A program made the translations under genes and the position numbers. Of a stretch of 64,000 bases of DNA, positions 1-64,000 are shown in pieces. Source of the DNA: Oscillatoria nigro-viridis PCC 7112 (GTDB lineage: Bacteria; Cyanobacteriota; Cyanobacteriia; Cyanobacteriales; Microcoleaceae); NCBI RefSeq assembly GCF_000317475.1, contig NC_019729.1:5594501-5658500 (forward strand), read 5' to 3'. The stretch's first letter is position 1, and every line of letters starts with the position of its first letter. The notes under the pieces were generated by a model. The model worked only from the letters and a program-made list of their open reading frames with translations. It made no database searches and was not told where the DNA came from.

Positions 1-723
1 GGCATCCCCGGCCGGGAATTAAAAGGCATCCACTTCGCAATGGACTTTTTGACAGCCAACACCAAAGCAGTTTTAGACAAGAGCACCAACGGCAACTTCA
101 TCTCCGCCGAAGGCAAAGATATTGTGATTATCGGCGGTGGCGACACAGGCACCGACTGCGTGGGCACCTCCATCCGCCACGGCTGCAAAAGCCTGGTACA
201 GCTAGAAATCCTCCCCAAACCGCCCTCGGAACGCGCGGCCAACAATCCCTGGCCCGAATGGCCGAAAGTCTACCGCCTCGACTACGGCCAAGAAGAAGCC
301 GCAGCCAAATTCGGCGACGACCCCCGCGGCTATCTCACCACGGCGACCAAGTTCGAGGGCGACGAAAACGGCAATGTCAAAGCCGTGCACACCGTTGAGG
401 TGGAGTGGGCGAAAAACGAGAAAGGGCAGTTCATTCCGAAACAAATCCCGGGCACCGAAAAAGTGTTGCCCGCACAGCTTGTGTTGCTAGCGATGGGCTT
501 CCTCGGCCCGGAACAGCCCTTGCTGGATGACTTGGGATTGGAACGCGACGCCCGCAGCAACGTGAAAGCCGAGCACGAAAAATATACAACCAGCATTCCG
601 GGAGTGTTCGCCGCGGGTGACTGTCGCCGGGGACAAAGTTTGGTGGTTTGGGCGATTAATGAAGGGCGGGGCGTGGCCCGGGAGTGCGACCTTTATTTGA
701 TGGGGAGCACGGATTTGCCGTAA
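1..723 (+). CDS. gltD: Glutamate synthase (NADPH-type) small subunit, C-terminal part
   Basis: The frame is open from base 1, so the N-terminus lies outside the window. The visible ~240 residues match the C-terminal pyridine-nucleotide/FAD half of GltD-type flavoproteins. A dinucleotide-binding glycine motif ([14 protein letters not shown]) is followed by the typical [17 protein letters not shown] segment. Near the end is the FAD-contacting [19 protein letters not shown] motif. In the family this subunit carries electrons from NAD(P)H to the large GltB subunit, which makes glutamate from glutamine and 2-oxoglutarate. The stop is TAA at 721-723. A long palindromic repeat array follows, so no downstream operon partner is seen. 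Identification is firm; only the cofactor preference is uncertain. Confidence 0.95.
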
Positions 724-740
724 GACCCCCAACCAATAAC

Positions 741-1336
741 CCAGATTAACCTGATGTTCGATCGCCTTCAAAAAATGTAGATTCCGATTTACCTTTGGGC
801 GGGGGCGGATTTTTTATATTGTTGGTTTCAGACATAAATGGTTGGTGAAACCCGCCCCGACGATCACCTGTAGGGGCGGGTTTTACCAACAATATTTGAG
901 GCTGACAAACAATCTATATAAACCCGCCCCCACCCAACCAATAACCCAGATTAACCTGATTTTATAGAGCATCCCAAAAATGTAGGGGGCGGGTTTATTA
1001 CATTGTTGGTTTCAGACAGAGATGGTTGGTGAAACCCGCCCCGACGATCACCTGTAGGGGCGGGTTTTACCAACAATATTTGAGGCTGACAAACAATCTA
1101 CAAAAACCCGCCCCCACCCAACCAATAACCCAGATCAACCTGATGTTTGAGAGCATCCCAAAAATGTAGGGGGGCGGGTTTTTTATATTGTTGGTTTATG
1201 ACAGAGATGGTTGGTGAAACCCGCCCCTACACATTGGTACTTTTGGATTTCCCGCCCAAGCGGGGCGGGTTTATTATATTGTTAGTTTATGGCAGAGATG
1301 GTTGGTGAAACCCGACCCTACAAATCGATTGACATA
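741..1336. repeat. REP-like palindromic repeat array (family 1), left of transposase remnant
   Basis: The 600-base gap after gltD is filled by three to four copies of a palindromic unit. The best arm pair is 841-858 / 873-890, built on AAACCCGCCCC and GGGGCGGGTTT: 18-nt arms with one mismatch and a 14-nt loop. Around it sit conserved tags: ATATTGTTGGTTTCAGACA upstream, and CCAACAATATTTGAGGCTG with CAACCAATAACCCAGA downstream. A second nearly identical copy lies around 985-1140, with partial copies at 1160-1225 and 1260-1320. No coding frame is convincing here. Confidence 0.85.
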
Positions 1337-1339
1337 ATA

Positions 1340-1948
1340 TTAGAAGACGATCGACTGTATATAAGATTTGCCATTCCATTCGGTCGCCAGCGGACTAAAT
1401 TCATTAATTTTGACTGAATTATGAGGATACAATTCATCTTTTCCCCACAACAAAGGATTATTAAAAATATATTCACGAATGGCAACTAATGATTCTTCAT
1501 TGCGGATGATATGTTCGTAATAACCCCGCTGCCACACCGATATGCCTGTCAAATATCGCATTTGGTTAATTCGCCGCGCCGAAGATGTTTTTAAACCCCG
1601 CACAATTTCCTACAAAGGATGGATTTTTGATTTTTTCTGCCCAAATGTATCTAATTCTGTAGAATTTATTTCTGGGCTGCATTTCAAAACAATAATTCCA
1701 TGAACGTGATTTGGCATTACAATAAAATTGTCTAATGCTACGTTTTGGTAACGTTTGGGAAGAATGCTCCAATTGAATAAAACAGTTTTCCCATAGCGAC
1801 TCAATTGCATTTTATCATTAATAACTTCGCCGAATAAACATTCGCGCTGCCAACTGCAAATAGTGATAAAATACGCACCGGGAACCCTATAATCATATCC
1901 TGGCAGGCGAATTGAGCGGCGGTGGTGTTTGTGAGGATCGTATTTCAT
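1340..1948 (-). pseudogene. REP-associated tyrosine transposase (RAYT, IS200-like Y1 family), amber-interrupted
   Basis: Reading on the minus strand from ATG at 1948, the protein has the RAYT N-terminus (HHRRSIRLPGYDY, then YFITICSWQRECLFGE) and the HUH-type metal motif in MPNHVHGIIVLK. A TAG stop interrupts it at 1610-1612. The same frame then continues EIVRGLKTSSARRINQ and VWQRGYYEHIIRNEESL up to IFNNPLLW, which are the conserved C-terminal motifs of the family. A single nonsense change (for instance CAG to TAG) would explain this, since no frameshift is needed. A weak GGGGACAAAA precedes the start. RAYTs are single-stranded-DNA nucleases linked to REP palindromes, and this remnant sits between two arrays of such palindromes. 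It is probably inactive unless the amber codon is suppressed. Confidence 0.85.
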
Positions 1949-1974
1949 AATTTTGTCCCCATAAAACAGTTGTT

Positions 1975-2262
1975 CGTTGGGCGGCGGCGGGTTTATTATA
2001 TTGTTGGTTTCAGGCATAGATAGTTGGTGAAACCCGCCCCGACGATAACCTGTAGGGGCGGGTTTTACCAACAATATTTGAGCCTCACAAACAATCTACA
2101 AAAACCCGCCCCCACCCAACCCATAACCCAATTTAACCTGATTTTCTAAATCGTTCAAAAAATGTAGATTCCGATTTGCCGCCCAAGCGGGGGCGGGTTT
2201 ATTAGATTGTTGGTTTCTAACATAAATGGTTGGTGAAACCAGCCCCTACGATCGCCTATAAC
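1975..2262. repeat. REP-like palindromic repeat array (family 1), right of transposase remnant
   Basis: This is the same repeat family as left of the transposase: AAACCCGCCCC, GACGATAACCTGTA loop, GGGGCGGGTTTT, then CCAACAATATTTGAG, AAACCCGCCCCCACCCAACC and another GGGGGCGGGTTTATTA. It ends ten bases before the priA stop codon. The left and right arrays together bracket the RAYT remnant. Confidence 0.8.
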
Positions 2263-2270
2263 CCCACCAA

Positions 2271-4832
2271 TCAACCAAAATTCAACGGATCGACATCAAT
2301 AGTTAAACTAACAGAACGCGGCGTGCGATCGCGCAATCCGATCAAATCCGACAAATCCACCGACTCATCCAAAGGCAACTTCAGCAAAATCTGCCACCGA
2401 TAGCGATTTGCCACCCGCATAATCGCCGCAGGTGCAGGCCCCAACAACTCACACCCCGGTAGAGACAATCGCTCAATATACTCATGACAAACAGACGCCA
2501 ATTGTACCGCCGTCACCGCAACTTCCGCCGCATCTACACTGCTCAACCGCAACAAAATCAGCCGCCCCGAAGGTGGATAATTCAGCGCCGATCTTTCTGC
2601 TAATTCTGTTTCCACAAAACCTGCATATTCGTGCCGCCTAACTGCTTGAATAACCCGGTGTTCGGGAGTGTAAGTTTGAATAATTACCCGCCCCGGATCG
2701 TCGCCTCTGCCGGCACGGCCCGCGACTTGAGTTAATGTTTGAAAAGCTCGTTCGCTTGCCCGATAATCTGATAAGTTCAGCAACCCGTCAGCAGACACAA
2801 CTCCCACCAATGTTACTCCAGCTAAATCTAACCCTTTCGTCAGCATTTGCGTACCCAACAAAATGTCAGCTTCCCCATTAGCAAATTGCGTTAACAATCT
2901 GCGGTGGTCGCCCTTATTTCTAGTCGTATCGCTGTCAAACCGGATTGCCCGCAATTCGGGAAATAATCTCGTTAATTCCTGTTCGACTCGCTGAGTGCCG
3001 CTGCCAAAGTTTTTGAAGTAAGGAGAACTGCATTCCGGGCAGTTTTGGGGGTGTCGTTCCGTGTGGTTGCAGTAGTGACAGCGCAACACTTCTGCGGTTC
3101 CTTCGCCGACGTGGTGATAAGACAGAGAAACATCGCAGTTCGGGCATTCCATCACATAGCCGCAACTCCGACAAGACACAAAGGTACTGTGTCCTCTTCT
3201 GTGAATAAACAGGATACCTTGCTGTTGTCTGGCTTGCAATTGTTCCAGCGCGTTTTGCAGGGAAGCGCTGAAAATTGAGCGGTTTCCTTGCCGCAATTCT
3301 TGGCGCATATCGACTATTTCCACAGGCGGCATCGGGCGGGAATAAATGCGATCGGGCAATGATAAATAATGGATGTTTGGTAACGAGTAATAATCTCGGC
3401 GCGTCCCCACCAAAGTCTCTAAGGCTGGCGTTGCGGAACCTAAAATTAAGGGACAATTTTCTAATTCGGCGCGCCATTTGGCAACGGTGCGGGCGTGGTA
3501 GCAGGGGGCTGGTTGGTCTTGTTTGAAGCTGCTGTCGTGTTCTTCATCGAGGATAATTAAGCCGAGGTGAGGTAAAGGCGCAAAAATGGCCGATCGCGTG
3601 CCGATGACAATTTGCGGGGTTCCAGTCAGCATCTGACGCCATGTATCGTAACGTTCGCCGTCGGATAGGGCGCTGTGGTACACGCAAATTTGCTCGCCAA
3701 AACGGGCGCGGAATCTGTCTGTAAGTTGGGGTGTCAGGCCGATTTCGGGAACGAGTACGAGGGCGGATTTGCCGCTGGCTAAGATTGGGGCGATCGCCTG
3801 CAAATACACTTCGGTTTTCCCCGAACCTGTAACGCCGTGCAGCAGCACTTGACGGAATCCCGAAAAAGAGTTAATAAACGCTAAAGCTTCAGCTTGAAAA
3901 TGAGTTAAAGTTTTGGGTGCATCTGGCAATTGAGAAATTCCGCGATCGCCCCTGAGCACTTCCCTTTGATCGATAACAACGCTACCTTTTTGTTCCAAAG
4001 CTTTGACAACCGAAGAACTCGCGCTGCAAATCCTCAGTAAATCATTCATCCACATTTCACCGCCACCCCGGCGCAAAACTTCCAATACTTCTTGTTGACG
4101 CTTGGTTAAATCTGTGACAAATGCACTAGCAATTAATGTCACTGCCGGTTTGAGTTGTGGTTTGGGAGGATGGGGAGGTTCTAAATAACTTTCTACCCAA
4201 CCGCGTTTCAATAAATCTCGCAATCCCCGATAACTTCCCTTGACTTGTCGCTGGAGGTATTGCCAAGTGTAATCGCCGTTTTTTTGAGCTTGCAGCAATT
4301 GCAAAATTTGACTGGCTGCGGGATTGAGAAATGTTTCGGCATTCGGAGAAATTGCGTCTTTAATTAAGCGAATTCGGCGCACGGAACGGCTTAACAAACC
4401 GGGCGGCAGCGAGGCTCTAATTACTTGAATTAAAGGTGTGCAATAATAGGTGGCAGTGCGATCGAGTAATTCCCAGTAAGTCGGCGGGAAAAAACCCGTA
4501 CTGACAACATCTTCGACATCTTTAACCCGCGCCGGATCTAAGTCGGGCGGCAGTTGAGAAATGAACCGAATTGCGATCGCCCCTACCTGTTGACTGCCAA
4601 AGGGTACACTCAAAATATCCCCCGGTTGCACGGTAAGTTCCGCAGGTAAACGATAGGTAAATAACTTATTTTCCTCCCCAGGGGAGTCCCCCGCAACCCT
4701 GAAAGGAGAGTCCACCAATACCTCGATCCACTCTGCTTGCAGGGTGGGGCGCTGTGGCGGTTCGCTGCTGCCGTAGGATGCCCCGGCCTCTGCCGCTACA
4801 GGGGTTGACAAACCAAAAGTGACAGTAGACAT
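2271..4832 (-). CDS. priA: Primosomal protein N' (replication restart helicase PriA)
   Basis: This superfamily 2 3'-5' DNA helicase reloads the replisome at stalled forks. The N-terminal 3'-DNA-binding region (with LFTYRLP and DILSVPFG) is followed by a winged-helix part. The helicase core has Walker A GVTGSGKT near residue 335 and a DEEH box (LIILDEEHDSS) near residue 426. Between roughly residues 550 and 610 lie eight cysteines in CxxC pairs (CRSCGYVMECPNC, CHYCNHTERHPQNCPEC), the PriA zinc-binding insert. Helicase motif V/VI is seen in LLGTQMLTKGLD and QVAGRAGRG. I chose ATG at 4832 (MSTVTFG). Upstream ATG 4844 and TTG 4868 are in frame and cannot be excluded. The gene stands alone, with REP repeats at its 3' end. 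Confidence 0.95.
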   Translation of the reverse strand: MSTVTFGLSTPVAAEAGASYGSSEPPQRPTLQAEWIEVLVDSPFRVAGDSPGEENKLFTYRLPAELTVQPGDILSVPFGSQQVGAIAIRFISQLPPDLDPARVKDVEDVVSTGFFPPTYWELLDRTATYYCTPLIQVIRASLPPGLLSRSVRRIRLIKDAISPNAETFLNPAASQILQLLQAQKNGDYTWQYLQRQVKGSYRGLRDLLKRGWVESYLEPPHPPKPQLKPAVTLIASAFVTDLTKRQQEVLEVLRRGGGEMWMNDLLRICSASSSVVKALEQKGSVVIDQREVLRGDRGISQLPDAPKTLTHFQAEALAFINSFSGFRQVLLHGVTGSGKTEVYLQAIAPILASGKSALVLVPEIGLTPQLTDRFRARFGEQICVYHSALSDGERYDTWRQMLTGTPQIVIGTRSAIFAPLPHLGLIILDEEHDSSFKQDQPAPCYHARTVAKWRAELENCPLILGSATPALETLVGTRRDYYSLPNIHYLSLPDRIYSRPMPPVEIVDMRQELRQGNRSIFSASLQNALEQLQARQQQGILFIHRRGHSTFVSCRSCGYVMECPNCDVSLSYHHVGEGTAEVLRCHYCNHTERHPQNCPECSSPYFKNFGSGTQRVEQELTRLFPELRAIRFDSDTTRNKGDHRRLLTQFANGEADILLGTQMLTKGLDLAGVTLVGVVSADGLLNLSDYRASERAFQTLTQVAGRAGRGDDPGRVIIQTYTPEHRVIQAVRRHEYAGFVETELAERSALNYPPSGRLILLRLSSVDAAEVAVTAVQLASVCHEYIERLSLPGCELLGPAPAAIMRVANRYRWQILLKLPLDESVDLSDLIGLRDRTPRSVSLTIDVDPLNFG

Positions 4833-4911
4833 AGGGTTGCACATCAAACTAGGAGGAGCCGCGGTCAAAGGGAGTTTTCATTATCCCTCAGTTTAGCTCG
4901 ATCGATCGATC

Positions 4912-5982
4912 TTAGCTGCGGGAATTGGCGATCGGAATCTCGATCGCCAATTCAGTCCCTTCTCCAATTGCGGAGATGCACTCCAACCTCCCGCCGTGTT
5001 TGTCCACAACAATCTGATAGCTAATTGACAATCCCAAACCCGTCCCGTGACCAACTGGTTTGGTGGTAAAAAACGGATCGAAAATTTTCGATTTTACAGA
5101 TTCATTCATTCCGAGACCATTATCTTTGATGCTAATTCTTGCCCAATTTTCGGAAATAATAGAAGTGGTAATGGTCATCTGGATCGGGTTGGCTTCTATC
5201 TCCTCCAGTGAAGACTTTTGCTCTCGCTCCCGCAGGGCATCAACAGCATTATTAATGATGTTCATAAACACCTGATTTAATTGACCAGCATAACACTCTA
5301 CCTTGGGCAAATCTCCATAATCTTTAATGAATTTTATCGCGGAATGACCGGGTTTTTCTTTAGTTAAATGCTGCAAAATTAACAAGGTGCTCTCAATGCC
5401 TTCGTGAATATTAACTGGTTTTTTTTCAGCTTCATCTACCCGCGCAAAGTTGCGTAAAGTTAGTACAATTTCGCGGATGCGCTCGGAGCCAACTTTCATT
5501 GAAGAAAGAGTTTTTAACAAATCTTCGCGCAGAAAGTCGATATCAATTTTTTCCATAAAGTCTTCAATCTCTGCATCTGTTTCGGGATACCGATCCTGGT
5601 ACATTGCTAGCAATTTTAAAATGTCGCCAGCGTAGTCATTGACATAGGTAATATTGCCGTAGATGAAGTTGACGGGATTGTTGATTTCGTGGGCGATACC
5701 AGCTACCAAAATGCCCAAAGCCGACATTTTTTCGGCTTCGATCAATTTGATCTGCGTTGTTTGCTGGTTTAAGAGAGCTTTTTCTAGTGTAGAGATTCTT
5801 GCTTTTAAAAAAAATTCGTAATCTCTAAATTCCTCCGTTAGTTTTTTGAGCAAAAATTCTTTTTTTTGATTGAGGGCTTGGAATTGGCTGCGTTCGGTTT
5901 CCGAATTTTCGAGTTTTTCCCGGAGTATTCGATTTTCCTTTTCCAGCTCTTTGATTCTGTTGTCCCAGTCTGTTGGTTCCAT
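4912..5982 (-). CDS. Soluble sensor histidine kinase without recognisable input domain
   Basis: The protein has 356 residues. The first ~80 are strongly charged and heptad-like (KELEKENRILREKLENSETE), predicting a coiled coil. A phospho-acceptor H-box follows (LVAGIAHEINNPVNF, His near residue 98), then an N-box (NQVFMNIINNAVDAL), a G1 box (DNGLGM), an F box (IFDPFFTTKP) and a G2 box (GTGLGLSISYQIV). No transmembrane segment, PAS or GAF domain is visible, so it is probably cytosolic and its signal is unknown. The kinase core resembles that of the gene at 34834-36726, down to the HEINNPV.FIYGN motif, which suggests paralogy. No response regulator is adjacent. Confidence 0.88.
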   Translation of the reverse strand: MEPTDWDNRIKELEKENRILREKLENSETERSQFQALNQKKEFLLKKLTEEFRDYEFFLKARISTLEKALLNQQTTQIKLIEAEKMSALGILVAGIAHEINNPVNFIYGNITYVNDYAGDILKLLAMYQDRYPETDAEIEDFMEKIDIDFLREDLLKTLSSMKVGSERIREIVLTLRNFARVDEAEKKPVNIHEGIESTLLILQHLTKEKPGHSAIKFIKDYGDLPKVECYAGQLNQVFMNIINNAVDALREREQKSSLEEIEANPIQMTITTSIISENWARISIKDNGLGMNESVKSKIFDPFFTTKPVGHGTGLGLSISYQIVVDKHGGRLECISAIGEGTELAIEIPIANSRS

Positions 5983-6595
5983 CGGCTATTATTTTGAAAC
6001 TAAAAATAGTGTCAGAACAGTTTTATTAGAAAATTTAGTTGCATCCTTTACCTAATTAGAATCTCGGTGCACATCGCCTAGCCAATTTTGTCAGAAATTT
6101 TCAACACTTCCTTTATTTTGGTAGGTCTAAAAATCTTATCTAAGATACATTCAAAATGTCAACATATTAATAACAAATCTGGTTAAAACCGATCGCTACT
6201 TTTATTTCCCGCTCTCGTATTTGCGCCGTTTTCATCGGATTGTTGATAAATAAGCAGCCCGATCGCAAACTTATAAAGGCGGGCCCAGGGCGAAAAATTG
6301 CCCGATTCAGACAACCTTTGTACAAAACCCGCCGGCGTTGCTGGCGCAAATATTAAATGTGAGTGCGATCGACCGGGGCCGACGGGAAAAGTGCGATCGC
6401 GCCCCCCGTCGATCGCCCACCAGCAATCTCAAGTAACAAGGCACTTGCGAGTTCCCAGAACGCAATCACACTATACCATTGCTGAAAAATCTCACTTTAA
6501 TGTGTCGATCGTACTCACACACCCGCACCATTTTGTGTTAAGAACTACTACTTGTGACAACATCGACACAGCAATTTATATTTGGAGAGTAATTG
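5983..6595. other. Intergenic region between a kinase gene and speE-like gene
   Basis: About 610 bases between divergent genes. HIP1 octamers or near-copies lie around 6365-6415, and a short GGGC...GCCC hairpin lies near 6289-6304. Open frames on both strands have no family features or credible start context. The last 20 bases contain the Shine-Dalgarno for the next gene. No RNA gene was recognised. Confidence 0.6.
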
Positions 6596-7540
6596 ATGTC
6601 AGGTAGCGAAGTTCGTGCAGACTTTTGGATGAGCGAGTACATTACCCCTTGGGATATTTACGTTCACGGCGTCATCGCGGTGCTTGCTTACAAAAAAACA
6701 GCCTATCAAGAAATGTACGTAGTTCAGACCGGTACTTACGGCAAAGGCTTAGTTTTAGACGGTAAGTGGCAATCTTGTACGGGCGACGAGTTTCTGTACC
6801 ACGAACCCTTGGTACACCCAGCCATGATTTGTCACGGTTCCCCCAAAAAAGTCCTCGTTCTCGGCGGCGGAGAAGGAGCTACAATTAGAGAAGTGCTGCG
6901 CTGGAAAACAGTTGAAAAAGTCGTGATGATCGACATTGACGGCGAAGTAGTAGAAGCTTGTCGCGAACACCTGCCCGAAATGCACCAAAATGCCTTTGAC
7001 GACCCCCGCTGCGAAGTAGTGATCGGCGATGCTTTGGACTATTTAGACAAAACTGACAATGATTGGGATATTGTCATTTCTGACTTGTCCGATCCCATTG
7101 AAGAAGGCCCATCTTTCCAGTTGTTTACCAAGGAGTATTTTGAGAAAGTTCGCAGCGTAATGTCACCTAACGGATATTTCGTAGTGCAAGCGGGCCCAGT
7201 TTCGCCGGCAGAAATGAAAATGCACGCTCGCATTGTCAATACCCTGAAATCTGTTTTCTCCAACGTTCAATCCTGCACCAGCTTTATTTCTACTTACGGA
7301 GCTCCTTGGGGTTTTGCGATAGCTTCTAATCAAGAAATAAATACGCGACCCGAACCGGCAGTTACTGACAAATTACTTGCCGAGAAAACAACTGGCGGGT
7401 TCCGGATGTTCGACGGAATTACACTGTTGGGCTTGATGCAGCTTCCCGGTCACTTGCGGCAGGTAATCGCCGCTGAAACCGAAGTTTACACTATGGCAGC
7501 ACCGCCTAAGTTTTTCGGGAAAGGCTCTGTCAGTCAGTGA
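6596..7540 (+). CDS. speE: Polyamine aminopropyltransferase (spermidine/thermospermine synthase family)
   Basis: A 314-residue cytosolic Rossmann-fold enzyme that transfers aminopropyl from decarboxylated S-adenosylmethionine to a polyamine. An N-terminal beta domain (DGKWQSCTGDEFLYHEPLVH) is followed by the dcSAM site GGGEGATIREVLRW, the acidic MIDIDGEVVEACREH and VIGDALDYL. The catalytic-loop region reads DLSDPIEEGPSFQL. That loop, and VVQAGPVSPAEMKMH with the downstream aromatic APWGF, look more like plant ACL5-type thermospermine synthases than classical bacterial SpeE. The product could therefore be thermospermine or another long polyamine (inference). ATG 6596 is preferred over the adjacent TTG because TTTGGAGAG lies 8-12 bases upstream. 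Confidence 0.9.
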   Translation: MSGSEVRADFWMSEYITPWDIYVHGVIAVLAYKKTAYQEMYVVQTGTYGKGLVLDGKWQSCTGDEFLYHEPLVHPAMICHGSPKKVLVLGGGEGATIREVLRWKTVEKVVMIDIDGEVVEACREHLPEMHQNAFDDPRCEVVIGDALDYLDKTDNDWDIVISDLSDPIEEGPSFQLFTKEYFEKVRSVMSPNGYFVVQAGPVSPAEMKMHARIVNTLKSVFSNVQSCTSFISTYGAPWGFAIASNQEINTRPEPAVTDKLLAEKTTGGFRMFDGITLLGLMQLPGHLRQVIAAETEVYTMAAPPKFFGKGSVSQ

Positions 7541-7579
7541 AGTTAAATTGAAAGAGAAAACTCGTTTGGAGTAACTGAG

Positions 7580-7750
7580 ATGAGCAATTTAATTCGCATA
7601 GTTGCTGCAATTTTTCTTCCCCCGCTGGGTGTATTTTTGACTGTAGGCCTCGGCACTGATTTTTGGATCAACCTGGTTCTAACCTGTTTTTTCTGGTTTC
7701 CGGGTATGATCCACGCCATTTGGATAATTGCCAAGCACGATCGAGCTTAA
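7580..7750 (+). CDS. Pmp3/YqaE (UPF0057) family small membrane peptide
   Basis: A 56-residue reading frame. It begins MSNLIRIVAAIFLPPLGVF, has a central GLGTDFWINLVLTCFFW stretch and ends GMIHAIWIIAKHDRA. Two hydrophobic helices joined by a short polar turn, with the PPLGV and PG..HA.W motifs, are diagnostic of the Pmp3/YqaE family. In yeast and plants these peptides affect membrane potential and salt tolerance; the bacterial role is poorly defined. GGAG at 7568-7571 is a good ribosome-binding site. It lies 39 bases after the aminopropyltransferase stop on the same strand, so co-transcription is plausible. A polyamine enzyme next to a stress peptide hints at a shared stress role, but that is inference. 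Confidence 0.88.
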   Translation: MSNLIRIVAAIFLPPLGVFLTVGLGTDFWINLVLTCFFWFPGMIHAIWIIAKHDRA

Positions 7751-7957
7751 GCTATTGCAGGGGCGGGTTTCACCAGCAATAATTGCCAAAAACCGACAAT
7801 CTCAAAAACCCGCCCCCACCCAACTAATAGCCTGTATCAACCTTTATTTATAAAATACTGGAATAATGCAGATTGAGATTTACCGTTGGGTGGGGGCGGG
7901 TTTATTTAAATTATGAATTACAGTCAGAGATTGTTGGTGAACCCGCCCCTACGAGGT
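7751..7957. repeat. REP-like palindromic repeat (family 1), dispersed copy
   Basis: It contains GCAGGGGCGGGTTTCACC, AAACCCGCCCCCACCCAAC, GGTGGGGGCGGGTTTATTT and GTTGGTGAACCCGCCCCTA. This is the same vocabulary and order as the arrays flanking the transposase at 1340-1948. It fills the gap between the Pmp3 gene and the converging glycosyltransferase gene. Confidence 0.8.
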
Positions 7958-7965
7958 TTTATTGA

Positions 7966-9228
7966 TTATTGCAACTCAATTTCTTCACAAACCAATTCAG
8001 CAATTTTTTTCGCCGCCCCCGATTCTCCTCGAACCGCACGCAAACGATCGCCCATCTGTGCTAATTTTTCAGGATGGCTCAAATAGTCGATCGCCAATTG
8101 AGCAATTACTTCCGGTTCCAGCTTCCCAATTAACTCCGGCACAATCTCCTCCTGTGCCCAAATATTCGGCCAAGCATAAAGCTTTCCCTTTCCCAATTGC
8201 CAAATTAGCCAATTAATCGCCGTAGCAAAAACTGAACCGACTAACGGCAAATTTGCCAGCAATCCCGGCAATCCGTCCCAAGCTTTCATCGCATCCAATT
8301 GCTGCGTCGGAATCAAAACAATCATCGGTACAGCTAACGAACCCAATTCGGCAGTATTAGCTCCCACAGTAGTTAAACACAGGCTGCATTCTGATAGCAA
8401 ATCGTAAGCGGGTGTCTGCGTCCAAAGTTCTACTTGCAAGTTATTTGCTGTCTGCAAAAACGGCCGTTCTGTTAACTGAAGTTCGGCGCTAGCGTTCTCA
8501 AATAAATGCAGGCAAGGATTGTATTCAGGGTCGGCAAAACGTGCTAGAGTTTGCACATCTATGGTAGGAGCAACGGGAATTACAAAGCGAGTTTCAGGGC
8601 GGATGCGGTGGATGGATTGGGCGATCGACAAACATAAAGGTACACCTAAAGCTAATTTGGCAGCTTTAGAACCGGGCAACAATCCAATTAATTCTATTTT
8701 CCGTAGGGGCGGTGCTCCCGTGCCCGCCCTGCCAGATTTCCCGTTCCCTACTTCCGCGATCAAATCTCCGACAACTGTAAATTTCTTAGCATATTTTTCT
8801 GGAATTTTAGCAAAAACTTCCGGTTTCATCGCCGCAAATTTATCAATCCAGCGATACCACCGCGCGTCCCATTCAGCATAAATAACAGTGCGATATTTGA
8901 GTCTTTTGCCAATAACAACTGTAAAAAATTGGTCGCCGCCTAAAAATAAAACAACTCCTGTTTCGTGCCAATCCCAATTTTCAGCAGTTTTGCCCGACAA
9001 TAAGAATGGAAAAAAATGCTCCGGTGCTTGCACTCTGTCAACTTCTGGGTAGGAAAATGCAATTTGCGCTTCTTTCCCGGTGGCGTGCGGACAGGGGGAC
9101 AGCACCACAGAGATGCGGGCTTGAGTGCCCGCGTTTCCCAATTGGTCGCGCAAAGCTTGCACGGCGGGACGCACCCAAGTTGCCAATTCTCCGGGGCCGT
9201 TGGAGAGGATTAAAATATCTACTGCCAT
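7966..9228 (-). CDS. LpxB-like (lipid-A-disaccharide synthase-related) glycosyltransferase
   Basis: A 420-residue protein starting MAVDILILSNGPGELATWV, the glycine-rich N-terminal loop of GT-B enzymes. Further markers are VVLFLGGDQFF, IYAEWDARW, a central LIGLLPGSKAAKLA and a C-terminal donor-site region (CLTTVGANTAELGSLAVPMIVLIP). This pattern matches the lipid-A-disaccharide-synthase-related proteins conserved in cyanobacteria. They are distinct from the canonical LpxB of the lpx operon, and their acceptor is not known to me. No signal peptide is visible; a hydrophobic LPLVGSVFATAINWLIWQ could touch the membrane. The start at 9228 is 36 bases from the divergent ankyrin gene, so the two promoters must overlap. 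Confidence 0.75.
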   Translation of the reverse strand: MAVDILILSNGPGELATWVRPAVQALRDQLGNAGTQARISVVLSPCPHATGKEAQIAFSYPEVDRVQAPEHFFPFLLSGKTAENWDWHETGVVLFLGGDQFFTVVIGKRLKYRTVIYAEWDARWYRWIDKFAAMKPEVFAKIPEKYAKKFTVVGDLIAEVGNGKSGRAGTGAPPLRKIELIGLLPGSKAAKLALGVPLCLSIAQSIHRIRPETRFVIPVAPTIDVQTLARFADPEYNPCLHLFENASAELQLTERPFLQTANNLQVELWTQTPAYDLLSECSLCLTTVGANTAELGSLAVPMIVLIPTQQLDAMKAWDGLPGLLANLPLVGSVFATAINWLIWQLGKGKLYAWPNIWAQEEIVPELIGKLEPEVIAQLAIDYLSHPEKLAQMGDRLRAVRGESGAAKKIAELVCEEIELQ

Positions 9229-9264
9229 GCGATTTAAGATTTGAGAGGATGCAAGGGAGATTTT

Positions 9265-9741
9265 ATGACAGATTTAATTAATGCCGTCAAAACGGGTGAT
9301 GTTGCTGCTGTAGAAAGTGCGATCGAACAGCGTGCAGATATCAATGCCAAAGATGAGCAAGGTGAGACGGCTTTGACGACGGCGGCTGAGGCTGGCAATT
9401 CGGCGATCGTCAAAAAATTGCTGGCGGCAGGTGCGGATGTCAACAGTCACGACAATGACGGGTGGACGGCGTTAATGAGTGCCGCTGCTGCCGGACATAC
9501 CGAGATTGTACAGCTTTTGCTGGAGGCGGGGGCGGATGTGAATGCTAAAACTAATTTTGGTTTGACGGCTTTGATGAGTGCTGCAGGTAGCGGGCGCACT
9601 CAAGTTGTGGAATTTTTAATCGATAAAGGAGCTGATATCAAAGCTAAGGATAATAATACTTGGACGGCGTTAATTTGGGCGTCTTCGGAAGGTCACAAAG
9701 ATGCGGTTGAGGTTTTGAAGCTAGCGCGCGATCGGGCTTAA
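9265..9741 (+). CDS. Ankyrin-repeat protein
   Basis: A 158-residue protein composed almost entirely of four to five 33-residue ankyrin repeats (units such as DINAKDEQGETALTTAAEAG and DVNSHDNDGWTALMSAAAAG). There is no signal peptide, membrane segment or enzymatic domain, so it is probably a cytosolic protein-binding scaffold with an unknown partner. ATG 9265 is chosen because GGGAGA lies seven bases upstream; an in-frame TTG at 9241 has no such site. It is divergent from the LpxB-like gene. The TAA at 9739-9741 is followed by palindromic repeats. Confidence 0.9.
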   Translation: MTDLINAVKTGDVAAVESAIEQRADINAKDEQGETALTTAAEAGNSAIVKKLLAAGADVNSHDNDGWTALMSAAAAGHTEIVQLLLEAGADVNAKTNFGLTALMSAAGSGRTQVVEFLIDKGADIKAKDNNTWTALIWASSEGHKDAVEVLKLARDRA

Positions 9742-9771
9742 TTATTCGCAGGAATTACGCATTAAGGCCAG

Positions 9772-9837
9772 AGAAACCGGGTTTTTCATCTAATCTGTGG
9801 ACTCTAACGAAGATTTTCGTAAAAAAACCCGGTTTCT
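9772..9837. repeat. 66-nt palindrome-ended element (family 2), copy 1
   Basis: The termini are AGAAACCGGGTTTTT and AAAAAACCCGGTTTCT as an inverted repeat. The interior includes AATCTGTGGACTCTAACGAAG. A copy of identical length lies in reverse orientation at 58930-58995. Further partial termini (GAAACCGGGTTT, AAACCCGGTTT) follow at about 9867-9920 and 9953-9966, the last abutting the stop codon of the next gene. Confidence 0.8.
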
Positions 9838-9963
9838 GACTACCCCATGCCTCCAGAACTACATTCAGAAACTGGGTTGATTCAAGAAACCGGGTTTATA
9901 ATTAAACCCGGTTTACGATAGTCTGTGCGTAAGTCCTGTTAAAAAAATCAATCAACCCGGTTT

Positions 9964-11550
9964 CTAGCCAACCAAGAAAGGAAAATCATAAATGTCAGCA
10001 AGTTGAGGAAAAGTCTGTTGTTTCAAATTTAATCCAGCACCTCCCTCAAGAATTGCAATTCTATCTCCTCCTCTTGATATGACTAAATCTCCACCCACTG
10101 GAGATATTTGATAGTTACTGAATTTGCCTGATAGCTGGAGTGCATCTCCCTGACTGGGATTGAAGCCGCGAATCCGAGCCTCACCCGGGCCTAAGTACAA
10201 TTCTTGAGTGCTAGGTTGACCGCCCGGTGGTGGCGAAGTATTGTCATAAGCCAAAATAAAAGTATCAGCACCTTCGCTACCAATCAAGGTATCAAATTCG
10301 TTGCTGCCGTCACTGAAATAACTGCCATCAAAATCAACTCCAATAATTGTCGTTTTTCCCTTACCAAAACCAGTCACAATATCATTCCCAGAAGTCCCGA
10401 CAAAAGTTGCAGATCGATTGGTTTCAAATTGACCAACTTTTGTATACTGATCGAGACCTGAAGCAAAACTTCCTGCTTTAACCGCCGTAGCAACATCGGG
10501 ATTGTTTGCTAAATATCCAGCTTCCCAAAAGTTATCCAATACAGAAACTTTATCAAAAATTAAGAGATCGCGCCCCCGATTTACGAAAAACGGCATATTC
10601 AGACCGCCCTCGACTATACCTACCGGTGCGAGAGCCCTAATCGGCCCGACACTAATCCTAAAATCTCCATTAGGAGTATTGTTCAACATATAGTTGCCTC
10701 GCGTTCCCGCTAGGCGGATCTTATCGGCTTGCGGGTCAAAGTTTTTAACCGTAGCGTAGTTGCTGTTGCTAACCCCCCCGTAGAATTGACCCCCATTCAC
10801 ATCGGAAAAATCCCCAACACCGAGCACGAAAGTATCAGTACCGTTACCGCCAATTAGGGTGTCGTTTACGGGTGAGGGAAAATCGGAAGGTTTTTCATAA
10901 ACTCGATCGCCCGCTGCATTTAAAGATACTTGAATCCCAATGATTTCAACATTTCCCACACCAAATCCCGTTACAATGTCAGTGCCTTTAGTACCGACAA
11001 ATGTAGCAGATCGCGCTGGCTCAAATTGTCCAAATTTTCGGTAGTGTTCCCCACCTGTTTTGAAAACTCCAGCCTTGACTGCTGCTGCTACATCGGGGTT
11101 TTTCAGCAAGTATTCGGGTTCAAAAAAGGTGTTCGCATAAAGACCTTCTTTGGCTCCGAATTTGATAAAGTGTTCCAAACCGGATTTAAAAGTTCCGTTT
11201 TGTACAAACGGCACAAGTACCGGGTATCGTTTTAAATAAAATGCTTCGTCGTAGTCAGGCGATACTTGGGTGCGGCCTTCTTCGTAGCCAAACTGGATAA
11301 AGTGGTCTAAACCAGAGGCAAAAGGCGCGTTGGGATTGTTGGCGCTACGAACCAGGGGAGCAATATCTGGATTTTGAGATAGATAGGTTTCTTCATCAAA
11401 ATACCGCGATACTTGGGTGAGACCGGCGGCTTGACCAAAATTTTCAAAGTGTTCTCTCCCAGATTTTATAATTCCTGCATCAATAGCCGGTTGCAGCCAA
11501 GGATATTGAGCAAGGTAGTATTTTTCGTCAAAAATTGCGTAACTAGCCAT
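9964..11550 (-). CDS. RTX-like repeat protein, paralogue 1 of 4
   Basis: A 528-residue protein and the largest of four tandem paralogues. Residues 1-190 hold four ~40-residue units of the pattern FDE.YYL..P...PAI.AG, .SG..HF..FG...G (for example FKSGLEHFIKFGAKEGL). Then come RTX/hemolysin-like modules: GTKGTDIVTGFGVGN and DTLIGGNGTDTFVLG. Uniquely, a fifth repeat unit and a second RTX-like module follow (GTSGNDIVTGFGKG, DTLIGSEGADTFIL). There is no N-terminal signal peptide. The C-terminus (FLVG) is short and hydrophobic, as in type I secreted proteins, so export by a type I system is plausible but unproven. The start is ATG 11550 with AGGAAAAC before it. It probably binds calcium at the surface; true function unknown. 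Confidence 0.8.
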   Translation of the reverse strand: MASYAIFDEKYYLAQYPWLQPAIDAGIIKSGREHFENFGQAAGLTQVSRYFDEETYLSQNPDIAPLVRSANNPNAPFASGLDHFIQFGYEEGRTQVSPDYDEAFYLKRYPVLVPFVQNGTFKSGLEHFIKFGAKEGLYANTFFEPEYLLKNPDVAAAVKAGVFKTGGEHYRKFGQFEPARSATFVGTKGTDIVTGFGVGNVEIIGIQVSLNAAGDRVYEKPSDFPSPVNDTLIGGNGTDTFVLGVGDFSDVNGGQFYGGVSNSNYATVKNFDPQADKIRLAGTRGNYMLNNTPNGDFRISVGPIRALAPVGIVEGGLNMPFFVNRGRDLLIFDKVSVLDNFWEAGYLANNPDVATAVKAGSFASGLDQYTKVGQFETNRSATFVGTSGNDIVTGFGKGKTTIIGVDFDGSYFSDGSNEFDTLIGSEGADTFILAYDNTSPPPGGQPSTQELYLGPGEARIRGFNPSQGDALQLSGKFSNYQISPVGGDLVISRGGDRIAILEGGAGLNLKQQTFPQLADIYDFPFLVG

Positions 11551-11567
11551 GTTTTCCTACAGGGGCA

Positions 11568-11719
11568 TTAATGAGCTGTTTATGCAAGTTATCACTCATC
11601 AGGAACTGACACAATACCCGATCGGGTGATTGTTTCCAAGTGTCAGTCAAATCTCACTTAAACTCTATAAAGATGTCGTAATTCATCGTTGTTTATTTGA
11701 GAACGTAAAGTGCGATCGC
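11568..11719. promoter_or_regulatory. Duplicated 152-nt leader of RTX-like gene 1
   Basis: This minus-strand leader of the gene at 9964-11550 is nearly identical to 12854-13005, with four differences by eye over 152 positions. It contains the perfect palindrome CCCGATCGGG near its middle and ends with HIP1. It is more conserved than some of the neighbouring coding sequence, which suggests a shared promoter or 5'UTR, or a very recent duplication. Confidence 0.6.
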
Positions 11720-11787
11720 ACATTTTTTGAATGTGCGATCGCACTTTCCAGCAGCAATCAGCCAAATCCCCAATAGCTTCGAGATTT

Positions 11788-12837
11788 CTACCCAAGTGCA
11801 AATCTAGTAACTCTAGATTCTGGTAATAAATTCAACTTGAGATTTCCGCCACCTTCAATAACAGCGATCGTGTCAAACGGAGCCGTTCCGGGAACAGCGA
11901 GGAGTGAAGCTTTGTATTGGATAGCTAAATCTCGATTGTTGTTGATGGGCAATATCAAGTATTGATCTGAGAAAGGTAAAAACGCATCTCCTAGCAGGAT
12001 GCTATCCTGACCTTTTGTAAAGTTCCGAATTGTCGCAAAACCCGGCCCAATATAGAATATTTTGGTTCCGGGCGGAGAACTTTTACCGCCTTCTATAAGG
12101 TCACCGAGTACGAATATATCGCGGCCGCTACCGCCAGTGAGAGTATCGAATTCATTGCTACCGTCACCTTCATACACTCGGCCCTCGCCAAAGCCATTAC
12201 CTGTACGTAAACCTACTTCAACTCCAATTAATTCGCTATTCCCCACCCCAGCACCGGTAATGATGTCATTCCCGGAACTTCCGATAAAAGTCGCAGAGCG
12301 GCTTGGATCGTTTTTGCCGAAATTGAAGTAGTGTTCCCGACCTGTTTTCAATGCTCCCGATTCGACAAAAGGCCGAACATCGGGATTTTTTTGTAAGTAT
12401 TCTGTTTCAAAAAATGAAGTCCCAAACTGACCGTCCTTGAGACCGAATTGAATGAAATGCTGGTAGCCGTTTTTAAAAGTTCCATTCTGAATAAACGGCT
12501 GTAACTGTCGGTTATTTGCGAGATAAAATGCTTCGTCATACTCAGGCGATACGCGACTTCGACCTTCTTCGTAACCGTATTGAATAAAGTGATCTAGGCC
12601 CGTCGCAAAAGGTGCATTTGGGTTGTTGGGGGTGCGGACTAAGGCAGCGATGTCTGGGTTGCCAGCGAGGTAAGTAGCTTCGTCAAAATACCGCGATACT
12701 TTGGTTAAGCCGCCTGCTTCACCAAATTTTTGAAAGTGTTCTAGTCCCGATTTGATAACTCCTGCATCAATGGCTGGTTTCACCCAAGGATATTGAGAAA
12801 GGTAGTATTTTTCGTCAAAAATTGCGTAACTAGCCAT
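11788..12837 (-). CDS. RTX-like repeat protein, paralogue 2 of 4
   Basis: A 349-residue protein from ATG 12837 (MASYAIFDEKYYLSQYPW). A longer in-frame start exists upstream, but it would translate the conserved leader, so I reject it. Four ~40-residue repeats occupy the first ~185 residues (SGLEHFQKFGEAGGL, ATGLDHFIQYGYEEGR, KNGYQHFIQFGLKDGQ, KTGREHYFNFGKNDP). One RTX-like module follows (GSSGNDIITGAGVGN, DTLTGGSGRDIFVLG). A C-terminal beta-rich domain (GFATIRNFTKGQDSI, DTIAVIEGGGNL) ends in RFALG. The set is probably a family of secreted calcium-binding proteins (inference). Confidence 0.8.
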   Translation of the reverse strand: MASYAIFDEKYYLSQYPWVKPAIDAGVIKSGLEHFQKFGEAGGLTKVSRYFDEATYLAGNPDIAALVRTPNNPNAPFATGLDHFIQYGYEEGRSRVSPEYDEAFYLANNRQLQPFIQNGTFKNGYQHFIQFGLKDGQFGTSFFETEYLQKNPDVRPFVESGALKTGREHYFNFGKNDPSRSATFIGSSGNDIITGAGVGNSELIGVEVGLRTGNGFGEGRVYEGDGSNEFDTLTGGSGRDIFVLGDLIEGGKSSPPGTKIFYIGPGFATIRNFTKGQDSILLGDAFLPFSDQYLILPINNNRDLAIQYKASLLAVPGTAPFDTIAVIEGGGNLKLNLLPESRVTRFALG

Positions 12838-12853
12838 TTTTTTGCGGCGACCT

Positions 12854-13005
12854 TTAATGAGCTGTTTATGCAATTTATCACTCATCAGGAACTGACACAA
12901 TACCCGATCGGGTGATTTTTTCCAAGTCTCAGTCAAATCTCACTTAAGCTCTATAAAGATGTCGTAATTCATCGTTGTTTATTTGAGAACGTAAAGTGCG
13001 ATCGC
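12854..13005. promoter_or_regulatory. Duplicated 152-nt leader of RTX-like gene 2
   Basis: The counterpart of 11568-11719, with the same length, the same internal CCCGATCGGG palindrome and terminal HIP1. It lies upstream of the gene starting at 12837. The best reading is a duplicated promoter and untranslated leader. Confidence 0.6.
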
Positions 13006-13085
13006 GAAATGCGAGTTGTTGGCAGAGGAAAGTGCGATCGCACTCCCCAGCATCCCAAAGAAAATTCTGAATACCTTCGCGATTT

Positions 13086-14129
13086 CTATCCAAGGGAAGA
13101 AGATGATAAAAAACCATCTTGTGGCAAGATATTCAAACTGAGCTTTCCGCCACCTTCAATAACAGCAATTGTGTCAAAGCGACTGGTTGTGGAAATACCA
13201 TTTGCAAAGATCGGGAAGCCGTTCGTTTGGATAGCTAAATCTTGATTATTGTTGATGGGAAATATCAATAATTGTTCTAAGGAAATCTTTGGAAGCTGGA
13301 TGCTATCCTGACCTTGGGTAAAGTTCCGAATTGTAGCAAAACCCGGCCCGATGTAGAACGGGAACGTTTGAGGCGTCGGTCTACTACCCCCTATACCTCG
13401 AACTGTACCGGCCAACATGAATCTATCGCGACCGCTACCGCCAATCAGAGTATCGAATTCATCGCTGCCACCACCTCCATACGGCCAGGTTATGTTATTG
13501 CTTAAATCTAATTGAACTCCAAATAGCTGAACATTTCCCACTCCGAAACCTGTGACGATATCATTGCCGGAAGTTCCCATAAAAGCTGCTGTGCGATCTG
13601 GTTCAAATTGCCCAAATTCTCGGTAGTGTTCTCCGCCTGTTTTAAAAAATCCCGCCCTGACTGCTGCTGCTACATCACTGTGGCTCCCCAAGTATGTTTG
13701 TTCAGAAAAGGTGTTCGCATAAAGACCTTCTTTGACTCCGAAGTTGACAAAGTGTTGAAACCCTGATTTAAAAGTTCCGTTCTCTACAAACTGAGCCAGT
13801 ATCGGGTATCGTTTTAAATAAAATTCTTCGTCATAGTCAGGCGATACGCGAGTGCGACCCTCTTCGTAACCGTATTGGATAAAGTGATCTAAGCCTGTAG
13901 CAAAAGGCGCGTTTGGGTTGTTGGGGGTGCGGACAAAGGGTTTAAGGTCTGGATTTCCCTCAAGGTAAGTATCTTCGTCAAAATACCGCGATATTTTTGT
14001 GAGGCCGGCGGCTTGACCGAATTTTTCAAAGTGTTCTCTTCCAGATTGGATGATTCCTGCATCAATCGCTGGTTTCAGCCACGGATATTGCGAAAGGTAG
14101 TATTGTTCGTCGAAGATATCGTAATTCAT
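13086..14129 (-). CDS. RTX-like repeat protein, paralogue 3 of 4
   Basis: A 347-residue protein from ATG 14129 (MNYDIFDEQYYLSQYPW). This start aligns with the starts of the other paralogues; an upstream in-frame ATG would run through a 23-bp hairpin. It has four ~40-residue repeats, including FKSGFQHFVNFGVKEGL, then one RTX-like module (GTSGNDIVTGFGVGN, DTLIGGSGRDRFMLA). The shared C-terminal domain (FATIRNFTQGQDSI, DTIAVIEGGGKLSLN) ends in SSSSLG. Its leader differs from those of genes 1 and 2 and carries the long hairpin instead. Neither signal peptide nor enzyme domain is seen. Confidence 0.8.
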   Translation of the reverse strand: MNYDIFDEQYYLSQYPWLKPAIDAGIIQSGREHFEKFGQAAGLTKISRYFDEDTYLEGNPDLKPFVRTPNNPNAPFATGLDHFIQYGYEEGRTRVSPDYDEEFYLKRYPILAQFVENGTFKSGFQHFVNFGVKEGLYANTFSEQTYLGSHSDVAAAVRAGFFKTGGEHYREFGQFEPDRTAAFMGTSGNDIVTGFGVGNVQLFGVQLDLSNNITWPYGGGGSDEFDTLIGGSGRDRFMLAGTVRGIGGSRPTPQTFPFYIGPGFATIRNFTQGQDSIQLPKISLEQLLIFPINNNQDLAIQTNGFPIFANGISTTSRFDTIAVIEGGGKLSLNILPQDGFLSSSSLG

Positions 14130-14211
14130 AGTTTGCTGTTTAAAGAATGTAAAGTGCGATCGTACTTTTTTAGGAATGAGAATTAAATAAAATCCACTTT
14201 TCCTGTTTGCT

Positions 14212-14268
14212 GTGGGATGGGCCGATTCCGCCCGCCCAGAAAGGACGGGCGGAATCGGCCCATCCCAC
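14212..14268. repeat. Perfect 23-bp inverted repeat (hairpin) upstream of RTX-like gene 3
   Basis: Arms 14212-14234 and 14246-14268 are perfectly complementary (start GTGGGATGGGCCGATTCCG) with an 11-nt loop. It lies 83 bases upstream of the start at 14129. It could be a mobile miniature repeat or a structured leader. Confidence 0.85.
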
Positions 14269-14353
14269 AAGAAGAAAGGGAAATTATTTAATTGACGATC
14301 CTTATAGAACCATCGCCCACCACCAATAAAAAATCATTAATCATCAGCATTAG

Positions 14354-14433
14354 CTAATGACTAATGACTGATGACTAATGACCAATGACTAATGACCAAT
14401 GACCAATGACTAATGACCAATGACCAATGACTA
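14354..14433. repeat. Short tandem repeat (CTAATGAC/CAATGAC)
   Basis: About eleven units of seven to eight bases alternate TAATGAC and CAATGAC with little divergence. The array runs into the stop codon of RTX-like gene 4 (14431-14433). Seven-base periodicity with pure units suggests slippage. Confidence 0.9.
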
Positions 14434-15420
14434 ACCAATCAAGAAAGTACCGTTACCGTTAGATTCTTGGAAAGTCAAACCCAAGCTTGCTCCTCCTTCA
14501 ATCACGCCGAGCACGTCTCCAAAACGCTGGATTGACAAATTGTTGCCAACCGGAGTCAGGCTGTAGCCGTCGCTTAAAGAATTTCCTTGCAGTTGGATAA
14601 AATCTCTTTCTATGTCGAAGTTGCGAATGGTAGCTTGACCGTTACCCAAATACAGCGGTGTCGGGATGACATTCCCCGCTGTAGCAGGAACTCCGAGTAC
14701 GAATGTATCAGCTCCCGGACTGCCAATCAGGACATCGAACTCATTGGTGCCAAAGCTTTCATACTGTCGGTTGCCGTTGCGATCGATACCTACTTCCACT
14801 CCAATCAGTTCGGTATTCCCCACACCAACACCAGTGAGAATATCGTTGCTTCGGCTACCAACAAAAGTTGCGTCGCGGCTTGGCTCGTTTTTGCCGAAAT
14901 TGAAGTAGTGTTCCCGGCCGGTTCTCAAGGCTCCCGAGTTGACAAACGGCACGATGTCGGGGTTTTTCTTTAAGTATTCCGGTTCAAAAAATGAAGTCCC
15001 AAACCGACCTTCTTTGGCCCCGAATTGAATGAAATGCTGGTATCCTGATTTGAAAGGTGCATTGGGGCCTACAAACGGTACCAGATCTGAGTTATTTTTT
15101 AAATAAAAATCTTCGCTGTACTCAGGGGATACTTGAGCGCGGCGCTGTCCTTCATCGTAACCGAACTGGATAAAGTGATCGAGACCGGTCGCAAAAGGTG
15201 CGTTTGGGTTGACTGTGCGGACGAAGGGTGCGAGATCTGGGTTGGCCGCAAGGTAAGTATTTTCGTCAAAATACCGCGATACTTTGGTTAGACCGGCAGC
15301 TTGACCGTATTTTTCAAAGTGTTCTCTCCCGGATTTGATGACTCCGGCATCAATGGCTGGTTTGATCCAAGGATATGAGGCGAGGTAGTATTGTTCGTCA
15401 AAAATTGCGTAGTTAGCCAT
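14431..15420 (-). CDS. RTX-like repeat protein, paralogue 4 of 4
   Basis: A 329-residue protein from ATG 15420 (MANYAIFDEQYYLASYPW), with AGGGGA at good spacing. The first ~190 residues are four ~40-residue repeats (ATGLDHFIQFGYDEG, KSGYQHFIQFGAKEGR, RTGREHYFNFGKNEP). One RTX-like module follows (GSRSNDILTGVGVGN, DVLIGSPGADTFVLG). The C-terminal domain (GQATIRNFDIERDFI, LGVIEGGASLGL) ends in FLIG. It is probably the first gene of the tandem array in the direction of transcription. Each gene has its own leader, so they need not form one operon. Confidence 0.8.
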   Translation of the reverse strand: MANYAIFDEQYYLASYPWIKPAIDAGVIKSGREHFEKYGQAAGLTKVSRYFDENTYLAANPDLAPFVRTVNPNAPFATGLDHFIQFGYDEGQRRAQVSPEYSEDFYLKNNSDLVPFVGPNAPFKSGYQHFIQFGAKEGRFGTSFFEPEYLKKNPDIVPFVNSGALRTGREHYFNFGKNEPSRDATFVGSRSNDILTGVGVGNTELIGVEVGIDRNGNRQYESFGTNEFDVLIGSPGADTFVLGVPATAGNVIPTPLYLGNGQATIRNFDIERDFIQLQGNSLSDGYSLTPVGNNLSIQRFGDVLGVIEGGASLGLTFQESNGNGTFLIG

Positions 15421-15954
15421 GTTTTCCCCTAATGTTTTGATGAGCTTGATAGTCCATAGCAATTAGCTTTCCCTGAACTAGAGCGCCAATCAGGAACTTA
15501 GACACAACAGACTTTATAAAATCGTTTTAAGTTCCTGGGAACCGATCGATTTTGGTGAGTCAGGAACGATCCGAAGGCTACATTCTGCCTTCACAAATTA
15601 CGCCTTTTTTCCATCACTTAATTGCTCGATCGCAAGCTTGATCGATTATACAAAACTTGGCACTTTTTTCAGGATTTCTTTGCCAATGGTTGGTTAATTT
15701 TTAATTATTTTTATTCAATCACGTGATTATATATACATAAAGTAATTTTTGTCAAGTAAAAATTTGTAAATAAAATATGGAGTATTTGCTCAAGGAATTT
15801 ATAAAAAAATGTAACGAAAAATTGCCATAAATTTGTCGAATTGTGTCATATGCAGGCTCAAATCGCCTAATGGCAAGCGTTTTCTGGTAAAAATGCTTAT
15901 GGGATAAAAAAATTCCCGATTCCCGAAAACAGCATCTTAAAGGAGCCTAACCGG
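15421..15954. other. AT-rich intergenic region between RTX-like genes and chlH
   Basis: About 530 bases separate divergent genes. The half next to the RTX-like gene 4 repeats short words of the other leaders (AATCAGGAACTTAGACACAAC). The middle (about 15690-15850) is strongly AT-rich and lacks a plausible gene. The end carries AAAGGAG at 15940-15946, the ribosome-binding site of chlH. No RNA gene was recognised. Confidence 0.6.
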
Positions 15955-18900
15955 ATGTTCACTCACGTCAAGCCCACCATTCGCCACGTTGTGCCGGAAA
16001 ACTTGCAGGGGCGATCGCTCATGAAGGTGGTCTATGTCGTACTGGAACCGCAGTATCAAAGCGCCCTGTCGGCAGCGGTTCGATCGATAAACCAGAAAAA
16101 TCCGAATTTGGCAATAGAAATCAGCGGCTACCTGATCGAGGAACTCCGCAGCCCGGAAAATTACGAGGCCTTCAAGCGGGATGTGGCGGATGCCAATGTA
16201 TTTATTGCTTCTCTAATTTTCATCGAAGATTTAGCCGAAAAAGTGGTAGCGGCAGTTGAACCGCTGCGCGACAGCTTGGATGTCGCCGTCGTCTTCCCGT
16301 CGATGCCAGGGGTGATGCGGCTCAATAAAATGGGCAGTTTCTCGATGGCACAGTTGGGACAAAGCAAAAGTGCGATCGGCGAATTCATGAAAAAACGGAA
16401 GGAAAAATCCGGGAGTTCCTTCCAAGACGGAATGCTGAAACTGCTGCAAACTTTGCCGAAAGTGCTGAAATATTTGCCGATCGACAAAGCCCAAGATGCG
16501 CGAAACTTCATGCTGAGTTTCCAGTATTGGCTGGGCGGTTCCCAAGAAAACTTGGAAAACTTCTTGCTGATGCTGTCACATAAATATGTTTTCAAAGGAC
16601 AGGAACAGTTAACTTTTGAAGAGCCCGTTGTCTACCCGGACATGGGAATTTGGCATCCTTTGGCACCGTCAATGTTTGAGGATGTCAAAGGATACCTCAC
16701 CTGGTACAACGCCCGCAAAGATATTTCGGCAGACCTCAAAGACCCCCTCGCACCTTGCATTGGCTTGGTGTTGCAGCGGACTCACTTAGTCACGGGAGAT
16801 GACGCGCACTATGTAGCAATGGTGCAGGAATTGGAGGCAATGGGGGCGCGGGTGGTGCCGATTTTTGCCGGCGGTTTGGACTTCTCGAAACCCGTCGAAA
16901 CTTTTTTCTTGGAAGTTGGGACCAAAGGTGTTGCACCGCTGCCTATCGTTGATGCGGTCGTTTCTCTGACTGGTTTTGCGCTGGTGGGCGGCCCGGCGAA
17001 ACAAGATCACCCGAAGGCGATCGAATCTTTGAAAAAATTAAATTGCCCTTACATGGTGGCTTTGCCGCTGGTTTTCCAAACGACGGAAGAGTGGGAAAAT
17101 AGCGATTTAGGCTTGCACCCGATTCAAGTTGCTTTGCAAATTGCCATTCCCGAGTTGGATGGCGCGATCGAACCGATTATTTTGTCGGGACGTGATGGCG
17201 CAACTGGCAAGGCGATCGCCCTACAAGACCGGATCGAAGCAATTTCCCAGCGCGCCATGAAATGGGCAATGCTGCGCCGCAAACCAAAATTAGATAAAAA
17301 AGTTGCGATCACAGTTTTCAGTTTCCCGCCGGACAAAGGCAACGTCGGAACTGCCGCTTATTTGGACGTTTTCGGCTCGATTTACCAAGTATTGAAAGCC
17401 TTAAAAGGCAACGGTTACGACTTGCCAGAATTGCCGGATTCCGCCGAAAAACTGATGCAAGAAGTCATCCACGACGCAACAGCCCAATACCAAACTCCGG
17501 AATTAAATGTTGCTTACCGGATGTCGGTAGCTGAATACGAAGAATTCACTCCTTACTCGGAACGCTTGCAAGAAAATTGGGGCCCGCCTCCGGGACATTT
17601 GAACAGCGACGGACAAAATTTGCTGATTTTCGGCAAACATTTTGGCAATGTGTTTATCGGAGTGCAACCTACTTTTGGATACGAAGGCGATCCGATGCGG
17701 TTGTTATTCTCTCGTTCCGCCAGCCCGCACCACGGTTTTGCTGCTTACTATACATATTTGGAGCGCATTTGGGGTGCGGATGCGGTGCTGCACTTTGGCA
17801 CTCACGGTTCGCTAGAATTCATGCCTGGTAAGCAGATGGGAATGTCTGGGGAATGTTATCCCGACAGTTTGATCGGCAAAATTCCCAATATCTATTATTA
17901 CGCCGCCAACAATCCCAGCGAGGCAACAATTGCTAAGCGCCGCAGTTATGCTGAAACAATCAGCTATCTGACTCCTCCGGCTGAAAATGCTGGTTTGTAC
18001 AAAGGTTTGCAGGAACTCAGCGAGTTAATTGCTTCTTATCAAACTTTGAAAGAGACTGGGCGGGGTGTGCCGATTGTTGATGCGATCGTCGAAAAATGCC
18101 GTTTGGTGAATTTGGATAAAGATATCGCCCTACCTCCCGAACAAGAAAGAGGGGTTGCTGCGGGAATGACTGCGGAGGAACGGGACAATTTAGTTGGCTT
18201 GGTTTACCGCAAGTTGATGGAAATTGAGTCGCGGTTGTTACCTTGCGGTTTGCACGTTATCGGTAAGCCGCCGACTGCGGAAGAGGCGATCGCAACTTTG
18301 GTGAATATCGCCAATTTAGACCGCGAAGAAGACGGGCTGATCGGCTTGCCGCGGATTATCGCTAACAGTCTCGGACGCGATATCGGCGAAATTTATACCA
18401 ATAGCGACAAAGGCATTTTAAGTGATGTCGAATTGCTGCAAAACATCACCTTGGCCTGTCGGGATGCCGTTGGCGCTTTGGTGAAGGAACAAACCGATGC
18501 TGAGGGCAGAGTTTCCCTTGTTTCTAAGTTGAATTTCTTCAACATGGGCAAGAAAACACCTTGGATTGAAGCTTTGCACGCCGCCGGTTACAAAAAAATC
18601 GATCCAGAACCGATTAAACCGCTGTTTGAGTATCTGGAATTCTGCTTGCAGCAAGTTTGTGCCGACAACGAATTAGGCGCACTGTTGCGGGCGTTAGAAG
18701 GCGAGTATGTTCTGCCCGGCCCCGGTGGCGATCCGATTCGCAACCCGGATGTTTTGCCGACTGGCAAGAATATGCACGCTTTAGACCCGCAGTCAATCCC
18801 TACAACGGGGGCGGTTAAGTCTGCTAAGGTTGTAGTCGATCGGCTGTTAGAAAGACAGCGCGTTGATAACGGCGGAAATTACCCAGAAACGATCGCCGTT

Positions 18901-19950
18901 GTGTTGTGGGGAACCGACAACATCAAGACTTACGGCGAATCCCTCGCCCAAGTAATGTGGATGGTGGGAGTGAAGCCAGTTCCCGACGCTTTGGGCCGGG
19001 TAAACAAACTCGAATTGCTTTCTTTAGAAGAGTTGGGACGCCCTCGGATCGACGTAGTAATTAACTGTTCCGGCGTATTCCGCGACTTGTTCATCAACCA
19101 AATGAATTTGTTAGATAAAGCCGTGAAAATGGCAGCGGAAGCCGACGAACCGTTAGAAATGAACTTCGTTCGCAAACACGCATTGAAGCAAGCGGAAGAA
19201 ATGGGAATCAACCTGCGGCAAGCAGCAACCCGGGTATTTTCCAATGCCTCTGGTTCCTATTCATCTAACATCAACTTGGCGGTGGAAAACAGCACTTGGG
19301 AAAGCGAAGCCGAGTTGCAGGAAATGTACTTAACTCGCAAATCCTTCGCCTTTTCTTCCGACAATCCGGGAACAATGGAACAAGACCGGAAGATTTTTGA
19401 ATCATCCTTGAAAACTGCGGAAGTCACCTTCCAAAACTTGGATTCTGCCGAGATTTCCCTAACCGACGTGTCGCACTATTTCGACTCCGATCCGACTAAA
19501 TTGATCGGCAGTTTGCGCGCAGATGGGAAGCAACCGACATCCTTTGTTGCTGATACAACCACAGCTAACGCGCAGGTGCGGACGCTATCAGAAACCGTGC
19601 GTTTAGATTCGCGGACTAAGCTGCTGAATCCGAAGTGGTATGAGGGGATGTTGTCGCACGGTTATGAAGGTGTGCGGGAGATTTCTAAGCGTCTGGTGAA
19701 TACGACTGGATGGAGTGCGACGGCGGGCGCTGTGGATAATTGGGTGTATGAGGATGTCAACACTACGTTTATCCAAGATGAGGAGATGCAGAAGCGTTTG
19801 CTTAACTTAAATCCTCATTCTTTCCGCAAGATTGTCAGCACTTTGCTTGAGGTGAACGGCCGGGGTTATTGGGAGACTTCGGAGAACAATTTGGATCGTC
19901 TGCGTGAACTTTATCAGGAGGTGGAAGACCGGATTGAGGGAGTAGAATAG
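15955..19950 (+). CDS. chlH: Magnesium chelatase subunit H
   Basis: At 1331 residues this is the normal length for ChlH, the porphyrin-binding catalytic subunit. With ChlI and ChlD it inserts Mg2+ into protoporphyrin IX, the first committed step of chlorophyll synthesis. The CobN/Mg-chelatase family signatures are spread through the protein, for example [40 protein letters not shown] and NSDGKG-like [13 protein letters not shown] regions. The C-terminal part ([30 protein letters not shown]) is also typical. The start ATG 15955 follows AAAGGAG. The gene is monocistronic here, with a perfect hairpin 13 bases past the stop. Other chelatase subunits are not in the window. Confidence 0.97.
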
Positions 19951-19962
19951 CGGCATGAAAAT

Positions 19963-19990
19963 GTAGAGACGTTGCATACAACGTCTCTAC
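19963..19990. terminator. Perfect 12-bp hairpin after chlH
   Basis: GTAGAGACGTTG / CAACGTCTCTAC with a CATA loop, 13 bases after the chlH stop. No T-run follows, so it is either a factor-dependent terminator or 3' stabiliser, or one of the GTAGAGACG-type palindromes common in cyanobacterial genomes. Confidence 0.6.
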
Positions 19991-20102
19991 AAAGCCTTAA
20001 TCAGAAAGATAAAGTTAAAGCATTGCTGTGTGAGAATGAAACCCCTCGATCGACGTTACGTTTGTGATGTATTTACTTTGTATCTAAATCTGTCAGAAGC
20101 TA

Positions 20103-21206
20103 TTACCTACAGAAACCTGAAGCTCCAAGTTCTGGTGCTTGTCTCACTCTGTCTTTTTCTTCTTCCAGCATAAAGCGACATTGAGATTGAGCGTTTTGCC
20201 AGGAAATAACGCCTTGAAAAATGGCGTTTGAAGTTGAAGGATTACCAGCATTTATATCGTTTCTGACTCTTGCAACGCAAAAGTTAGTTGCCTCATCTAT
20301 TTTTTTCCGGACTTCGGCAATTTCTTCGTACCCGACAGTGGAACAGCCACGTTCACCATCTCGCCACGAAATTTTATTTAGAATGATGGCCTTAGCAATT
20401 GTAATACGCCCCGCAGAAATGTCCTCCCAAATATTTTTTGTTAAACCTTTATTATACGAAGGCTGAATGATACTAATAGTTGATATTATCGTATCATTCC
20501 CCTTCCCCTTTAGAATTAGTTTATCACTGACAGGCGATAGTGGTACTCCATTAACTTTACTGAGGTTTAAGATGAAATTATACTTACTGGTTGAATCGGC
20601 AGTTGTGCTTACATCTTCTTCCGTTTGATCGCGATCTTTTAAAATAACCTTAATTGATGATGGCTTAAAGTCATATCCACTAATTTCAAGTTTGTTTAAC
20701 CGCTCCCGCTCCAGCTCCAGGTCAACCCGAGCTACGTCAATAGAACTAGGATTCACGATACACACCGCAGGTTCTAAAATTTCAACTGGCTTGAGAGGTA
20801 TTCTCTCTTGCTTTGCCAGTTCATTCACTTCCTTCGCCAGTTCGTTTCTTATTTCAATCAAGGCATGACGCGATCTTTGGCCTACAAAGTCAGCATTACA
20901 GCGACCCTCTTCACCGACGCTAGCAATTCCAGTTTTGATAAGGTCGGTAATTTCGTTTTTGATAGTGGACTTTACATCCTGAGTTAACTGCTTTTGGACA
21001 TTTTCCAAAACGTTCTGCCAGCTCCTAGATTCACTCCCTAGAGTATTGATACCTTTATCGAAAGTTTGTATAACCTTTTCTAAGTTCTCTATTTTCACAA
21101 CAACCTCGCCCTTAAACGTAGGTCCGTCGCCACTACAGCCAGAAAACAGTAATAGCACTATCAGGGAAAATACTGAGTTGTAAGAATTTTTTCTACGTTG
21201 ATTCAT
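20103..21206 (-). CDS. Unrecognised predicted lipoprotein
   Basis: A 367-residue protein with a lipoprotein signal: basic MNQRRKNSYNS, hydrophobic VFSLIVLLLF, lipobox FSGC (Cys at residue 24). I start at ATG 21206 because it gives an ideal signal peptide; ATG 21239 is in frame upstream. Residues 25-170 are helical and charged (KIENLEKVIQTFDKGIN, IRNELAKEVNELAKQ). A beta-rich middle follows (YDFKPSSIKVILKDRD, KLILKGKGN). The last ~100 residues hold two related units with paired cysteines (SWRDGERGCSTVGYEEI...FC and SWQNAQSQCRFMLEEE...FC). I do not recognise the family. It is probably anchored to a membrane facing the periplasm. Confidence 0.7.
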   Translation of the reverse strand: MNQRRKNSYNSVFSLIVLLLFSGCSGDGPTFKGEVVVKIENLEKVIQTFDKGINTLGSESRSWQNVLENVQKQLTQDVKSTIKNEITDLIKTGIASVGEEGRCNADFVGQRSRHALIEIRNELAKEVNELAKQERIPLKPVEILEPAVCIVNPSSIDVARVDLELERERLNKLEISGYDFKPSSIKVILKDRDQTEEDVSTTADSTSKYNFILNLSKVNGVPLSPVSDKLILKGKGNDTIISTISIIQPSYNKGLTKNIWEDISAGRITIAKAIILNKISWRDGERGCSTVGYEEIAEVRKKIDEATNFCVARVRNDINAGNPSTSNAIFQGVISWQNAQSQCRFMLEEEKDRVRQAPELGASGFCR

Positions 21207-21452
21207 CGAAGCTCTCTCATCTCTACTACTGGTATTCATAATCTTACATTCAAATTTAATATTATTTAAGAGTACACTGAGTTGCAAGTAGTCTCCGGAA
21301 TTTATTTCTTAATTATTTTTGACATTTCTTAAATAAAAGTTGCAAAAGTGATCGCTCTTTTCTTCTCAAAGTGCGATCGCCCCTCCGCTTTCCCCCCGAT
21401 CGAACTTTGGGGAGTATTCTCGAAGGGCAATCGCCTTCGTGCTATGTTATAA

Positions 21453-21473
21453 GTAGACACGTTTTGTATATAC
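21453..21473. promoter_or_regulatory. Candidate operator of brnA copy 1
   Basis: GTAGACAC and the self-complementary GTATATAC are spaced 13 bases centre to centre, 20 bases before the ATG. The same place in copy 2 has two perfect GTATATAC boxes. BrnA-type antitoxins autoregulate, so an operator is plausible. Confidence 0.45.
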
Positions 21474-21492
21474 AGCATCATGCAGTTTGAAT

Positions 21493-21756
21493 ATGACTAT
21501 CTCGCGAAAACGACTTGAAGAATTAGAGAATATTCCAGAATCTGCGATCGATACATCTGATATTCCTGAATTAGATGCGAATTTTTGGGCAAAAGCAAAA
21601 CTCGTAACACCACTGACAAAACAAGCTATTTCTTTAAGAGTTGATAGCGATGTATTAGATTGGTTTAAAAGCCAAGGAAAAGGTTATCAATCTCTAATGA
21701 ATGCTGTGCTGCGCTCTTATGTTGAACATCACATAAAGAACAATCATGAAGTATGA
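21493..21756 (+). CDS. brnA: BrnA-family antitoxin, copy 1
   Basis: An 87-residue protein starting MTISRKRLEELENIPESAID. It carries WAKAKLV followed by TKQAISLRVDSDVLDWFKSQG and YQSLMNAVLRSYVEHH, the C-terminal ribbon-helix-helix of BrnA-type antitoxins. In brnTA systems BrnA neutralises the RelE-like ribonuclease BrnT and represses the operon. Here no BrnT gene precedes it. Instead its last 11 bases overlap a frame-disrupted HicB-like gene. A near-identical copy lies at 25645-25902. An in-frame TTG six bases upstream is a possible alternative start. It may be an orphan antitoxin that cross-neutralises or regulates. Confidence 0.82.
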   Translation: MTISRKRLEELENIPESAIDTSDIPELDANFWAKAKLVTPLTKQAISLRVDSDVLDWFKSQGKGYQSLMNAVLRSYVEHHIKNNHEV

Positions 21757-21950
21757 ACTAATCCTTTACTGGAGTGAGGAAGACCAGGCATTTATTGCCC
21801 AACTACCTGAATTGCTCGGATGTGCTGCAGATGGCGAAACTTATCAAGAAGCAGCAAAATCTAGAGATTATTATGCAGGAGTGGATAGAAACGGCTAACG
21901 CACTGGGTCGTCCTATTCCTCAACCGAAAGGTCGCTTGATGTTTGGGTAG
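21746..21950 (+). pseudogene. hicB: HicB-family antitoxin, frame-disrupted
   Basis: ATG 21746 overlaps the end of brnA by 11 bases. The first frame reads MKYELILYWSEEDQAFIAQL then PELLGCAADGETYQEAAK, the HicB partial-RNase-H fold start, then runs to TAA at 21896-21898. The adjacent frame resumes the family's C-terminal helix (NLEIIMQEWIETANALGR, ending PKGRLMFG) and stops at 21948-21950. Net loss of two bases in the GCA repeat at about 21852-21857 (or gain of one) explains the break. No HicA toxin is adjacent. The truncated 50-residue product might still fold, but it is probably non-functional. Confidence 0.8.
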
Positions 21951-22012
21951 TTGAAATAGAATCACAGCCCATCGCCCTTATCTTCCCAAAGTGCGATCGC
22001 CCCTTCTTTTAC

Positions 22013-22399
22013 CTAATCAAATGGATTCAATATAGTTAACCCATCAACGCGCTTAAAATCCTTAGCATTGCGAGTTACCAAGACACATCCCTCAACTAAA
22101 GCACAGGCTGCAATTACACCATCACCTAATTTCAAGCGATAATCTCTACGAATTTGGGCTGCCCGATCTAAAACTGATTCTGTTAATGATACGCACTTAA
22201 TAAGCCTCAAAAATTCTCGCAACTCATTCGCTTGTTCTTCTGTCAAGGCCGGGTAACAAAGTAACTCTACCCAACTAATCGGAGAGTAAAATGCCTCTGC
22301 ATCTCCAGCTTCAATCTCATCAAATATAGGCTGAACCTCCGCCTCGTCATAGAAGTAGTAAATCAGAATGTTGGTATCGAGAAGATATTTATTAATCAT
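22013..22399 (-). CDS. vapC: VapC-type PIN-domain toxin, module 1
   Basis: A 128-residue PIN ribonuclease with all four acidic sites: LLDTNILIYYF, SWVELLCYP, KLGDGVIAACAL and VTRNAKDFKR. VapC toxins cleave tRNA or rRNA and are held inactive by their VapB partner. ATG 22399 fits the family start (MINKYLLDTN) and overlaps the upstream antitoxin by 8 bases, which indicates translational coupling. The stop lies next to a HIP1 minisatellite. Probably functional. Confidence 0.9.
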   Translation of the reverse strand: MINKYLLDTNILIYYFYDEAEVQPIFDEIEAGDAEAFYSPISWVELLCYPALTEEQANELREFLRLIKCVSLTESVLDRAAQIRRDYRLKLGDGVIAACALVEGCVLVTRNAKDFKRVDGLTILNPFD

Positions 22400-22622
22400 C
22401 CCATTCTTCTCTAAGTTGCAACTGGAATTCCAAAGCATCCACACGCTTAGGCAAAAAACCTCGCCATCTCTTTAAATTTTTCCTGGACAATCTTTGACTG
22501 CTATCCTGAGTTTGGGTTGTTACCCGATCGCGCATCAAAGCTGACAATACTTCTAACAGTTGCTGTTGCTCTTCAAGAGTGAGATTTTGAGCCTGACTCA
22601 GTACCTCGCTATAAGTAGACAT
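22392..22622 (-). CDS. vapB: VapB-type antitoxin, module 1
   Basis: A 76-residue acidic/helical protein (MSTYSEVLSQAQNLTLEEQQ ... RWRGFLPKRVDALEFQL). The N-terminal helix-rich SEVL.QA..LT..EQ..LL motif recurs in the RelB-like antitoxins of this island. The C-terminus (LQLREEWDD) resembles toxin-wrapping tails. It precedes and overlaps vapC, the usual order. A broken copy with the same N-terminus is at 26679-26910. Confidence 0.82.
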   Translation of the reverse strand: MSTYSEVLSQAQNLTLEEQQQLLEVLSALMRDRVTTQTQDSSQRLSRKNLKRWRGFLPKRVDALEFQLQLREEWDD

Positions 22623-22743
22623 AGGCTTTATGTTGAGATTTTTGGGCTGATTGTCATTATAGCAATTTAGGATCGAAGGAAGTGCGATCGCCCTTATTTC
22701 CCCAAAGTACGATCGCTCTTATCTTCCCAAAGTGCGATCGCCC

Positions 22744-22995
22744 TTATTTGTAAACATCCCCCCTAGAATTAATCGCAGTCACAACATATACTTGATTTTC
22801 CCTGTCTTCTACAAAAAGTATCCGATATTTACCCACTCGCAGCCTTAATTCAGGACGACCTTTAAGTTGCTTAATATCAAGCCCTCTATCGTCACTTACT
22901 AAAGTATCTAAAGCCTTGACAATTCGTACTTGGTCATCCGGTTGCATTCGCGATAAATAGCGTTCTGCTGCTTTCAGGAGAATGTAGTCAGTCAA
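22744..22995 (-). CDS. RelE/ParE-family toxin, module 2
   Basis: An 83-residue RelE fold: LLKAAERYLSRMQPDDQVRI, then ALDTLV, IKQLKGRPELRLRVGKYRIL and DVYK. It is probably a ribosome-dependent mRNA interferase or a gyrase poison. The proposed start is TTG 22995, overlapping the antitoxin stop (ATTGA), which fits the family N-terminus; a longer frame would read through the antitoxin gene. The TAA at 22744-22746 lies inside the HIP1-type repeat (CCCTTATTTG). A truncated duplicate is at 24484-24633. Confidence 0.82.
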   Translation of the reverse strand: MTDYILLKAAERYLSRMQPDDQVRIVKALDTLVSDDRGLDIKQLKGRPELRLRVGKYRILFVEDRENQVYVVTAINSRGDVYK

Positions 22996-23234
22996 TTTTT
23001 TTCTCCAAATAGCTTCAATTTGAGTTCTTGGGAGGATATCCCCCGATCGCGACCGGCCTGGTAATCTTGCCAAGCACCTTCACTCTCTGCTATTTCTTCT
23101 GCTGAAATTACTTCATCATCTTCTGCGACTTCTTCTCGTAACTGAATCATTTTTTTCAAGTCTTCTAATAACCGCAGTTGCTCTGCAAGCGTGAGGCTTT
23201 TAACTTGATTCAGTACCTTGCTATAAGTAAACAT
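22992..23234 (-). CDS. RelB-like antitoxin, module 2
   Basis: An 80-residue protein: MFTYSKVLNQVKSLTLAEQL, an acidic middle (REEVAEDDEVISAEEIAESE) and a basic/amphipathic tail (GISSQELKLKLFGEKN). It overlaps the downstream toxin start by four bases. A copy differing at few positions is at 24630-24872. Its N-terminus is related to that of the VapB-type antitoxin at 22392-22622, suggesting swapped toxin partners on one antitoxin scaffold. Confidence 0.8.
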   Translation of the reverse strand: MFTYSKVLNQVKSLTLAEQLRLLEDLKKMIQLREEVAEDDEVISAEEIAESEGAWQDYQAGRDRGISSQELKLKLFGEKN

Positions 23235-23319
23235 AGACTCTGCATTAAGATTGTTTGGCCTATCGTCATTATAGCAATTTAGGACCTAGAGAAGTACGGG
23301 CGATCGCAGCTATCCCGTA

Positions 23320-23442
23320 GGGAATCGCCCTTATTTTCCCAAAGCGCCATCGCCCTTATCTTCCTAAAGTGCGATCGCCATTATCTTCCCAAAGTACGAT
23401 CGCCCTTATCTTCCCAAAAGTACGATCGCCCTTACTTTCCTA
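23320..23442. repeat. HIP1-containing ~25-bp minisatellite
   Basis: Five tandem imperfect units with consensus GATCGCCCTTATCTTCCC followed by AAAGTGC. Single or double units recur at about 21353-21393, 21967-22012, 22681-22747, 23966-24003, 24936-24972, 25908-25940 and 26968-27022, almost every gap between toxin-antitoxin modules. Confidence 0.85.
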
Positions 23443-23686
23443 TCAGCCGATCGTACTCTGCGTGAGTACCAATCCAAAACCACAAAATACCTGTTTTAAT
23501 TTCAATACCCAACGCCCGATAAGCTTGTCCGGCCCTTACAGAGCAATAATTACCAACCTTCTTAAAATGCAGAGAAGGATGAGACGGATCTGCCTTCAAC
23601 AACTCATAACACTGATCTGCTGTAGCTTGTACATTTGATGGCAAAGCATTGTAACAATCCCAAAACTTTCGAGTAGTGTAGTGCAT
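23432..23686 (-). CDS. RelE/ParE-superfamily toxin, module 3
   Basis: An 84-residue protein with the pattern SLHFKKVGNYCSVRAGQAYR, ALGIEI, ILWFWIGTHAEYDRLIG. This matches a RelE-like toxin group common in cyanobacteria; the late histidine and aromatic residues are probably catalytic (inference). ATG 23686 overlaps the antitoxin stop by one base (TAATG). Its own stop TAA (23432-23434) lies inside the HIP1 minisatellite. Confidence 0.82.
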   Translation of the reverse strand: MHYTTRKFWDCYNALPSNVQATADQCYELLKADPSHPSLHFKKVGNYCSVRAGQAYRALGIEIKTGILWFWIGTHAEYDRLIGK

Positions 23687-23886
23687 TAAATCTCTCGATA
23701 GTTACCACTCTCAAAATCTGCGATCGCCTCCGCTGCTAAAGCATCCAGTTTCCCCTCACCACTATCTTTTTCTAACTGAACATCCCATCGTTGGTAATCC
23801 AAATTCATAAACCACTCTAACAACTCTCCAATCTTGTTGGGTGGAAGTTGGAGAATCGCATTTTCTATCTGTTCAATAGTCAACAT
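23686..23886 (-). CDS. Antitoxin of module 3
   Basis: A 66-residue acidic protein (MLTIEQIENAILQLPPNKIG ... LDALAAEAIADFESG). The tail ending GNYREI is typical of antitoxins paired with this RelE group. It directly precedes the toxin with a one-base overlap. There is no clear DNA-binding fold; it may act only by toxin wrapping. Confidence 0.8.
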   Translation of the reverse strand: MLTIEQIENAILQLPPNKIGELLEWFMNLDYQRWDVQLEKDSGEGKLDALAAEAIADFESGNYREI

Positions 23887-24006
23887 AGGGTGTCTTAAGT
23901 TACACTAAATTTCGTTAATTTTTTTGCTTGTTATTTATTATATCTCAATTCGGGATTCGGGGAAAAGCGATCGCCCTTATCTTCCCAAAGTGCGATCGCA
24001 CTTCAG

Positions 24007-24267
24007 TTAATCATAAATTTCTCTCCGGTGTCCAATCTGGTGAATAGTAATCACATTTAAATCATCATCAAAAGAATAAATTACCCGATAATCACCCACT
24101 CTTAACTTAAAGAAACCTGCCAGATTAGCCGACAACGGCATAGGAGTTATTTGTTCAAAATTTTCAGCCAACCAATTGATTTTATTACCTATACGCTCCT
24201 GCACAGCCTGAGTCAATCTTTCTTGGTTAACCAGAGCTTCTGCTGTCAACTCAACCGAATAGCTCAT
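24007..24267 (-). CDS. relE: RelE-family toxin, module 4
   Basis: An 86-residue protein (MSYSVELTAEALVNQERLTQ ... LAGFFKLRVGDYRVIYSFDD, then IHQIGHRREIYD). The FKLRVGDYRVIY and GHRREIY motifs are the RelE hallmark. It is coupled to the antitoxin at 24267-24482 by a one-base overlap. It looks intact. Confidence 0.88.
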   Translation of the reverse strand: MSYSVELTAEALVNQERLTQAVQERIGNKINWLAENFEQITPMPLSANLAGFFKLRVGDYRVIYSFDDDLNVITIHQIGHRREIYD

Positions 24268-24482
24268 TAGGATTTTATGCCAAGTTTTTGATAAACTTCC
24301 CCAGGTTCGACGCTACTTTCTCCTGCTTGTTTGCGCTTCATTGACTCTAACAATTTCTGCTTGACTTCTTCCTTAACTTCTAAACCTGCATCAGGATCGC
24401 CCAAATATTCTTCTAAACACTGTTCCACGGTATGCCGAATTAAGTCCCGCAATTGATCGACTGTCATGTCTTTGACTTGCAT
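24267..24482 (-). CDS. Antitoxin of module 4
   Basis: A 71-residue protein (MQVKDMTVDQLRDLIRHTVE, GDPDAGLEVKEEVKQ). A short VKDMTVDQL..LI N-terminus and charged helix precede the C-terminal EPGEVYQKLGIKS. This is the common antitoxin layout upstream of cyanobacterial RelE genes. It begins one base after the stop of the truncated RelE copy, so the two modules are fused end to end. Confidence 0.8.
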   Translation of the reverse strand: MQVKDMTVDQLRDLIRHTVEQCLEEYLGDPDAGLEVKEEVKQKLLESMKRKQAGESSVEPGEVYQKLGIKS

Positions 24483-24483
24483 C

Positions 24484-24633
24484 TTAATCTCCTAGTCCTT
24501 TAAGTTGCTTAATGTCAAGCCCTCTATCGTCACTTACTAAAGTATCTAAAGCCTTGACAATTCGTACTTGGTCATCCGGTTGCATTCGCGATAAATAGCG
24601 TTCTGCTGCTTTCAGGAGAATGTAGTCAGTCAA
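24484..24633 (-). pseudogene. Truncated RelE/ParE-family toxin (duplicate of module 2)
   Basis: The reading frame from TTG 24633 is nearly identical to the first 45 residues of the toxin at 22744-22995 (LLKAAERYLSRMQPDDQVRI ... IKQLKG). It then reads LGD and stops. The catalytic C-terminal half is missing and the module-4 antitoxin begins immediately. The break looks like a recombination junction rather than a point mutation. The 49-residue product should be non-toxic. Confidence 0.85.
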
Positions 24634-24872
24634 TTTTTTTCTCCAAATAGCTTCAATTTGAGTTCTTGGGAGGATATCCCCCGATCGCGACCAGCTTGGT
24701 AATCTTGCCAAGCTGCCTCGCTCTCTGCTATTTCTTCTGCTGAAATTACTTCATTATCTTCGGCAACTTCTTCTCGTAACTGAATCATTTTTTTCAAGTC
24801 TTCTAATAACCGCAGTTGGTCTGCAAGCGTGAGGCTTTTAACTTGATTCAGTACCTTGCTATAAGTAAACAT
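24630..24872 (-). CDS. RelB-like antitoxin, duplicate of module 2
   Basis: An 80-residue near-copy of 22992-23234 (MFTYSKVLNQVKSLTLADQL ... GISSQELKLKLFGEKN). The few substitutions include E-to-D and G-to-A. Its adjacent toxin is truncated, so it is now an orphan that could neutralise the intact paralogue (inference). The start ATG 24872 matches the paralogue. Confidence 0.8.
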   Translation of the reverse strand: MFTYSKVLNQVKSLTLADQLRLLEDLKKMIQLREEVAEDNEVISAEEIAESEAAWQDYQAGRDRGISSQELKLKLFGEKN

Positions 24873-25044
24873 AGACTTGGTTGTAAGAGTTTTTGCTTGC
24901 TCTCTATTATATCTCAATTTAAAATTATGGGAAAAGCGATCGCCCTTTTATTCCCAAAGTTCGATCGCTCTTATACTATCTTACACAATTTGTTAGCTGT
25001 TGCGAATTCACCTCAAAGGCGATCGCAAACTCCGCTTGCGGCAG

Positions 25045-25173
25045 CTATCTTTTGATAATCCGCAAGTGTTCCTCGGCATCGTTTCGGCGGCGAAAACGCG
25101 CCACAGTCAGGCGTTGCAGGTTGGGCAGGTGGCGATAAATCACCCACGGGTAAAGTTGTTGTTTGTAGTTCAT
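25045..25173 (-). CDS. Tiny basic protein, 42 residues
   Basis: A minus-strand frame from ATG 25173 reads MNYKQQLYPWVIYRHLPNLQ, then RLTVARFRRRNDAEEHLRII and KR. The YPW..YR.LPN.QR..VARFRRR.DAE.HL pattern resembles short conserved cyanobacterial ORFs I have seen, without known function. It is rich in arginine and a single amphipathic helix is likely. The longer overlapping plus-strand frame (25000-25227) looks like its shadow. No strong Shine-Dalgarno is visible; AGG abuts the start. Confidence 0.6.
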   Translation of the reverse strand: MNYKQQLYPWVIYRHLPNLQRLTVARFRRRNDAEEHLRIIKR

Positions 25174-25260
25174 CCTAGTTCTGCAATAGATTGCGGACAA
25201 AATGAGACACTAGAAAGGCAGGGCTGATTTCCCGTACTCTGCCCTTTTGCTGTCTATATA

Positions 25261-25311
25261 GACATAGTGTCTGGACAAAGTTGTTTTGTCAAGTAGTCTA
25301 GACACTATGTC
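25261..25311. promoter_or_regulatory. Inverted repeat, candidate operator of the XRE regulator
   Basis: GACATAGTGTCT (25261-25272) and AGACACTATGTC (25300-25311) are perfect inverted arms. Extended, 15 of 16 positions pair. They are separated by 27 bases, and the second arm covers the first ATG of the regulator. The position suits autoregulation. Confidence 0.6.
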
Positions 25312-25573
25312 ACATTTTGTAATGATTAAGCGAAGACAACCTCAAGAAGAAGCTGGCGAATCACCGCTGAAAAAACTCAGAGATGAGTTAGGAATGTCCC
25401 AAGAAGAATTTGCTAGGCAAATTGGGACATCGGTACGCACTGTGAGTCGCTGGGAAGCCGGAGATAATGTGCCGACATTCACAATTGCCCAGATGAAAGC
25501 TTTGGCAAATTTTTTGCGATCGCGCGGGTTAACTCTTGATGACTTGCCCGATCGCTTTGGCCCGCCTGAGTGA
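25307..25573 (+). CDS. XRE-family helix-turn-helix transcriptional regulator
   Basis: An 88-residue protein from ATG 25307; ATG 25322 (MIKRRQ) is an alternative that leaves the operator arm untranslated. A compact HTH_3 domain reads LKKLRDELGMSQEEFARQIG, TSVRTVSRWEAGDNVP, TFTIAQMKALANFL. The C-terminal GLTLDDLPDRFG tail is common in cyanobacterial members. It probably represses its own promoter through the flanking inverted repeat and may control neighbouring modules. It is the only autonomous DNA-binding regulator in the island. Confidence 0.88.
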   Translation: MSHFVMIKRRQPQEEAGESPLKKLRDELGMSQEEFARQIGTSVRTVSRWEAGDNVPTFTIAQMKALANFLRSRGLTLDDLPDRFGPPE

Positions 25574-25604
25574 GTATCCGATCGCCCTTTATGCTATCCT
25601 ATAA

Positions 25605-25625
25605 GTATATACGCTTTGTATATAC
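25605..25625. promoter_or_regulatory. Candidate operator of brnA copy 2
   Basis: Two perfect self-complementary GTATATAC boxes (25605-25612 and 25618-25625), 13 bases apart, overlap a TATAAGTATA stretch 20 bases before the ATG. The region is conserved with that upstream of brnA copy 1. Confidence 0.5.
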
Positions 25626-25644
25626 AGTTTTAGGTACTTTGAAT

Positions 25645-25902
25645 ATGACTATCTCGCGCAAACGACTTGAAGAATTAGAAAATATTCCAGAATCTGCGAT
25701 CGATACCTCTGATATTCCTGAATTAGATGCGAATTTTTGGGCAAAAGCAAAACTCGTAACACCACGGACAAAACAAGCTATTTCTTTAAGGGTTGATAGC
25801 GAAGTATTAGATTGGTTTAAAAGCCAAGGAAAAGGCTATCAATCTCTAATGAACGCTGTGCTGCGCTCTTATGTTGAACATCACGCAAAAAGCCGTGAAT
25901 AA
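25645..25902 (+). CDS. brnA: BrnA-family antitoxin, copy 2
   Basis: An 85-residue near-copy of the protein at 21493-21756. Differences include TPRTKQ for TPLTKQ, SEVLDW for SDVLDW, and a different last ~8 residues (HAKSRE). It has the ribbon-helix-helix segment ISLRVDSEVLDWFKSQG and the upstream GTATATAC boxes. No BrnT toxin adjoins it, and the HicB remnant seen after copy 1 is absent, so the duplication ended near the stop codon. Confidence 0.82.
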   Translation: MTISRKRLEELENIPESAIDTSDIPELDANFWAKAKLVTPRTKQAISLRVDSEVLDWFKSQGKGYQSLMNAVLRSYVEHHAKSRE

Positions 25903-25976
25903 ATAAATGTACGATCGCCCTTATCTTCCCAAAGCGCGTGAAGCGAAGCTATCCCCTAGGGAATCGCCCGTCTTGA

Positions 25977-26342
25977 TTAAGCCTCAAACGGGTTAATCAG
26001 TGTGAGTTCAGCAATCCACCGAAAATCCCCTATATTTCTTGTTACTAAAGTTCTGTCATATACCAAAGCTGTTGCCGCAATAATAGCATCCCCAAGTGTC
26101 ATTCTCCTTATCTGTCGCAACAGCACTGCGCGATCGAGTACAGCGTTAGAAATTGGTAGAACCTCCACCACACCAAAGAATTCCTCAAAGTACAATCTAT
26201 ACTCTTCATTTAGCCGAGGATAACCCAAGACTTCAACGTAACTTATTCCCGATACAACTATGTCATTTTCCCCAATAAAATGCCTAATCTGCGAGTTTTC
26301 TGGCTGGGAAGCGTAGATAATAATATTACTGTCTAGCAGCAT
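25977..26342 (-). CDS. vapC: VapC-type PIN-domain toxin, module 5
   Basis: A 121-residue PIN ribonuclease with LLDSNIIIYAS, SYVEVLGYP, TLGDAIIAATAL and VTRNIGDFRW giving the acidic quartet. It is only distantly similar to the VapC at 22013-22399, so it is not part of the duplications. It is coupled to its antitoxin by a one-base overlap (TAATG at 26342). Probably functional. Confidence 0.9.
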   Translation of the reverse strand: MLLDSNIIIYASQPENSQIRHFIGENDIVVSGISYVEVLGYPRLNEEYRLYFEEFFGVVEVLPISNAVLDRAVLLRQIRRMTLGDAIIAATALVYDRTLVTRNIGDFRWIAELTLINPFEA

Positions 26343-26605
26343 TATTCATCCCTACCTGGAAGTGGACGGTCTTGACGCAAATCTCGCTGCCATTCCACCG
26401 GATCGCTAATATCAGCAAAGACATTATTTGCTGCAATTTTTTCCAATATTTCAACTATTCTCTGACGGCGAAACTCCGCACTTAAAGTCGATCGCTCTTC
26501 TTGTAAAGTAACGTAAACTCTGACAGGGCGATCGCCTTGTCTTGGAATGTCATTAGCCCATTCTAAAAGATTTCCCTTCAATATAGCCTCAAATATTCGT
26601 TGCAT
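26342..26605 (-). CDS. Antitoxin of module 5 (PIN partner)
   Basis: An 87-residue protein: MQRIFEAILKGNLLEWANDI, PVRVYVTLQEE, RRQRIVEILEKIAANNVFAD, PVEWQRDLRQDRPLPGRDE. The C-terminal D..EWQR..R.DR.LPGR is a widespread tail of VapC-associated antitoxins. ATG 26605 is the better start, since it leaves the family-like MQRIFEAI terminus. Confidence 0.82.
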   Translation of the reverse strand: MQRIFEAILKGNLLEWANDIPRQGDRPVRVYVTLQEERSTLSAEFRRQRIVEILEKIAANNVFADISDPVEWQRDLRQDRPLPGRDE

Positions 26606-26678
26606 AGCTAATATCAACTATTCTTGATTTTTACTATTATAGCCCTTGGATTACTGGCTCGCCCTTTTCTTCCCTATC

Positions 26679-26910
26679 TTACTCATCCCATTCTGCTCTA
26701 AGTTGCAACTGTAATTCCAAAGCATCCACACGATACGGCAAAAAAACCTCGCCATCTCTTTAAATTTTTCCTGGGCAATCTTTCACTGCTACCCTGAGTC
26801 TGGGTTGTTACCCGATCGCGAACCAATGCTGACAATACTTTTAACAGTTGCTGTTGCTCTTCAAGAGTAAGACTTTGAGCCTGACTCAGTACCTCGCTAT
26901 AAGTAGACAT
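26679..26910 (-). pseudogene. vapB: VapB-type antitoxin duplicate, frameshifted in a poly-A tract
   Basis: It starts MSTYSEVLSQAQSLTLEEQQ like the antitoxin at 22392-22622 and stays parallel to KNLKRWRGF. There a run of seven A (plus strand, about 26740-26746) replaces six A in the intact copy, shifting the frame. Restoring one base gives RVDALELQLQLRAEWDE and a stop at 26679. No PIN gene follows this copy. A run-length slip is the simplest cause; reversible phase variation is conceivable. Confidence 0.8.
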
Positions 26911-27025
26911 AGGCTTTATGTTGAGATTTTTGGGCTGATTGTCATTATACCAATTTAGGAGCGAAGGAAGTGCGATCGCCTTTATCTTCCCCAAGTACGA
27001 TCGCCCTGATTTTCCTCAAGTGCAA

Positions 27026-27376
27026 TTAAACTTGACCCGGCAAATCCAAGGCAATTAATAAAGCTTGATTCAGCAGAAGTATTGCTTCATCACTAAGCAT
27101 TCCTCGTAAACTCAATAAACGAGATTTAGATAATACCCGTAGTCGATCTGCCATAGCGATAGAATCGTTGGTTAATCCACCGTCGGGAGCTTTAATTAAT
27201 ATCTGAGTGGCATAAACTCGTTTACCCGTTTGATAAGTAGTGCAGGGAATAGCCAAAACTACAGGGCTATATGTATTGATTGTAGCTCGACTAACCATGA
27301 TAACAGGACGGGTTCATCCTTGTTAAGAATCCTCAACAGCTTCAAGTCTAGCATCATAGACTTCTCCCCGGTTCAT
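27026..27376 (-). pseudogene. mazF: MazF/PemK-type toxin with two nonsense codons
   Basis: From ATG 27376 the frame reads MNRGEVYDARLEAVEDS, TAA (27323-27325), Gln-Gly, TGA (27314-27316), then TRPVIMVSRATINTYSPVVL, RVYATQILIKAPDGGL and ALLIALDLPGQ. The family has SEQGGTRPV at the break, so GAA-to-TAA and GGA-to-TGA changes in one frame account for it. The catalytic loop region is therefore lost. MazF toxins are sequence-specific mRNA endoribonucleases. No clear MazE gene precedes it. The downstream part alone (GTG/ATG 27298) is unlikely to be active. Confidence 0.85.
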
Positions 27377-27424
27377 ACAGGAGATTCTCCCAATTGCAGC
27401 GCTTCCCAAATTGACTAAATTTAC

Positions 27425-27439
27425 ATCGTATTGTACGAT
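27425..27439. promoter_or_regulatory. Short inverted repeat upstream of mazF remnant
   Basis: ATCGTA-TTG-TACGAT, a 6+6 palindrome between the divergent mazF remnant and the membrane-protein gene. A possible old operator. Confidence 0.35.
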
Positions 27440-27525
27440 AGACAAAGATTTATCGCACAATCGCAAATACTTAACAAATAATCTTATTACAAGTTAACAA
27501 TTTTAAAAAAGAGACTCTGACACCG

Positions 27526-29481
27526 ATGATTTCATACATAATATCATTCTCCTGGGGAATTTGCCTGCTACTATCGCTCACAGGTTGGGGAAAAGCCCTC
27601 AACCATATCCTGTTTCCCAAGCAGCGAGTTGACTGGGGACAAAGAGCCGCTTGGGGTCTAGCTTTCAGCCTTATAATTGGCGGTGTATTAAACGCAACTT
27701 GGAATATCTCGCCAACCACTATTTTGATTTTTTTAGGTTTGGGACTCATTTATTGTCTAGTAGATTTGGTAAATCACAGACAATCAATCGCCACTAATCT
27801 ATCACAGCTATTTGAAGAAAGTCGCCAAGATAAAATTATCTTATCAGGCATTGCCATAGTTAGTTTTTTGATTTTAATCCAATATGCCGGATGGGTTTAT
27901 ACAGGCAGACTCAACTTTGCCAACATGGTGTATGCTGACGGGTTTAATACCAGCGATGACTACCACGCTTACTTAGTATTTCCCCACAAAATGCTGCAAC
28001 TCGGTTCGATGGGCCTAGAGCCTTTTAGCGAAAGAAGAATAACATCTTTGGGCGGACAGTCATTTCTCCATACTTTCATTGTCAGCGTACTTTCCGACAC
28101 TAATTTAAACATCATAGACCCGGGTTTGGCGCTGATAATTACACTCGCACTAATTATCGGATTTTTTAAAGACAATCCAGCCTCGACTAGACGAGTAATA
28201 TTTACAATTTTATTGGTTATATTGATTCCTGTCCCCAAGGCAAACACTACAAGTATCATGCTGCCTGTCGCTTTATTTTTAAGTTTGTTTAGAACCCTTG
28301 ACAGCAAAGAAATAGACCGCAGCTCTTGGGTTTCCAATGCTTGTATTATCGCTTTAATTTCCGCAGCAATTTGTACTTTAAAATCTTCTCTAATTCCCGC
28401 CTCGGTTATTGTATTTGCAGTTAGCTACCTTTGCTATTTTATTAGTTCAAATACCAAACTAAAAGTTGTATGGGAATTCGGGCTGGCCACAGTATTAGTA
28501 GGAATATTTCTCCTACCTTGGATGATTTCTTTGTATCAATCTTCAGGTACTTTATTGTATCCTCTTTTGGGAAAAGGCTATCACGCCTCCGCCTACGGCA
28601 TCACTTTCAAATCAGGTGGGACACTCTTGGGAACTGTTAAAACAGCCCTCGGAGCATTCAGAGGTATTTACGTTTTGATACTGATATTGCTCGGCTGCTT
28701 GAGCTTAAGTATCCGACCTCTGAAATTTGCTAATTTACCCGCCGAATCCTCGTTCTCGAACCGCCAAGCACCTTTATCTATGACAGTTGCAGCGCTAGTG
28801 GCAACAGTTCTTGTAGGCGTACTTACCGAAAATGCCGACCCTTTTCGCTATTCATTCTCTCACCTGTTTCCGGCAATTATCATATTAATTATGATCGCCA
28901 TGACTGATACAGGAGGGTTAAATAAAAACGCGATTCCTAACTTTTTTATTGTCGCTGTATTTTGTGCAGGTCTTACACTCAGCTACCGCTGGGATCTCAC
29001 TAAAAATACTTATTCAGCTTATGTGAAAAATATTAAATTCGGACTAACGAGTCCATCTTTAGTTTCAGCTAAGCAAAAGTTGCAGTATGCAGCACTGCAA
29101 CAGTCAATTCCACAGGGAGAAACAGTTTTAACCAGGCTAGATGCACCTTTTATCCTAGATTTTAAACGAAATCAACTTTTCCTCGCCGACTGGCCGGGGG
29201 GAGCGAGTTTGCCTCCCGGAATGCCTGCATTCAAAGGCCCGGAAGCCTTGGCAAACTATTTAGTTTCCAAATCTATTCGATACATCGCTTATTCGTCTTG
29301 GAGTCTCAATCATCCCGCAGATGTAGATACTTCAGGACCTGGATTGTCATCTTGGTTTCGACTGCAATCACAACTATCTCACGACTTTCGGGATAACGTG
29401 CAGCAACTTGCAAAAACTCGAAAAAAGCTCTATGAAGACGGAGAAAAGTTTGTGCTGGATTTGGGATCTCAGCGTAAGTAG
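27526..29481 (+). CDS. Polytopic GT-C-like membrane protein
   Basis: A 651-residue protein with about a dozen hydrophobic helices (from IISFSWGICLLLSLTGWG to FFIVAVFCAGLTLSY) and a soluble C-terminal ~140 residues (VLTRLDAPFILDFKRNQLFL, GPEALANYLVSKSIRYIAYS). A luminal DGFNTSDDYHAY motif after helix four is reminiscent of the acidic catalytic loop of GT-C glycosyltransferases that use polyprenyl-phosphate sugars. I do not recognise an exact family. Neighbouring genes (GT2 with membrane tail, SMR-type transporter, methyltransferase) support a role in surface glycan assembly. The converging methyltransferase gene ends 7 bases away. Confidence 0.65.
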   Translation: MISYIISFSWGICLLLSLTGWGKALNHILFPKQRVDWGQRAAWGLAFSLIIGGVLNATWNISPTTILIFLGLGLIYCLVDLVNHRQSIATNLSQLFEESRQDKIILSGIAIVSFLILIQYAGWVYTGRLNFANMVYADGFNTSDDYHAYLVFPHKMLQLGSMGLEPFSERRITSLGGQSFLHTFIVSVLSDTNLNIIDPGLALIITLALIIGFFKDNPASTRRVIFTILLVILIPVPKANTTSIMLPVALFLSLFRTLDSKEIDRSSWVSNACIIALISAAICTLKSSLIPASVIVFAVSYLCYFISSNTKLKVVWEFGLATVLVGIFLLPWMISLYQSSGTLLYPLLGKGYHASAYGITFKSGGTLLGTVKTALGAFRGIYVLILILLGCLSLSIRPLKFANLPAESSFSNRQAPLSMTVAALVATVLVGVLTENADPFRYSFSHLFPAIIILIMIAMTDTGGLNKNAIPNFFIVAVFCAGLTLSYRWDLTKNTYSAYVKNIKFGLTSPSLVSAKQKLQYAALQQSIPQGETVLTRLDAPFILDFKRNQLFLADWPGGASLPPGMPAFKGPEALANYLVSKSIRYIAYSSWSLNHPADVDTSGPGLSSWFRLQSQLSHDFRDNVQQLAKTRKKLYEDGEKFVLDLGSQRK

Positions 29482-29488
29482 CAACTTT

Positions 29489-30163
29489 TTAGATGACGAA
29501 ATAAAAGAGGAGATTAGATATCAAACCGAGCAGCCGGAAATATCTGGTATAAACTTCAGCATCTGCTGGTAGCATCTTTAATACCTCTTTTTCGGATAGA
29601 AGGTTGAGATTTTCCTCTTTGGCGAAAAAGTGCTTGCCGAGCAATTTCAGCAAAGCTCGAAACCAAGAGGGGGGAAACCAGTGTATTAGGGGAACAGCAG
29701 TGTGGAATTCTACGGGATACCAGCGGTTGGGAGTTGTGATGCAGCAAGTTTTGCCGACGCGGCAAAGTTCCCGAACAAAAGCTTGTTGCTGAGTCCGACT
29801 TCCGACGTGTTCGATTACGGCAAAACTCACGACTAAATCAAAACTTTTGTCGGGAAATGGCAAGCTTAATCCATCAGAACACACGTATTTTAAACCTGGA
29901 TATTCTTTTTCTAAAAACGCAGCATCTTCTATACCGACTGCGGTGATTTTGTCCTTATGCGGATAAAGTTTCTCAAAGAAATTGCAGTCTTCGCGGCGGT
30001 CGGAAGTTACTCCTACATCCAACACGGTTGTGGCGGCGCTGGGATTGGCTAATGCCATGAGGAAATCGAACATTTTTTGGCGGGCGTACCAAGATAGTTT
30101 AGTTGCGAAACCGCCTAGCTTGGGACCAACATACTCGCTGGAGTTGTTTTCAGTTAGTGTCAT
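29489..30163 (-). CDS. Class I SAM-dependent methyltransferase
   Basis: A 224-residue protein with motif I VLDVGVTSDRRED, an acidic IEDAAFLEKEYPGLKYV, CSDGLSLPFPDKSFDLVVSF, and AVIEHVGSRTQQQAFVRELC, as in Methyltransf_11 enzymes. The C-terminal ~70 residues (LIHWFPPSWFRALLKLLGKH, LLGLISNLLFYFVI) are hydrophobic and may contact a membrane lipid substrate. Context suggests a lipid-linked or polysaccharide acceptor, but the substrate is not known. It converges on the GT-C-like gene and lies 131 bases downstream of the GT2 gene on the same strand. Confidence 0.85.
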   Translation of the reverse strand: MTLTENNSSEYVGPKLGGFATKLSWYARQKMFDFLMALANPSAATTVLDVGVTSDRREDCNFFEKLYPHKDKITAVGIEDAAFLEKEYPGLKYVCSDGLSLPFPDKSFDLVVSFAVIEHVGSRTQQQAFVRELCRVGKTCCITTPNRWYPVEFHTAVPLIHWFPPSWFRALLKLLGKHFFAKEENLNLLSEKEVLKMLPADAEVYTRYFRLLGLISNLLFYFVI

Positions 30164-30293
30164 ATAATTTCAGGTTTGAGATCAACTGACAACCTGGTTT
30201 AAGCCCGAGTGTTCGCGACGGATTTAACACAGGATTTGGGCAAGTTAAATCATGTTTGCTGAAATTTGTAACCAAATTTTACATCTAATTATT

Positions 30294-31472
30294 TTACCTG
30301 CGCTTTAAGCCTAGTACGCTGAGAAAAAAGCTCGAAAAAACTATCTGCAAACCGACAGTCAGGCAAGTGAGCGAGGGAATAACCAAACGCAGAGTTTTAG
30401 AAGGGTCGAGAGAACCGAAAGCCGTTTCGTTCCAGATAGTTAATGACAATAACGAGCCAACTATTCCGATTAAAATCAGCGTGACTCCGACAATCAATCC
30501 TGTCTCTAGGGTGACATAGCGAAATATTTTGTTGAGTTTGGGGTCTTCGGGCAGGAATTTCTCGCTGATAGCGAAAATTTTGGTGAAAAAAGCGAAAGTT
30601 ACTGCTTGAAAACCGATGATAATTGCGATCGCACCATACAGCAGCGTGTGTACATCAAAGTTGATAGCCCCGATTTTTTGAGTACCGGGCAACAGCCAAA
30701 TGCTAACAATTAGACCCCAAATCATCAGCGCAGTACCCGGATACAAAAACAGCCACCGAGGACTGTATAGCAGCAAAAATCGCAGGTGCCGCCAGCCATC
30801 TCGCCAAGTTCGCAAGTGCGGCGGCCGGCTGCGGCCGTCGGGAGAAAGTACGGTTGGGATTTCAGTTATCCGCAGCTTGTATACAGAGGCCTTGACCACC
30901 ATTTCGCTAGCAAATTCCATCCCCGTCGTTTGCAAGTCGAGTTTCAAAATTGAGTCTCTCCTAAAACCCCTGAGTCCACAGTGAAAATCGCCGACGGGAC
31001 TTGCAAAAAATAGCCGTCCAACCCATGTCAGCACCGGATTTCCTAAATATTTGTGCAGCGGCGGCATGGCCCCCGGTTTGATGCCCCCTTGAAACCGGTT
31101 TCCCATTACTAAGTCGAAACCTTCTCGCAATTTGTGGACAAAAGCGCCGAGGTTTGAAAAATTGTAGCTGTCGTCAGCATCGCCCATGATAATATAAACT
31201 CCGCGCGCTGCGATGATGCCTCCCATGAGGGCGCTGCCGTAGCCTTTGGCCGCTACGGGTACGACTCGGGCCCCCATGCTCGTAGCGATATCTTGAGAAC
31301 CGTCAGTGCTGCCGTTGTCTGCTATGATTACCTCGCCGGCAATATCAAGTTCGCGCAGGGACTTCTGCGCTTTCTCGATGCAGATTTCTAAAGTTTCTGC
31401 CTCGTTGAGGCAGGGCATGAGTATCGAGAGTTCGAGAGTGCATTCCCTGTTGGTGTTAGTCTGCTCTGCCAT
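30294..31472 (-). CDS. Family 2 glycosyltransferase with C-terminal membrane helices (polyprenyl-phosphate sugar synthase type)
   Basis: A 392-residue protein. The GT-A domain has LSILMPCLNEAETLEICIEK, IIADNGSTDGSQDIA, IIMGDADDSYNF (DxD) and GDFHCGLRGFRRD, as in dolichyl/undecaprenyl-phosphate hexose synthases. The last ~150 residues hold four hydrophobic helices, for instance LLYGAIAIIIGFQAVTFAFF. Such enzymes transfer a hexose from NDP-sugar to polyprenyl phosphate on the cytosolic face. The divergent SMR-type transporter gene next door could flip the product and the GT-C-like protein could use it (inference). Confidence 0.88.
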   Translation of the reverse strand: MAEQTNTNRECTLELSILMPCLNEAETLEICIEKAQKSLRELDIAGEVIIADNGSTDGSQDIATSMGARVVPVAAKGYGSALMGGIIAARGVYIIMGDADDSYNFSNLGAFVHKLREGFDLVMGNRFQGGIKPGAMPPLHKYLGNPVLTWVGRLFFASPVGDFHCGLRGFRRDSILKLDLQTTGMEFASEMVVKASVYKLRITEIPTVLSPDGRSRPPHLRTWRDGWRHLRFLLLYSPRWLFLYPGTALMIWGLIVSIWLLPGTQKIGAINFDVHTLLYGAIAIIIGFQAVTFAFFTKIFAISEKFLPEDPKLNKIFRYVTLETGLIVGVTLILIGIVGSLLSLTIWNETAFGSLDPSKTLRLVIPSLTCLTVGLQIVFSSFFLSVLGLKRR

Positions 31473-31629
31473 ATGTTTGTTCTACTGTTGCTGGCGATCG
31501 ACAATACTTATCTTTTCCAGTATCTATCCTTAAAATAGTAGTGGTGAAGAAAACTAAACAAAACTTAACTAAAGCTTTTAAGCTTTTTGGGAACAGCAAG
31601 TTGTGATTGTAATATAGGTTACTGAACTT

Positions 31630-32022
31630 ATGAGTAGAAGCGTTTTTATAGTTTTGCTTGGTGCTATTTTGTGCAGTGTTTTAGGCCAATTTATTCTGAA
31701 GGCAGGAGCTAAAATATTAGGGCCCATTGGCGCTGCTAATTTAGTAGAAAAAGTCCTAGCAATGGCAACTCAGCCTTTGATAGTTGCAGGTCTGTGTTTG
31801 TATGCAGTTTCTTCGATCGGCTTTATCGTAGTTTTGTCTCGCGCCAACATTAGCATAGTCTCGCCTTTACTGTCCATTAGTTACTTGTTTACTGTTTTAG
31901 GCGGCAAACTTATATTTAACGAGCCTTTGCCGCCGCTGCGGTTGGTAGGCGTGGCACTAATTATGACGGGAGTAATTTTTGTACTCAGAGGTCAAGCTGG
32001 GGGAGTAACTGGAGGCAACTAA
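31630..32022 (+). CDS. EamA/SMR-type small membrane transporter
   Basis: A 130-residue protein with four hydrophobic helices and a short hydrophilic tail. Markers are GAILCSVLGQFILKAGAK in helix 1, SIGFIVVLSRANISIVSPLL in the middle and LIFNEPLPPLRLVGVALIM at the end, as in EmrE/ArnE-like half-size transporters. Members such as ArnE/ArnF flip undecaprenyl-phosphate sugars, and the divergently placed GT2 gene fits that role better than drug export. The 157-base gap should hold both promoters. Confidence 0.8.
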   Translation: MSRSVFIVLLGAILCSVLGQFILKAGAKILGPIGAANLVEKVLAMATQPLIVAGLCLYAVSSIGFIVVLSRANISIVSPLLSISYLFTVLGGKLIFNEPLPPLRLVGVALIMTGVIFVLRGQAGGVTGGN

Positions 32023-32201
32023 TACGATTTTAGATTGACGATTGACGATTGAATAATTTTAAATTAAGTCCACAGGTGAATATCATGGATATTTAACTGA
32101 TATCTAAAATTTAGATTCGGAAGTTAAGTCAGGGTTTCTATCGGTTGTGGGGCGGTGGAAAGGGTGTATGTGAGTTTTGTGTCCTAAAATGATGCTGCTG
32201 T

Positions 32202-33086
32202 ATGTCTAATATTTCTGAGCCTGTGAATCCCAATCAATTATTGAGCGATCGCACCGCAGTTCTTGCTACCATGCACCAAAAAGAACGGGTGATGGCTCCT
32301 GTTTTGGAACGAGAATTTGGCGTAAATATCCTAGTACCTGCGGAGCTTGACACTGACACTTTCGGCACCTTCACCAGAGAAGTTAAACGCTTAGGAACTC
32401 AAATAGAAGCGGCTCGCCATAAAGCACAAAAAGCCCTAGAAATTGCAGGCGAAACTCTTGCCTTTGCCAGCGAAGGTACTTTCGGCCCTCACCCAATGAT
32501 GCCGTATCTGCCAGCTAACAGAGAAATAGTAATTTTATTAGATCGAGCCAACAATCTAGAACTTATCGGCGAATATTTGTCCGTTGAAACTAACTACAGT
32601 CACCAGGTAGTTTCCAGTATAGAAGAAGCAAATGATTTTGCTAAAAAAGCTGGATTCCCCGATCACGCGCTGGTGGTTGTAGTTGGCGAAGCTGCCCTCG
32701 GTAACGGCGAAATTGTCAAGGGCATTAAGACAGAAAAACAACTTTTTGACGCTGTGACAGCAGGCTTAAAAAAATCGTCAACTGGCCGAGTTCACATCGA
32801 AACAGATATGCGGGCGATGTACAATCCAACTCGGATGAAAAACATCGAAAATGCAACTCTGGATTTAGTTAAAAAATTTAAGCAATTCTGCCCGGAGTGC
32901 GGTTGGCCGGGATTCGATATAGCTGAGACGAAAATCGGATTGCCCTGCGGACTTTGCTATTTTCCGACTCAGCTAGCGCGATCGGCAATCTATAAATGCA
33001 AAAACTGCGGTTATACTAAAGAAAAAGTGTTTCCCGACGGTCGAGAGACTGCCGATCCTTCCCTGTGTCAATATTGCAACCCTTAG
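32202..33086 (+). CDS. Conserved hypothetical protein, DUF6671-like
   Basis: A 294-residue cytosolic protein: LLSDRTAVLATMHQKERVMA, LEREFGVNILVPAELDTDTF, an ASEGTFGPHPMMPYLPANRE segment, and VHIETDMRAMYNPTRMKNI. The C-terminal third has a treble CxxC pattern (FCPECGWPG, GLPCGLC, YKCKNCGYTKEK, CQYCNP) likely to bind zinc. I recall this architecture as DUF6671; the function is undescribed. The GTFGPHP and TDMRAM.N.TR.K motifs look like an active or ligand site. It is upstream of glcD on the same strand, 69 bases away. Confidence 0.75.
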   Translation: MSNISEPVNPNQLLSDRTAVLATMHQKERVMAPVLEREFGVNILVPAELDTDTFGTFTREVKRLGTQIEAARHKAQKALEIAGETLAFASEGTFGPHPMMPYLPANREIVILLDRANNLELIGEYLSVETNYSHQVVSSIEEANDFAKKAGFPDHALVVVVGEAALGNGEIVKGIKTEKQLFDAVTAGLKKSSTGRVHIETDMRAMYNPTRMKNIENATLDLVKKFKQFCPECGWPGFDIAETKIGLPCGLCYFPTQLARSAIYKCKNCGYTKEKVFPDGRETADPSLCQYCNP

Positions 33087-33155
33087 AAAAATAATTGCCT
33101 AAACTTAGTAAAATTTGCAACAATATTATTGATAGTTCCCTAATTAAATTCACTA

Positions 33156-34631
33156 ATGATAGCCGTAGAAACAGAACGCAACTGGAAACCCGTTATTAAA
33201 GAATTCGAGGCTGTAGTCGGCAAAAATGGGGTGGTACAGCGCCGCGAAGAATTGATTGTCTACGAGTGCGACGGACTCGCCAGCTACCGCCAGCGCCCCG
33301 CCGTGGCGGTATTGCCTCGAACTACCGAGGAAGTGGCGCAAGTGGTCAAAATATGCGATCGCCACTCAATTCCCTGGGTTGCTAGAGGCGCAGGAACCGG
33401 CCTTTCCGGCGGCGCTTTGCCTGTAGAAAACTGCGTGCTGATTGTTACTGCCCTGATGCGAAAAATCCTGAAAGTAGACTTAGAAAATCAGCAAGTAGTC
33501 GTGCAACCGGGAGTAATTAATAACTGGGTAACGCAAGCAGTTAGCGGCGCCGGTTTCTACTACGCGCCAGATCCTTCCAGTCAAATTGTTTGTTCGGTTG
33601 GCGGCAACGTTGCCGAAAATTCTGGCGGCGTTCACTGCCTCAAATACGGAGTCACAACGAATCACGTTTTAGGATTAAAATTGGTACTTCCCGACGGTTC
33701 GATTGTCGATGTCGGTGGCGAAATTCCCGAAATGCCCGGTTACGATTTAACAGGTGTATTTGTCGGTTCCGAAGGCACTTTAGGAATCGCTACAGAAGTT
33801 ACTTTGCGAATTCTCAAAGCGCCCGAATCAATTTGCGTTCTCCTAGCGGATTTTTCCAGTATAGAAGCAGCGGGCGAATCGGTTTCCGATATTATCAGCG
33901 CTGGCATTATTCCCGGCGGCATGGAAATCATGGATAACATCAGCATCAATGCTGTGGAAGATGTGGTGGCAACGGGATGTTATCCCCGCGATGCGGCCGC
34001 AATTCTCCTCGTAGAAATCGACGGTTTAGAAGTGGAAGTTGCCACAAACAAACAGCGGATTGCCGATATCTGCAAGCATAACGGAGCGCGAAATATCACC
34101 GCGGCAACAGACCCGCAAACGCGCCTAAAAATTTGGAAAGGGCGGAAAGCTGCTTTTGCGGCGGCGGGTCATCTCAGCCCGGATTATTACGTGCAAGACG
34201 GCGTAATTCCGCGAACGCAAATGGCTTATGTTTTGAAAGAAATTGAGGGCTTGAGCGAGAAATACGGTTATCGGATTGCTAATGTATTTCACGCGGGAGA
34301 CGGGAATTTGCACCCGCTGATTCTGTACGATAACTCGGTAAAAGGTGCGCTGGAAAAGGTGGAAGAATTGGGCGGGGAAATTCTCAAGCTTTGCGTGAAA
34401 GTTGGGGGAAGTCTTTCGGGGGAACACGGCATCGGCGCTGACAAGAAGTGTTTTATGCCGGATATGTTTTCGGAGGTAGATTTGGAGACGATGCAGTGGG
34501 TGCGTCAGGTGTTTAATCCGAAAGCTTTGGCGAATCCTGGGAAGATGTTTCCGACGCCGAAGACTTGCGGGGAAGCGGCGAGGGCGAAGGTGGAAACTTT
34601 TAAAAAGTTGGAGGGTGTGGAGGTTTTTTAA
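33156..34631 (+). CDS. glcD: Glycolate dehydrogenase subunit GlcD (FAD-linked oxidase)
   Basis: A 491-residue protein of the FAD_binding_4/FAD-oxidase_C family. The PCMH FAD domain has WVARGAGTGLSGGALP and GGNVAENSGGVHCLKYGVT. The C-terminal domain has HAGDGNLHPLILYD and GGSLSGEHGIGADKK, the catalytic His/metal region. It oxidises glycolate (or D-lactate) to the keto acid, serving photorespiration. GlcE and GlcF are not adjacent, which is usual in cyanobacteria. D-lactate specificity cannot be excluded from sequence alone. Confidence 0.92.
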   Translation: MIAVETERNWKPVIKEFEAVVGKNGVVQRREELIVYECDGLASYRQRPAVAVLPRTTEEVAQVVKICDRHSIPWVARGAGTGLSGGALPVENCVLIVTALMRKILKVDLENQQVVVQPGVINNWVTQAVSGAGFYYAPDPSSQIVCSVGGNVAENSGGVHCLKYGVTTNHVLGLKLVLPDGSIVDVGGEIPEMPGYDLTGVFVGSEGTLGIATEVTLRILKAPESICVLLADFSSIEAAGESVSDIISAGIIPGGMEIMDNISINAVEDVVATGCYPRDAAAILLVEIDGLEVEVATNKQRIADICKHNGARNITAATDPQTRLKIWKGRKAAFAAAGHLSPDYYVQDGVIPRTQMAYVLKEIEGLSEKYGYRIANVFHAGDGNLHPLILYDNSVKGALEKVEELGGEILKLCVKVGGSLSGEHGIGADKKCFMPDMFSEVDLETMQWVRQVFNPKALANPGKMFPTPKTCGEAARAKVETFKKLEGVEVF

Positions 34632-34712
34632 TTCCCTATTTATGCGGGTAATGTGAGCAGAAAAGCACCCTGAAATAGTCTCTACAATCGGGATGCAACG
34701 CCTCTAAGTATG

Positions 34713-34755
34713 CGTTCCCAGCCAGAGTCTGGGAACGAGAAAAAACGATTTTTCT
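34713..34755. repeat. Hairpins between glcD and a histidine kinase gene
   Basis: CGTTCCCAG / CTGGGAACG (34713-34721 with 34729-34737) followed by GAGAAAAA / TTTTTCTC. The first is a widespread cyanobacterial palindrome type. Together they could terminate transcription from both converging genes. Confidence 0.6.
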
Positions 34756-34833
34756 CGTTTTGTAGGAGTGCGATTCCCGCTCGCTGGTTTGCCTATATAT
34801 CAAATTGGTAAGGTGCAGATTGCACATTCCGCA

Positions 34834-36726
34834 CTAAGGTGCGATCGGAATTCTGATAGTAAATTCGGTGCCCTTGCCCAATTCCGAAGTACAGTATAAT
34901 TCGCCTTTGTGTCTTTCTACAATAATTTGATAGCTAATTGACAAACCCATTCCCGTGCCTTTGCCAATGGGCTTGGTAGTAAAAAATGTATCGAATATCT
35001 GCTGTTTGACTTGCTCAGTTATTCCCGGGCCGTTGTCGGCAATTTTAATTTCTACCAAATTGCCGACAACTTCCGTACCAATCCTAATCTGGCTGGGGTT
35101 TTCTAGCATTTCTTGACAATTTTGCCTACTGTTGGCATCTTCTAAAGCATCGATCGCATTGCTGAGAATATTCATAAAAACTTGATTTAGCGGCCCAGCA
35201 AAACACTCAACAGTCGGCAATTCTCCGTAGTGTTTTATAATTTGAATGGGCGGCTTTTCTCCGTTCCCTTTCAAACGGTGATTGAGAATTAACAGCGTGC
35301 TGTTAATACCTTCGTGGAGGTTAACGGGTTTCATCTGTGAATCGTCATGCCGCGAAAAGTTCCGCAGCGACTGCACAATCTGGCAAATCCGCTCGACACC
35401 AACGCTCATTGAAGACAGTATTTTAGGTAAATCTTCAGCTAAAAAATCGAGATCGTTTTTTTCTCTTTCCTCTTGAATTTTGGCGACTGGATTAGGATAT
35501 TGCTGTTGATAAAGTTCGAGGTGCTGAAACAAGTCTTGAGTATACTTTGTGAGATGAGCGAGATTGCCGTAAATGAAGCTGACTGGGTTGTTAATTTCGT
35601 GAGCGACGCCGGCCAGTAGCAATCCCAAACTAGACATTTTTTCGCTTTGAACTAATTGGGAATTAGTGGCTTTGAGTTGGTTAAGTGTGGCTGCTAGTTG
35701 AGCGGCTTGTTCTCTGCTTTGTGCTTCAGAATTATGCAAGGCTTCTTCGGCTTGTTTGCGCTGAGTGATGTCTCTCTGTACGCCAATAAAATGAGTTAAA
35801 TTGCCCATGCGATCGCGCACGGGAGATATTGAGAAACAATTCCAGAAAGCCGTTCCGTCTTTGCGGTAATTCTTTAATATTACCTTGCATTCGCTTTCTG
35901 CTTGCAAGGCTTGGCGAATAATTTCTACTGCTGCCGGATCGGTATCGCTTCCGTGCAAAAATCTGCCGTTTTTTCCGATAATTTCCTGCCGCCGATAACC
36001 TGTCATGCTTTCAAATGCGGGATTGCAATAAATAATTGGATTGTCGGGGTCAGTGGCGTCAGAAATCGTAACTCCGGTACTCGTAGCTGCTATAGCTCGA
36101 TCGTACAACCAAAGCATTTCTTCTGCGCGCTTGCGATCGGTAACGTCCCGCAACGTAGCTAAATAAGCCATTTCTCCGTCCCATTCCGTTTCCACCACCC
36201 GCATTTCTACTACAGCATTTGCTTTTTGCTTGCGAATAGCTTCAACTTCTGTTTGCACGACGCGAGTTCCTGGTGCTTCTGTTTTTCCAACTTGGGGAAT
36301 AATATCCGTCGCCATCTCAAGGTCGCAAGCTGAAACTTCTACTACTAAATTGCCAAAAAATGCTTGCCCTAGAAGTTCCTCTGCTTTGCAGTTAAACAGC
36401 GCTTCTGCTGACTGGTTGGCAAAACAAACAAGTCCTCGCTTGTTAACGATTGCGATGCCGTCGGCATTTTTTTCGATCGCATTCCGAAACCGAGATTCGC
36501 TAGCTTTCAAATCCTGCTTTAGCTGTTCCATTGCTCGCTCCATCTGCTGCAGTTCGCACAGACTCAGACTATAAGCTTCGGAAATGTTGGTCTCTGTCGA
36601 ATTCTCGGCTCTTTTTTTTGTAATCTGTTGGTACTCTGTTCTCTGGGTCATATTGTGAGCAGTTTTTTTATGATTCCTGCTAATATTACTGAGCTTATTT
36701 TCTGGATCTGCTTCTTGAAAAAACAT
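34834..36726 (-). CDS. PAS-domain sensor histidine kinase
   Basis: A 630-residue protein with no membrane helices. Residues ~75-205 form a first PAS domain (RFRNAIEKNADGIAIVNKRG). Residues ~205-335 form a PAS-PAC of the blue-light/LOV-like sequence type (NPAFESMTGYRRQEIIGKNG, but with GRFLHG replacing the flavin-binding NCRFLQG, so the reactive Cys is absent). The HisKA H-box LAGVAHEINNPVSF is near residue 371, then NQVFMNILSNAIDAL, DNGPGI, FDTFFTTKP, GTGMGLSISYQI. The core is paralogous to the kinase at 4912-5982. No response regulator is adjacent. The start is uncertain; Met26 is an alternative. Confidence 0.9.
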   Translation of the reverse strand: MFFQEADPENKLSNISRNHKKTAHNMTQRTEYQQITKKRAENSTETNISEAYSLSLCELQQMERAMEQLKQDLKASESRFRNAIEKNADGIAIVNKRGLVCFANQSAEALFNCKAEELLGQAFFGNLVVEVSACDLEMATDIIPQVGKTEAPGTRVVQTEVEAIRKQKANAVVEMRVVETEWDGEMAYLATLRDVTDRKRAEEMLWLYDRAIAATSTGVTISDATDPDNPIIYCNPAFESMTGYRRQEIIGKNGRFLHGSDTDPAAVEIIRQALQAESECKVILKNYRKDGTAFWNCFSISPVRDRMGNLTHFIGVQRDITQRKQAEEALHNSEAQSREQAAQLAATLNQLKATNSQLVQSEKMSSLGLLLAGVAHEINNPVSFIYGNLAHLTKYTQDLFQHLELYQQQYPNPVAKIQEEREKNDLDFLAEDLPKILSSMSVGVERICQIVQSLRNFSRHDDSQMKPVNLHEGINSTLLILNHRLKGNGEKPPIQIIKHYGELPTVECFAGPLNQVFMNILSNAIDALEDANSRQNCQEMLENPSQIRIGTEVVGNLVEIKIADNGPGITEQVKQQIFDTFFTTKPIGKGTGMGLSISYQIIVERHKGELYCTSELGKGTEFTIRIPIAP

Positions 36727-37201
36727 ATTTCAACCCTACCAAATTATTGTTTAGATTAAGGTATTGCGATCGCCCAATTTTCCCGGAAGTTTAGGGATAG
36801 GGCAATTTACACCCGATGCTAGCACATTACTTTTAGAATTCATCATAAAACATCGTTAAAATTCAAGAGCGATCGCCATAGATAAATCTATTAAGTTTTC
36901 TTAAGTGATTTCAACAACATTGACACTTACGTAGCGACACGAACCGTGCAAGCTGGATATGGCTTCAATCCCCCTCCCACTCACAAAATAACCAGTTCCA
37001 CGCGCAAGTTCTACATATTTAGAAGCCACTGGTCAGTATAAAATCTTATATAAGTTTGACAAAAAATATGGTCAAAAATAAGCGAACTCATCTTTATTTT
37101 AGGAAAAATAATCATAATTAGCCATTACCAAATCATCTCCCTGCGGGCAGATGTGATATAGAATATAACCTATCTATTTTTGCGATCGCAACTTCAAACC
37201 A
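36727..37201. other. Intergenic region upstream of purH
   Basis: About 475 bases between divergent genes. There is a GCGATCGCC octamer near 36768 and one at 37183-37190 just before purH. No coding frame, long palindrome or RNA element is recognised, and no convincing -10/-35 pair could be fixed by eye. Confidence 0.55.
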
Positions 37202-38746
37202 ATGGCACGTCTAGCACTTCTGAGCACATCCAATAAAACCGGACTAATCGACTTAGCGCGCAGTCTAGTAGAAGAATTTGAATTTGACATAATTAGTAGT
37301 GGCGGGACAGCAACGGCCCTCAAAGAAGCAGGCATCCCAGTCACCAAAGTTGCGGAATATACTGGTTCTCCGGAAATTTTGGGAGGGCGAGTCAAAACAC
37401 TTCACCCGCGAATCCACGGTGGCATTTTAGCGCGGCGCGATGTACCGGAAGACCTCGCAGATTTAACCGCCAATCAAATTCGGGCGATCGATCTAGTTGT
37501 AGTGAATCTCTATCCATTTGAAGAGACAATTTCTAAACCAGGAGTTACTCTAGCCGACGCAATTGAGCAGATAGATATCGGCGGGCCGGCAATGTTGAGA
37601 GCTTCCGCCAAAAACCACGCTCATTTGACAGTTTTGTGCGATCCAGAACAGTACAATACTTATTTAAAAGAACTGCGGGAAAACGGCGGCGAAGCATCCT
37701 TAGAGTTTCGGCAAAGATGCGCCCTCGAAACCTTCAAACATACAGCAAACTACGATCGCGCGATCGCAACTTATCTCAGCAGCCAATCCGCTGAAAAATC
37801 TGCGCTACCAGACCAGTTTAATTTATCAGGAAAAGAGTTGCAAACTCTCCGCTACGGCGAAAATCCCCATCAAGCCGCCACTTGGTATCAAAGCGGAAGT
37901 ACACCGACAGGCTGGACGACTAGCACCATCCTGCAAGGCAAAGAATTAAGCTACAATAATTTAGTAGATTTAGAAGCAGCAAGGCGGCTGATCGTAGAAT
38001 TCCCCGACACCCCCGCCGCCGCTATTCTGAAGCATACAAATCCTTGCGGCACAGCCTTGGGAACAACTATTTCTGAAGCTTATCAAAAAGCCTTCGACAC
38101 CGATTCAGTCTCAGCTTTCGGTGGAATTGTCGCCCTCAACCGCCCGATTGATGCTCCTACCGCAACGGCCTTAACTCAAACATTTTTAGAATGTATCGTC
38201 GCGCCGGGGTGCGAACCAGAAGCGGAAGAAATTATCAAGAAAAAGGCGAAAGTTAGAGTATTAATTTTGCCAGATTTGACTCAAGGGCCGCCACAAACAG
38301 TTAAAATAATTGCAGGCGGTTTGCTGGTACAAGAGTCAGATAATATAGTAGAAGAAACTAGCAAATGGCGCGCAGTTACTGAGAAACAGCCGACGGCGGG
38401 AGAGTGGGAAGAATTGCTGTTTGCTTGGAAAGTAGCGAAACACGTCAAATCAAATGCAATCGTTGTGACGCGCGATCGCACTACAATTGGTGTCGGCGCC
38501 GGACAAATGAATCGCGTCGGTTCGGTTAAACTAGCATTGGAACAAGCAGGAGACAAGAGCAAAGGAGCGATTTTGGCCAGCGATGGTTTCTTCCCCTTCG
38601 ACGATTCCGTAAAAACGGCGGCTGAGGCGGGCATAATTGCGATCGTCCAACCGGGCGGAAGTATGCGCGATCGAGATTCCATCGAAGCAGCCAACCAACT
38701 TGGAATCACAATGGTTTTCACCGACATCCGCCACTTCTTGCATTAA
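37202..38746 (+). CDS. purH: Bifunctional AICAR transformylase / IMP cyclohydrolase
   Basis: A 514-residue protein of standard length, catalysing the last two steps of de novo IMP synthesis. The N-terminal MGS-like cyclohydrolase domain has ALLSTSNKTGLIDLA, ISSGGTATALKEAGIPV and GGRVKTLHPRIHGGIL. The transformylase domain has LRYGENPHQAATWY, ILKHTNPCGTALG and SVSAFGGIVALNRP. The end has VGAGQMNRV and ASDGFFPFDD. It is monocistronic, with GTG-GGG-type palindromic repeats downstream. Confidence 0.97.
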   Translation: MARLALLSTSNKTGLIDLARSLVEEFEFDIISSGGTATALKEAGIPVTKVAEYTGSPEILGGRVKTLHPRIHGGILARRDVPEDLADLTANQIRAIDLVVVNLYPFEETISKPGVTLADAIEQIDIGGPAMLRASAKNHAHLTVLCDPEQYNTYLKELRENGGEASLEFRQRCALETFKHTANYDRAIATYLSSQSAEKSALPDQFNLSGKELQTLRYGENPHQAATWYQSGSTPTGWTTSTILQGKELSYNNLVDLEAARRLIVEFPDTPAAAILKHTNPCGTALGTTISEAYQKAFDTDSVSAFGGIVALNRPIDAPTATALTQTFLECIVAPGCEPEAEEIIKKKAKVRVLILPDLTQGPPQTVKIIAGGLLVQESDNIVEETSKWRAVTEKQPTAGEWEELLFAWKVAKHVKSNAIVVTRDRTTIGVGAGQMNRVGSVKLALEQAGDKSKGAILASDGFFPFDDSVKTAAEAGIIAIVQPGGSMRDRDSIEAANQLGITMVFTDIRHFLH

Positions 38747-38821
38747 TTAAGTTCGTAGCAATGACATTTTGCACCTCTATTCTGAACAGGCAAGATGCCT
38801 GTGAAGCGAAGAGTTAATTCT

Positions 38822-38935
38822 ATTGTGGGGTGGGAAGAAATCCCGCCACAAACAGGCTTAACGGCCTGTTTCACAAAGAAAAGAGTCAATTCCCGTTCTA
38901 TTGTGGGGTGGGCTTCTAGCCCGCCCTAAAAAAAT
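38822..38935. repeat. Palindromic repeat (family 3: TTGTGGGGTGGG ... CCCGCC)
   Basis: Two units, ATTGTGGGGTGGGAAGAAAT with CCCGCCACAA, and ATTGTGGGGTGGGCTTCTAG with CCCGCCC. Around them sit CAGGCTTAACGGCCTGTTTC hairpins. Related units lie at about 47463-47493 (reverse) and 63835-63870. Confidence 0.7.
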
Positions 38936-38960
38936 TTTACTTCTTCGATAACTAACGGCT

Positions 38961-39884
38961 ATGAATACCACAATTCAACCGCAAGACATCAAAGTCAAAA
39001 TCCTCCTCACCGGCGGACATCAATGCACCGTCACCCTCAAATCTGACACACCATTATTGCACAGCCTGATCAAAACATTAGTCGATCGCACCCAACAAAC
39101 ACCCGGTTTTTCCACCTTATTTCAAATCCCTATAGACGGAGGTCGTTCCGCCCTTTCTTTTCCCGGCGAAAACCTAGTCGGATTAGTCACCGAACCCCCA
39201 ATTTACTTGCAGGAACTGCAACCGCAGCAGCCTGCAACTCCCGTAGAAATTCCCGCCACAGAAATTCCCGCCCCTGCGCCGCCTGTAAATGACGACTTAA
39301 TATCTCGCTACGCCCAAATAGACAACTTTTTGACACCTGCTGAAAAAAACAAACTCATTAAATATGTCTTAGCAAAAGAATCAGAATTTGTGACTACCAG
39401 CACCTCAACCAATGCCGAAGATTACCGCCGTTCGATGGTACTCCATTCGTTCCCAGAATTTTCCGAACTGATGGTTAATCGTATCAAAGCAATTCTCCCC
39501 GACGTGCTGCAAAAATTAAATATTCCCTCATTTCCGCTGGGTGAAATAGAAGCTCAGCTAACCATGCACAACGACAACAACTTTTATAAACTTCACAACG
39601 ACAGCGGCTCGCCAGATACCGCCACCCGATTTTTTACTTACGTTTACTATTTCTATCGAGAACCCAAGGCTTTTTCAGGCGGCGAATTGCAGATTTATGA
39701 CAGCAAAATTGAAAACAATTTTTATGTAGCAGCCGAGACATTTAGAACCGTTGAACCGCGCAATAATAGCATTGTATTTTTTCTGAGTCGCTATATGCAC
39801 GAAGTTTTGCGAGTTAGCTGTCCCTCGAAAGCTTTTGCCGATAGCCGCTTTACTATTAACGGCTGGGTACGCAAAGCAAATTGA
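38961..39884 (+). CDS. 2-oxoglutarate/Fe(II)-dependent oxygenase (prolyl-4-hydroxylase-like)
   Basis: A 307-residue protein. Residues ~1-85 form a small domain of unknown type (VKILLTGGHQCTVTLKSDTP), followed by a proline-rich linker (PATEIPAPAPPV). The C-terminal 200 residues carry the double-stranded beta-helix signature: HNDSG for the HxD iron pair, a distal MHEV histidine and an arginine in DSRFTINGWVRK for 2-oxoglutarate. The YYFYREPKAFSGGELQIYD strand is typical of P4Hc enzymes. The substrate (peptide prolyl or other) is unknown. There is no signal peptide. Confidence 0.85.
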   Translation: MNTTIQPQDIKVKILLTGGHQCTVTLKSDTPLLHSLIKTLVDRTQQTPGFSTLFQIPIDGGRSALSFPGENLVGLVTEPPIYLQELQPQQPATPVEIPATEIPAPAPPVNDDLISRYAQIDNFLTPAEKNKLIKYVLAKESEFVTTSTSTNAEDYRRSMVLHSFPEFSELMVNRIKAILPDVLQKLNIPSFPLGEIEAQLTMHNDNNFYKLHNDSGSPDTATRFFTYVYYFYREPKAFSGGELQIYDSKIENNFYVAAETFRTVEPRNNSIVFFLSRYMHEVLRVSCPSKAFADSRFTINGWVRKAN

Positions 39885-40190
39885 GGTTAATATCATGTCG
39901 GGTCGAGCTACCGCGATTTTTGTAGGGGCGGGTTCCACCAACCATAATCGCCAACAATCTCCAATCTCAAAAACCCGCCCCGACCGGGATATTATGGTTG
40001 ATCGATCGGACATGATATAATTCATTGTCCGGGACGCACTAATCACCTAATTTTGTCATTCTGAGTGCAGCGAAGAATCTCAACTTTTGCCACACCGTTA
40101 CAATGCGTAAGTCCCGATATGTGAGCTTCTTAACTTCCCAAAGCCTACCCTCAGAATGACAGAATTACCTTAGTCAAAACAATTTAATTT
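39885..40190. repeat. Intergenic region with REP-like repeat (family 1) copy
   Basis: 39921-39987 contains TGTAGGGGCGGGTTCCACCA and AAACCCGCCCCGACC, a dispersed copy of the repeat flanking the transposase remnant. Farther on, CATTCTGAGTGCAGCGAAG (40058-) and CCTCAGAATGACAGA (40149-) pair as a long-range inverted repeat of a common bacterial type. No gene is seen. Confidence 0.65.
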
Positions 40191-41672
40191 TTACTCCAGT
40201 GCTCCAGCACTTTTGAGCAATTTCACCACACTGGAATAACCCTTAAACTCAGCCAGCATTAAAGCTGTATAATTTCCCGGATTTTTGTGGTTTAGTTCTG
40301 CACCAGCATCAATTAAAATCTTTACTGCATCAGTATAACCCCGATGTGCTGCCCACATTAAAGCTGTTGCGCCCGAATCATCCAGCAAGTTGACATCGGC
40401 ACGTTTTTCTACTAATAATTGGACGATCGCAATATAACCGCGATCGCACGCCTTCATTAAAGCCGTTTTCCCCAAATCCGCCGGGATATTGGGATCGGCA
40501 CCGCCGTCAAGCAAAGCCTTCACCGTCTCGGTATGCCCGTGAAACGCAGCCAGCGTCAAAGCCGTCTCCCCAAAGTTTTTAGCATTCAGGAAATCAGCCC
40601 GATTTGAGTTTACTTTTTGCAGCAAAGCCGATACGATCGCACTGTGGCCGTGAACAGCCGCCACCAGTAAAGGCGTATCGCCCAACCGATTTCTAGCACC
40701 GACACTAGCACCTCGGTTTAAGAGCAATTCCACCACATCTTCGCAGCCTTCAACCACGGCAAAATTCAAAGCAGTTTCATCATCTTTATCCTTAGCGTCG
40801 ATCTCCGCGCCAGCATCGAGTAAGATATGGGCGATCGGCGCATTTCCTCCAGCAGCAGCGGCCATCAAAGCCGTACCCCCATCTCCATTTTTCACATTCG
40901 CATTAGCACCCGCACCAAGCAAAGTTTGCACCACATCAGTATTGCCGGAATCCGCAGCCAAAGTTAAAGCAGTTTCTCCGTTTTTGTCGGGAATTTCGAC
41001 ATCAGCACCTGCAGCCAACAGCGCCTCGACAACAGCCAAATTTCCCACCGTCGCAGCCAGCATCAAAGCAGTTTTGCTCTCTAGATTTTTAACATTAGCA
41101 TCCGCCCCACACTCGAGCAAAGTTCGCACAATTTCAGCGCTTCCTTGACGGACAGCTAAAAACAGCATAGAATTATCAGCAACAGCACCCGCATCCACCA
41201 AAGCTTTAACAACAGCTAGATGACCGGATAAAGCAGCTATTTTCAAAGCCGAATCTCCATCTTTATCTCGCACATTTACATCAGCATTAGCATCAAGTAA
41301 CATCCGCACAACATTGATATCGCCCTTGAGAGAAGCCGCCATCAAAGCCGTACTACCATCATCATTTTTAGCATTAACATCAGCACCCGCCGCCAGCAAC
41401 AGCCGCACAGAGTCAGCCTGTTTGTGAGCCGCCGCCAGCATCAAAGCCGTCAGCCCAAAACGCCTGCTCACATGGTTGACATTAGCGTCATTGTTTAGTA
41501 TAGTACGCACAATTTCCGTATAGCCCTTTTGGGCAGCAAACATCAAAGCCGTCGTCCCCTCAGAGTCTTTGGCGTTAGCGTTAACACCCTTAGCAAGTAA
41601 AGCTTGGACGTGAATAATGTTGCCAGTCTTGGCGGCTTGAATCAATACAGCGTCTTGTTTAGTGGCAGGCAT
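40191..41672 (-). CDS. Long ankyrin-repeat protein
   Basis: A 493-residue protein consisting of about fourteen consecutive ankyrin repeats (units such as ADVNAKNDDGSTALMAASLK, ADVEIPDKNGETALTLAADS). A short MPATKQDAVLIQAAKTGNI cap precedes them, and there is no other domain, signal peptide or membrane segment. It presumably binds proteins in the cytosol; no partner is suggested by the context. It resembles the shorter ankyrin protein at 9265-9741 in repeat consensus. The divergent DUF4079 gene begins 97 bases upstream. Confidence 0.92.
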   Translation of the reverse strand: MPATKQDAVLIQAAKTGNIIHVQALLAKGVNANAKDSEGTTALMFAAQKGYTEIVRTILNNDANVNHVSRRFGLTALMLAAAHKQADSVRLLLAAGADVNAKNDDGSTALMAASLKGDINVVRMLLDANADVNVRDKDGDSALKIAALSGHLAVVKALVDAGAVADNSMLFLAVRQGSAEIVRTLLECGADANVKNLESKTALMLAATVGNLAVVEALLAAGADVEIPDKNGETALTLAADSGNTDVVQTLLGAGANANVKNGDGGTALMAAAAGGNAPIAHILLDAGAEIDAKDKDDETALNFAVVEGCEDVVELLLNRGASVGARNRLGDTPLLVAAVHGHSAIVSALLQKVNSNRADFLNAKNFGETALTLAAFHGHTETVKALLDGGADPNIPADLGKTALMKACDRGYIAIVQLLVEKRADVNLLDDSGATALMWAAHRGYTDAVKILIDAGAELNHKNPGNYTALMLAEFKGYSSVVKLLKSAGALE

Positions 41673-41768
41673 AATAGTCTCTCATACCGTATATTTTTAC
41701 CGTCGCACGAGACGGCCTGACTGGTATGCTAAGTTTTATGAAGTATGTTTGCTAATCCTCAGAACACC

Positions 41769-42239
41769 ATGAATCTCGAAATTCCTCAGTCAGTGAAAGT
41801 TTGGAGCCAATTCTTCCACCCAGTTTTAATGTGGGTACTGCTGGCCATCTCATTTTATGCTTTGTATCTCGGCCTGCAAATCCGCCGTACCAGAAGCGCC
41901 GAAGGCGAAGTCAAAAAAGAGTTAATTAAGGGCAAATTCAACATCAAGCACCACCAAATGGGTTCTTTGCTGCTAGCGTTGATGGTAACAGGGGCGATCG
42001 GCGGGATGGCCGTCACCTACATCAACAACGGCAAGCTATTTGTCGGCCCGCACTTGCTAGCAGGGTTGGGAATGACGGCAATAATTGCGATCGCAGCCTC
42101 GCTGACTCCTTTGATGCAAAAAGGCAATGATTTGGCCAGAAACACTCACATCTTTCTGAATATTGTGCTGTTAGGGCTGTTTGGCTGGCAAGCGGTATCA
42201 GGCGTGGAAATCCTGCAAAGAATTATCAGCAAAATGTGA
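41769..42239 (+). CDS. DUF4079-family membrane protein
   Basis: A 156-residue protein with four hydrophobic helices. The conserved start is MNLEIPQSVKVWSQFFHPVL, then WVLLAISFYALYLGLQIRRT and HHQMGSLLLALMVTGAIGG. Helix 3-4 includes GPHLLAGLGMTAIIAIAASL and NTHIFLNIVLLGLFGWQ. The histidines in FHP, KHH, GPH and NTH could ligate haem, as in cytochrome-b561-like bundles (inference). This is a conserved cyanobacterial and plastid-linked family of unknown role. ATG 41745 is a possible longer start. Confidence 0.8.
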   Translation: MNLEIPQSVKVWSQFFHPVLMWVLLAISFYALYLGLQIRRTRSAEGEVKKELIKGKFNIKHHQMGSLLLALMVTGAIGGMAVTYINNGKLFVGPHLLAGLGMTAIIAIAASLTPLMQKGNDLARNTHIFLNIVLLGLFGWQAVSGVEILQRIISKM

Positions 42240-42428
42240 TGATTTGAGTAACCTTGCTAATTGCTAATTGCTTTGGGGCGATTAGTAATTAGCAATTAAA
42301 TTGGGATATTTTTTTAGTGGTTTAATAGCTAAGCTTTCCTTTGGATGATATAATAGAATAAAGTTAAATTGAGCGAACAAATTATAAGATTAATTAGGGA
42401 GCTTTTTGAAATCAAAAGAAGGAAAGCC

Positions 42429-42911
42429 ATGCTAGAGAACCTGATCAAATACTTTGTCTACGCAACAAAAGGCTATATTACAAAAACGCAGTTAATCAAG
42501 TTTTTGTACTTAGCGGATCTTTATGCGGTCAAATGGACAGACAAGCAGCTTACTGATTTAGATTGGCGTTATTATTACTATGGGCCTTGGAATGAAGGCA
42601 TAGAGGCTGTTTTAAATCAAATGAATGGCAAAGAGATTGTTCAAGAATCTCAGGGAGAAAGTATATTCATCAGACTTGGTGAGAGAGCTGGTAATGTGGA
42701 TGATTTAAAGTTACCTTTAGGTCTGAAGCTCATGCTTGACAACATCAGGAGAGAATGGGCGGGTGCAGGAGAGGATAAACTGAATCAGTTACTAGAATAT
42801 GTCTATAGCACTGCTCCCATGCTTGAGGTTAAATATAGCCACGAACCAGAGGAACAGGTGAGACTTAATCTCTCCAAAGAAAGAGAAAAGTTAATGAGTG
42901 AATTGGGGTGA
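42429..42911 (+). CDS. Panacea-domain (DUF4065/SocA-like) protein, likely antitoxin
   Basis: A 160-residue protein. MLENLIKYFVYATKGYITKT, QLIKFLYLADLYAVKWTDKQ and LDWRYYYYGPWNEGIEAVLN make a typical Panacea domain, the domain found in SocA and in many PanAT antitoxins. ATG 42429 is chosen because AAGGAAAG precedes it; a TTG 60 bases upstream is in frame. The next gene starts four bases after the stop and has a PemK/MazF-like pattern, matching the antitoxin-toxin layout. The function as antitoxin is inferred from family and context. Confidence 0.8.
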   Translation: MLENLIKYFVYATKGYITKTQLIKFLYLADLYAVKWTDKQLTDLDWRYYYYGPWNEGIEAVLNQMNGKEIVQESQGESIFIRLGERAGNVDDLKLPLGLKLMLDNIRREWAGAGEDKLNQLLEYVYSTAPMLEVKYSHEPEEQVRLNLSKEREKLMSELG

Positions 42912-42915
42912 GCGA

Positions 42916-43527
42916 GTGGCTGGACAAAAACCGCGTCAAGGTTGGATTTATTTTATCAATCCCTATAGAGTATCTCTTCGTTGCAAACTCGGTCATCATC
43001 ATATTTATGAGATAAATGAACCAGGGGAGATTGAGTGCAAAACAATTTCTTGCACTCAGGTGATTAATTCGAGTCGGGTTTTTCGGGGAGAGCATCCTTA
43101 TATCGTTTGGACAAGTGACCAATTTCAAGATGAATCTAAATACATCCAAACTTTGACGCTGATTCCATTGACTTCACAAGAAACCTCTAAAGGTTTGCCA
43201 ACTGTATATCCAATTAATTCTACAAGCACAAATGGTCTTTCTAATAAGTCCTTCGCTCTAGTGCATCAGATATGTACTGTTGATGCTAACTGTTTTAAAG
43301 ATTCGCAAGGGGATTGGCTTAAGCGAGTTGGACAACTGGATAAAGCAGATAAGGAAGCTATAGAGGAACGTTTAAAGTATTTTTTTAATCTTGGGGATAA
43401 TCCGGGTGAAGATTGGTTTATTAAAAATGCGTCTATAGAACTTTTACAGAAAGTCTTTAATCTTCTACCGGATGAAACCACAAAAAGTATGGCTATAGAA
43501 AAACTGATCGACGATTTGCGATCGTAG
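42916..43527 (+). CDS. PemK/MazF-like putative toxin partnered with Panacea gene
   Basis: A 203-residue protein from GTG 42916 (preceded by GGGGTGAG); GTG 42898 is an alternative. The core reads VFRGEHPYIVWTSDQFQ, LTLIPLTSQETSKGLPTVYP, LSNKSFALVHQICTVDANCF, then WLKRVGQLDKADKEAIEERL. It follows the order of MazF folds (RP.IV.., V.PLTS, S..L..QI.TVD, .G.L). An N-terminal extension (WIYFINPYRVSLRCKLGHHH) and a C-terminal ~45-residue helix make it longer than classic MazF (about 110). It is probably an RNase-type toxin (inference). Confidence 0.68.
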   Translation: MAGQKPRQGWIYFINPYRVSLRCKLGHHHIYEINEPGEIECKTISCTQVINSSRVFRGEHPYIVWTSDQFQDESKYIQTLTLIPLTSQETSKGLPTVYPINSTSTNGLSNKSFALVHQICTVDANCFKDSQGDWLKRVGQLDKADKEAIEERLKYFFNLGDNPGEDWFIKNASIELLQKVFNLLPDETTKSMAIEKLIDDLRS

Positions 43528-43656
43528 TCAATGAGTAGTAATTGATCGTAGAGGTCAAGAAGGTTTTTGCAGTGGACTGGAGCACTCTCACTCTATCCTG
43601 TTAACCTTCTCGATCGCCCAAACGGCATCTTAGCCACATCTAACAAAAATTAAAAA

Positions 43657-43727
<71 letters not shown>

Positions 43728-43903
43728 GTTACGTCTGAAATTTGACGTTTTCTTATAGTACACCAAATCTCGAAAATTTTAACATACCTGTCAAAAATTT
43801 CGTGAAGCGAAGCTATCCCGTGGGGAATCGCCCTTTTTTCTCACACCCCCAAAACCCATCCGAGGCTATTCTAGAACTACATCGATCGCCCGCAACACCA
43901 GCC

Positions 43904-44683
43904 ATGACACCAGTTTCTCCCCTACTCGTCGCCCAAATCACCGACACTCACTTGTTTGCAGAGCTCGATCGAGAATGGAAAGGCCTCTCAACAGCCCGCA
44001 CCCTCCAAGCAGTTCTCGATCGCCTGCAACAGATACAGCCGCCGCCCGACTTACTCCTACTCACAGGCGACTTGTCCCAAGACGAAACACCAGAATCCTA
44101 CCAGCGCCTCGTCTCCCTCATCGCCCCCCTACAAATTCCCGCCTACTGGATACCTGGGAACCACGACAACATCCCAGTCATGTCAGAAATCTTAAATCAG
44201 CCACCCCTTTCCCCAGAAAAATCATGGAAGCTGGGAAACTGGCAATTTCTGTTGCTTTCAAGTGTGGAAGCCGGATGCGACGGCGGGCGGCTTTCCCCAG
44301 ACAGCTTGCATTGGCTGGACTCTCAACTCCAACAAACCGGCGATCGACCTGTTATTATTGCCTTGCACCATCATCCTTTGCCGATCGACTGTGAAATCAT
44401 GGATGGAATGATGCTGCAGAATGCCGGTGAATTTTTGGCAATTGTCGATCGATATACTCAAATCAAAATCATTCTTTGCGGCCACATTCACCAAGAATTT
44501 CAACAACAGCGGGGCTCAGTTACCTACTTGGGGACACCCAGCACCTGCATCCAACTTTTACCGAAAAGTCATCCGATTATCCTTGACGAAATCCCTCCAG
44601 GATTTAGATTGCTTGAATTGGCGATCGACGGTACTTGGAAAACCAGAGTTGAGCGAGTTGTCGTACCATCGCCACCAGATTAA
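43904..44683 (+). CDS. cpdA: Metallophosphoesterase, 3',5'-cAMP phosphodiesterase CpdA type
   Basis: A 259-residue calcineurin-like phosphoesterase. Metal-binding motifs are in order: DTHLF, LTGDLSQD, GNHDN, ALHHHPLP and CGHIHQEF. This matches CpdA, which hydrolyses cAMP, although related enzymes act on other nucleotides. ATG 43904 (MTPVSPLLVAQITDTHLF) gives the family-length N-terminus; the frame is open further upstream but runs through a repeated sequence. No membrane or signal segment is visible, so it is cytosolic. Confidence 0.88.
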   Translation: MTPVSPLLVAQITDTHLFAELDREWKGLSTARTLQAVLDRLQQIQPPPDLLLLTGDLSQDETPESYQRLVSLIAPLQIPAYWIPGNHDNIPVMSEILNQPPLSPEKSWKLGNWQFLLLSSVEAGCDGGRLSPDSLHWLDSQLQQTGDRPVIIALHHHPLPIDCEIMDGMMLQNAGEFLAIVDRYTQIKIILCGHIHQEFQQQRGSVTYLGTPSTCIQLLPKSHPIILDEIPPGFRLLELAIDGTWKTRVERVVVPSPPD

Positions 44684-44877
44684 TTTTTTTCTTAAAAAAT
44701 TATATATCAAATTTACATTCTGTTGTCAATACATCAACAGATAGATTTCTTTTAGCAATCCCATCTTTTATGATATTTATTAATCATAAATTGCAGGCAT
44801 AGCTAGAGTGATCGGCAACGAACAAAAAATAAATATCTAGCAACTTTACAATTTACCAAACAGGAAAAACTAAATAT

Positions 44878-46356
44878 ATGTCTGAAGTCAATGGCGTCAT
44901 GATGCAGTATTTTCACTGGTACAATCCCGACGACGGCACCCTGTGGAATCAGCTAGCCGAATCTGCAAAAGATTTAGCAAAAATTGGCGTTACATCTCTT
45001 TGGTTGCCACCCGCTTATAAAGGAACCGGCGGCGGTATGGATGTCGGCTATGGCGTCTACGACTTATTCGATTTAGGTGAATTCGACCAAAAAGGGTCGG
45101 TACGCACGAAATACGGCACAAAAGATGAGTATTTGGCCGCGATTAAAGCTGCACAAGATGCTGGAATTCGGATTTATGCCGATGTTGTATTCAACCACAA
45201 ATTAGGTGCCGATGGAGAAGAAGAAGCGGAAGCCACACCCTTCAATCCCGACAACCGGAATGACACCGTAGGGGAATATCAAAAAATCAAAGCTTGGACG
45301 CATTTTACCTTTCCCGGCCGCAACAAAAAATATTCCAGCATGGAATGGCATTGGTGGCATTTTGACGCCATTGATTACAACGTTTACAACACAGAAACCC
45401 ATGCTATTTACCTGCTCAAAGGCAAAGAATTCGATCGAGGGGTAGACTTAGAAAAAGGCAACTTTGACTACCTCATGGGTTGCGACTTAGATATGGACAA
45501 CCCAGAAGTCACCGGGGAATTAAAATACTGGGGTGAGTGGTATGTCGATACAACAAACGTTGACGGCTTTCGCTTCGATGCCGTCAAACACGTAAAAGCA
45601 GAATTTTTCCAAGAATGGTTGGAACACGTTCGCCACTATGCCCAACGCGACCTATTTGCCGTAGGCGAATATTGGTCTTACGAAGTGGAAGCTTTGCACA
45701 GCTTCATTACAGCAACCGATGGTAAAGTCACCTTATTTGACGCACCTCTCCACTACAACTTCCACGCTGCTAGCAAGGCGGGCAACAGCTACGACTTGCG
45801 AACAATTTTTGATAACACCCTGGTTAAAGACCAACCAACCCTCGCTGTTACTTTGGTTGACAACCACGATTCACAACCCTTGCAATCCCTAGAATCAGTT
45901 GTCGAAGCTTGGTTTAAACCCCTTGCCTACGCTTTAATCTTGCTGCGAAGCGAAGGATATCCGTGCATTTTTTACCCGGACTATTACGGCGCTAACTATA
46001 AGGATACAGGAAACGATGGCAACGAATACGAGATTTGGTTAGACAAGCATCAATTTATGCTTGATAAATTCTTGTTAGCGCGCCAAACTTATTCCTACGG
46101 CAATCAGTACGATTACTTCGACCACGCCAACACTATTGGCTGGACGCGACTCGGAAATGAAGAACATCCGGGCGGCATGGCTGTGGTACTCAGTAACGGA
46201 GACGATGGCACCAAGTTTATGGAAGTCGGACAACCGAATCGAACTTATATTGACATCACCGAACACATCAAAGAACCAATCACAACTAATGACGATGGTT
46301 GGGCTGATTTTCGGTGTAACGCCGGTTCAGTTTCTGTCTGGGTTCCGCAGCCGTAA
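44878..46356 (+). CDS. Cytoplasmic alpha-amylase (GH13, AmyS-type)
   Basis: A 492-residue GH13 enzyme hydrolysing alpha-1,4-glucans, here presumably glycogen or maltodextrins. It opens MQYFHWYNPDDGTLWNQLAE and has the conserved regions DVVFNH, DGFRFDAVKH (nucleophile Asp), VGEYW (acid/base Glu) and LVDNHDSQP. The C-terminal beta domain ends SVSVWVPQ. The absence of a signal peptide marks the intracellular liquefying-type subgroup. The start ATG follows CAGGAAAAACTAAATAT. No other glycogen genes are adjacent. Confidence 0.93.
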   Translation: MSEVNGVMMQYFHWYNPDDGTLWNQLAESAKDLAKIGVTSLWLPPAYKGTGGGMDVGYGVYDLFDLGEFDQKGSVRTKYGTKDEYLAAIKAAQDAGIRIYADVVFNHKLGADGEEEAEATPFNPDNRNDTVGEYQKIKAWTHFTFPGRNKKYSSMEWHWWHFDAIDYNVYNTETHAIYLLKGKEFDRGVDLEKGNFDYLMGCDLDMDNPEVTGELKYWGEWYVDTTNVDGFRFDAVKHVKAEFFQEWLEHVRHYAQRDLFAVGEYWSYEVEALHSFITATDGKVTLFDAPLHYNFHAASKAGNSYDLRTIFDNTLVKDQPTLAVTLVDNHDSQPLQSLESVVEAWFKPLAYALILLRSEGYPCIFYPDYYGANYKDTGNDGNEYEIWLDKHQFMLDKFLLARQTYSYGNQYDYFDHANTIGWTRLGNEEHPGGMAVVLSNGDDGTKFMEVGQPNRTYIDITEHIKEPITTNDDGWADFRCNAGSVSVWVPQP

Positions 46357-46395
46357 GGACTGTGTTAAATTGATTTACTTCTCTGCCTAAAGTAG

Positions 46396-46412
46396 GGTGC
46401 GTACTCCGCACC
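46396..46412. terminator. Small hairpin after amylase gene
   Basis: GGTGCG-TACTC-CGCACC, 40 bases past the amylase stop. It lacks an immediate T-run, and the motif is a common genomic palindrome, so termination is tentative. Confidence 0.4.
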
Positions 46413-46558
46413 TTACCGCTATAATCAGTATATTAAACCACTTTTTTCTTTCACGATTTTGATGAAGGAAAATTTTTTGTAGTGAGGATTTTAGTCCTCT
46501 TTCTAGTATTATTTTTAGGCTATGCGATCGCGCAAAATCATTATTTAAATAAAAAAAT

Positions 46559-47335
46559 ATGAAACTTTCAGAAAAAGTTGCCGTTATTACCGGCGGTGGG
46601 TCGGGAATTGGTCGTGCAGCAGCAATTTTAATGGCCAGGGAAGGCGCAAAAGTTGCTATTGTCGATCGCATTTTAGAAACAGGGCAAGAAACCGTCCGCC
46701 AATTGGTCAGTGAAGGAGGCTGCGGGCTGGCTATTGCCGCAGATGTAGCGGATTGTCAGCAAATGCAACAGGCATTTCAAACAATTGTTGACGAATATCA
46801 AAGAATTGATATTGTGTTTGCAAATGCGGGTATTAACGGTGTATGGTCGCCGATAGAGGATATAGAACCGGATGAATGGGATCGGACAATTAACACCAAC
46901 CTCAGAGGAACATTTTTGACTGTTAAGTATGCTGTTCCTCATCTGAAAAAACAAGGAGGTTCGATTGTCATTACATCATCAATTAATGGCACCAGAAGTT
47001 TCAGGAAAGTTGGCGCCACCGCCTACGCTTGTACTAAAGCAGCCCAAGTAGCCTTTGCAAAAATGATAGCGCTAGAACTTGCTGCCAGCCAAATCAGAGT
47101 CAATGTTATCTGTCCGGGTGGGGTGCTGACTGCGATTGACGAAAGTACCACTAAGCGAAATCTCGATCGCATTCCAGTCTCGCCTGATTCCATTCAAGAC
47201 ATGATTCCTTTGACTGATAATACCGCCGGTTCTAGCGAAGAAATCGCCCAATCAGTGTTATTTCTGGTATCAGATGCCTCCAGCTTTACCACAGGTACTG
47301 AAGTCTGGATTGATGGTGGCGGTTCTTTGATTTAA
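46559..47335 (+). CDS. Short-chain dehydrogenase/reductase (SDR)
   Basis: A 258-residue classical SDR. NAD(P) motif VITGGGSGIGRAAAILM, NAG motif FANAGINGVWSPIED, the catalytic serine in ITSSINGTRSF, YxxxK in TAYACTKAAQVAF, and the C-terminal FTTGTEVWIDGGGSLI. An aspartate in AIVDRIL after strand 2 suggests NAD(H) preference. The substrate is unknown. It lies downstream of the amylase gene on the same strand but 202 bases away. Confidence 0.92.
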   Translation: MKLSEKVAVITGGGSGIGRAAAILMAREGAKVAIVDRILETGQETVRQLVSEGGCGLAIAADVADCQQMQQAFQTIVDEYQRIDIVFANAGINGVWSPIEDIEPDEWDRTINTNLRGTFLTVKYAVPHLKKQGGSIVITSSINGTRSFRKVGATAYACTKAAQVAFAKMIALELAASQIRVNVICPGGVLTAIDESTTKRNLDRIPVSPDSIQDMIPLTDNTAGSSEEIAQSVLFLVSDASSFTTGTEVWIDGGGSLI

Positions 47336-47517
47336 AATCTCAATAGTTTATTTTTATCACTCGGCGGTTGAAACCGCTTCTTGTCAAACGAAGTCCGCCT
47401 GCGCGGACTAAGAAATAAGAATGTCTAATGACTAAGCTGTTCCCCATCTTGCGTTATATTTTTCGGGCGGGCGAGACGCCCACCCCACAATAATTTTATC
47501 AAACTTAACTGTAAAAT

Positions 47518-48477
47518 TTAGATGCGCCTCAGCTTAACTCTCCATTGTTTTACAGCAGTTTGCAAGGTCTGCGGCAGCCACTTATCGTACTGAGGATAAA
47601 CTGGCAAACGCTGCACGAGTTGCCATCCCGCTGCAGCTAAAATTTCTGTTAAAGTTTGGTGTTGCAGGTGAGGATAATCGGGATTAACTTCATCCCGCGG
47701 CCCAATTCCGCCTAAATCTGTCGCACCTGCTTCTAAACAAGCAAGTAATATGTCTGGCTGTGCAACTAAATTGGGGGGAATTTGTAGGGCAATTTCAGGA
47801 GGTAAAATGCTGCGGGCGATCGCAATTACTTCGGGCATTTTTGTAGCATCAAAAACTTCACCGTCCCAAATTTGCTGATTTCCCGGACTGTGTGGCTGCA
47901 GGATAACTTCTTGAATGTGATTGCAGGGCGAATGAATGCGGGCGATCGCCTCTAATGTCTCAATCCAATCTGCCTCACTTTCCCCAATTCCCAGCAGCAA
48001 ACCTGTTGTAAACGGAATCTTTAATTCCCCAGCCCATTCTAACTGTTGCAGCCGCAGCGCCGGCACTTTACTCGGTGCGTGCCTGTGAACAGTTTGTAAC
48101 AAATGTGGGGCAAGCTGTTCTAGCATCAGCCCCATCGATACATTCACCTCTTTTAACAGTGCCATCTCCTCAAAGCTGAGCGGCCCCACATTAGTATGCG
48201 GCAAAAATCCCATAGCAAGTGCCAGTTCGCACAAGTCGTAAATCCGCTGCAACCAAGCTTTTCGCCGTTGACTGTGAGGGTGTACCTCGCCGCTGAGGAT
48301 GAGAATTTCAATTACACCTTGAGTTTGCAGCAGCAAAAGCTGTTTTTCGGCTTCTGCGAGTGTTAGCCAAGGACTTTGCAGCGGTTCTGCCCGAAAATTG
48401 CAATAGGTGCAGCGGTTAAAACACTCGTAAGTGGGAACCAGAGTATAAGCAGGGCTGTAGGTGACAGTGCGGGACAT
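47518..48477 (-). CDS. cofG: 7,8-didemethyl-8-hydroxy-5-deazariboflavin (FO) synthase subunit CofG
   Basis: A 319-residue radical SAM protein with CFNRCTYC (CxxxCxxC cluster motif near residue 19), then NFRAEP, VIEILILSGEVHPHSQRRKA, GLLLGIGESEADW and DLGGIGPRDEVNPDYPH, which are CofG hallmarks. With CofH it makes FO from a ribityl-pyrimidine and tyrosine. In cyanobacteria FO (8-HDF) serves as antenna of DNA photolyases, so a role in light-driven repair is likely. cofH is not adjacent. Divergent from psbA. Confidence 0.93.
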   Translation of the reverse strand: MSRTVTYSPAYTLVPTYECFNRCTYCNFRAEPLQSPWLTLAEAEKQLLLLQTQGVIEILILSGEVHPHSQRRKAWLQRIYDLCELALAMGFLPHTNVGPLSFEEMALLKEVNVSMGLMLEQLAPHLLQTVHRHAPSKVPALRLQQLEWAGELKIPFTTGLLLGIGESEADWIETLEAIARIHSPCNHIQEVILQPHSPGNQQIWDGEVFDATKMPEVIAIARSILPPEIALQIPPNLVAQPDILLACLEAGATDLGGIGPRDEVNPDYPHLQHQTLTEILAAAGWQLVQRLPVYPQYDKWLPQTLQTAVKQWRVKLRRI

Positions 48478-48839
48478 TCCTTGGGACTTTTATCGATCGG
48501 ACTTACGCAACAGCATATATCTGTGCATTGCGAGTTTTGTGGTTGGCGATCGCAACCCTTCATTTATCTTAACACTGACGCAAGTACGCAATCTCGTTGC
48601 CCAGGTAGATTATGAGTATTCTTCATTTGTGGGCGATCGTCCAAAAAATCCGCACTCTGCTTTTTAAAACCCCATACAGCAAGCCTTCTGGCTTATTATC
48701 AGCGCTGCTTATGGCATTCATAACAAAAACTGTGCTTAAAACCCCTTTACAAACTGAAATAAAAGCTTTATGTTTATTTACATGGCGGAACACAAAGCCG
48801 TCACGAACATTGAAAACCAAATAAAGCAATCATAAACAA
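48478..48839. other. cofG-psbA divergent intergenic region
   Basis: About 360 bases. It holds the psbA promoter candidate near its right end and GCGATCGCAA-type HIP1 near 48547. Frames over 48376-48829 look non-coding. The ~65-base leader of psbA after the promoter contains AAATAAAGCAATCATAAACAA and no strong Shine-Dalgarno. Confidence 0.6.
48746..48774 (+). promoter_or_regulatory. Candidate psbA promoter
   Basis: TTTACA (48746-48751) and TATGTT (48769-48774) are separated by 17 bases, a good sigma-70 spacing, about 65 bases upstream of the start codon. Long leaders are usual for light-regulated psbA genes. Confidence 0.55.
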
Positions 48840-49922
48840 ATGACAACGACCTTACAGCAGCGCGAAAGCGCCAACGTCTGGGAACGCTTTTGTGAGTGGG
48901 TAACATCAACCGACAACCGCATTTATGTAGGTTGGTTCGGAGTCTTGATGATTCCCACCCTGCTCAGCGCCACCATCTGCTACGTCATCGCCTTCATCGC
49001 TGCTCCTCCAGTGGACATCGACGGCATCCGCGAACCAGTAGCAGGTTCCTTAATGTACGGCAACAACATCATCACAGGTGCAGTTGTCCCCTCATCCAAC
49101 GCCATCGGCTTGCACTTCTACCCCATCTGGGAAGCAGCTTCCCTCGATGAGTGGCTGTACAACGGCGGCCCTTACCAATTGGTAATCTTCCACTTCCTGA
49201 TCGGTGTATTTTGCTACATGGGTCGCGAATGGGAACTGTCCTACCGCTTGGGAATGCGCCCTTGGATCTGCGATGCTTACTCTGCACCAGTAGCAGCAGC
49301 CACCGCAGTATTCTTGATCTACCCGATCGGACAAGGCTCCTTCTCTGACGGTATGCCCTTGGGTATCTCCGGTACATTCAACTTCATGATCGTGTTCCAA
49401 GCCGAGCACAACATCCTGATGCACCCCTTCCACATGTTGGGAGTTGCCGGTGTCTTCGGTGGTAGCTTGTTCTCCGCCATGCACGGTTCTTTAGTTACCT
49501 CTAGCTTGGTTCGCGAAACAACCGAAACCGAATCGCAAAACTACGGTTACAAATTCGGTCAAGAAGAAGAAACCTACAACATCGTCGCAGCCCACGGCTA
49601 CTTCGGTCGTTTGATTTTCCAATACGCTTCCTTCAACAACAGCCGTTCCTTGCACTTCTTGTTAGGTGCATGGCCAGTAGTCGGCATCTGGTTTACCGCT
49701 TTGGGTATCTCCACGATGGCGTTCAACTTGAACGGTTTCAACTTCAACCAATCGATTATCGACTCTCAAGGTCGCGTCATCAATACTTGGGCTGATGTCA
49801 TCAACCGCGCTAACTTGGGTATGGAAGTAATGCACGAGCGCAACGCTCACAACTTCCCGCTCGACTTGGCTGCTGCTGAAACCACTCCTGTAGCTTTGGT
49901 TGCTCCTTCTATCAACGGCTAA
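48840..49922 (+). CDS. psbA: Photosystem II reaction centre protein D1
   Basis: A 360-residue thylakoid protein with five membrane helices that binds P680 chlorophylls, pheophytin, QB and the Mn4CaO5 cluster. Ligands Asp170, Glu189, His190, His332, Glu333 and Asp342 are present, as is the C-terminal processing site after Ala344 (DLA|AAETT). Residue 130 is Glu (MGREWEL), the high-light/high-efficiency form that hydrogen-bonds pheophytin. Position 145 is Asp (WICDAYSAP), where the sequences I recall have Val. A promoter and an intrinsic terminator frame the gene, so it is monocistronic. Other psbA copies are expected elsewhere. Confidence 0.98.
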
Positions 49923-49941
49923 GTTTTAGCTTTTGATTAGC

Positions 49942-49973
49942 AAAAAGCGCTCCTAGAAATAGGGGCGCTTTTT
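49942..49973 (+). terminator. Intrinsic terminator of psbA
   Basis: AAAAAGCGCTCCTA-GAAA-TAGGGGCGCTTTTT: a 14-bp stem with one G-T pair and a GAAA tetraloop, followed by TTGTTTT, 19 bases past the stop. Confidence 0.88.
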
Positions 49974-50496
49974 GTTTTGGGAAAAAAGGTTTTTTTAGGC
50001 TTTATATCAATTCCGGTAACACCGTTCGGGATGGTGAGTTGGGAGTGGGGAGTCGTCCGTGGGGGAATGTAGAATTGCGCGACCTTGACTCGATCATTCC
50101 GATGCAACCGGAAACGATATTATTCACATATCTAGTTCGGTAAAATAAGCGTTATAACTGGCTTTTTGCACCATTGTTAATAAGCCTTTCACGGGCGGGT
50201 TCTCCTGCCCAACCTCTACTCCCCACAAGAAAATTGAGTTTTTGTGGAACAGGCCCGACAGCCGGTGCGAGCGAGAAGGATGCAAGATGTGAGTTATAAA
50301 TTTTGTAGTGAGGACTTCAGTCCGAGCGAGTTTTATGAGAACTGAAGTCCTCACTATAAACCAATTTTATTCGGGTTTTTCTAGCGGTAATCATATGATT
50401 ACCGATTAATAACTAATAACTAATAACTAATGAGTGATGACTATCGAGTTTGATGATTCCGATGCAGCCGGAAACGAGATTAGCGGTAAGGATTCA
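49974..50496. other. Intergenic region upstream of cobL with long hairpin
   Basis: About 520 bases. 50306-50321 and 50341-50356 form a perfect 16-bp inverted repeat (TAGTGAGGACTTCAGT) around a 19-nt loop. A ~28-nt direct repeat (ATTCCGATGCAACCGGAAAC / ATTCCGATGCAGCCGGAAAC) lies at about 50095 and 50456. A short AACTAAT tandem repeat lies at 50409-50430. No gene is seen. Confidence 0.65.
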
Positions 50497-51705
50497 ATGC
50501 ACAAATGGCTTTCGGTGGTGGGGATTGGCGAAGATGGACTTTCGGGATTGAGTGCGATCGCCCGTTCTCTACTCTCTCGATCTCAAGTCGTTGTCGGCGG
50601 CGCCCGTCACCTAGCAATGCTACCAACCGACGACACCCGCGAACAATTGGTTTGGGCATCGCCTTTGCAGACAACAGTCGATGAAATCATCCGCCGCCGG
50701 GGACAGTCTGTGTGCGTGCTCGCAAGCGGCGATCCGATGTGTCACGGCATCGGCGTCACGCTGTCGCGCCAGATTCCTATTTCCGAAATGACTGTGATTC
50801 CCGCAGCATCGGCTTTTAGTCTTGCTTGCGCCCGTTTGGGTTGGCCGCTGGCCCAAGTTGAGACTTTCAGTTTGACAAATCGCCCGATCGCATCGATCGC
50901 CCTTGCTTTGTCCCCCGGCGCGCGCTTGCTGGTGTTGAGCGCTGACAGACATACGCCAGCAAAGGTGGCACAATTGTTGACGCAGCAGGGGTTTGGCAGC
51001 AGTTTGATGACTGTGTTCGAGCGGATGGGGTCGGAATCGGAACGGCGGAGCGAGGGGGTAGCAGCAGCCTGGAATGCAGCGGATTTGGCGGATTTGAACG
51101 CGATCGCGATCGCAGTTGCAGCCGATCGACAAACTCTTATCCTCCCCCGAACTGCCGGTTTGCCGGATGCTGCTTATCGCCACGACGGACAACTTACCAA
51201 GCGGGAGGTTAGAGCCGTTACTCTGTCAGCGTTAGCACCGGTTCCGGGAGAGTTGCTTTGGGATGTGGGGGCGGGCTGCGGCTCGATCGCGATCGAATGG
51301 ATGCGGAGTCATCCTCGGTGCAGGGCGATCGCGATCGAACGCCACCCAACTCGGCTGCAATACATCGCCGAAAATGCGTCTATTTTTGGCGTTCCCGAAC
51401 TCGAAATCGTTGCGGGAGAAGCGCCGGAAGCCCTGACAAATTTGCCGCAACCGGATGCTATTTTCATCGGCGGCGGTGTCACCGGAGAATCTGTGCTGGA
51501 AACTTGCTGGAATGCTTTAGGTGAAAGCGGCCGATTAGTTGTTAATGCAGTGACTATTGAGAGCGAACTTAAAGTGTTGCAGTGGCACGATCGTTATGGC
51601 GGGGAACTAATTAGAATTGGGATTCAGCGAGTAGGGGCGATCGGTTCTTTTCAGGGTTGGAAGCCGCTGGCACCGGTAACTCAGTGGGCGGTAGTTAAAA
51701 GGTAA
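50497..51705 (+). CDS. cobL: Precorrin-6Y C5,15-methyltransferase (CbiE/CbiT fusion)
   Basis: A 402-residue bifunctional enzyme of cobalamin synthesis. The N-terminal CbiE half has LSVVGIGEDGLSGLS, GGARHLAML and VLASGDPMCHGIG (tetrapyrrole methylase). The C-terminal CbiT half has LTKREVRAVTLSALAPVPGE, LLWDVGAGCGSIAIEW (SAM site), AIERHPTRLQYI and FIGGGVTG. It methylates C5 and C15 and decarboxylates the C12 acetate. I place the start at ATG 50497 (MHKWLSVVGIGEDG), which has TAAGGA upstream; GTG 50434/ATG 50437 would add a non-family ~20-residue tail. No cobalamin riboswitch is seen. Confidence 0.93.
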   Translation: MHKWLSVVGIGEDGLSGLSAIARSLLSRSQVVVGGARHLAMLPTDDTREQLVWASPLQTTVDEIIRRRGQSVCVLASGDPMCHGIGVTLSRQIPISEMTVIPAASAFSLACARLGWPLAQVETFSLTNRPIASIALALSPGARLLVLSADRHTPAKVAQLLTQQGFGSSLMTVFERMGSESERRSEGVAAAWNAADLADLNAIAIAVAADRQTLILPRTAGLPDAAYRHDGQLTKREVRAVTLSALAPVPGELLWDVGAGCGSIAIEWMRSHPRCRAIAIERHPTRLQYIAENASIFGVPELEIVAGEAPEALTNLPQPDAIFIGGGVTGESVLETCWNALGESGRLVVNAVTIESELKVLQWHDRYGGELIRIGIQRVGAIGSFQGWKPLAPVTQWAVVKR

Positions 51706-51769
51706 AAACGGTGAGAAAAGTAGTATAATATCAAACATAAAGATATTATCCAGTAATTGCAAAGTAATC

Positions 51770-52564
51770 GTGACTGAAGAGAACCTATACCTCAAAAGAT
51801 TCCTAGACCCCGTAAAACTTTGCAGACGGTACAAGCCCAAATTCGGGCTAGGCAATAGAGAGGAAGGATTGGATCTGGCACGGTTCTTATCAATCTACGG
51901 AGCCGATCCTTTTTACTCATGGATTGGTCTTGATTCAGATTTGATGTACGCTGCTCACAAAGCCGCTGGTGGCATGACCTCGGTTTATCGACAAATTGGG
52001 AAAGGTTGTGAAAATTTATTCAGACAAATAATAATAGATCGAGCAGGATACGAAGATCCCAAATATGCCATGTGGTCTTACGTTGCGAAGACCAAAAACG
52101 ACAAGGACAAAACTTTGTCGTTGGATGCTCGGCTAGAACTGAGCGAAATTCAAAATCTTGAGGTTAGAGGAAGAGTTATTCAGTGGATAGCGGACTACAG
52201 CAGTTTTCTTAAGGTTCCTGCCCCAGCAAAGGGAGCCGTATTTGAAGTTCGGCAAGGATACAAAAGTAAAGACAGCAAGAGACAAAATGCTGACATAGAT
52301 AATATTGCTGTTGCTTGGGCAAACGGCTACCTGCCAGTCTTTGCAATTTTTTCTTCTCAGATTGATGTCGATTTAGTACTACGCTATCGAAACAGCTGTG
52401 GAGGAATCCTGATTGGCACAACATCGGGCAGCAATCAAATTTCGCTGTTTGTTTTTTCCCAGGAAATTTTAGGCTATGATTTGGCAGATTTTTTTCGCCG
52501 AAATTCTGAGGCAATCAAAAGCGAAATTTACACCACATTGGCAGTTTTACTAAGTGCAGACTGA
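51770..52564 (+). CDS. Putative type II restriction endonuclease
   Basis: A 264-residue protein starting with GTG 51770. No close family is recognised. The segment GAVFEVRQGYKSKDSKRQNA followed by DIDNIAVAW looks like a PD-(D/E)XK core variant: hydrophobic strand, Glu, Arg/Gln in place of the usual Lys, then a helix with SKRQNAD. ALSO upstream is SWIGLDSDLMYAAHKAAGGM. It overlaps the following DNA methyltransferase start by one base, the standard restriction-modification arrangement, so nuclease identity is inferred mainly from context. Codon use looks more AT-rich than cobL, consistent with horizontal gain. Confidence 0.65.
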   Translation: MTEENLYLKRFLDPVKLCRRYKPKFGLGNREEGLDLARFLSIYGADPFYSWIGLDSDLMYAAHKAAGGMTSVYRQIGKGCENLFRQIIIDRAGYEDPKYAMWSYVAKTKNDKDKTLSLDARLELSEIQNLEVRGRVIQWIADYSSFLKVPAPAKGAVFEVRQGYKSKDSKRQNADIDNIAVAWANGYLPVFAIFSSQIDVDLVLRYRNSCGGILIGTTSGSNQISLFVFSQEILGYDLADFFRRNSEAIKSEIYTTLAVLLSAD

Positions 52565-53790
52565 TGTCATCTACTATTTACCAAAGATCTGACTATACTT
52601 TCAAAGCTAATCGCAATCTTGGGCGGCATGGGTGGCTTAGACTTACTCCGGCTTATGGCGTGAAACTTGTGCAAAAGCTTTTGGCTTTTGTCGAGAGAGA
52701 GTCAATTATTCTTGACCCTTTCTCTGGTACAGCTACAACAGGACTTGTTGCTGCTCAACAAGGAAACCAAGCATTCGCCTTTGATATCAACCCGTTTCTT
52801 ATTTGGCTTGGGAACGCTAAATACAGAAACTATGATGAAGACTGCTTAATAGATGTTTTTAAAAAGGTACAACTAGCTTTAGAGGAATATAGAAGTTTAA
52901 TATCTCAAGACAATTGGACACCAAAAATATTTAACATTGAACGTTGGTGGTCTAGTTACACGCTAAAACTTCTTGCCTCATTGCGAATCGCTTTAGTAAA
53001 CCAATTCGGAGAACCTGAAGATAATGAGGGTTATGATATCGTTTGGATTGCGTTCTGTCGTTTAATAATTGAAACTTCATCAGCAGCTTTTAATCATATT
53101 TCCATGTCATTTAATGACACAGTCATTTATCATAAAATTGAAGGCATAGAAGAGCTTTTTTTTGATATCATAAAATTTATATCGAACTCTGCTAAGAATA
53201 CTATTATTGGTACTGCTAAGGTGTTGAAAGTAGATGCTCGTAACATAGCTGGTTTAGGTAATATTAAAGTCGATAAAGTGATAACTTCCCCACCTTACCC
53301 AAATCGGATCAGCTATATTCGTGAACTTCGTCCATATATGTACTGGACAAAGTTTTTAAACGAAGCAAAAGAAGCAGGTGAGATGGATTGGTTAGCGATT
53401 GGTGGAACATGGGGCATTGCAACTAGCCGTCTCAACTCCTGGCAAATACAGGAAAAAAGCTTACCGAAGCAAATATTCTCAACAGTAGAAAAGATAAGAA
53501 TGTCTGGTGGGAAAAATGCACCTCTTTTGGCAACTTACGTCCTAAAATACTTTCATGATATGCACTTACATTTGAGTTCTCTTAGAACTATTTTGGCAGA
53601 CGATGCGGAACTACACTACATTGTTGGCAATTCAACCTTTTTTGGCAATATGGTTGCTACAGAGGCGTTACTTTCAGAATCTATGCGCCTTCTTGGATAC
53701 TCAAATATTCACTCTGAAATTATTAGGAAACGGAACTCTAACAAAGCATTGTATGAATATTGTATTTCCGCAACTTGGTCAGTACGTTGA
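52564..53790 (+). CDS. DNA methyltransferase (SPPY-type, N4-cytosine class) of R-M system
   Basis: A 408-residue protein. Motif I ILDPFSGTATTGLVAAQQG (SAM site) lies near residue 50 and FAFDINPFL follows. The catalytic motif IV TSPPYPNRISYIREL lies near residue 244, with ~190 residues between that could include the target-recognition region. SPPY is usual in N4-methylcytosine enzymes. The C-terminal part (LHYIVGNSTFFGNM, EIIRKRNSNKALYEYCISAT) is common in R-M methyltransferases. The target site cannot be read from sequence. It is transcribed with the upstream endonuclease; a hairpin lies downstream. Confidence 0.85.
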   Translation: MSSTIYQRSDYTFKANRNLGRHGWLRLTPAYGVKLVQKLLAFVERESIILDPFSGTATTGLVAAQQGNQAFAFDINPFLIWLGNAKYRNYDEDCLIDVFKKVQLALEEYRSLISQDNWTPKIFNIERWWSSYTLKLLASLRIALVNQFGEPEDNEGYDIVWIAFCRLIIETSSAAFNHISMSFNDTVIYHKIEGIEELFFDIIKFISNSAKNTIIGTAKVLKVDARNIAGLGNIKVDKVITSPPYPNRISYIRELRPYMYWTKFLNEAKEAGEMDWLAIGGTWGIATSRLNSWQIQEKSLPKQIFSTVEKIRMSGGKNAPLLATYVLKYFHDMHLHLSSLRTILADDAELHYIVGNSTFFGNMVATEALLSESMRLLGYSNIHSEIIRKRNSNKALYEYCISATWSVR

Positions 53791-53866
53791 TGTCAGCTGA
53801 TAAATTTGTCTATCGTTTGTTCAATGCTAAAAAAAATCCGAAAAAATAGTATTAATTTAAACAAAA

Positions 53867-53901
53867 ATAGGTTGGGTTTAACACAAGTAAACCCAACCTA
53901 T
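53867..53901. terminator. Perfect 14-bp hairpin between R-M genes and cphA
   Basis: ATAGGTTGGGTTTA / TAAACCCAACCTAT with a 7-nt loop. It is located between converging genes, 77 bases after the methyltransferase stop and 23 before the cphA stop, so it can serve both strands. Confidence 0.75.
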
Positions 53902-53923
53902 CAATTTAATTTAAATTCAGGCT

Positions 53924-56644
53924 TTAGCCTTGATTCACAACAGTCGGTTTTAAACTTTCCTGTGATTTCGATGGATCTGAACCATTTTGCATTGCCACAG
54001 ATTCCTTAATCGGTTTCCGGGCTTCAATTAAAGTCAAAGCTTTGTTGACACCTTCAGGTAAAATCACTACCAAACTGCCGGCCGGAGCCTCGTCTAAAGC
54101 TTTGTTAACGGCTGTTGTTTCGTCGAGAATCAACTCGTATTCAACTTTAGATGTGTTTGCGGTTCCTGCAGAAATTGCCTCTGCAATTCCCTGGCAAATT
54201 AACTTTGCCACAACACCGGGTTCTCGCCCGCGCCGATCGCTATCTTCCTTCACAATGATACGATCGAACATCTCGGCCGAAAGTTTGCCCAGCGTGACAA
54301 AATCTTCATCTCGCCGGTCTCCGGGGGCGCCGACAACCCCGATCCGCAGTCCCGGCCAATTCAGCACGAAACTGCCCAAAGCTTTGTAGCTGTGGGGGTT
54401 GTGGGCGTAGTCGAGCAAAGCGTGATAGCTGCCCAATTTAAACAAATTCATCCGTCCGGGAGTTTGACCCACCGATGCTTGGAAGCTTGACAAAGCCGAT
54501 CGAATATCTTCTATTTTCACTCCTTGGGCAAAAGCCGCCAAACAAGCTGCTAAAGCATTGGCAATCATAAACGGCGCGCGCCCGCCCATCGTCAGCGGCA
54601 CGTTCACAGCCTGCTCAATTCTCAGCGTCCAATCGCCTTTCAAGATGGACAAATACCCATTTTCGTAAATCGCTGCCAGCCCGCCCGCAGCGGTATGTCT
54701 GGCAACCAGTTCGTTGTCCGGGTTCATCGAAAAATATGCAATTTGAGCCTTGACACGCTGCGCCATTTGTGATACGAGCGGGTCGTCTGCATTTAACACT
54801 GCATAGCCTTTGGGCATTACCGACTCGACGAGGACGCTCTTGAGTTTGGCAAGTTGTTCCACGGTGTCGATGTCGCCAATTCCCAAGTGATCGGCCGCGA
54901 CGTTCAAGACGACGCCGACATCGCACTGATCGAAGCCGAGGCCCGATCGCAAAATTCCGCCTCTAGCCGTTTCCAGCACCGCCACTTCTACCGTCGGGTC
55001 AGACAAAATCAATTGAGCACTCTGCGGCCCGGTATTATCTCCGCTTTCTACCAAATAATCGCCGATGTAAGTGCCGTCGGTAGTCGTGTAGCCAGTAATC
55101 TGACCGGTCTGCTTGACAATGTGGGCAAGCAGGCGAGTGGTTGTAGTTTTGCCGTTGGTTCCCGTTACCGCTAAAATCGGCACCCGGCTGGGTTGAGGCG
55201 AGGGGAAAAGCATATCGAAGACGGCGCCGGCCACGTTGCGGGGTAAACCTTGACTCGGGGCGACGTGCATTCTGAAACCCGGTGCTGCGTTGACTTCGAC
55301 GATGACGCCGCTGACATCGCGCAGGGGTTGGGAGATGTCGGGAGTTACTACGTCAATGCCGGCGATGTCCAAACCGATAATTTTGGCGACTCTGGAAAAC
55401 AGCCAGACGTTTTCAGGGTGGATTTCGTCGGTGCGATCGACTGCAATTCCACCGGTACTCAAGTTTGCTGTCGCGCGCAAAAATACTCTTTCGCCGGCGG
55501 GTACTACCGAATCCATCGCGTATCCTTGTTTTTGCAGCAAATCCAGGGACAATTTGTCGATCGTGATCCGAGTGAGCACGTTGTCGTGTCCGTCTCCTCG
55601 CTGCGGGTCGCGGTTTACTTCTTCAATAAGCTGTTCTACTGTAGACCTGCCGTTACCCACGACGTTAGCGGGGACTCGTTCTGCGACTGCTATGACTTGC
55701 CCGTTGACTACCAATACTCTGTGGTCGCGGCCGACGTAATAGCGCTCAACTATCACGCTTTTTGTTTTTGATGCCGCGCTGGCTAAATCGTAGGCTTCTT
55801 CTGCTGCTTCCCAGGAATTGATGTCGATCGTAATGCCGCGGCCGTGGTTGCCGTCTAGGGGTTTGAGGACGATCGGATAACCGCCGACATCTTCGATCGC
55901 CCCTTGCAGTTCATCCAAATAATGAATCACCGTCCCTCTCGGAACCGGCACGCCGGCGCTGGCGAGGATATTTTTGGTACCTTCCTTGTCGCAGGCAAGT
56001 TCTACCCCCAAAACTCCCGTGCGGTTGCTCAGAGTTGCCTGAATCCGCTTTTGGTGAACCCCGTAGCCGAGTTGAATCATAAACCTAGCGCTCAAAGGCA
56101 TCCAAGGAATGCCGCGCGCTTCTGCTTCCTTAATCAGTGTTTCCGTGCTCGGCCCCAGGGCCGCCGAAGCAGCAAACTCTCTCAGGTCTCTCAAATCTTG
56201 GACTAATTCTGCTGCGGCATAAGTGCCTGTCTCGGCAATGCTTTGGCACATCCGCACGCCCGCCCGGGCTGCATAGCGACCTGCTTGTTCGTTTTGATAC
56301 TCGATTACTACTTGGTAAATGCCTGGGGTCGCAGTCTCGCGGGTGCGGCCGAACCCGACCGGCATTCCTGCCATTTCCTGAAGTTCTAGGGCGACGTGTT
56401 CGATTACGTGTCCCATCATTGTGCCTTCTCTGACCCGTTGCAGGAATCCTCCCTGATGGCCTGGAGAACAGTGATGCTCGTTCAAACTCGGAAGTGCGGC
56501 GATCAACCCTTCGTAGAAGCCAGGAATTTCCGATGTGGTTTTATCTGCCCACTCCTCTAAATCCAGACGCATCAGGACGAGTTTATGCCGTCGGATGCTC
56601 CAGTAGTTGGGGCCGCGTAAGGTCTGGATTTTAAGTATTTTCAT
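53924..56644 (-). CDS. cphA: Cyanophycin synthetase
   Basis: A 906-residue enzyme polymerising Asp and Arg into multi-L-arginyl-poly-L-aspartate (cyanophycin), the cyanobacterial nitrogen store. The N-terminal domain (MKILKIQTLRGPNYWSIRRH) is followed by an ATP-grasp (YPIVLKPLDGNHGRGITIDI; VVEVNAAPGFRMH) around residues 220-485. The Mur-ligase-like half has VTGTNGKTTTTRLLAH, LETARGGILRSGLGF and DYAHNPHSYKALG. The C-terminal tail (SDPSKSQESLKPTV) is extra and variable. cphB lies 338 bases upstream in the same direction, so synthesis and breakdown are clustered. Confidence 0.97.
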   Translation of the reverse strand: MKILKIQTLRGPNYWSIRRHKLVLMRLDLEEWADKTTSEIPGFYEGLIAALPSLNEHHCSPGHQGGFLQRVREGTMMGHVIEHVALELQEMAGMPVGFGRTRETATPGIYQVVIEYQNEQAGRYAARAGVRMCQSIAETGTYAAAELVQDLRDLREFAASAALGPSTETLIKEAEARGIPWMPLSARFMIQLGYGVHQKRIQATLSNRTGVLGVELACDKEGTKNILASAGVPVPRGTVIHYLDELQGAIEDVGGYPIVLKPLDGNHGRGITIDINSWEAAEEAYDLASAASKTKSVIVERYYVGRDHRVLVVNGQVIAVAERVPANVVGNGRSTVEQLIEEVNRDPQRGDGHDNVLTRITIDKLSLDLLQKQGYAMDSVVPAGERVFLRATANLSTGGIAVDRTDEIHPENVWLFSRVAKIIGLDIAGIDVVTPDISQPLRDVSGVIVEVNAAPGFRMHVAPSQGLPRNVAGAVFDMLFPSPQPSRVPILAVTGTNGKTTTTRLLAHIVKQTGQITGYTTTDGTYIGDYLVESGDNTGPQSAQLILSDPTVEVAVLETARGGILRSGLGFDQCDVGVVLNVAADHLGIGDIDTVEQLAKLKSVLVESVMPKGYAVLNADDPLVSQMAQRVKAQIAYFSMNPDNELVARHTAAGGLAAIYENGYLSILKGDWTLRIEQAVNVPLTMGGRAPFMIANALAACLAAFAQGVKIEDIRSALSSFQASVGQTPGRMNLFKLGSYHALLDYAHNPHSYKALGSFVLNWPGLRIGVVGAPGDRRDEDFVTLGKLSAEMFDRIIVKEDSDRRGREPGVVAKLICQGIAEAISAGTANTSKVEYELILDETTAVNKALDEAPAGSLVVILPEGVNKALTLIEARKPIKESVAMQNGSDPSKSQESLKPTVVNQG

Positions 56645-56982
56645 GGCAGTTAGAGGGGTATGGGGCGCGAAATCTTATAGATAATAGGAGCATTTATTCA
56701 ATTTCGATCTAGATTGCTCGATCGACTGTTCGCTGCGAACAGTTTGGGAGTGAATTTCCAGTTATGGGCTACCCAATTGAAAATTTGTGCCCCTGCGAGC
56801 GGCTCAAAACAAGTACAGGTCAATTGCTAGCAAAAACTCAAAGCCCGAAGCTAGCATTTTCTGTCGTTCGGCCTTCTGGGGTCAGCCCGTGGCTGCTTCG
56901 GAATCTATTGTATTGTTGTATCCATGATTCGGCCGGAATGCCGCCTAATTTCTGCCGAATCAATGACAAGAGATGTTCTACG
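56645..56982. other. cphB-cphA intergenic region
   Basis: About 340 bases separating two minus-strand genes. It has no palindrome of note. TGTTCGCTGCGAACAG (near 56727) is a short inverted repeat. An independent cphA promoter is likely, but no clear -10/-35 was identified. Confidence 0.5.
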
Positions 56983-57876
56983 TTAGTTGGCTGTGCGGCA
57001 TTCCGGGGGCCAGCCAGACTCGGAACAAGCTCCTGATGGCATTGGTTTGCCTAGGGGCATATTGTAGCAATCTCCGTGACACAGAACGTGCAAGCGCATA
57101 TTGAACAGACTTAAGGGTTCTGTCGCTCCTACCATAGACTCATTGGTATAAAAATTTTCCCTAGAATCAACAATAGTCACAGTGCCTTTACCGAGAATTT
57201 TCATAGTATCGTCTCCCTCAAACAAGGCGCAGGTGTCTTCGTCAATACCAATAGCGATGCGATCGGGATGGCAAGCCACAGCCGACAGCAAGCGAGCCAT
57301 GCGGTTGCGGTTGTGAAAATGCTGGTCTACGATGATCTCAGGGATAATGTTAAGTCCGTTTGCCATGTCTACTAAAGAGCGGTTCGGTGACGCCCCACTC
57401 CCCCCGCCTGCAATCATGTGATATCCCATCACCGCAGCACCCGCGCTGGTACCGGCGAGGGTAATCTTGCCTTCGAGAGTTTCTTTGCGAATTTTCTCCA
57501 TCAGCGGGGTGTCCGCCAGCAGCCCGCAGAGCCGCAGTTGGTCGCCGCCTGTGATGAATACGCCCGTACAGTCTTCTAAGTAATCTTTCCAGACGGGGTT
57601 TTCGCCTTGTTCGCGTTCGCGGATGTCCACTACTTTGACGGCGCTAACGCCCATTTCGTCAAATATGGTGCGGTAGCGGTTGCTAATTCCTTCGGGATCT
57701 CGCGAGGCGCACGGAACGATCGCCAGCCGAGCGTTTGCACCCCCAGCACGGCAAAAAAAGGTGTTCAAAATCTCTCGCCCGTGAACTTTGTCTTCGGCTC
57801 CCCCGATGACCATAATCGAGGTTTTTGTGCGCTGGGGAATGTTGTGTTCAAGGGCTTGAGATGTCAACTGCTGCAT
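56983..57876 (-). CDS. cphB: Cyanophycinase
   Basis: A 297-residue serine exopeptidase of family S51 that degrades cyanophycin to beta-Asp-Arg dipeptides. Markers are IMVIGGAEDKVHGREIL, GVFITGGDQLRL, the nucleophile elbow LAGTSAGAAVMGYHMI, DQHFHNRNRMARLL and IGIDEDTCALFE. The start ATG 57876 has AGAGGAAG upstream; an earlier in-frame ATG (57909) lacks one. The C-terminus (ACSESGWPPECRTAN) is unusually cysteine-containing. Paired with cphA as in most cyanobacteria. Confidence 0.96.
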   Translation of the reverse strand: MQQLTSQALEHNIPQRTKTSIMVIGGAEDKVHGREILNTFFCRAGGANARLAIVPCASRDPEGISNRYRTIFDEMGVSAVKVVDIREREQGENPVWKDYLEDCTGVFITGGDQLRLCGLLADTPLMEKIRKETLEGKITLAGTSAGAAVMGYHMIAGGGSGASPNRSLVDMANGLNIIPEIIVDQHFHNRNRMARLLSAVACHPDRIAIGIDEDTCALFEGDDTMKILGKGTVTIVDSRENFYTNESMVGATEPLSLFNMRLHVLCHGDCYNMPLGKPMPSGACSESGWPPECRTAN

Positions 57877-58207
57877 GGTTTGTCTTCCTCTGTTGGATGT
57901 GAAATTCAATTTTGCCGTGGCTGTGCGTAGAATAGGGCTTTTTAAGAATAAATATTTGTTGGTGCGAGCGAGGTGCGATCGCCGATCGCGCGCTCCCGCA
58001 GTTGTTTGGCGGCGAGTTTGCTTGCAGTCGCTGTCATGAAAAACTGATGATTGTTGTACAAAACGGGCCCGCCGACAAAGGAAGAGAATTTAACTTGCAA
58101 AAATTCTCAGAAATTATAAGAAATTATAAAGAATAAAGCAATTACTGAAAACTGAACTCCCCCTAAGGGTCAAACTAGAGGTGATGTATCAATAAATTCC
58201 AATAATT
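57877..58207. other. cphB-trmD divergent intergenic region
   Basis: About 330 bases holding a HIP1-like GTGCGATCGCCGATCGCGCG near 57973. It presumably contains both promoters. The repeated AGAAATTATAAGAAATTATAAAG near 58110-58132 is a short tandem repeat. No gene is seen. Confidence 0.5.
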
Positions 58208-58903
58208 GTGCGCTTTGACGTAGTTACCTTATTTCCAGAATTTTTCCGGGCTCCCCTGGAGTCGGGACTGATGGGCAAAGCCTTAGCTAAAAATATTGCC
58301 GAGGTGAATTTTGTCAATCCCCGCGATTTTACCACAGACAAGCACCAGCGAGTCGATGATGAGCCTTACGGGGGCGGAGTGGGAATGCTGATGAAGCCGG
58401 AACCGATTTTTGCTGCCGTGGAGTCGCTGCCAGTTTTGCCGAGGCGGGAGGTGATTTTGCTGACTCCCCAGGGGGAACCGATGCAGCAGGCGATGTTTCG
58501 GGAGTTGGCGGCCGCGCGCGATCAGTTGGTGTTGATTTGCGGTCATTATGAAGGTGTGGACGATCGAGTCCTGCATTTGGTAACTCGCGAGGTATCTTTG
58601 GGGGATTTTGTGCTCACGGGGGGCGAAATTCCGGCTTTGGCTTTGATTAATGGGGTTTTGCGATTGCTGCGGGGAACTGTAGCGAAGGAAGATTCGCTGA
58701 AGTTTGAGAGTTTTGAGGACGGACTTTTGGATTATCCGCAGTACACTCGACCGGCGGATTTTCGGGGATTGAAGGTGCCCGACGTGCTGCTGTCTGGTAA
58801 TCACGCAGAAATTGCTCGCTGGCGCAGGGAACAGCAAATTGAAAGAACTCGATCGCGCCGGCTGGATTTGTACGAGCTTTGGTTGCAGGAGAAGGCAGAA
58901 TAG
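58208..58903 (+). CDS. trmD: tRNA (guanine-N1)-methyltransferase
   Basis: A 231-residue SPOUT-class enzyme methylating G37 of tRNAs with SAM, which prevents +1 frameshifting. Trefoil-knot signatures: YGGGVGMLMKPEPIF, LICGHYEGVDDRV, VSLGDFVLTGGEIPALALIN. The C-terminal LLSGNHAEIARWRREQ and TRSRRLDLYELW follow. The start codon is GTG at 58208. The ribosomal-protein and rim genes often nearby in other bacteria are absent, as is usual in cyanobacteria. Confidence 0.96.
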   Translation: MRFDVVTLFPEFFRAPLESGLMGKALAKNIAEVNFVNPRDFTTDKHQRVDDEPYGGGVGMLMKPEPIFAAVESLPVLPRREVILLTPQGEPMQQAMFRELAAARDQLVLICGHYEGVDDRVLHLVTREVSLGDFVLTGGEIPALALINGVLRLLRGTVAKEDSLKFESFEDGLLDYPQYTRPADFRGLKVPDVLLSGNHAEIARWRREQQIERTRSRRLDLYELWLQEKAE

Positions 58904-58929
58904 GAGAAAGGGCGATCGCACGAGCGGTC

Positions 58930-58995
58930 AGAAACCGGGTTTTTTGGGGTAATACTTCGTTGCAGTCCAGAGATTTGGTAAAAAACCCGGTTTCT
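58930..58995. repeat. 66-nt palindrome-ended element (family 2), copy 2, reverse orientation
   Basis: AGAAACCGGGTTTTTT and AAAAAACCCGGTTTCT form the ends. The interior ACTTCGTTGCAGTCCAGAG is the reverse complement of the interior of the copy at 9772-9837, with identical length. The rest of the 58904-59286 gap (383 bases) is AT-rich, with no gene seen. Confidence 0.8.
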
Positions 58996-59286
58996 TTGGT
59001 CTTGATGTGTAAGTCCCGTATATTTAAGGTCCTAATAAATTTTGGATTCGCCTTTGTAAGCTTTTGAGTTCAAAAGAGCGATCGAGAAGTCGCCGATAAT
59101 TTTCTAGCGTTTCCAGCATTAACCTTTCTCTCCTCCCTCCAGTAACTTTAGGATTGCCATAACGGCTAGGAAATCAGCAAAAAAAAATCTTTAACACTCG
59201 GAGCGGCATTAAAAAATAAATTCAATTATATCCGCACAAATATGAAATAATTGTCTTTCGATATACTTCCAAAACCGAAATTTTAC

Positions 59287-59766
59287 ATGAACATCCGCAT
59301 CGGCAACGGCTACGACATTCACTGCTTAGTTCCAGAACGCCCCCTCATCCTCGGCGGCGTCCACATTCCCCACGAATTAGGCTTACTCGGACACAGCGAC
59401 GCCGACGTACTTACCCACGCTATCATGGACGCGATGCTCGGAGCTCTCAGCTTAGGAGATATCGGGCTGTATTTCCCTCCAACTGACCCGAAATGGAAAG
59501 GTGCTGATAGTCTCGTATTGCTGGCACAAGTCAATCAGTTAATATTAGATAAAGGCTGGGAAATCGGCAATATTGATTCGGTGGTGGTGGCCGAACGTCC
59601 AAAGCTGAAACCGCATATTGAGCAAATGCGCGATCGGCTTTCTACTGTCCTACAATTAAAACCCGACCAAATCGGCATCAAAGCTACTACAAACGAAAAG
59701 TTAGGGCCCGTGGGGAGAGAAGAAGGAATCGCGGCTTACGCTGTAGTTTTGCTGGGCAAAAAATAA
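59287..59766 (+). CDS. ispF: 2-C-methyl-D-erythritol 2,4-cyclodiphosphate synthase
   Basis: A 159-residue trimeric enzyme of the MEP isoprenoid pathway. Zinc ligands are in GYDIHCL and [17 protein letters not shown]. Further signatures are [12 protein letters not shown] and the C-terminal [20 protein letters not shown]. The start ATG 59287 ([10 protein letters not shown]) matches family length; an in-frame start 36 bases upstream is rejected. Provides precursors for carotenoids and phytol. Confidence 0.96.
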
Positions 59767-59828
59767 AGCTCGGGTTTGATAGTAGAAGTTGAATTTACTT
59801 AAACTTATACCCTAGGAAGGCTGAAACC

Positions 59829-60347
59829 ATGCAAACTGAAACCTTGGATTTAGAGTTACCCGTAGACGCCGATATTATCGCATTGGATAAGAACGATCGG
59901 GTAGTCGTGCTAATCGAAGTCAAAATTATTCAAGCTCAAGAAAAGGGAGCCAAGCAGAGGATTGCTGACTACATGATATCTTGGATGAAAGCTGCGTTAG
60001 CGAAAATGTCCGAGCAAGGCACCATCATTCCCTATGCGATGTTTGTTGACACCGAACAGATGCTGATTTTCAAATGGGACGGAGTAAATTTATCTGAACC
60101 TGTTTGTTCTCTAAACACTGCTGAGATACTTCGCTATTATGAGCCTGAATTTGGCAACAAACGGATATTTAAGCGATACCTAACTAGACTGGTTGAAGCA
60201 TGGCTGCGCGACTTAGCTTATAATTGGAAGTCTGAGATTCCAACCGCGTCAGAACAGATAGCAAAAATCGGCTTGCTGCCACTGCTAGCAGGTGGAACGA
60301 CAAAATCAGGGGTAGAAATTGGTGGCAATTTTATATATCGAGACTAA
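59829..60347 (+). CDS. Putative PD-(D/E)XK-like protein, first gene of a nuclease-like pair
   Basis: A 172-residue protein with a good Shine-Dalgarno (AGGAAGG) and ATG 59829. The N-terminal half shows DADIIALDKNDRVVVLIEVK, a strand with Asp, then strand E-V-K, the PD-(D/E)XK nuclease layout. QRIADYMISWMKAALAK and MFVDTEQMLIFKWDG follow, as in nuclease-fold proteins with an IADYM helix. The C-terminal half (FKRYLTRLVEAWLRDLAYNW) is helical. It overlaps the next gene, a PIN-like protein, by 29 bases, so the two are translationally linked. Function unknown; a defence or toxin-antitoxin-like role is inferred from context only. Confidence 0.68.
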   Translation: MQTETLDLELPVDADIIALDKNDRVVVLIEVKIIQAQEKGAKQRIADYMISWMKAALAKMSEQGTIIPYAMFVDTEQMLIFKWDGVNLSEPVCSLNTAEILRYYEPEFGNKRIFKRYLTRLVEAWLRDLAYNWKSEIPTASEQIAKIGLLPLLAGGTTKSGVEIGGNFIYRD

Positions 60348-60927
60348 CTTTCTGATGAGCATTGCTACGGGACGCGACCCTGACGCTAACAACTTGTTGG
60401 TGAGTGTACCGACATCAGTCAGCATAGCCATACCAAGTATTTGCTGCATGGAATCACTTTCGGCTTTAGAAGACGAAATCAAGCGACGCAACCGTTTTTT
60501 AGATGAAATGGAAAAACAAATTAGTCAGCTAAAGCGAGATAAAACTTCCCCCTCTGCCCAGTCTCTTGTCTTCCACTTAGAGCAATCACTCAATGAAAAC
60601 GAGGCTCTGATAAATGATATTAATGCACGTCTTTTTACAGCTCTTGATTTGTCGGCCACAAAGATAGAAATGATTTCCTTAACAGCAGGCATACTTCAAG
60701 CAAGTTTGAATTCAATTTTTATTGAAGAAGACCCTACAGACAATTTGATTCTGCACTGCATCTTGAATCACGCACACTTACATCCTCATGAAGTCAAGGT
60801 ATTTTTGATCAATAATACCAAAGAATTTGGTCTGCCCAAAGTTCAAGATGCTTTGCGGGAAGTAGGGATAACCAAGTATTTTTCGCGCACTGAAGACTTT
60901 CTCGGTTGGTTACAATCTCAGTCATAG
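60319..60927 (+). CDS. PIN-like domain protein, second gene of the pair
   Basis: A 202-residue protein from GTG 60319. It starts VAILYIETNFLMSIATG, resembling the LDTN strand of PIN domains but with Glu replacing the first Asp. Then comes CMESLSALEDE (second acid), a long charged helix (KRRNRFLDEMEKQISQLKRD), and DPTDNLILHCILNHA (third acid). In FLINNTKEFG, the usual fourth Asp is Asn/Thr. The ~70-residue helical insertion makes it longer than VapC. It may be an RNase or an inactive PIN scaffold; partner and target unknown. Confidence 0.68.
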   Translation: MVAILYIETNFLMSIATGRDPDANNLLVSVPTSVSIAIPSICCMESLSALEDEIKRRNRFLDEMEKQISQLKRDKTSPSAQSLVFHLEQSLNENEALINDINARLFTALDLSATKIEMISLTAGILQASLNSIFIEEDPTDNLILHCILNHAHLHPHEVKVFLINNTKEFGLPKVQDALREVGITKYFSRTEDFLGWLQSQS

Positions 60928-60955
60928 TTGCACGCAGGTGGTAAACTAAAAAATT

Positions 60956-62731
60956 ATGAAAATTTCTATGATGGTACATTCAAAACTGCGCTGGCTGGCG
61001 ATTGTACTGGCTGCAATTGCTACCGTAACTCTGTCTGCGTGCACTCCGGTGCGATCGACTAACTTAGCAAACAGACTCATCGTTCCCACCCCCAGCGGCC
61101 CGGCCACCTTTAACTACCCGCTAAATCAATCTGCATACAGCGTTTTTGGCTATATGTACGATGGATTGATCAACGAAAACGGCTTGACATCGAAGCTAGA
61201 ACCCGGTTTAGCCGAGTCCTGGGAAGTTTCTAAAGATGGCAAAAAGATTGTCTTTACCTTGCGAGAGGGTTTGAAATGGTCCGACGGCGAACCGATGACT
61301 GCGGATGACATTATCTTCAGCTATGAAAAGATTTATTTCAATGACAAAATTCCTAGCGGTTTGAAAGATACTCTGAGGGTTGGGATGAGTCGCCAATTCC
61401 CAAAAGTTAAAAAAATTGACAGCCGCCGCGTTGAATTTTCCGTTGCCGAACCCTTTGCTCCTTTTATTAGATATGCTGGGGGAATCCCGATTTTGCCAGC
61501 TCATATTTTACAGGAAGCTGCCGAAAATACAGATGCAGACGGCAAGCCTAAATTCCTGGCTACTTGGGGCACGGATACCGACCCTAAAAAAATTGTCGGC
61601 AACGGTCAGTACCGAATGCTGAGCTACACTCCCAATCAGCGCGTGGTTTTGGAACGAAATCCGTATTTTTGGCGCAAAGATGCTGAGGGAAATCCTCAAC
61701 CTTACATCCAGCAAATTGTTTGGCAAATTATCGAAAATACTGACAATCAAATGCTGAATTTTCGCTCGGGCGATTTGGATACTCTAACCGTGGAGCCGGA
61801 AGTGTTTCCCCTGCTGAAACGGGAGGAAAAACGCGGCAAATATACGGTCTTTAACGGCGGGCCGGATACTGGCAGCGTGTTTATGTGTTTCAATCTGAAT
61901 AAGGGGCGCAATGCTCAAAATCAGCCGTTTGTAGACCCGGTTAAGTCTCGCTGGTTCGCGAGTAAGGAATTTCGGCAGGCGATCGCCTACGGCATCAACC
62001 GATCCGCCATGACTAACAATATTTATCGCGGACTGGGCGCGCCGCTGCATTCCCCAATTCCGCCCCAAAGCCCGTTCTACCTGTCCCCAGAACAGGGATT
62101 GAAAACTTACAGTTACGATCGGCAAAAAGCCAAAGAGTTGCTGTTAAGTGCAGGTTTCAAATATAATAGTGAGGGTCAATTATTGGATGCGGAGGGCAAC
62201 AAAGTCCGATTTACTTTGTTGATGGCTGCGGGTAAAAAAGTTCGAGAACAAATGGGAACGCAAATTAAACAAGATTTGGGCAAACTGGGGATGCAAATTG
62301 ATACGCAGTTCCTGAGTTTTAACACTTATGTGGAAAAGCTGCGATTGACGCGGAATTGGGATACTTACCTCGGCGGTTTTACGGGAGGTACTGAACCGCA
62401 CAGCGGCTACAATATTTGGTCTGTTAACGGGACTTTGCACAGTTTCAACCAGGGGCCGCAAGCCGGAGAACCGCCGATTAAGGGTTGGAAAGTTGACGAC
62501 TGGGAGCAGAAAATAGATGACCTTTACGTGAAAGCTTCCCAGGAGCTTGATGAGGCGAAGCGCAAGGAAATTTATGGGGAGACGCAGCGGATTATAGCGG
62601 AACAAGTGCCGTTTATCTATATGGTAAATCCGCTGACTTTTGAGGCGGTGCGCGATCGCGTTTCGGGAATTCGCTACAGTGCCCTCGGCGGTGCTTTCTG
62701 GAATTTGTACGAGTTGAAAATAACAGAATAG
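60956..62731 (+). CDS. ABC transporter substrate-binding lipoprotein, peptide/oligopeptide type (SBP_bac_5)
   Basis: A 591-residue protein. A lipoprotein signal (MVHSKLRWLAIVLAAIATVT, LSAC lipobox) is followed by the family-5 solute-binding fold: SWEVSKDGKKIVFTLREGLK, WSDGEPMTADDIIFSYE and GNGQYRMLSYTPNQRVVLER. Later come REFRQAIAYGINR-like SKEFRQAIAYGINRSAM and KAKELLLSAGF. It binds peptides or similar ligands in the periplasm for an ABC permease. No permease or ATPase genes are nearby, as often for such cyanobacterial loci. The start ATG 60956 may be preceded by a weak site. Confidence 0.9.
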   Translation: MKISMMVHSKLRWLAIVLAAIATVTLSACTPVRSTNLANRLIVPTPSGPATFNYPLNQSAYSVFGYMYDGLINENGLTSKLEPGLAESWEVSKDGKKIVFTLREGLKWSDGEPMTADDIIFSYEKIYFNDKIPSGLKDTLRVGMSRQFPKVKKIDSRRVEFSVAEPFAPFIRYAGGIPILPAHILQEAAENTDADGKPKFLATWGTDTDPKKIVGNGQYRMLSYTPNQRVVLERNPYFWRKDAEGNPQPYIQQIVWQIIENTDNQMLNFRSGDLDTLTVEPEVFPLLKREEKRGKYTVFNGGPDTGSVFMCFNLNKGRNAQNQPFVDPVKSRWFASKEFRQAIAYGINRSAMTNNIYRGLGAPLHSPIPPQSPFYLSPEQGLKTYSYDRQKAKELLLSAGFKYNSEGQLLDAEGNKVRFTLLMAAGKKVREQMGTQIKQDLGKLGMQIDTQFLSFNTYVEKLRLTRNWDTYLGGFTGGTEPHSGYNIWSVNGTLHSFNQGPQAGEPPIKGWKVDDWEQKIDDLYVKASQELDEAKRKEIYGETQRIIAEQVPFIYMVNPLTFEAVRDRVSGIRYSALGGAFWNLYELKITE

Positions 62732-62738
62732 TCAGTCG

Positions 62739-62773
62739 ATTTTAGATTTTAGATTTTAGATTTTAGATTTGAT
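62739..62773. repeat. Short tandem repeat (ATTTTAG)n
   Basis: Four to five 7-base units of ATTTTAG immediately after the binding-protein gene. Confidence 0.85.
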
Positions 62774-62908
62774 TTACTCTAAAGATGAATCTGGGAACTT
62801 GAACCTTAGTCTAAAATTTGGGGTCGATCGCGGCAGAAATGGGGGCGTGTATCCGTTTTTGGGCGATCGTTAATCAGCAGTCAGCAGTTATTAGTCAGTC
62901 ATTAATTA

Positions 62909-63742
62909 ATGGAACCTGAAATTTTACAGAAGTTACTCGAATCTGTGGCTGCCGGCGATATTAGCCCGATCGCAGCTTTGGATAAATTAAAGCATTTTGA
63001 CTTTGAACAAGTCGGCGATTTTGCCAAAATTGACCACCACCGCACTCTCAGAACGGGTTTTCCCGAAGTAATTTGGGGCCCGGGGAAAACGCCAGACCAA
63101 ATTGTTGAAATTATCGAGGCGATGCGCGGGCGAAATTCTGCCGTGATGGCGACGCGAATCGAACCGGAAGTTTTCGAGCAATTGCAGCAAAAAATACCCG
63201 ATTTGTGCTACTACCAAAAGGCTCGAATTTGTGCAATTTCTGCTAATTCCCCAACTCCGCAGCATCCGGGTACTGTGACTATTATCAGTGCGGGAACGGC
63301 GGATTTAGCTGTAGCGGAAGAGGCTGCAGTTACTGCGGAACTTTGCGGTTTTCAGGTGCGGCGTTTGTGGGATGTCGGAGTTGCCGGCATTCACCGCTTG
63401 CTGAGCAACCGGCACGTTATTGTCGGTGCTGATGTGTTGATTGCGGTGGCGGGTATGGAAGGTGCTTTGGCGAGTGTGGTGGCGGGTTTGGCAGATTGTC
63501 CGGTGATTGCTGTGCCGACGAGTGTGGGTTACGGCGCGAGTTTTGGCGGGATTGCTCCTCTTTTAACTATGCTCAATTCTTGTGCGGCTGGTGTGGGCGT
63601 GGTGAATATTGATAACGGGTTTGGGGCGGCGATTTTGGCTTGTCAAATTCTCAGAAGTGCTGGGAAAGTAAAGAGAAGAGGAGAGGGGGAGAAGGGGAGA
63701 GAGGGGGAAGAGTTAGAAACCCCCTCGCTCAGTTCGGACTAA
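62909..63742 (+). CDS. larB: Nickel-pincer cofactor biosynthesis carboxylase/hydrolase LarB
   Basis: A 277-residue AIR-carboxylase-like (PurE-related) protein. Family markers: HRTLRTGFPEVIWGPGKTPD, AVMATRIEPE, ISAGTADLAVAEEAAVTAEL, GVAGIHRLL, VAGMEGALASVVAGLADCPV and PTSVGYGASFGGIAPLLTML. LarB carboxylates and hydrolyses nicotinic acid adenine dinucleotide at the start of nickel-pincer cofactor synthesis. The last ~25 residues (KVKRRGEGEKGREGEELETP) are a charged tail translated from a purine repeat (GAGGAGAGGGGGAGAAGGGG), not a family feature. LarC/LarE are not in the window. Confidence 0.92.
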   Translation: MEPEILQKLLESVAAGDISPIAALDKLKHFDFEQVGDFAKIDHHRTLRTGFPEVIWGPGKTPDQIVEIIEAMRGRNSAVMATRIEPEVFEQLQQKIPDLCYYQKARICAISANSPTPQHPGTVTIISAGTADLAVAEEAAVTAELCGFQVRRLWDVGVAGIHRLLSNRHVIVGADVLIAVAGMEGALASVVAGLADCPVIAVPTSVGYGASFGGIAPLLTMLNSCAAGVGVVNIDNGFGAAILACQILRSAGKVKRRGEGEKGREGEELETPSLSSD

Positions 63743-63787
63743 GGCCAACTGTCACAGGACGATCGATTTTTAGGGTGCATCTTGCAC

Positions 63788-63870
63788 CATTCTCGCTTAA
63801 CAGGCTTTCCGGCAACTGAAGCGAAGAGTGAGTTTTCTTGTGGGGTGGGCAGGAGAGCCCGCCCCTAAAA
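63788..63870. repeat. Palindromic repeat (family 3) after larB
   Basis: CTTAACAGGCTTTCCGGCAA, GAAGCGAAGAGTGAG and TTGTGGGGTGGGCAGGAGAG with CCCGCCCC share order and wording with 38800-38935. The rest of 63743-64000 shows no gene within the window. Confidence 0.6.
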
Positions 63871-64000
63871 AACCTAATTGAAAATGGTGCAACATCTCAG
63901 ATCCATCAGACTCCGTTATAGAAACTTTATTGAAGATTTCCGGTAGCAGAGCACCTTACTATATATGCCAGTTGCGTCCAGGACTGCCAGACTCGGAGGT

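Follow-up and report, generated by a model that had tools for sequence, protein, structure and literature searches.

The 64,000-nucleotide window of the Oscillatoria nigro-viridis PCC 7112 genome analysed here contains a real, co-conserved module of two genes, for which we found no description in the open-licence literature. The downstream gene encodes a protein of the PIN family, and the upstream gene encodes a small partner, PDx, with a likely PD-(D/E)XK fold. We think it probable that these two genes form a type II toxin-antitoxin-like module. This reading draws on the order of the two-gene unit, the conserved acids of PIN, the presence or absence of the pair at one genomic site, its carriage on plasmids, the loss of PIN, and the inheritance of PIN together with the C-terminal half of PDx. 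The arrangement found is that of type II systems: the genes lie on the same strand, are adjacent or overlapping and co-conserved, and also occur on mobile elements. The coordinates and strand in Table 1 bear out the original prediction, which had placed an overlapping gene pair between ispF and a transport gene, and the tight unit and small module that it described are seen in the co-conservation of the pair across genomes.

Table 1. Features of the PDx-PIN locus, in positions of the window (protein features in residues)
Feature	Position	Strand	Description
PDx gene	59829..60347	+	172 aa; ATG start with AGGAAGG ahead of it; proposed antitoxin
PDx protein layout			As modelled: truncated PD-(D/E)XK-like core, residues ~12-100; C-terminal region, 101-172
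PIN gene	60319..60927	+	PIN_12 protein, 202 aa from TTG 60319; proposed toxin RNase
PIN protein layout			VapC-like fold; helical hairpin 41-115; acids E8, E45, D141 and, probably, E169
Overlap of PDx and PIN frames	60319..60347	+	29 bases
ispF	59287..59766	+	Left border of the site holding the PDx-PIN pair
SBP	60956..62731	+	ABC peptide-transport solute-binding protein; borders the site on the right

The putative names ispF and SBP for the neighbouring genes were read from their translations. For PIN, a GTG codon at 60322 is a likelier start than the listed TTG, because a start codon is possible only there in several relatives. The overlap of the two frames suggests that translation of PDx and PIN is coupled, and a scan for promoters and terminators gave a chance-level result. 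The closest named relatives of the PIN protein are found in Microcoleus, Tychonema, and other Oscillatoriales.

The fold of the PIN protein is firmly assigned. It scores 51 bits against the Pfam family PF16289 (PIN_12), above the curated cut-off of 32, and an AlphaFold2 model with a 32-row alignment as input has a mean pLDDT of 93.9. The model matches VapC (3zvk) in Foldseek (E 1.5e-4) and in VIA-align (Z 10.2, rmsd 3.1, 126 residues aligned); yeast Nmd4 and further PIN proteins tie with VapC as structural matches. The model also contains the long helical insertion that had been predicted, formed by helices at residues 41-73 and 80-115. Look-ups of solved structures with single sequences of the pair gave no match.

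The active site of VapC is made up of four acids, the first of which is Asp. Counts of the corresponding PIN residues were made in 94 full-length copies from 108 rows, 14 partial or very divergent rows being excluded. E8 and D141 are each present in 94/94 copies, N166 in 93/94, and E45 in 89/94; an acid (D or E) occupies position 169 in 89/94, and all four acids occur together in 84/94. Replacement of the first Asp by Glu, as predicted from the window alone, is a fixed trait of the family. The fourth acid had been considered doubtful but is probably E169, because D or E is so frequent at this position and because a low-scoring profile alignment pairs the N..KDF motif of PIN with its counterpart in a solved VapC. 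A missing fourth acid is a less likely reading: E169 agrees with the motif of VapC, though the alignment is weak. A decayed or scaffold-only PIN protein is rejected on the joint conservation of the four acids, and the suggestion that PIN is the altered member of the pair gives way to the finding that it is the motif of PDx that erodes instead. In full-length PIN proteins encoded alongside an intact PDx, E45 is replaced by Ser at four loci of Microcoleus-like genomes (L044, L050, L051, and L053, in G001, G004, G024, and G019). Judged by sequence, these alleles are candidates for naturally inactive toxins. The E45S alleles L078 and L081 are absent from the 32-row alignment, in which E45 appeared invariant.

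When copies of PDx were scanned against Pfam, NCBIfam, PADLOC, and PHROGs, no model matched above threshold; the sub-threshold Pfam matches were PDDEXK_14 and HSDR_N_2, and plasmid records annotate the protein as ‘hypothetical protein’. The structural model (pLDDT 89.4) has strands at residues 12-19 and 25-31, a helix at 39-62, more strands, and helices from 115-131 onward. This resembles a PD-(D/E)XK core that lacks the first helix, with a C-terminal part after it. The top Foldseek match is 9y1l, which is restriction-endonuclease-like, and VIA-align gives matches to several PD-(D/E)XK chains intermixed with unrelated chains; these similarities lie under the safe level of the tools (E 7.5e-3 for the best Foldseek match, none reaching 1e-3, and Z 4-5 in VIA-align). 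Furthermore, a profile that combines the two subfamilies of PDx, A and the divergent B, matched the BpuSI restriction endonuclease (E 0.0073, profile positions 12-88). Of the two nuclease-like folds originally proposed, that of PIN is thus firm, through PIN_12 and the VapC match, and a PD-(D/E)XK fold for PDx is likely only; in neither protein does the evidence point to a fold unrelated to nucleases.

The D..(D/E)xK nuclease motif consists of D15, E30, and K32 in the PDx copy of the window. It is intact in 42/80 subfamily-A copies versus 27/30 subfamily-B copies, and so is eroded in the first subfamily and kept in the second. The best-conserved residues of PDx lie outside the motif: W125 (110/110), Y104 (108/110), and G148 (107/110). 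Within the PDx copies scanned with Pfam and NCBIfam there was no DNA-binding domain typical of antitoxins, including the AbrB, RHH, Phd, or HTH domains of VapB-type partners, and this counts against the toxin-antitoxin reading. The motif of subfamily B would also suit an active nuclease rather than an antitoxin.

Relatives of PIN were identified in 55 of the 148 nearest genomes and those of PDx in 48. Profile searches in 338 genomes across the class matched PIN in 39 genomes and PDx in 24, the latter with a profile built from subfamily A only. As it recurs across many genomes, the pairing is not due to chance. Of 58 PDx-PIN rows from related loci, 41 have overlapping frames, and in most of the others the two genes are no more than about 60 bases apart. 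Contigs found by the PIN protein have ispF closely upstream and SBP closely downstream in 48 of 55 loci, and this placement is common to Oscillatoriales and Nostocales (NCBI names; the two form one order in the taxonomy of the genome set). In a sample of 30 chosen genomes without a subfamily-A match, ispF was located in 29; 12 of them have SBP within 300 bp of ispF and show no remnant of either PDx or PIN. Tandem copies of the pair are present in Hormoscilla (L085, L087, and L089) and Rhizonema (L088); upstream of the Hormoscilla pairs there are further broken PIN genes, and no PDx was detected for those remnants. A copy is carried by a Sphaerospermopsis plasmid typed as conjugative.

Toxin-antitoxin modules are usually mobile, and the stable position of the pair across these two orders is evidence against assigning it to them. 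Together with the purifying selection described below, this position would favour a housekeeping pair that processes a cellular RNA, in which PDx is a scaffold or a subunit conferring specificity and PIN is lost through relaxed constraint. We regard such a role as improbable. The PIN profile matches too few genomes of the class for it, and clean empty sites, tandem copies, and plasmid carriage argue in the same direction; nor would a housekeeping pair be predicted to leave PDx outliving PIN, as it does in 15 cases to 0.

The divergent subfamily B extends the association. Its PIN proteins have 17-22% identity to that of the window (eight in the alignment), and directly upstream, in most cases overlapping by 4 bases, is the gene for a protein of ~150-190 aa with a match to the PDx profile. 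Both genes are adjacent in all 32 subfamily-B places with readable context (14 + 18), each place being counted once. A PIN fragment at a contig edge and a duplicate do not add to this number, and a locus missed by the pattern of the first scan enters through the second only. The PDx frame is uninterrupted in 30 of the 32 places and split in 2. Two of the 30, from one species pair (L232 and L233), match the PDx profile weakly, and in another (L230) the PIN frame is shortened at its C-terminus. Pairs of this subfamily are located on Tolypothrix and Gloeothece plasmids, with one on a plasmid of Hymenobacter (Bacteroidota), and further cyanobacterial plasmids carry the PIN gene. For subfamily A, 74 places were drawn from the PIN and PDx searches of both genome sets, and three coil matches inside long ORFs were excluded as unrelated. 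PDx and PIN, whole or as remains, are neighbours in 68 of the 74; the exceptions are a lone PDx in G115a and G338, and lone remnants in G095, G117, G073, and G126. The search for co-conserved neighbours, which had been proposed as a check on the pair, therefore demonstrates that the genes are not commonly unlinked. The occurrences seen beyond the cyanobacteria are the Hymenobacter plasmid and a contig binned as Planctomycetota. The latter (L107, coverage ~1) holds a complete pair with a PIN protein 41% identical, and represents a transfer or a binning error.

Decay of the two genes was tallied across the same 74 places of subfamily A, and the tally was repeated under fixed thresholds. Both genes are intact in 54 places, 4 of which have Ser at PIN E45. 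An intact PDx accompanies a broken PIN in 13 (in one of these, G093b, PDx fits its profile only to position 136), and PIN is absent in 2; PDx is broken with PIN intact in none; the remaining 5 have both genes broken or a lone remnant. The asymmetry of 15 to 0 is not explained by the length of PIN (202 versus 172 aa). Most PIN lesions look like separate events, since they differ in kind and place. Assembly errors may lie behind some of the frameshifts, those in draft or MAG contigs, but the truncations, internal deletions at varied sites, and one insertion cannot all be. Two loci outside the tally, as are the Hormoscilla remnants, have both genes broken (L101) or a split PIN with a whole PDx (L110).

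Thus PIN is preferentially lost in subfamily A, and one subfamily-B lineage, the only such lineage seen, shows the opposite. In this lineage (L222 and L223, from G075 and G123 of one genus), PDx is split by an apparently shared lesion and PIN is open; the PIN protein of G123 lacks E45, and that of G075 retains all four acids. A search with the PDx profile for a second PDx in a subfamily-B genome with a broken PDx found none. An open PIN beside a broken PDx counts against the toxin-antitoxin reading. The 15 of 74 places in which PDx survives and PIN is broken or absent might instead indicate that PDx has a function of its own, such as regulation of SBP or ispF, and that PIN is a hitch-hiking neighbour. 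This is very unlikely, given the invariable adjacency of the genes in subfamily B, the presence of adjacent pairs on plasmids far from ispF and SBP, and the tracking of the PIN allele by the C-terminal half of PDx.

Evidence for this tracking comes from distance correlations in 21 Microcoleus-like genomes, among the 27 with all four genes whole (from the 55 loci plus the window). Against PIN distances, r is 0.91 for the C-terminal half of PDx and 0.46 for its N-terminal half. By comparison, the values are 0.87 between the two halves of PIN, 0.63 between the two halves of PDx, 0.31 between the C-terminal half of PIN and the N-terminus of SBP, and 0.15 between PIN and ispF. The contrast is smaller in all 27 genomes (0.90 and 0.77 for the C- and N-terminal halves of PDx against PIN), and after allowing for SBP distance these become 0.77 and 0.38. 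Windows place the step in correlation near PDx residues 90-110, and subsampling was also run. Within the genus, the C-terminal half of PDx and PIN travel as one allele, and the nuclease-like half, with its weaker correlation, is swapped more freely. A toxin-binding segment would give such a pattern, to which plain linkage contributes; the correlations rest on about three allelic classes, in which physical linkage and coadaptation are not fully separable. Purifying selection acts on both genes, and they evolve fast, with omega 0.24 for each (for PIN, 163/210 pairs were within the usable range) compared with 0.06 for ispF and 0.11 for SBP.

These observations lead to a model for the proposed toxin-antitoxin module. 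The PIN protein would cleave an RNA and be toxic when free. PDx would bind it mainly through the C-terminal half (EAWLRDLAYHWKSE..PPA..IGLL..L.GG) and block it, and the overlapping frames with coupled translation would keep the supply of PDx matched to that of PIN. The PD-(D/E)XK-like core in the N-terminal part of PDx appears no longer to be kept as a nuclease in subfamily A; it may have a role in nucleic-acid binding, for instance in autoregulation. Classical antitoxins have a DNA-binding N-terminal part and a toxin-binding C-terminal part; the plan suggested for PDx would be the same, built on a different fold.

The original prediction raised a role in defence, for which there is no direct support: no PADLOC model matched, and phages and viral contigs gave no match to the pair in scans that used few patterns. 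A specific version of this idea is a two-nuclease effector, in which a PDx-PIN complex cuts invading nucleic acid or aborts infection and PDx is a working or sensing nuclease. Both folds are nuclease-related, and the D..ExK motif is retained by subfamily B. Fast evolution, allelic classes, presence or absence at one site, and plasmid carriage, all of them seen here, are common in defence genes. Nevertheless, we judge this explanation to be unlikely, as the motif is intact in only about half of the subfamily-A copies, the PDx model is without a helix ahead of its first strand, and PDx is retained where PIN is broken, in addition to the negative scans. A toxin-antitoxin-like module could still serve in defence. 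It is also conceivable, although we hold it only as a tentative suggestion, that PDx represents a new class of antitoxin, in which a PD-(D/E)XK fold has been turned into a PIN inhibitor. Subfamily B would then still be a dual-nuclease form, with PDx restraining PIN and also sensing or cutting DNA; in subfamily A, the nuclease site would have been largely lost and the inhibitor kept.

Amongst known systems, the pair resembles VapBC in several respects. The fold of PIN is close to that of VapC 3zvk, tied with other PIN proteins, its acids are conserved, the N..(K/R)(D/E)F motif is also found in a solved VapC, and the partner gene comes first and often overlaps. The differences are that the acids here are E-E-D-(D/E), without the Asp that VapC has in first position, that the helical hairpin brings the toxin to ~200 aa, and that the partner is a protein of ~150-190 aa whose modelled fold is PD-(D/E)XK-like. 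PDx can also be compared with 9y1l, 3ijm, and 1wdj, which we take to be Uma2-like PD-(D/E)XK proteins. The first of these heads the Foldseek matches, and all three have Z 4.3-4.9 to the PDx model, where viral cap-snatching endonucleases and others tie with them. PDx differs in lacking the first helix, in having no Pfam Uma2 match, and in being tied to a PIN gene.

Partners of PIN proteins named in the accessible part of a 2009 survey of type II systems by Makarova et al. (PMC2701414) include RHH, AbrB, COG2442, COG2880, COG1753, COG2886, MerR, PHD, Xre, and COG2856. These pairs likewise combine a PIN toxin with a small partner, which in several cases is not VapB; in contrast to PDx, no PD-(D/E)XK protein is among the partners named there. 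The same part of that source names Uma2 (COG4636), a PD-(D/E)XK family, as a likely solo toxin. In Synechocystis 6803, sll0405-sll0406 is listed in a 2016 study (PMC4963859) as a PIN gene preceded by a ‘hypothetical’ antitoxin in the order AT-T. This is the same gene order of PIN and upstream antitoxin as in the pair studied here, and sll0405-sll0406 might belong with PDx-PIN.

If the proposed functions are confirmed, the range of antitoxin folds acting on PIN toxins would gain a PD-(D/E)XK-derived partner, and there would be a PIN active site that always begins with Glu. Should the more tentative view of a new antitoxin class be true, this would be a nuclease caught mid-change into an antitoxin. 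The natural series of alleles around one chromosomal site, with intact, E45-dead, or truncated PIN and an intact or eroded D..ExK motif, offers a ready way to examine the passage from enzyme fold to inhibitor.

Other genes in these genomes touch on the elements discussed here. In the genome of O. nigro-viridis, contig C5 has a second PIN_12-like match of 27 bits, below the cut-off. This is a different PIN-like gene, with Xre-like and peptidase-like neighbours and no PDx-like ORF listed. As read from translations, Xre-like, COG2856-like peptidase, and PIN-like genes lie there in a row (L242, ~2047-3500, minus strand), which resembles the Xre-COG2856-PIN links in the accessible part of PMC2701414 and is unrelated to the PDx-PIN pair. 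At five other loci (L074, L085, L087, L088, and L102), the SBP gene adjoining the pair has additional copies nearby.
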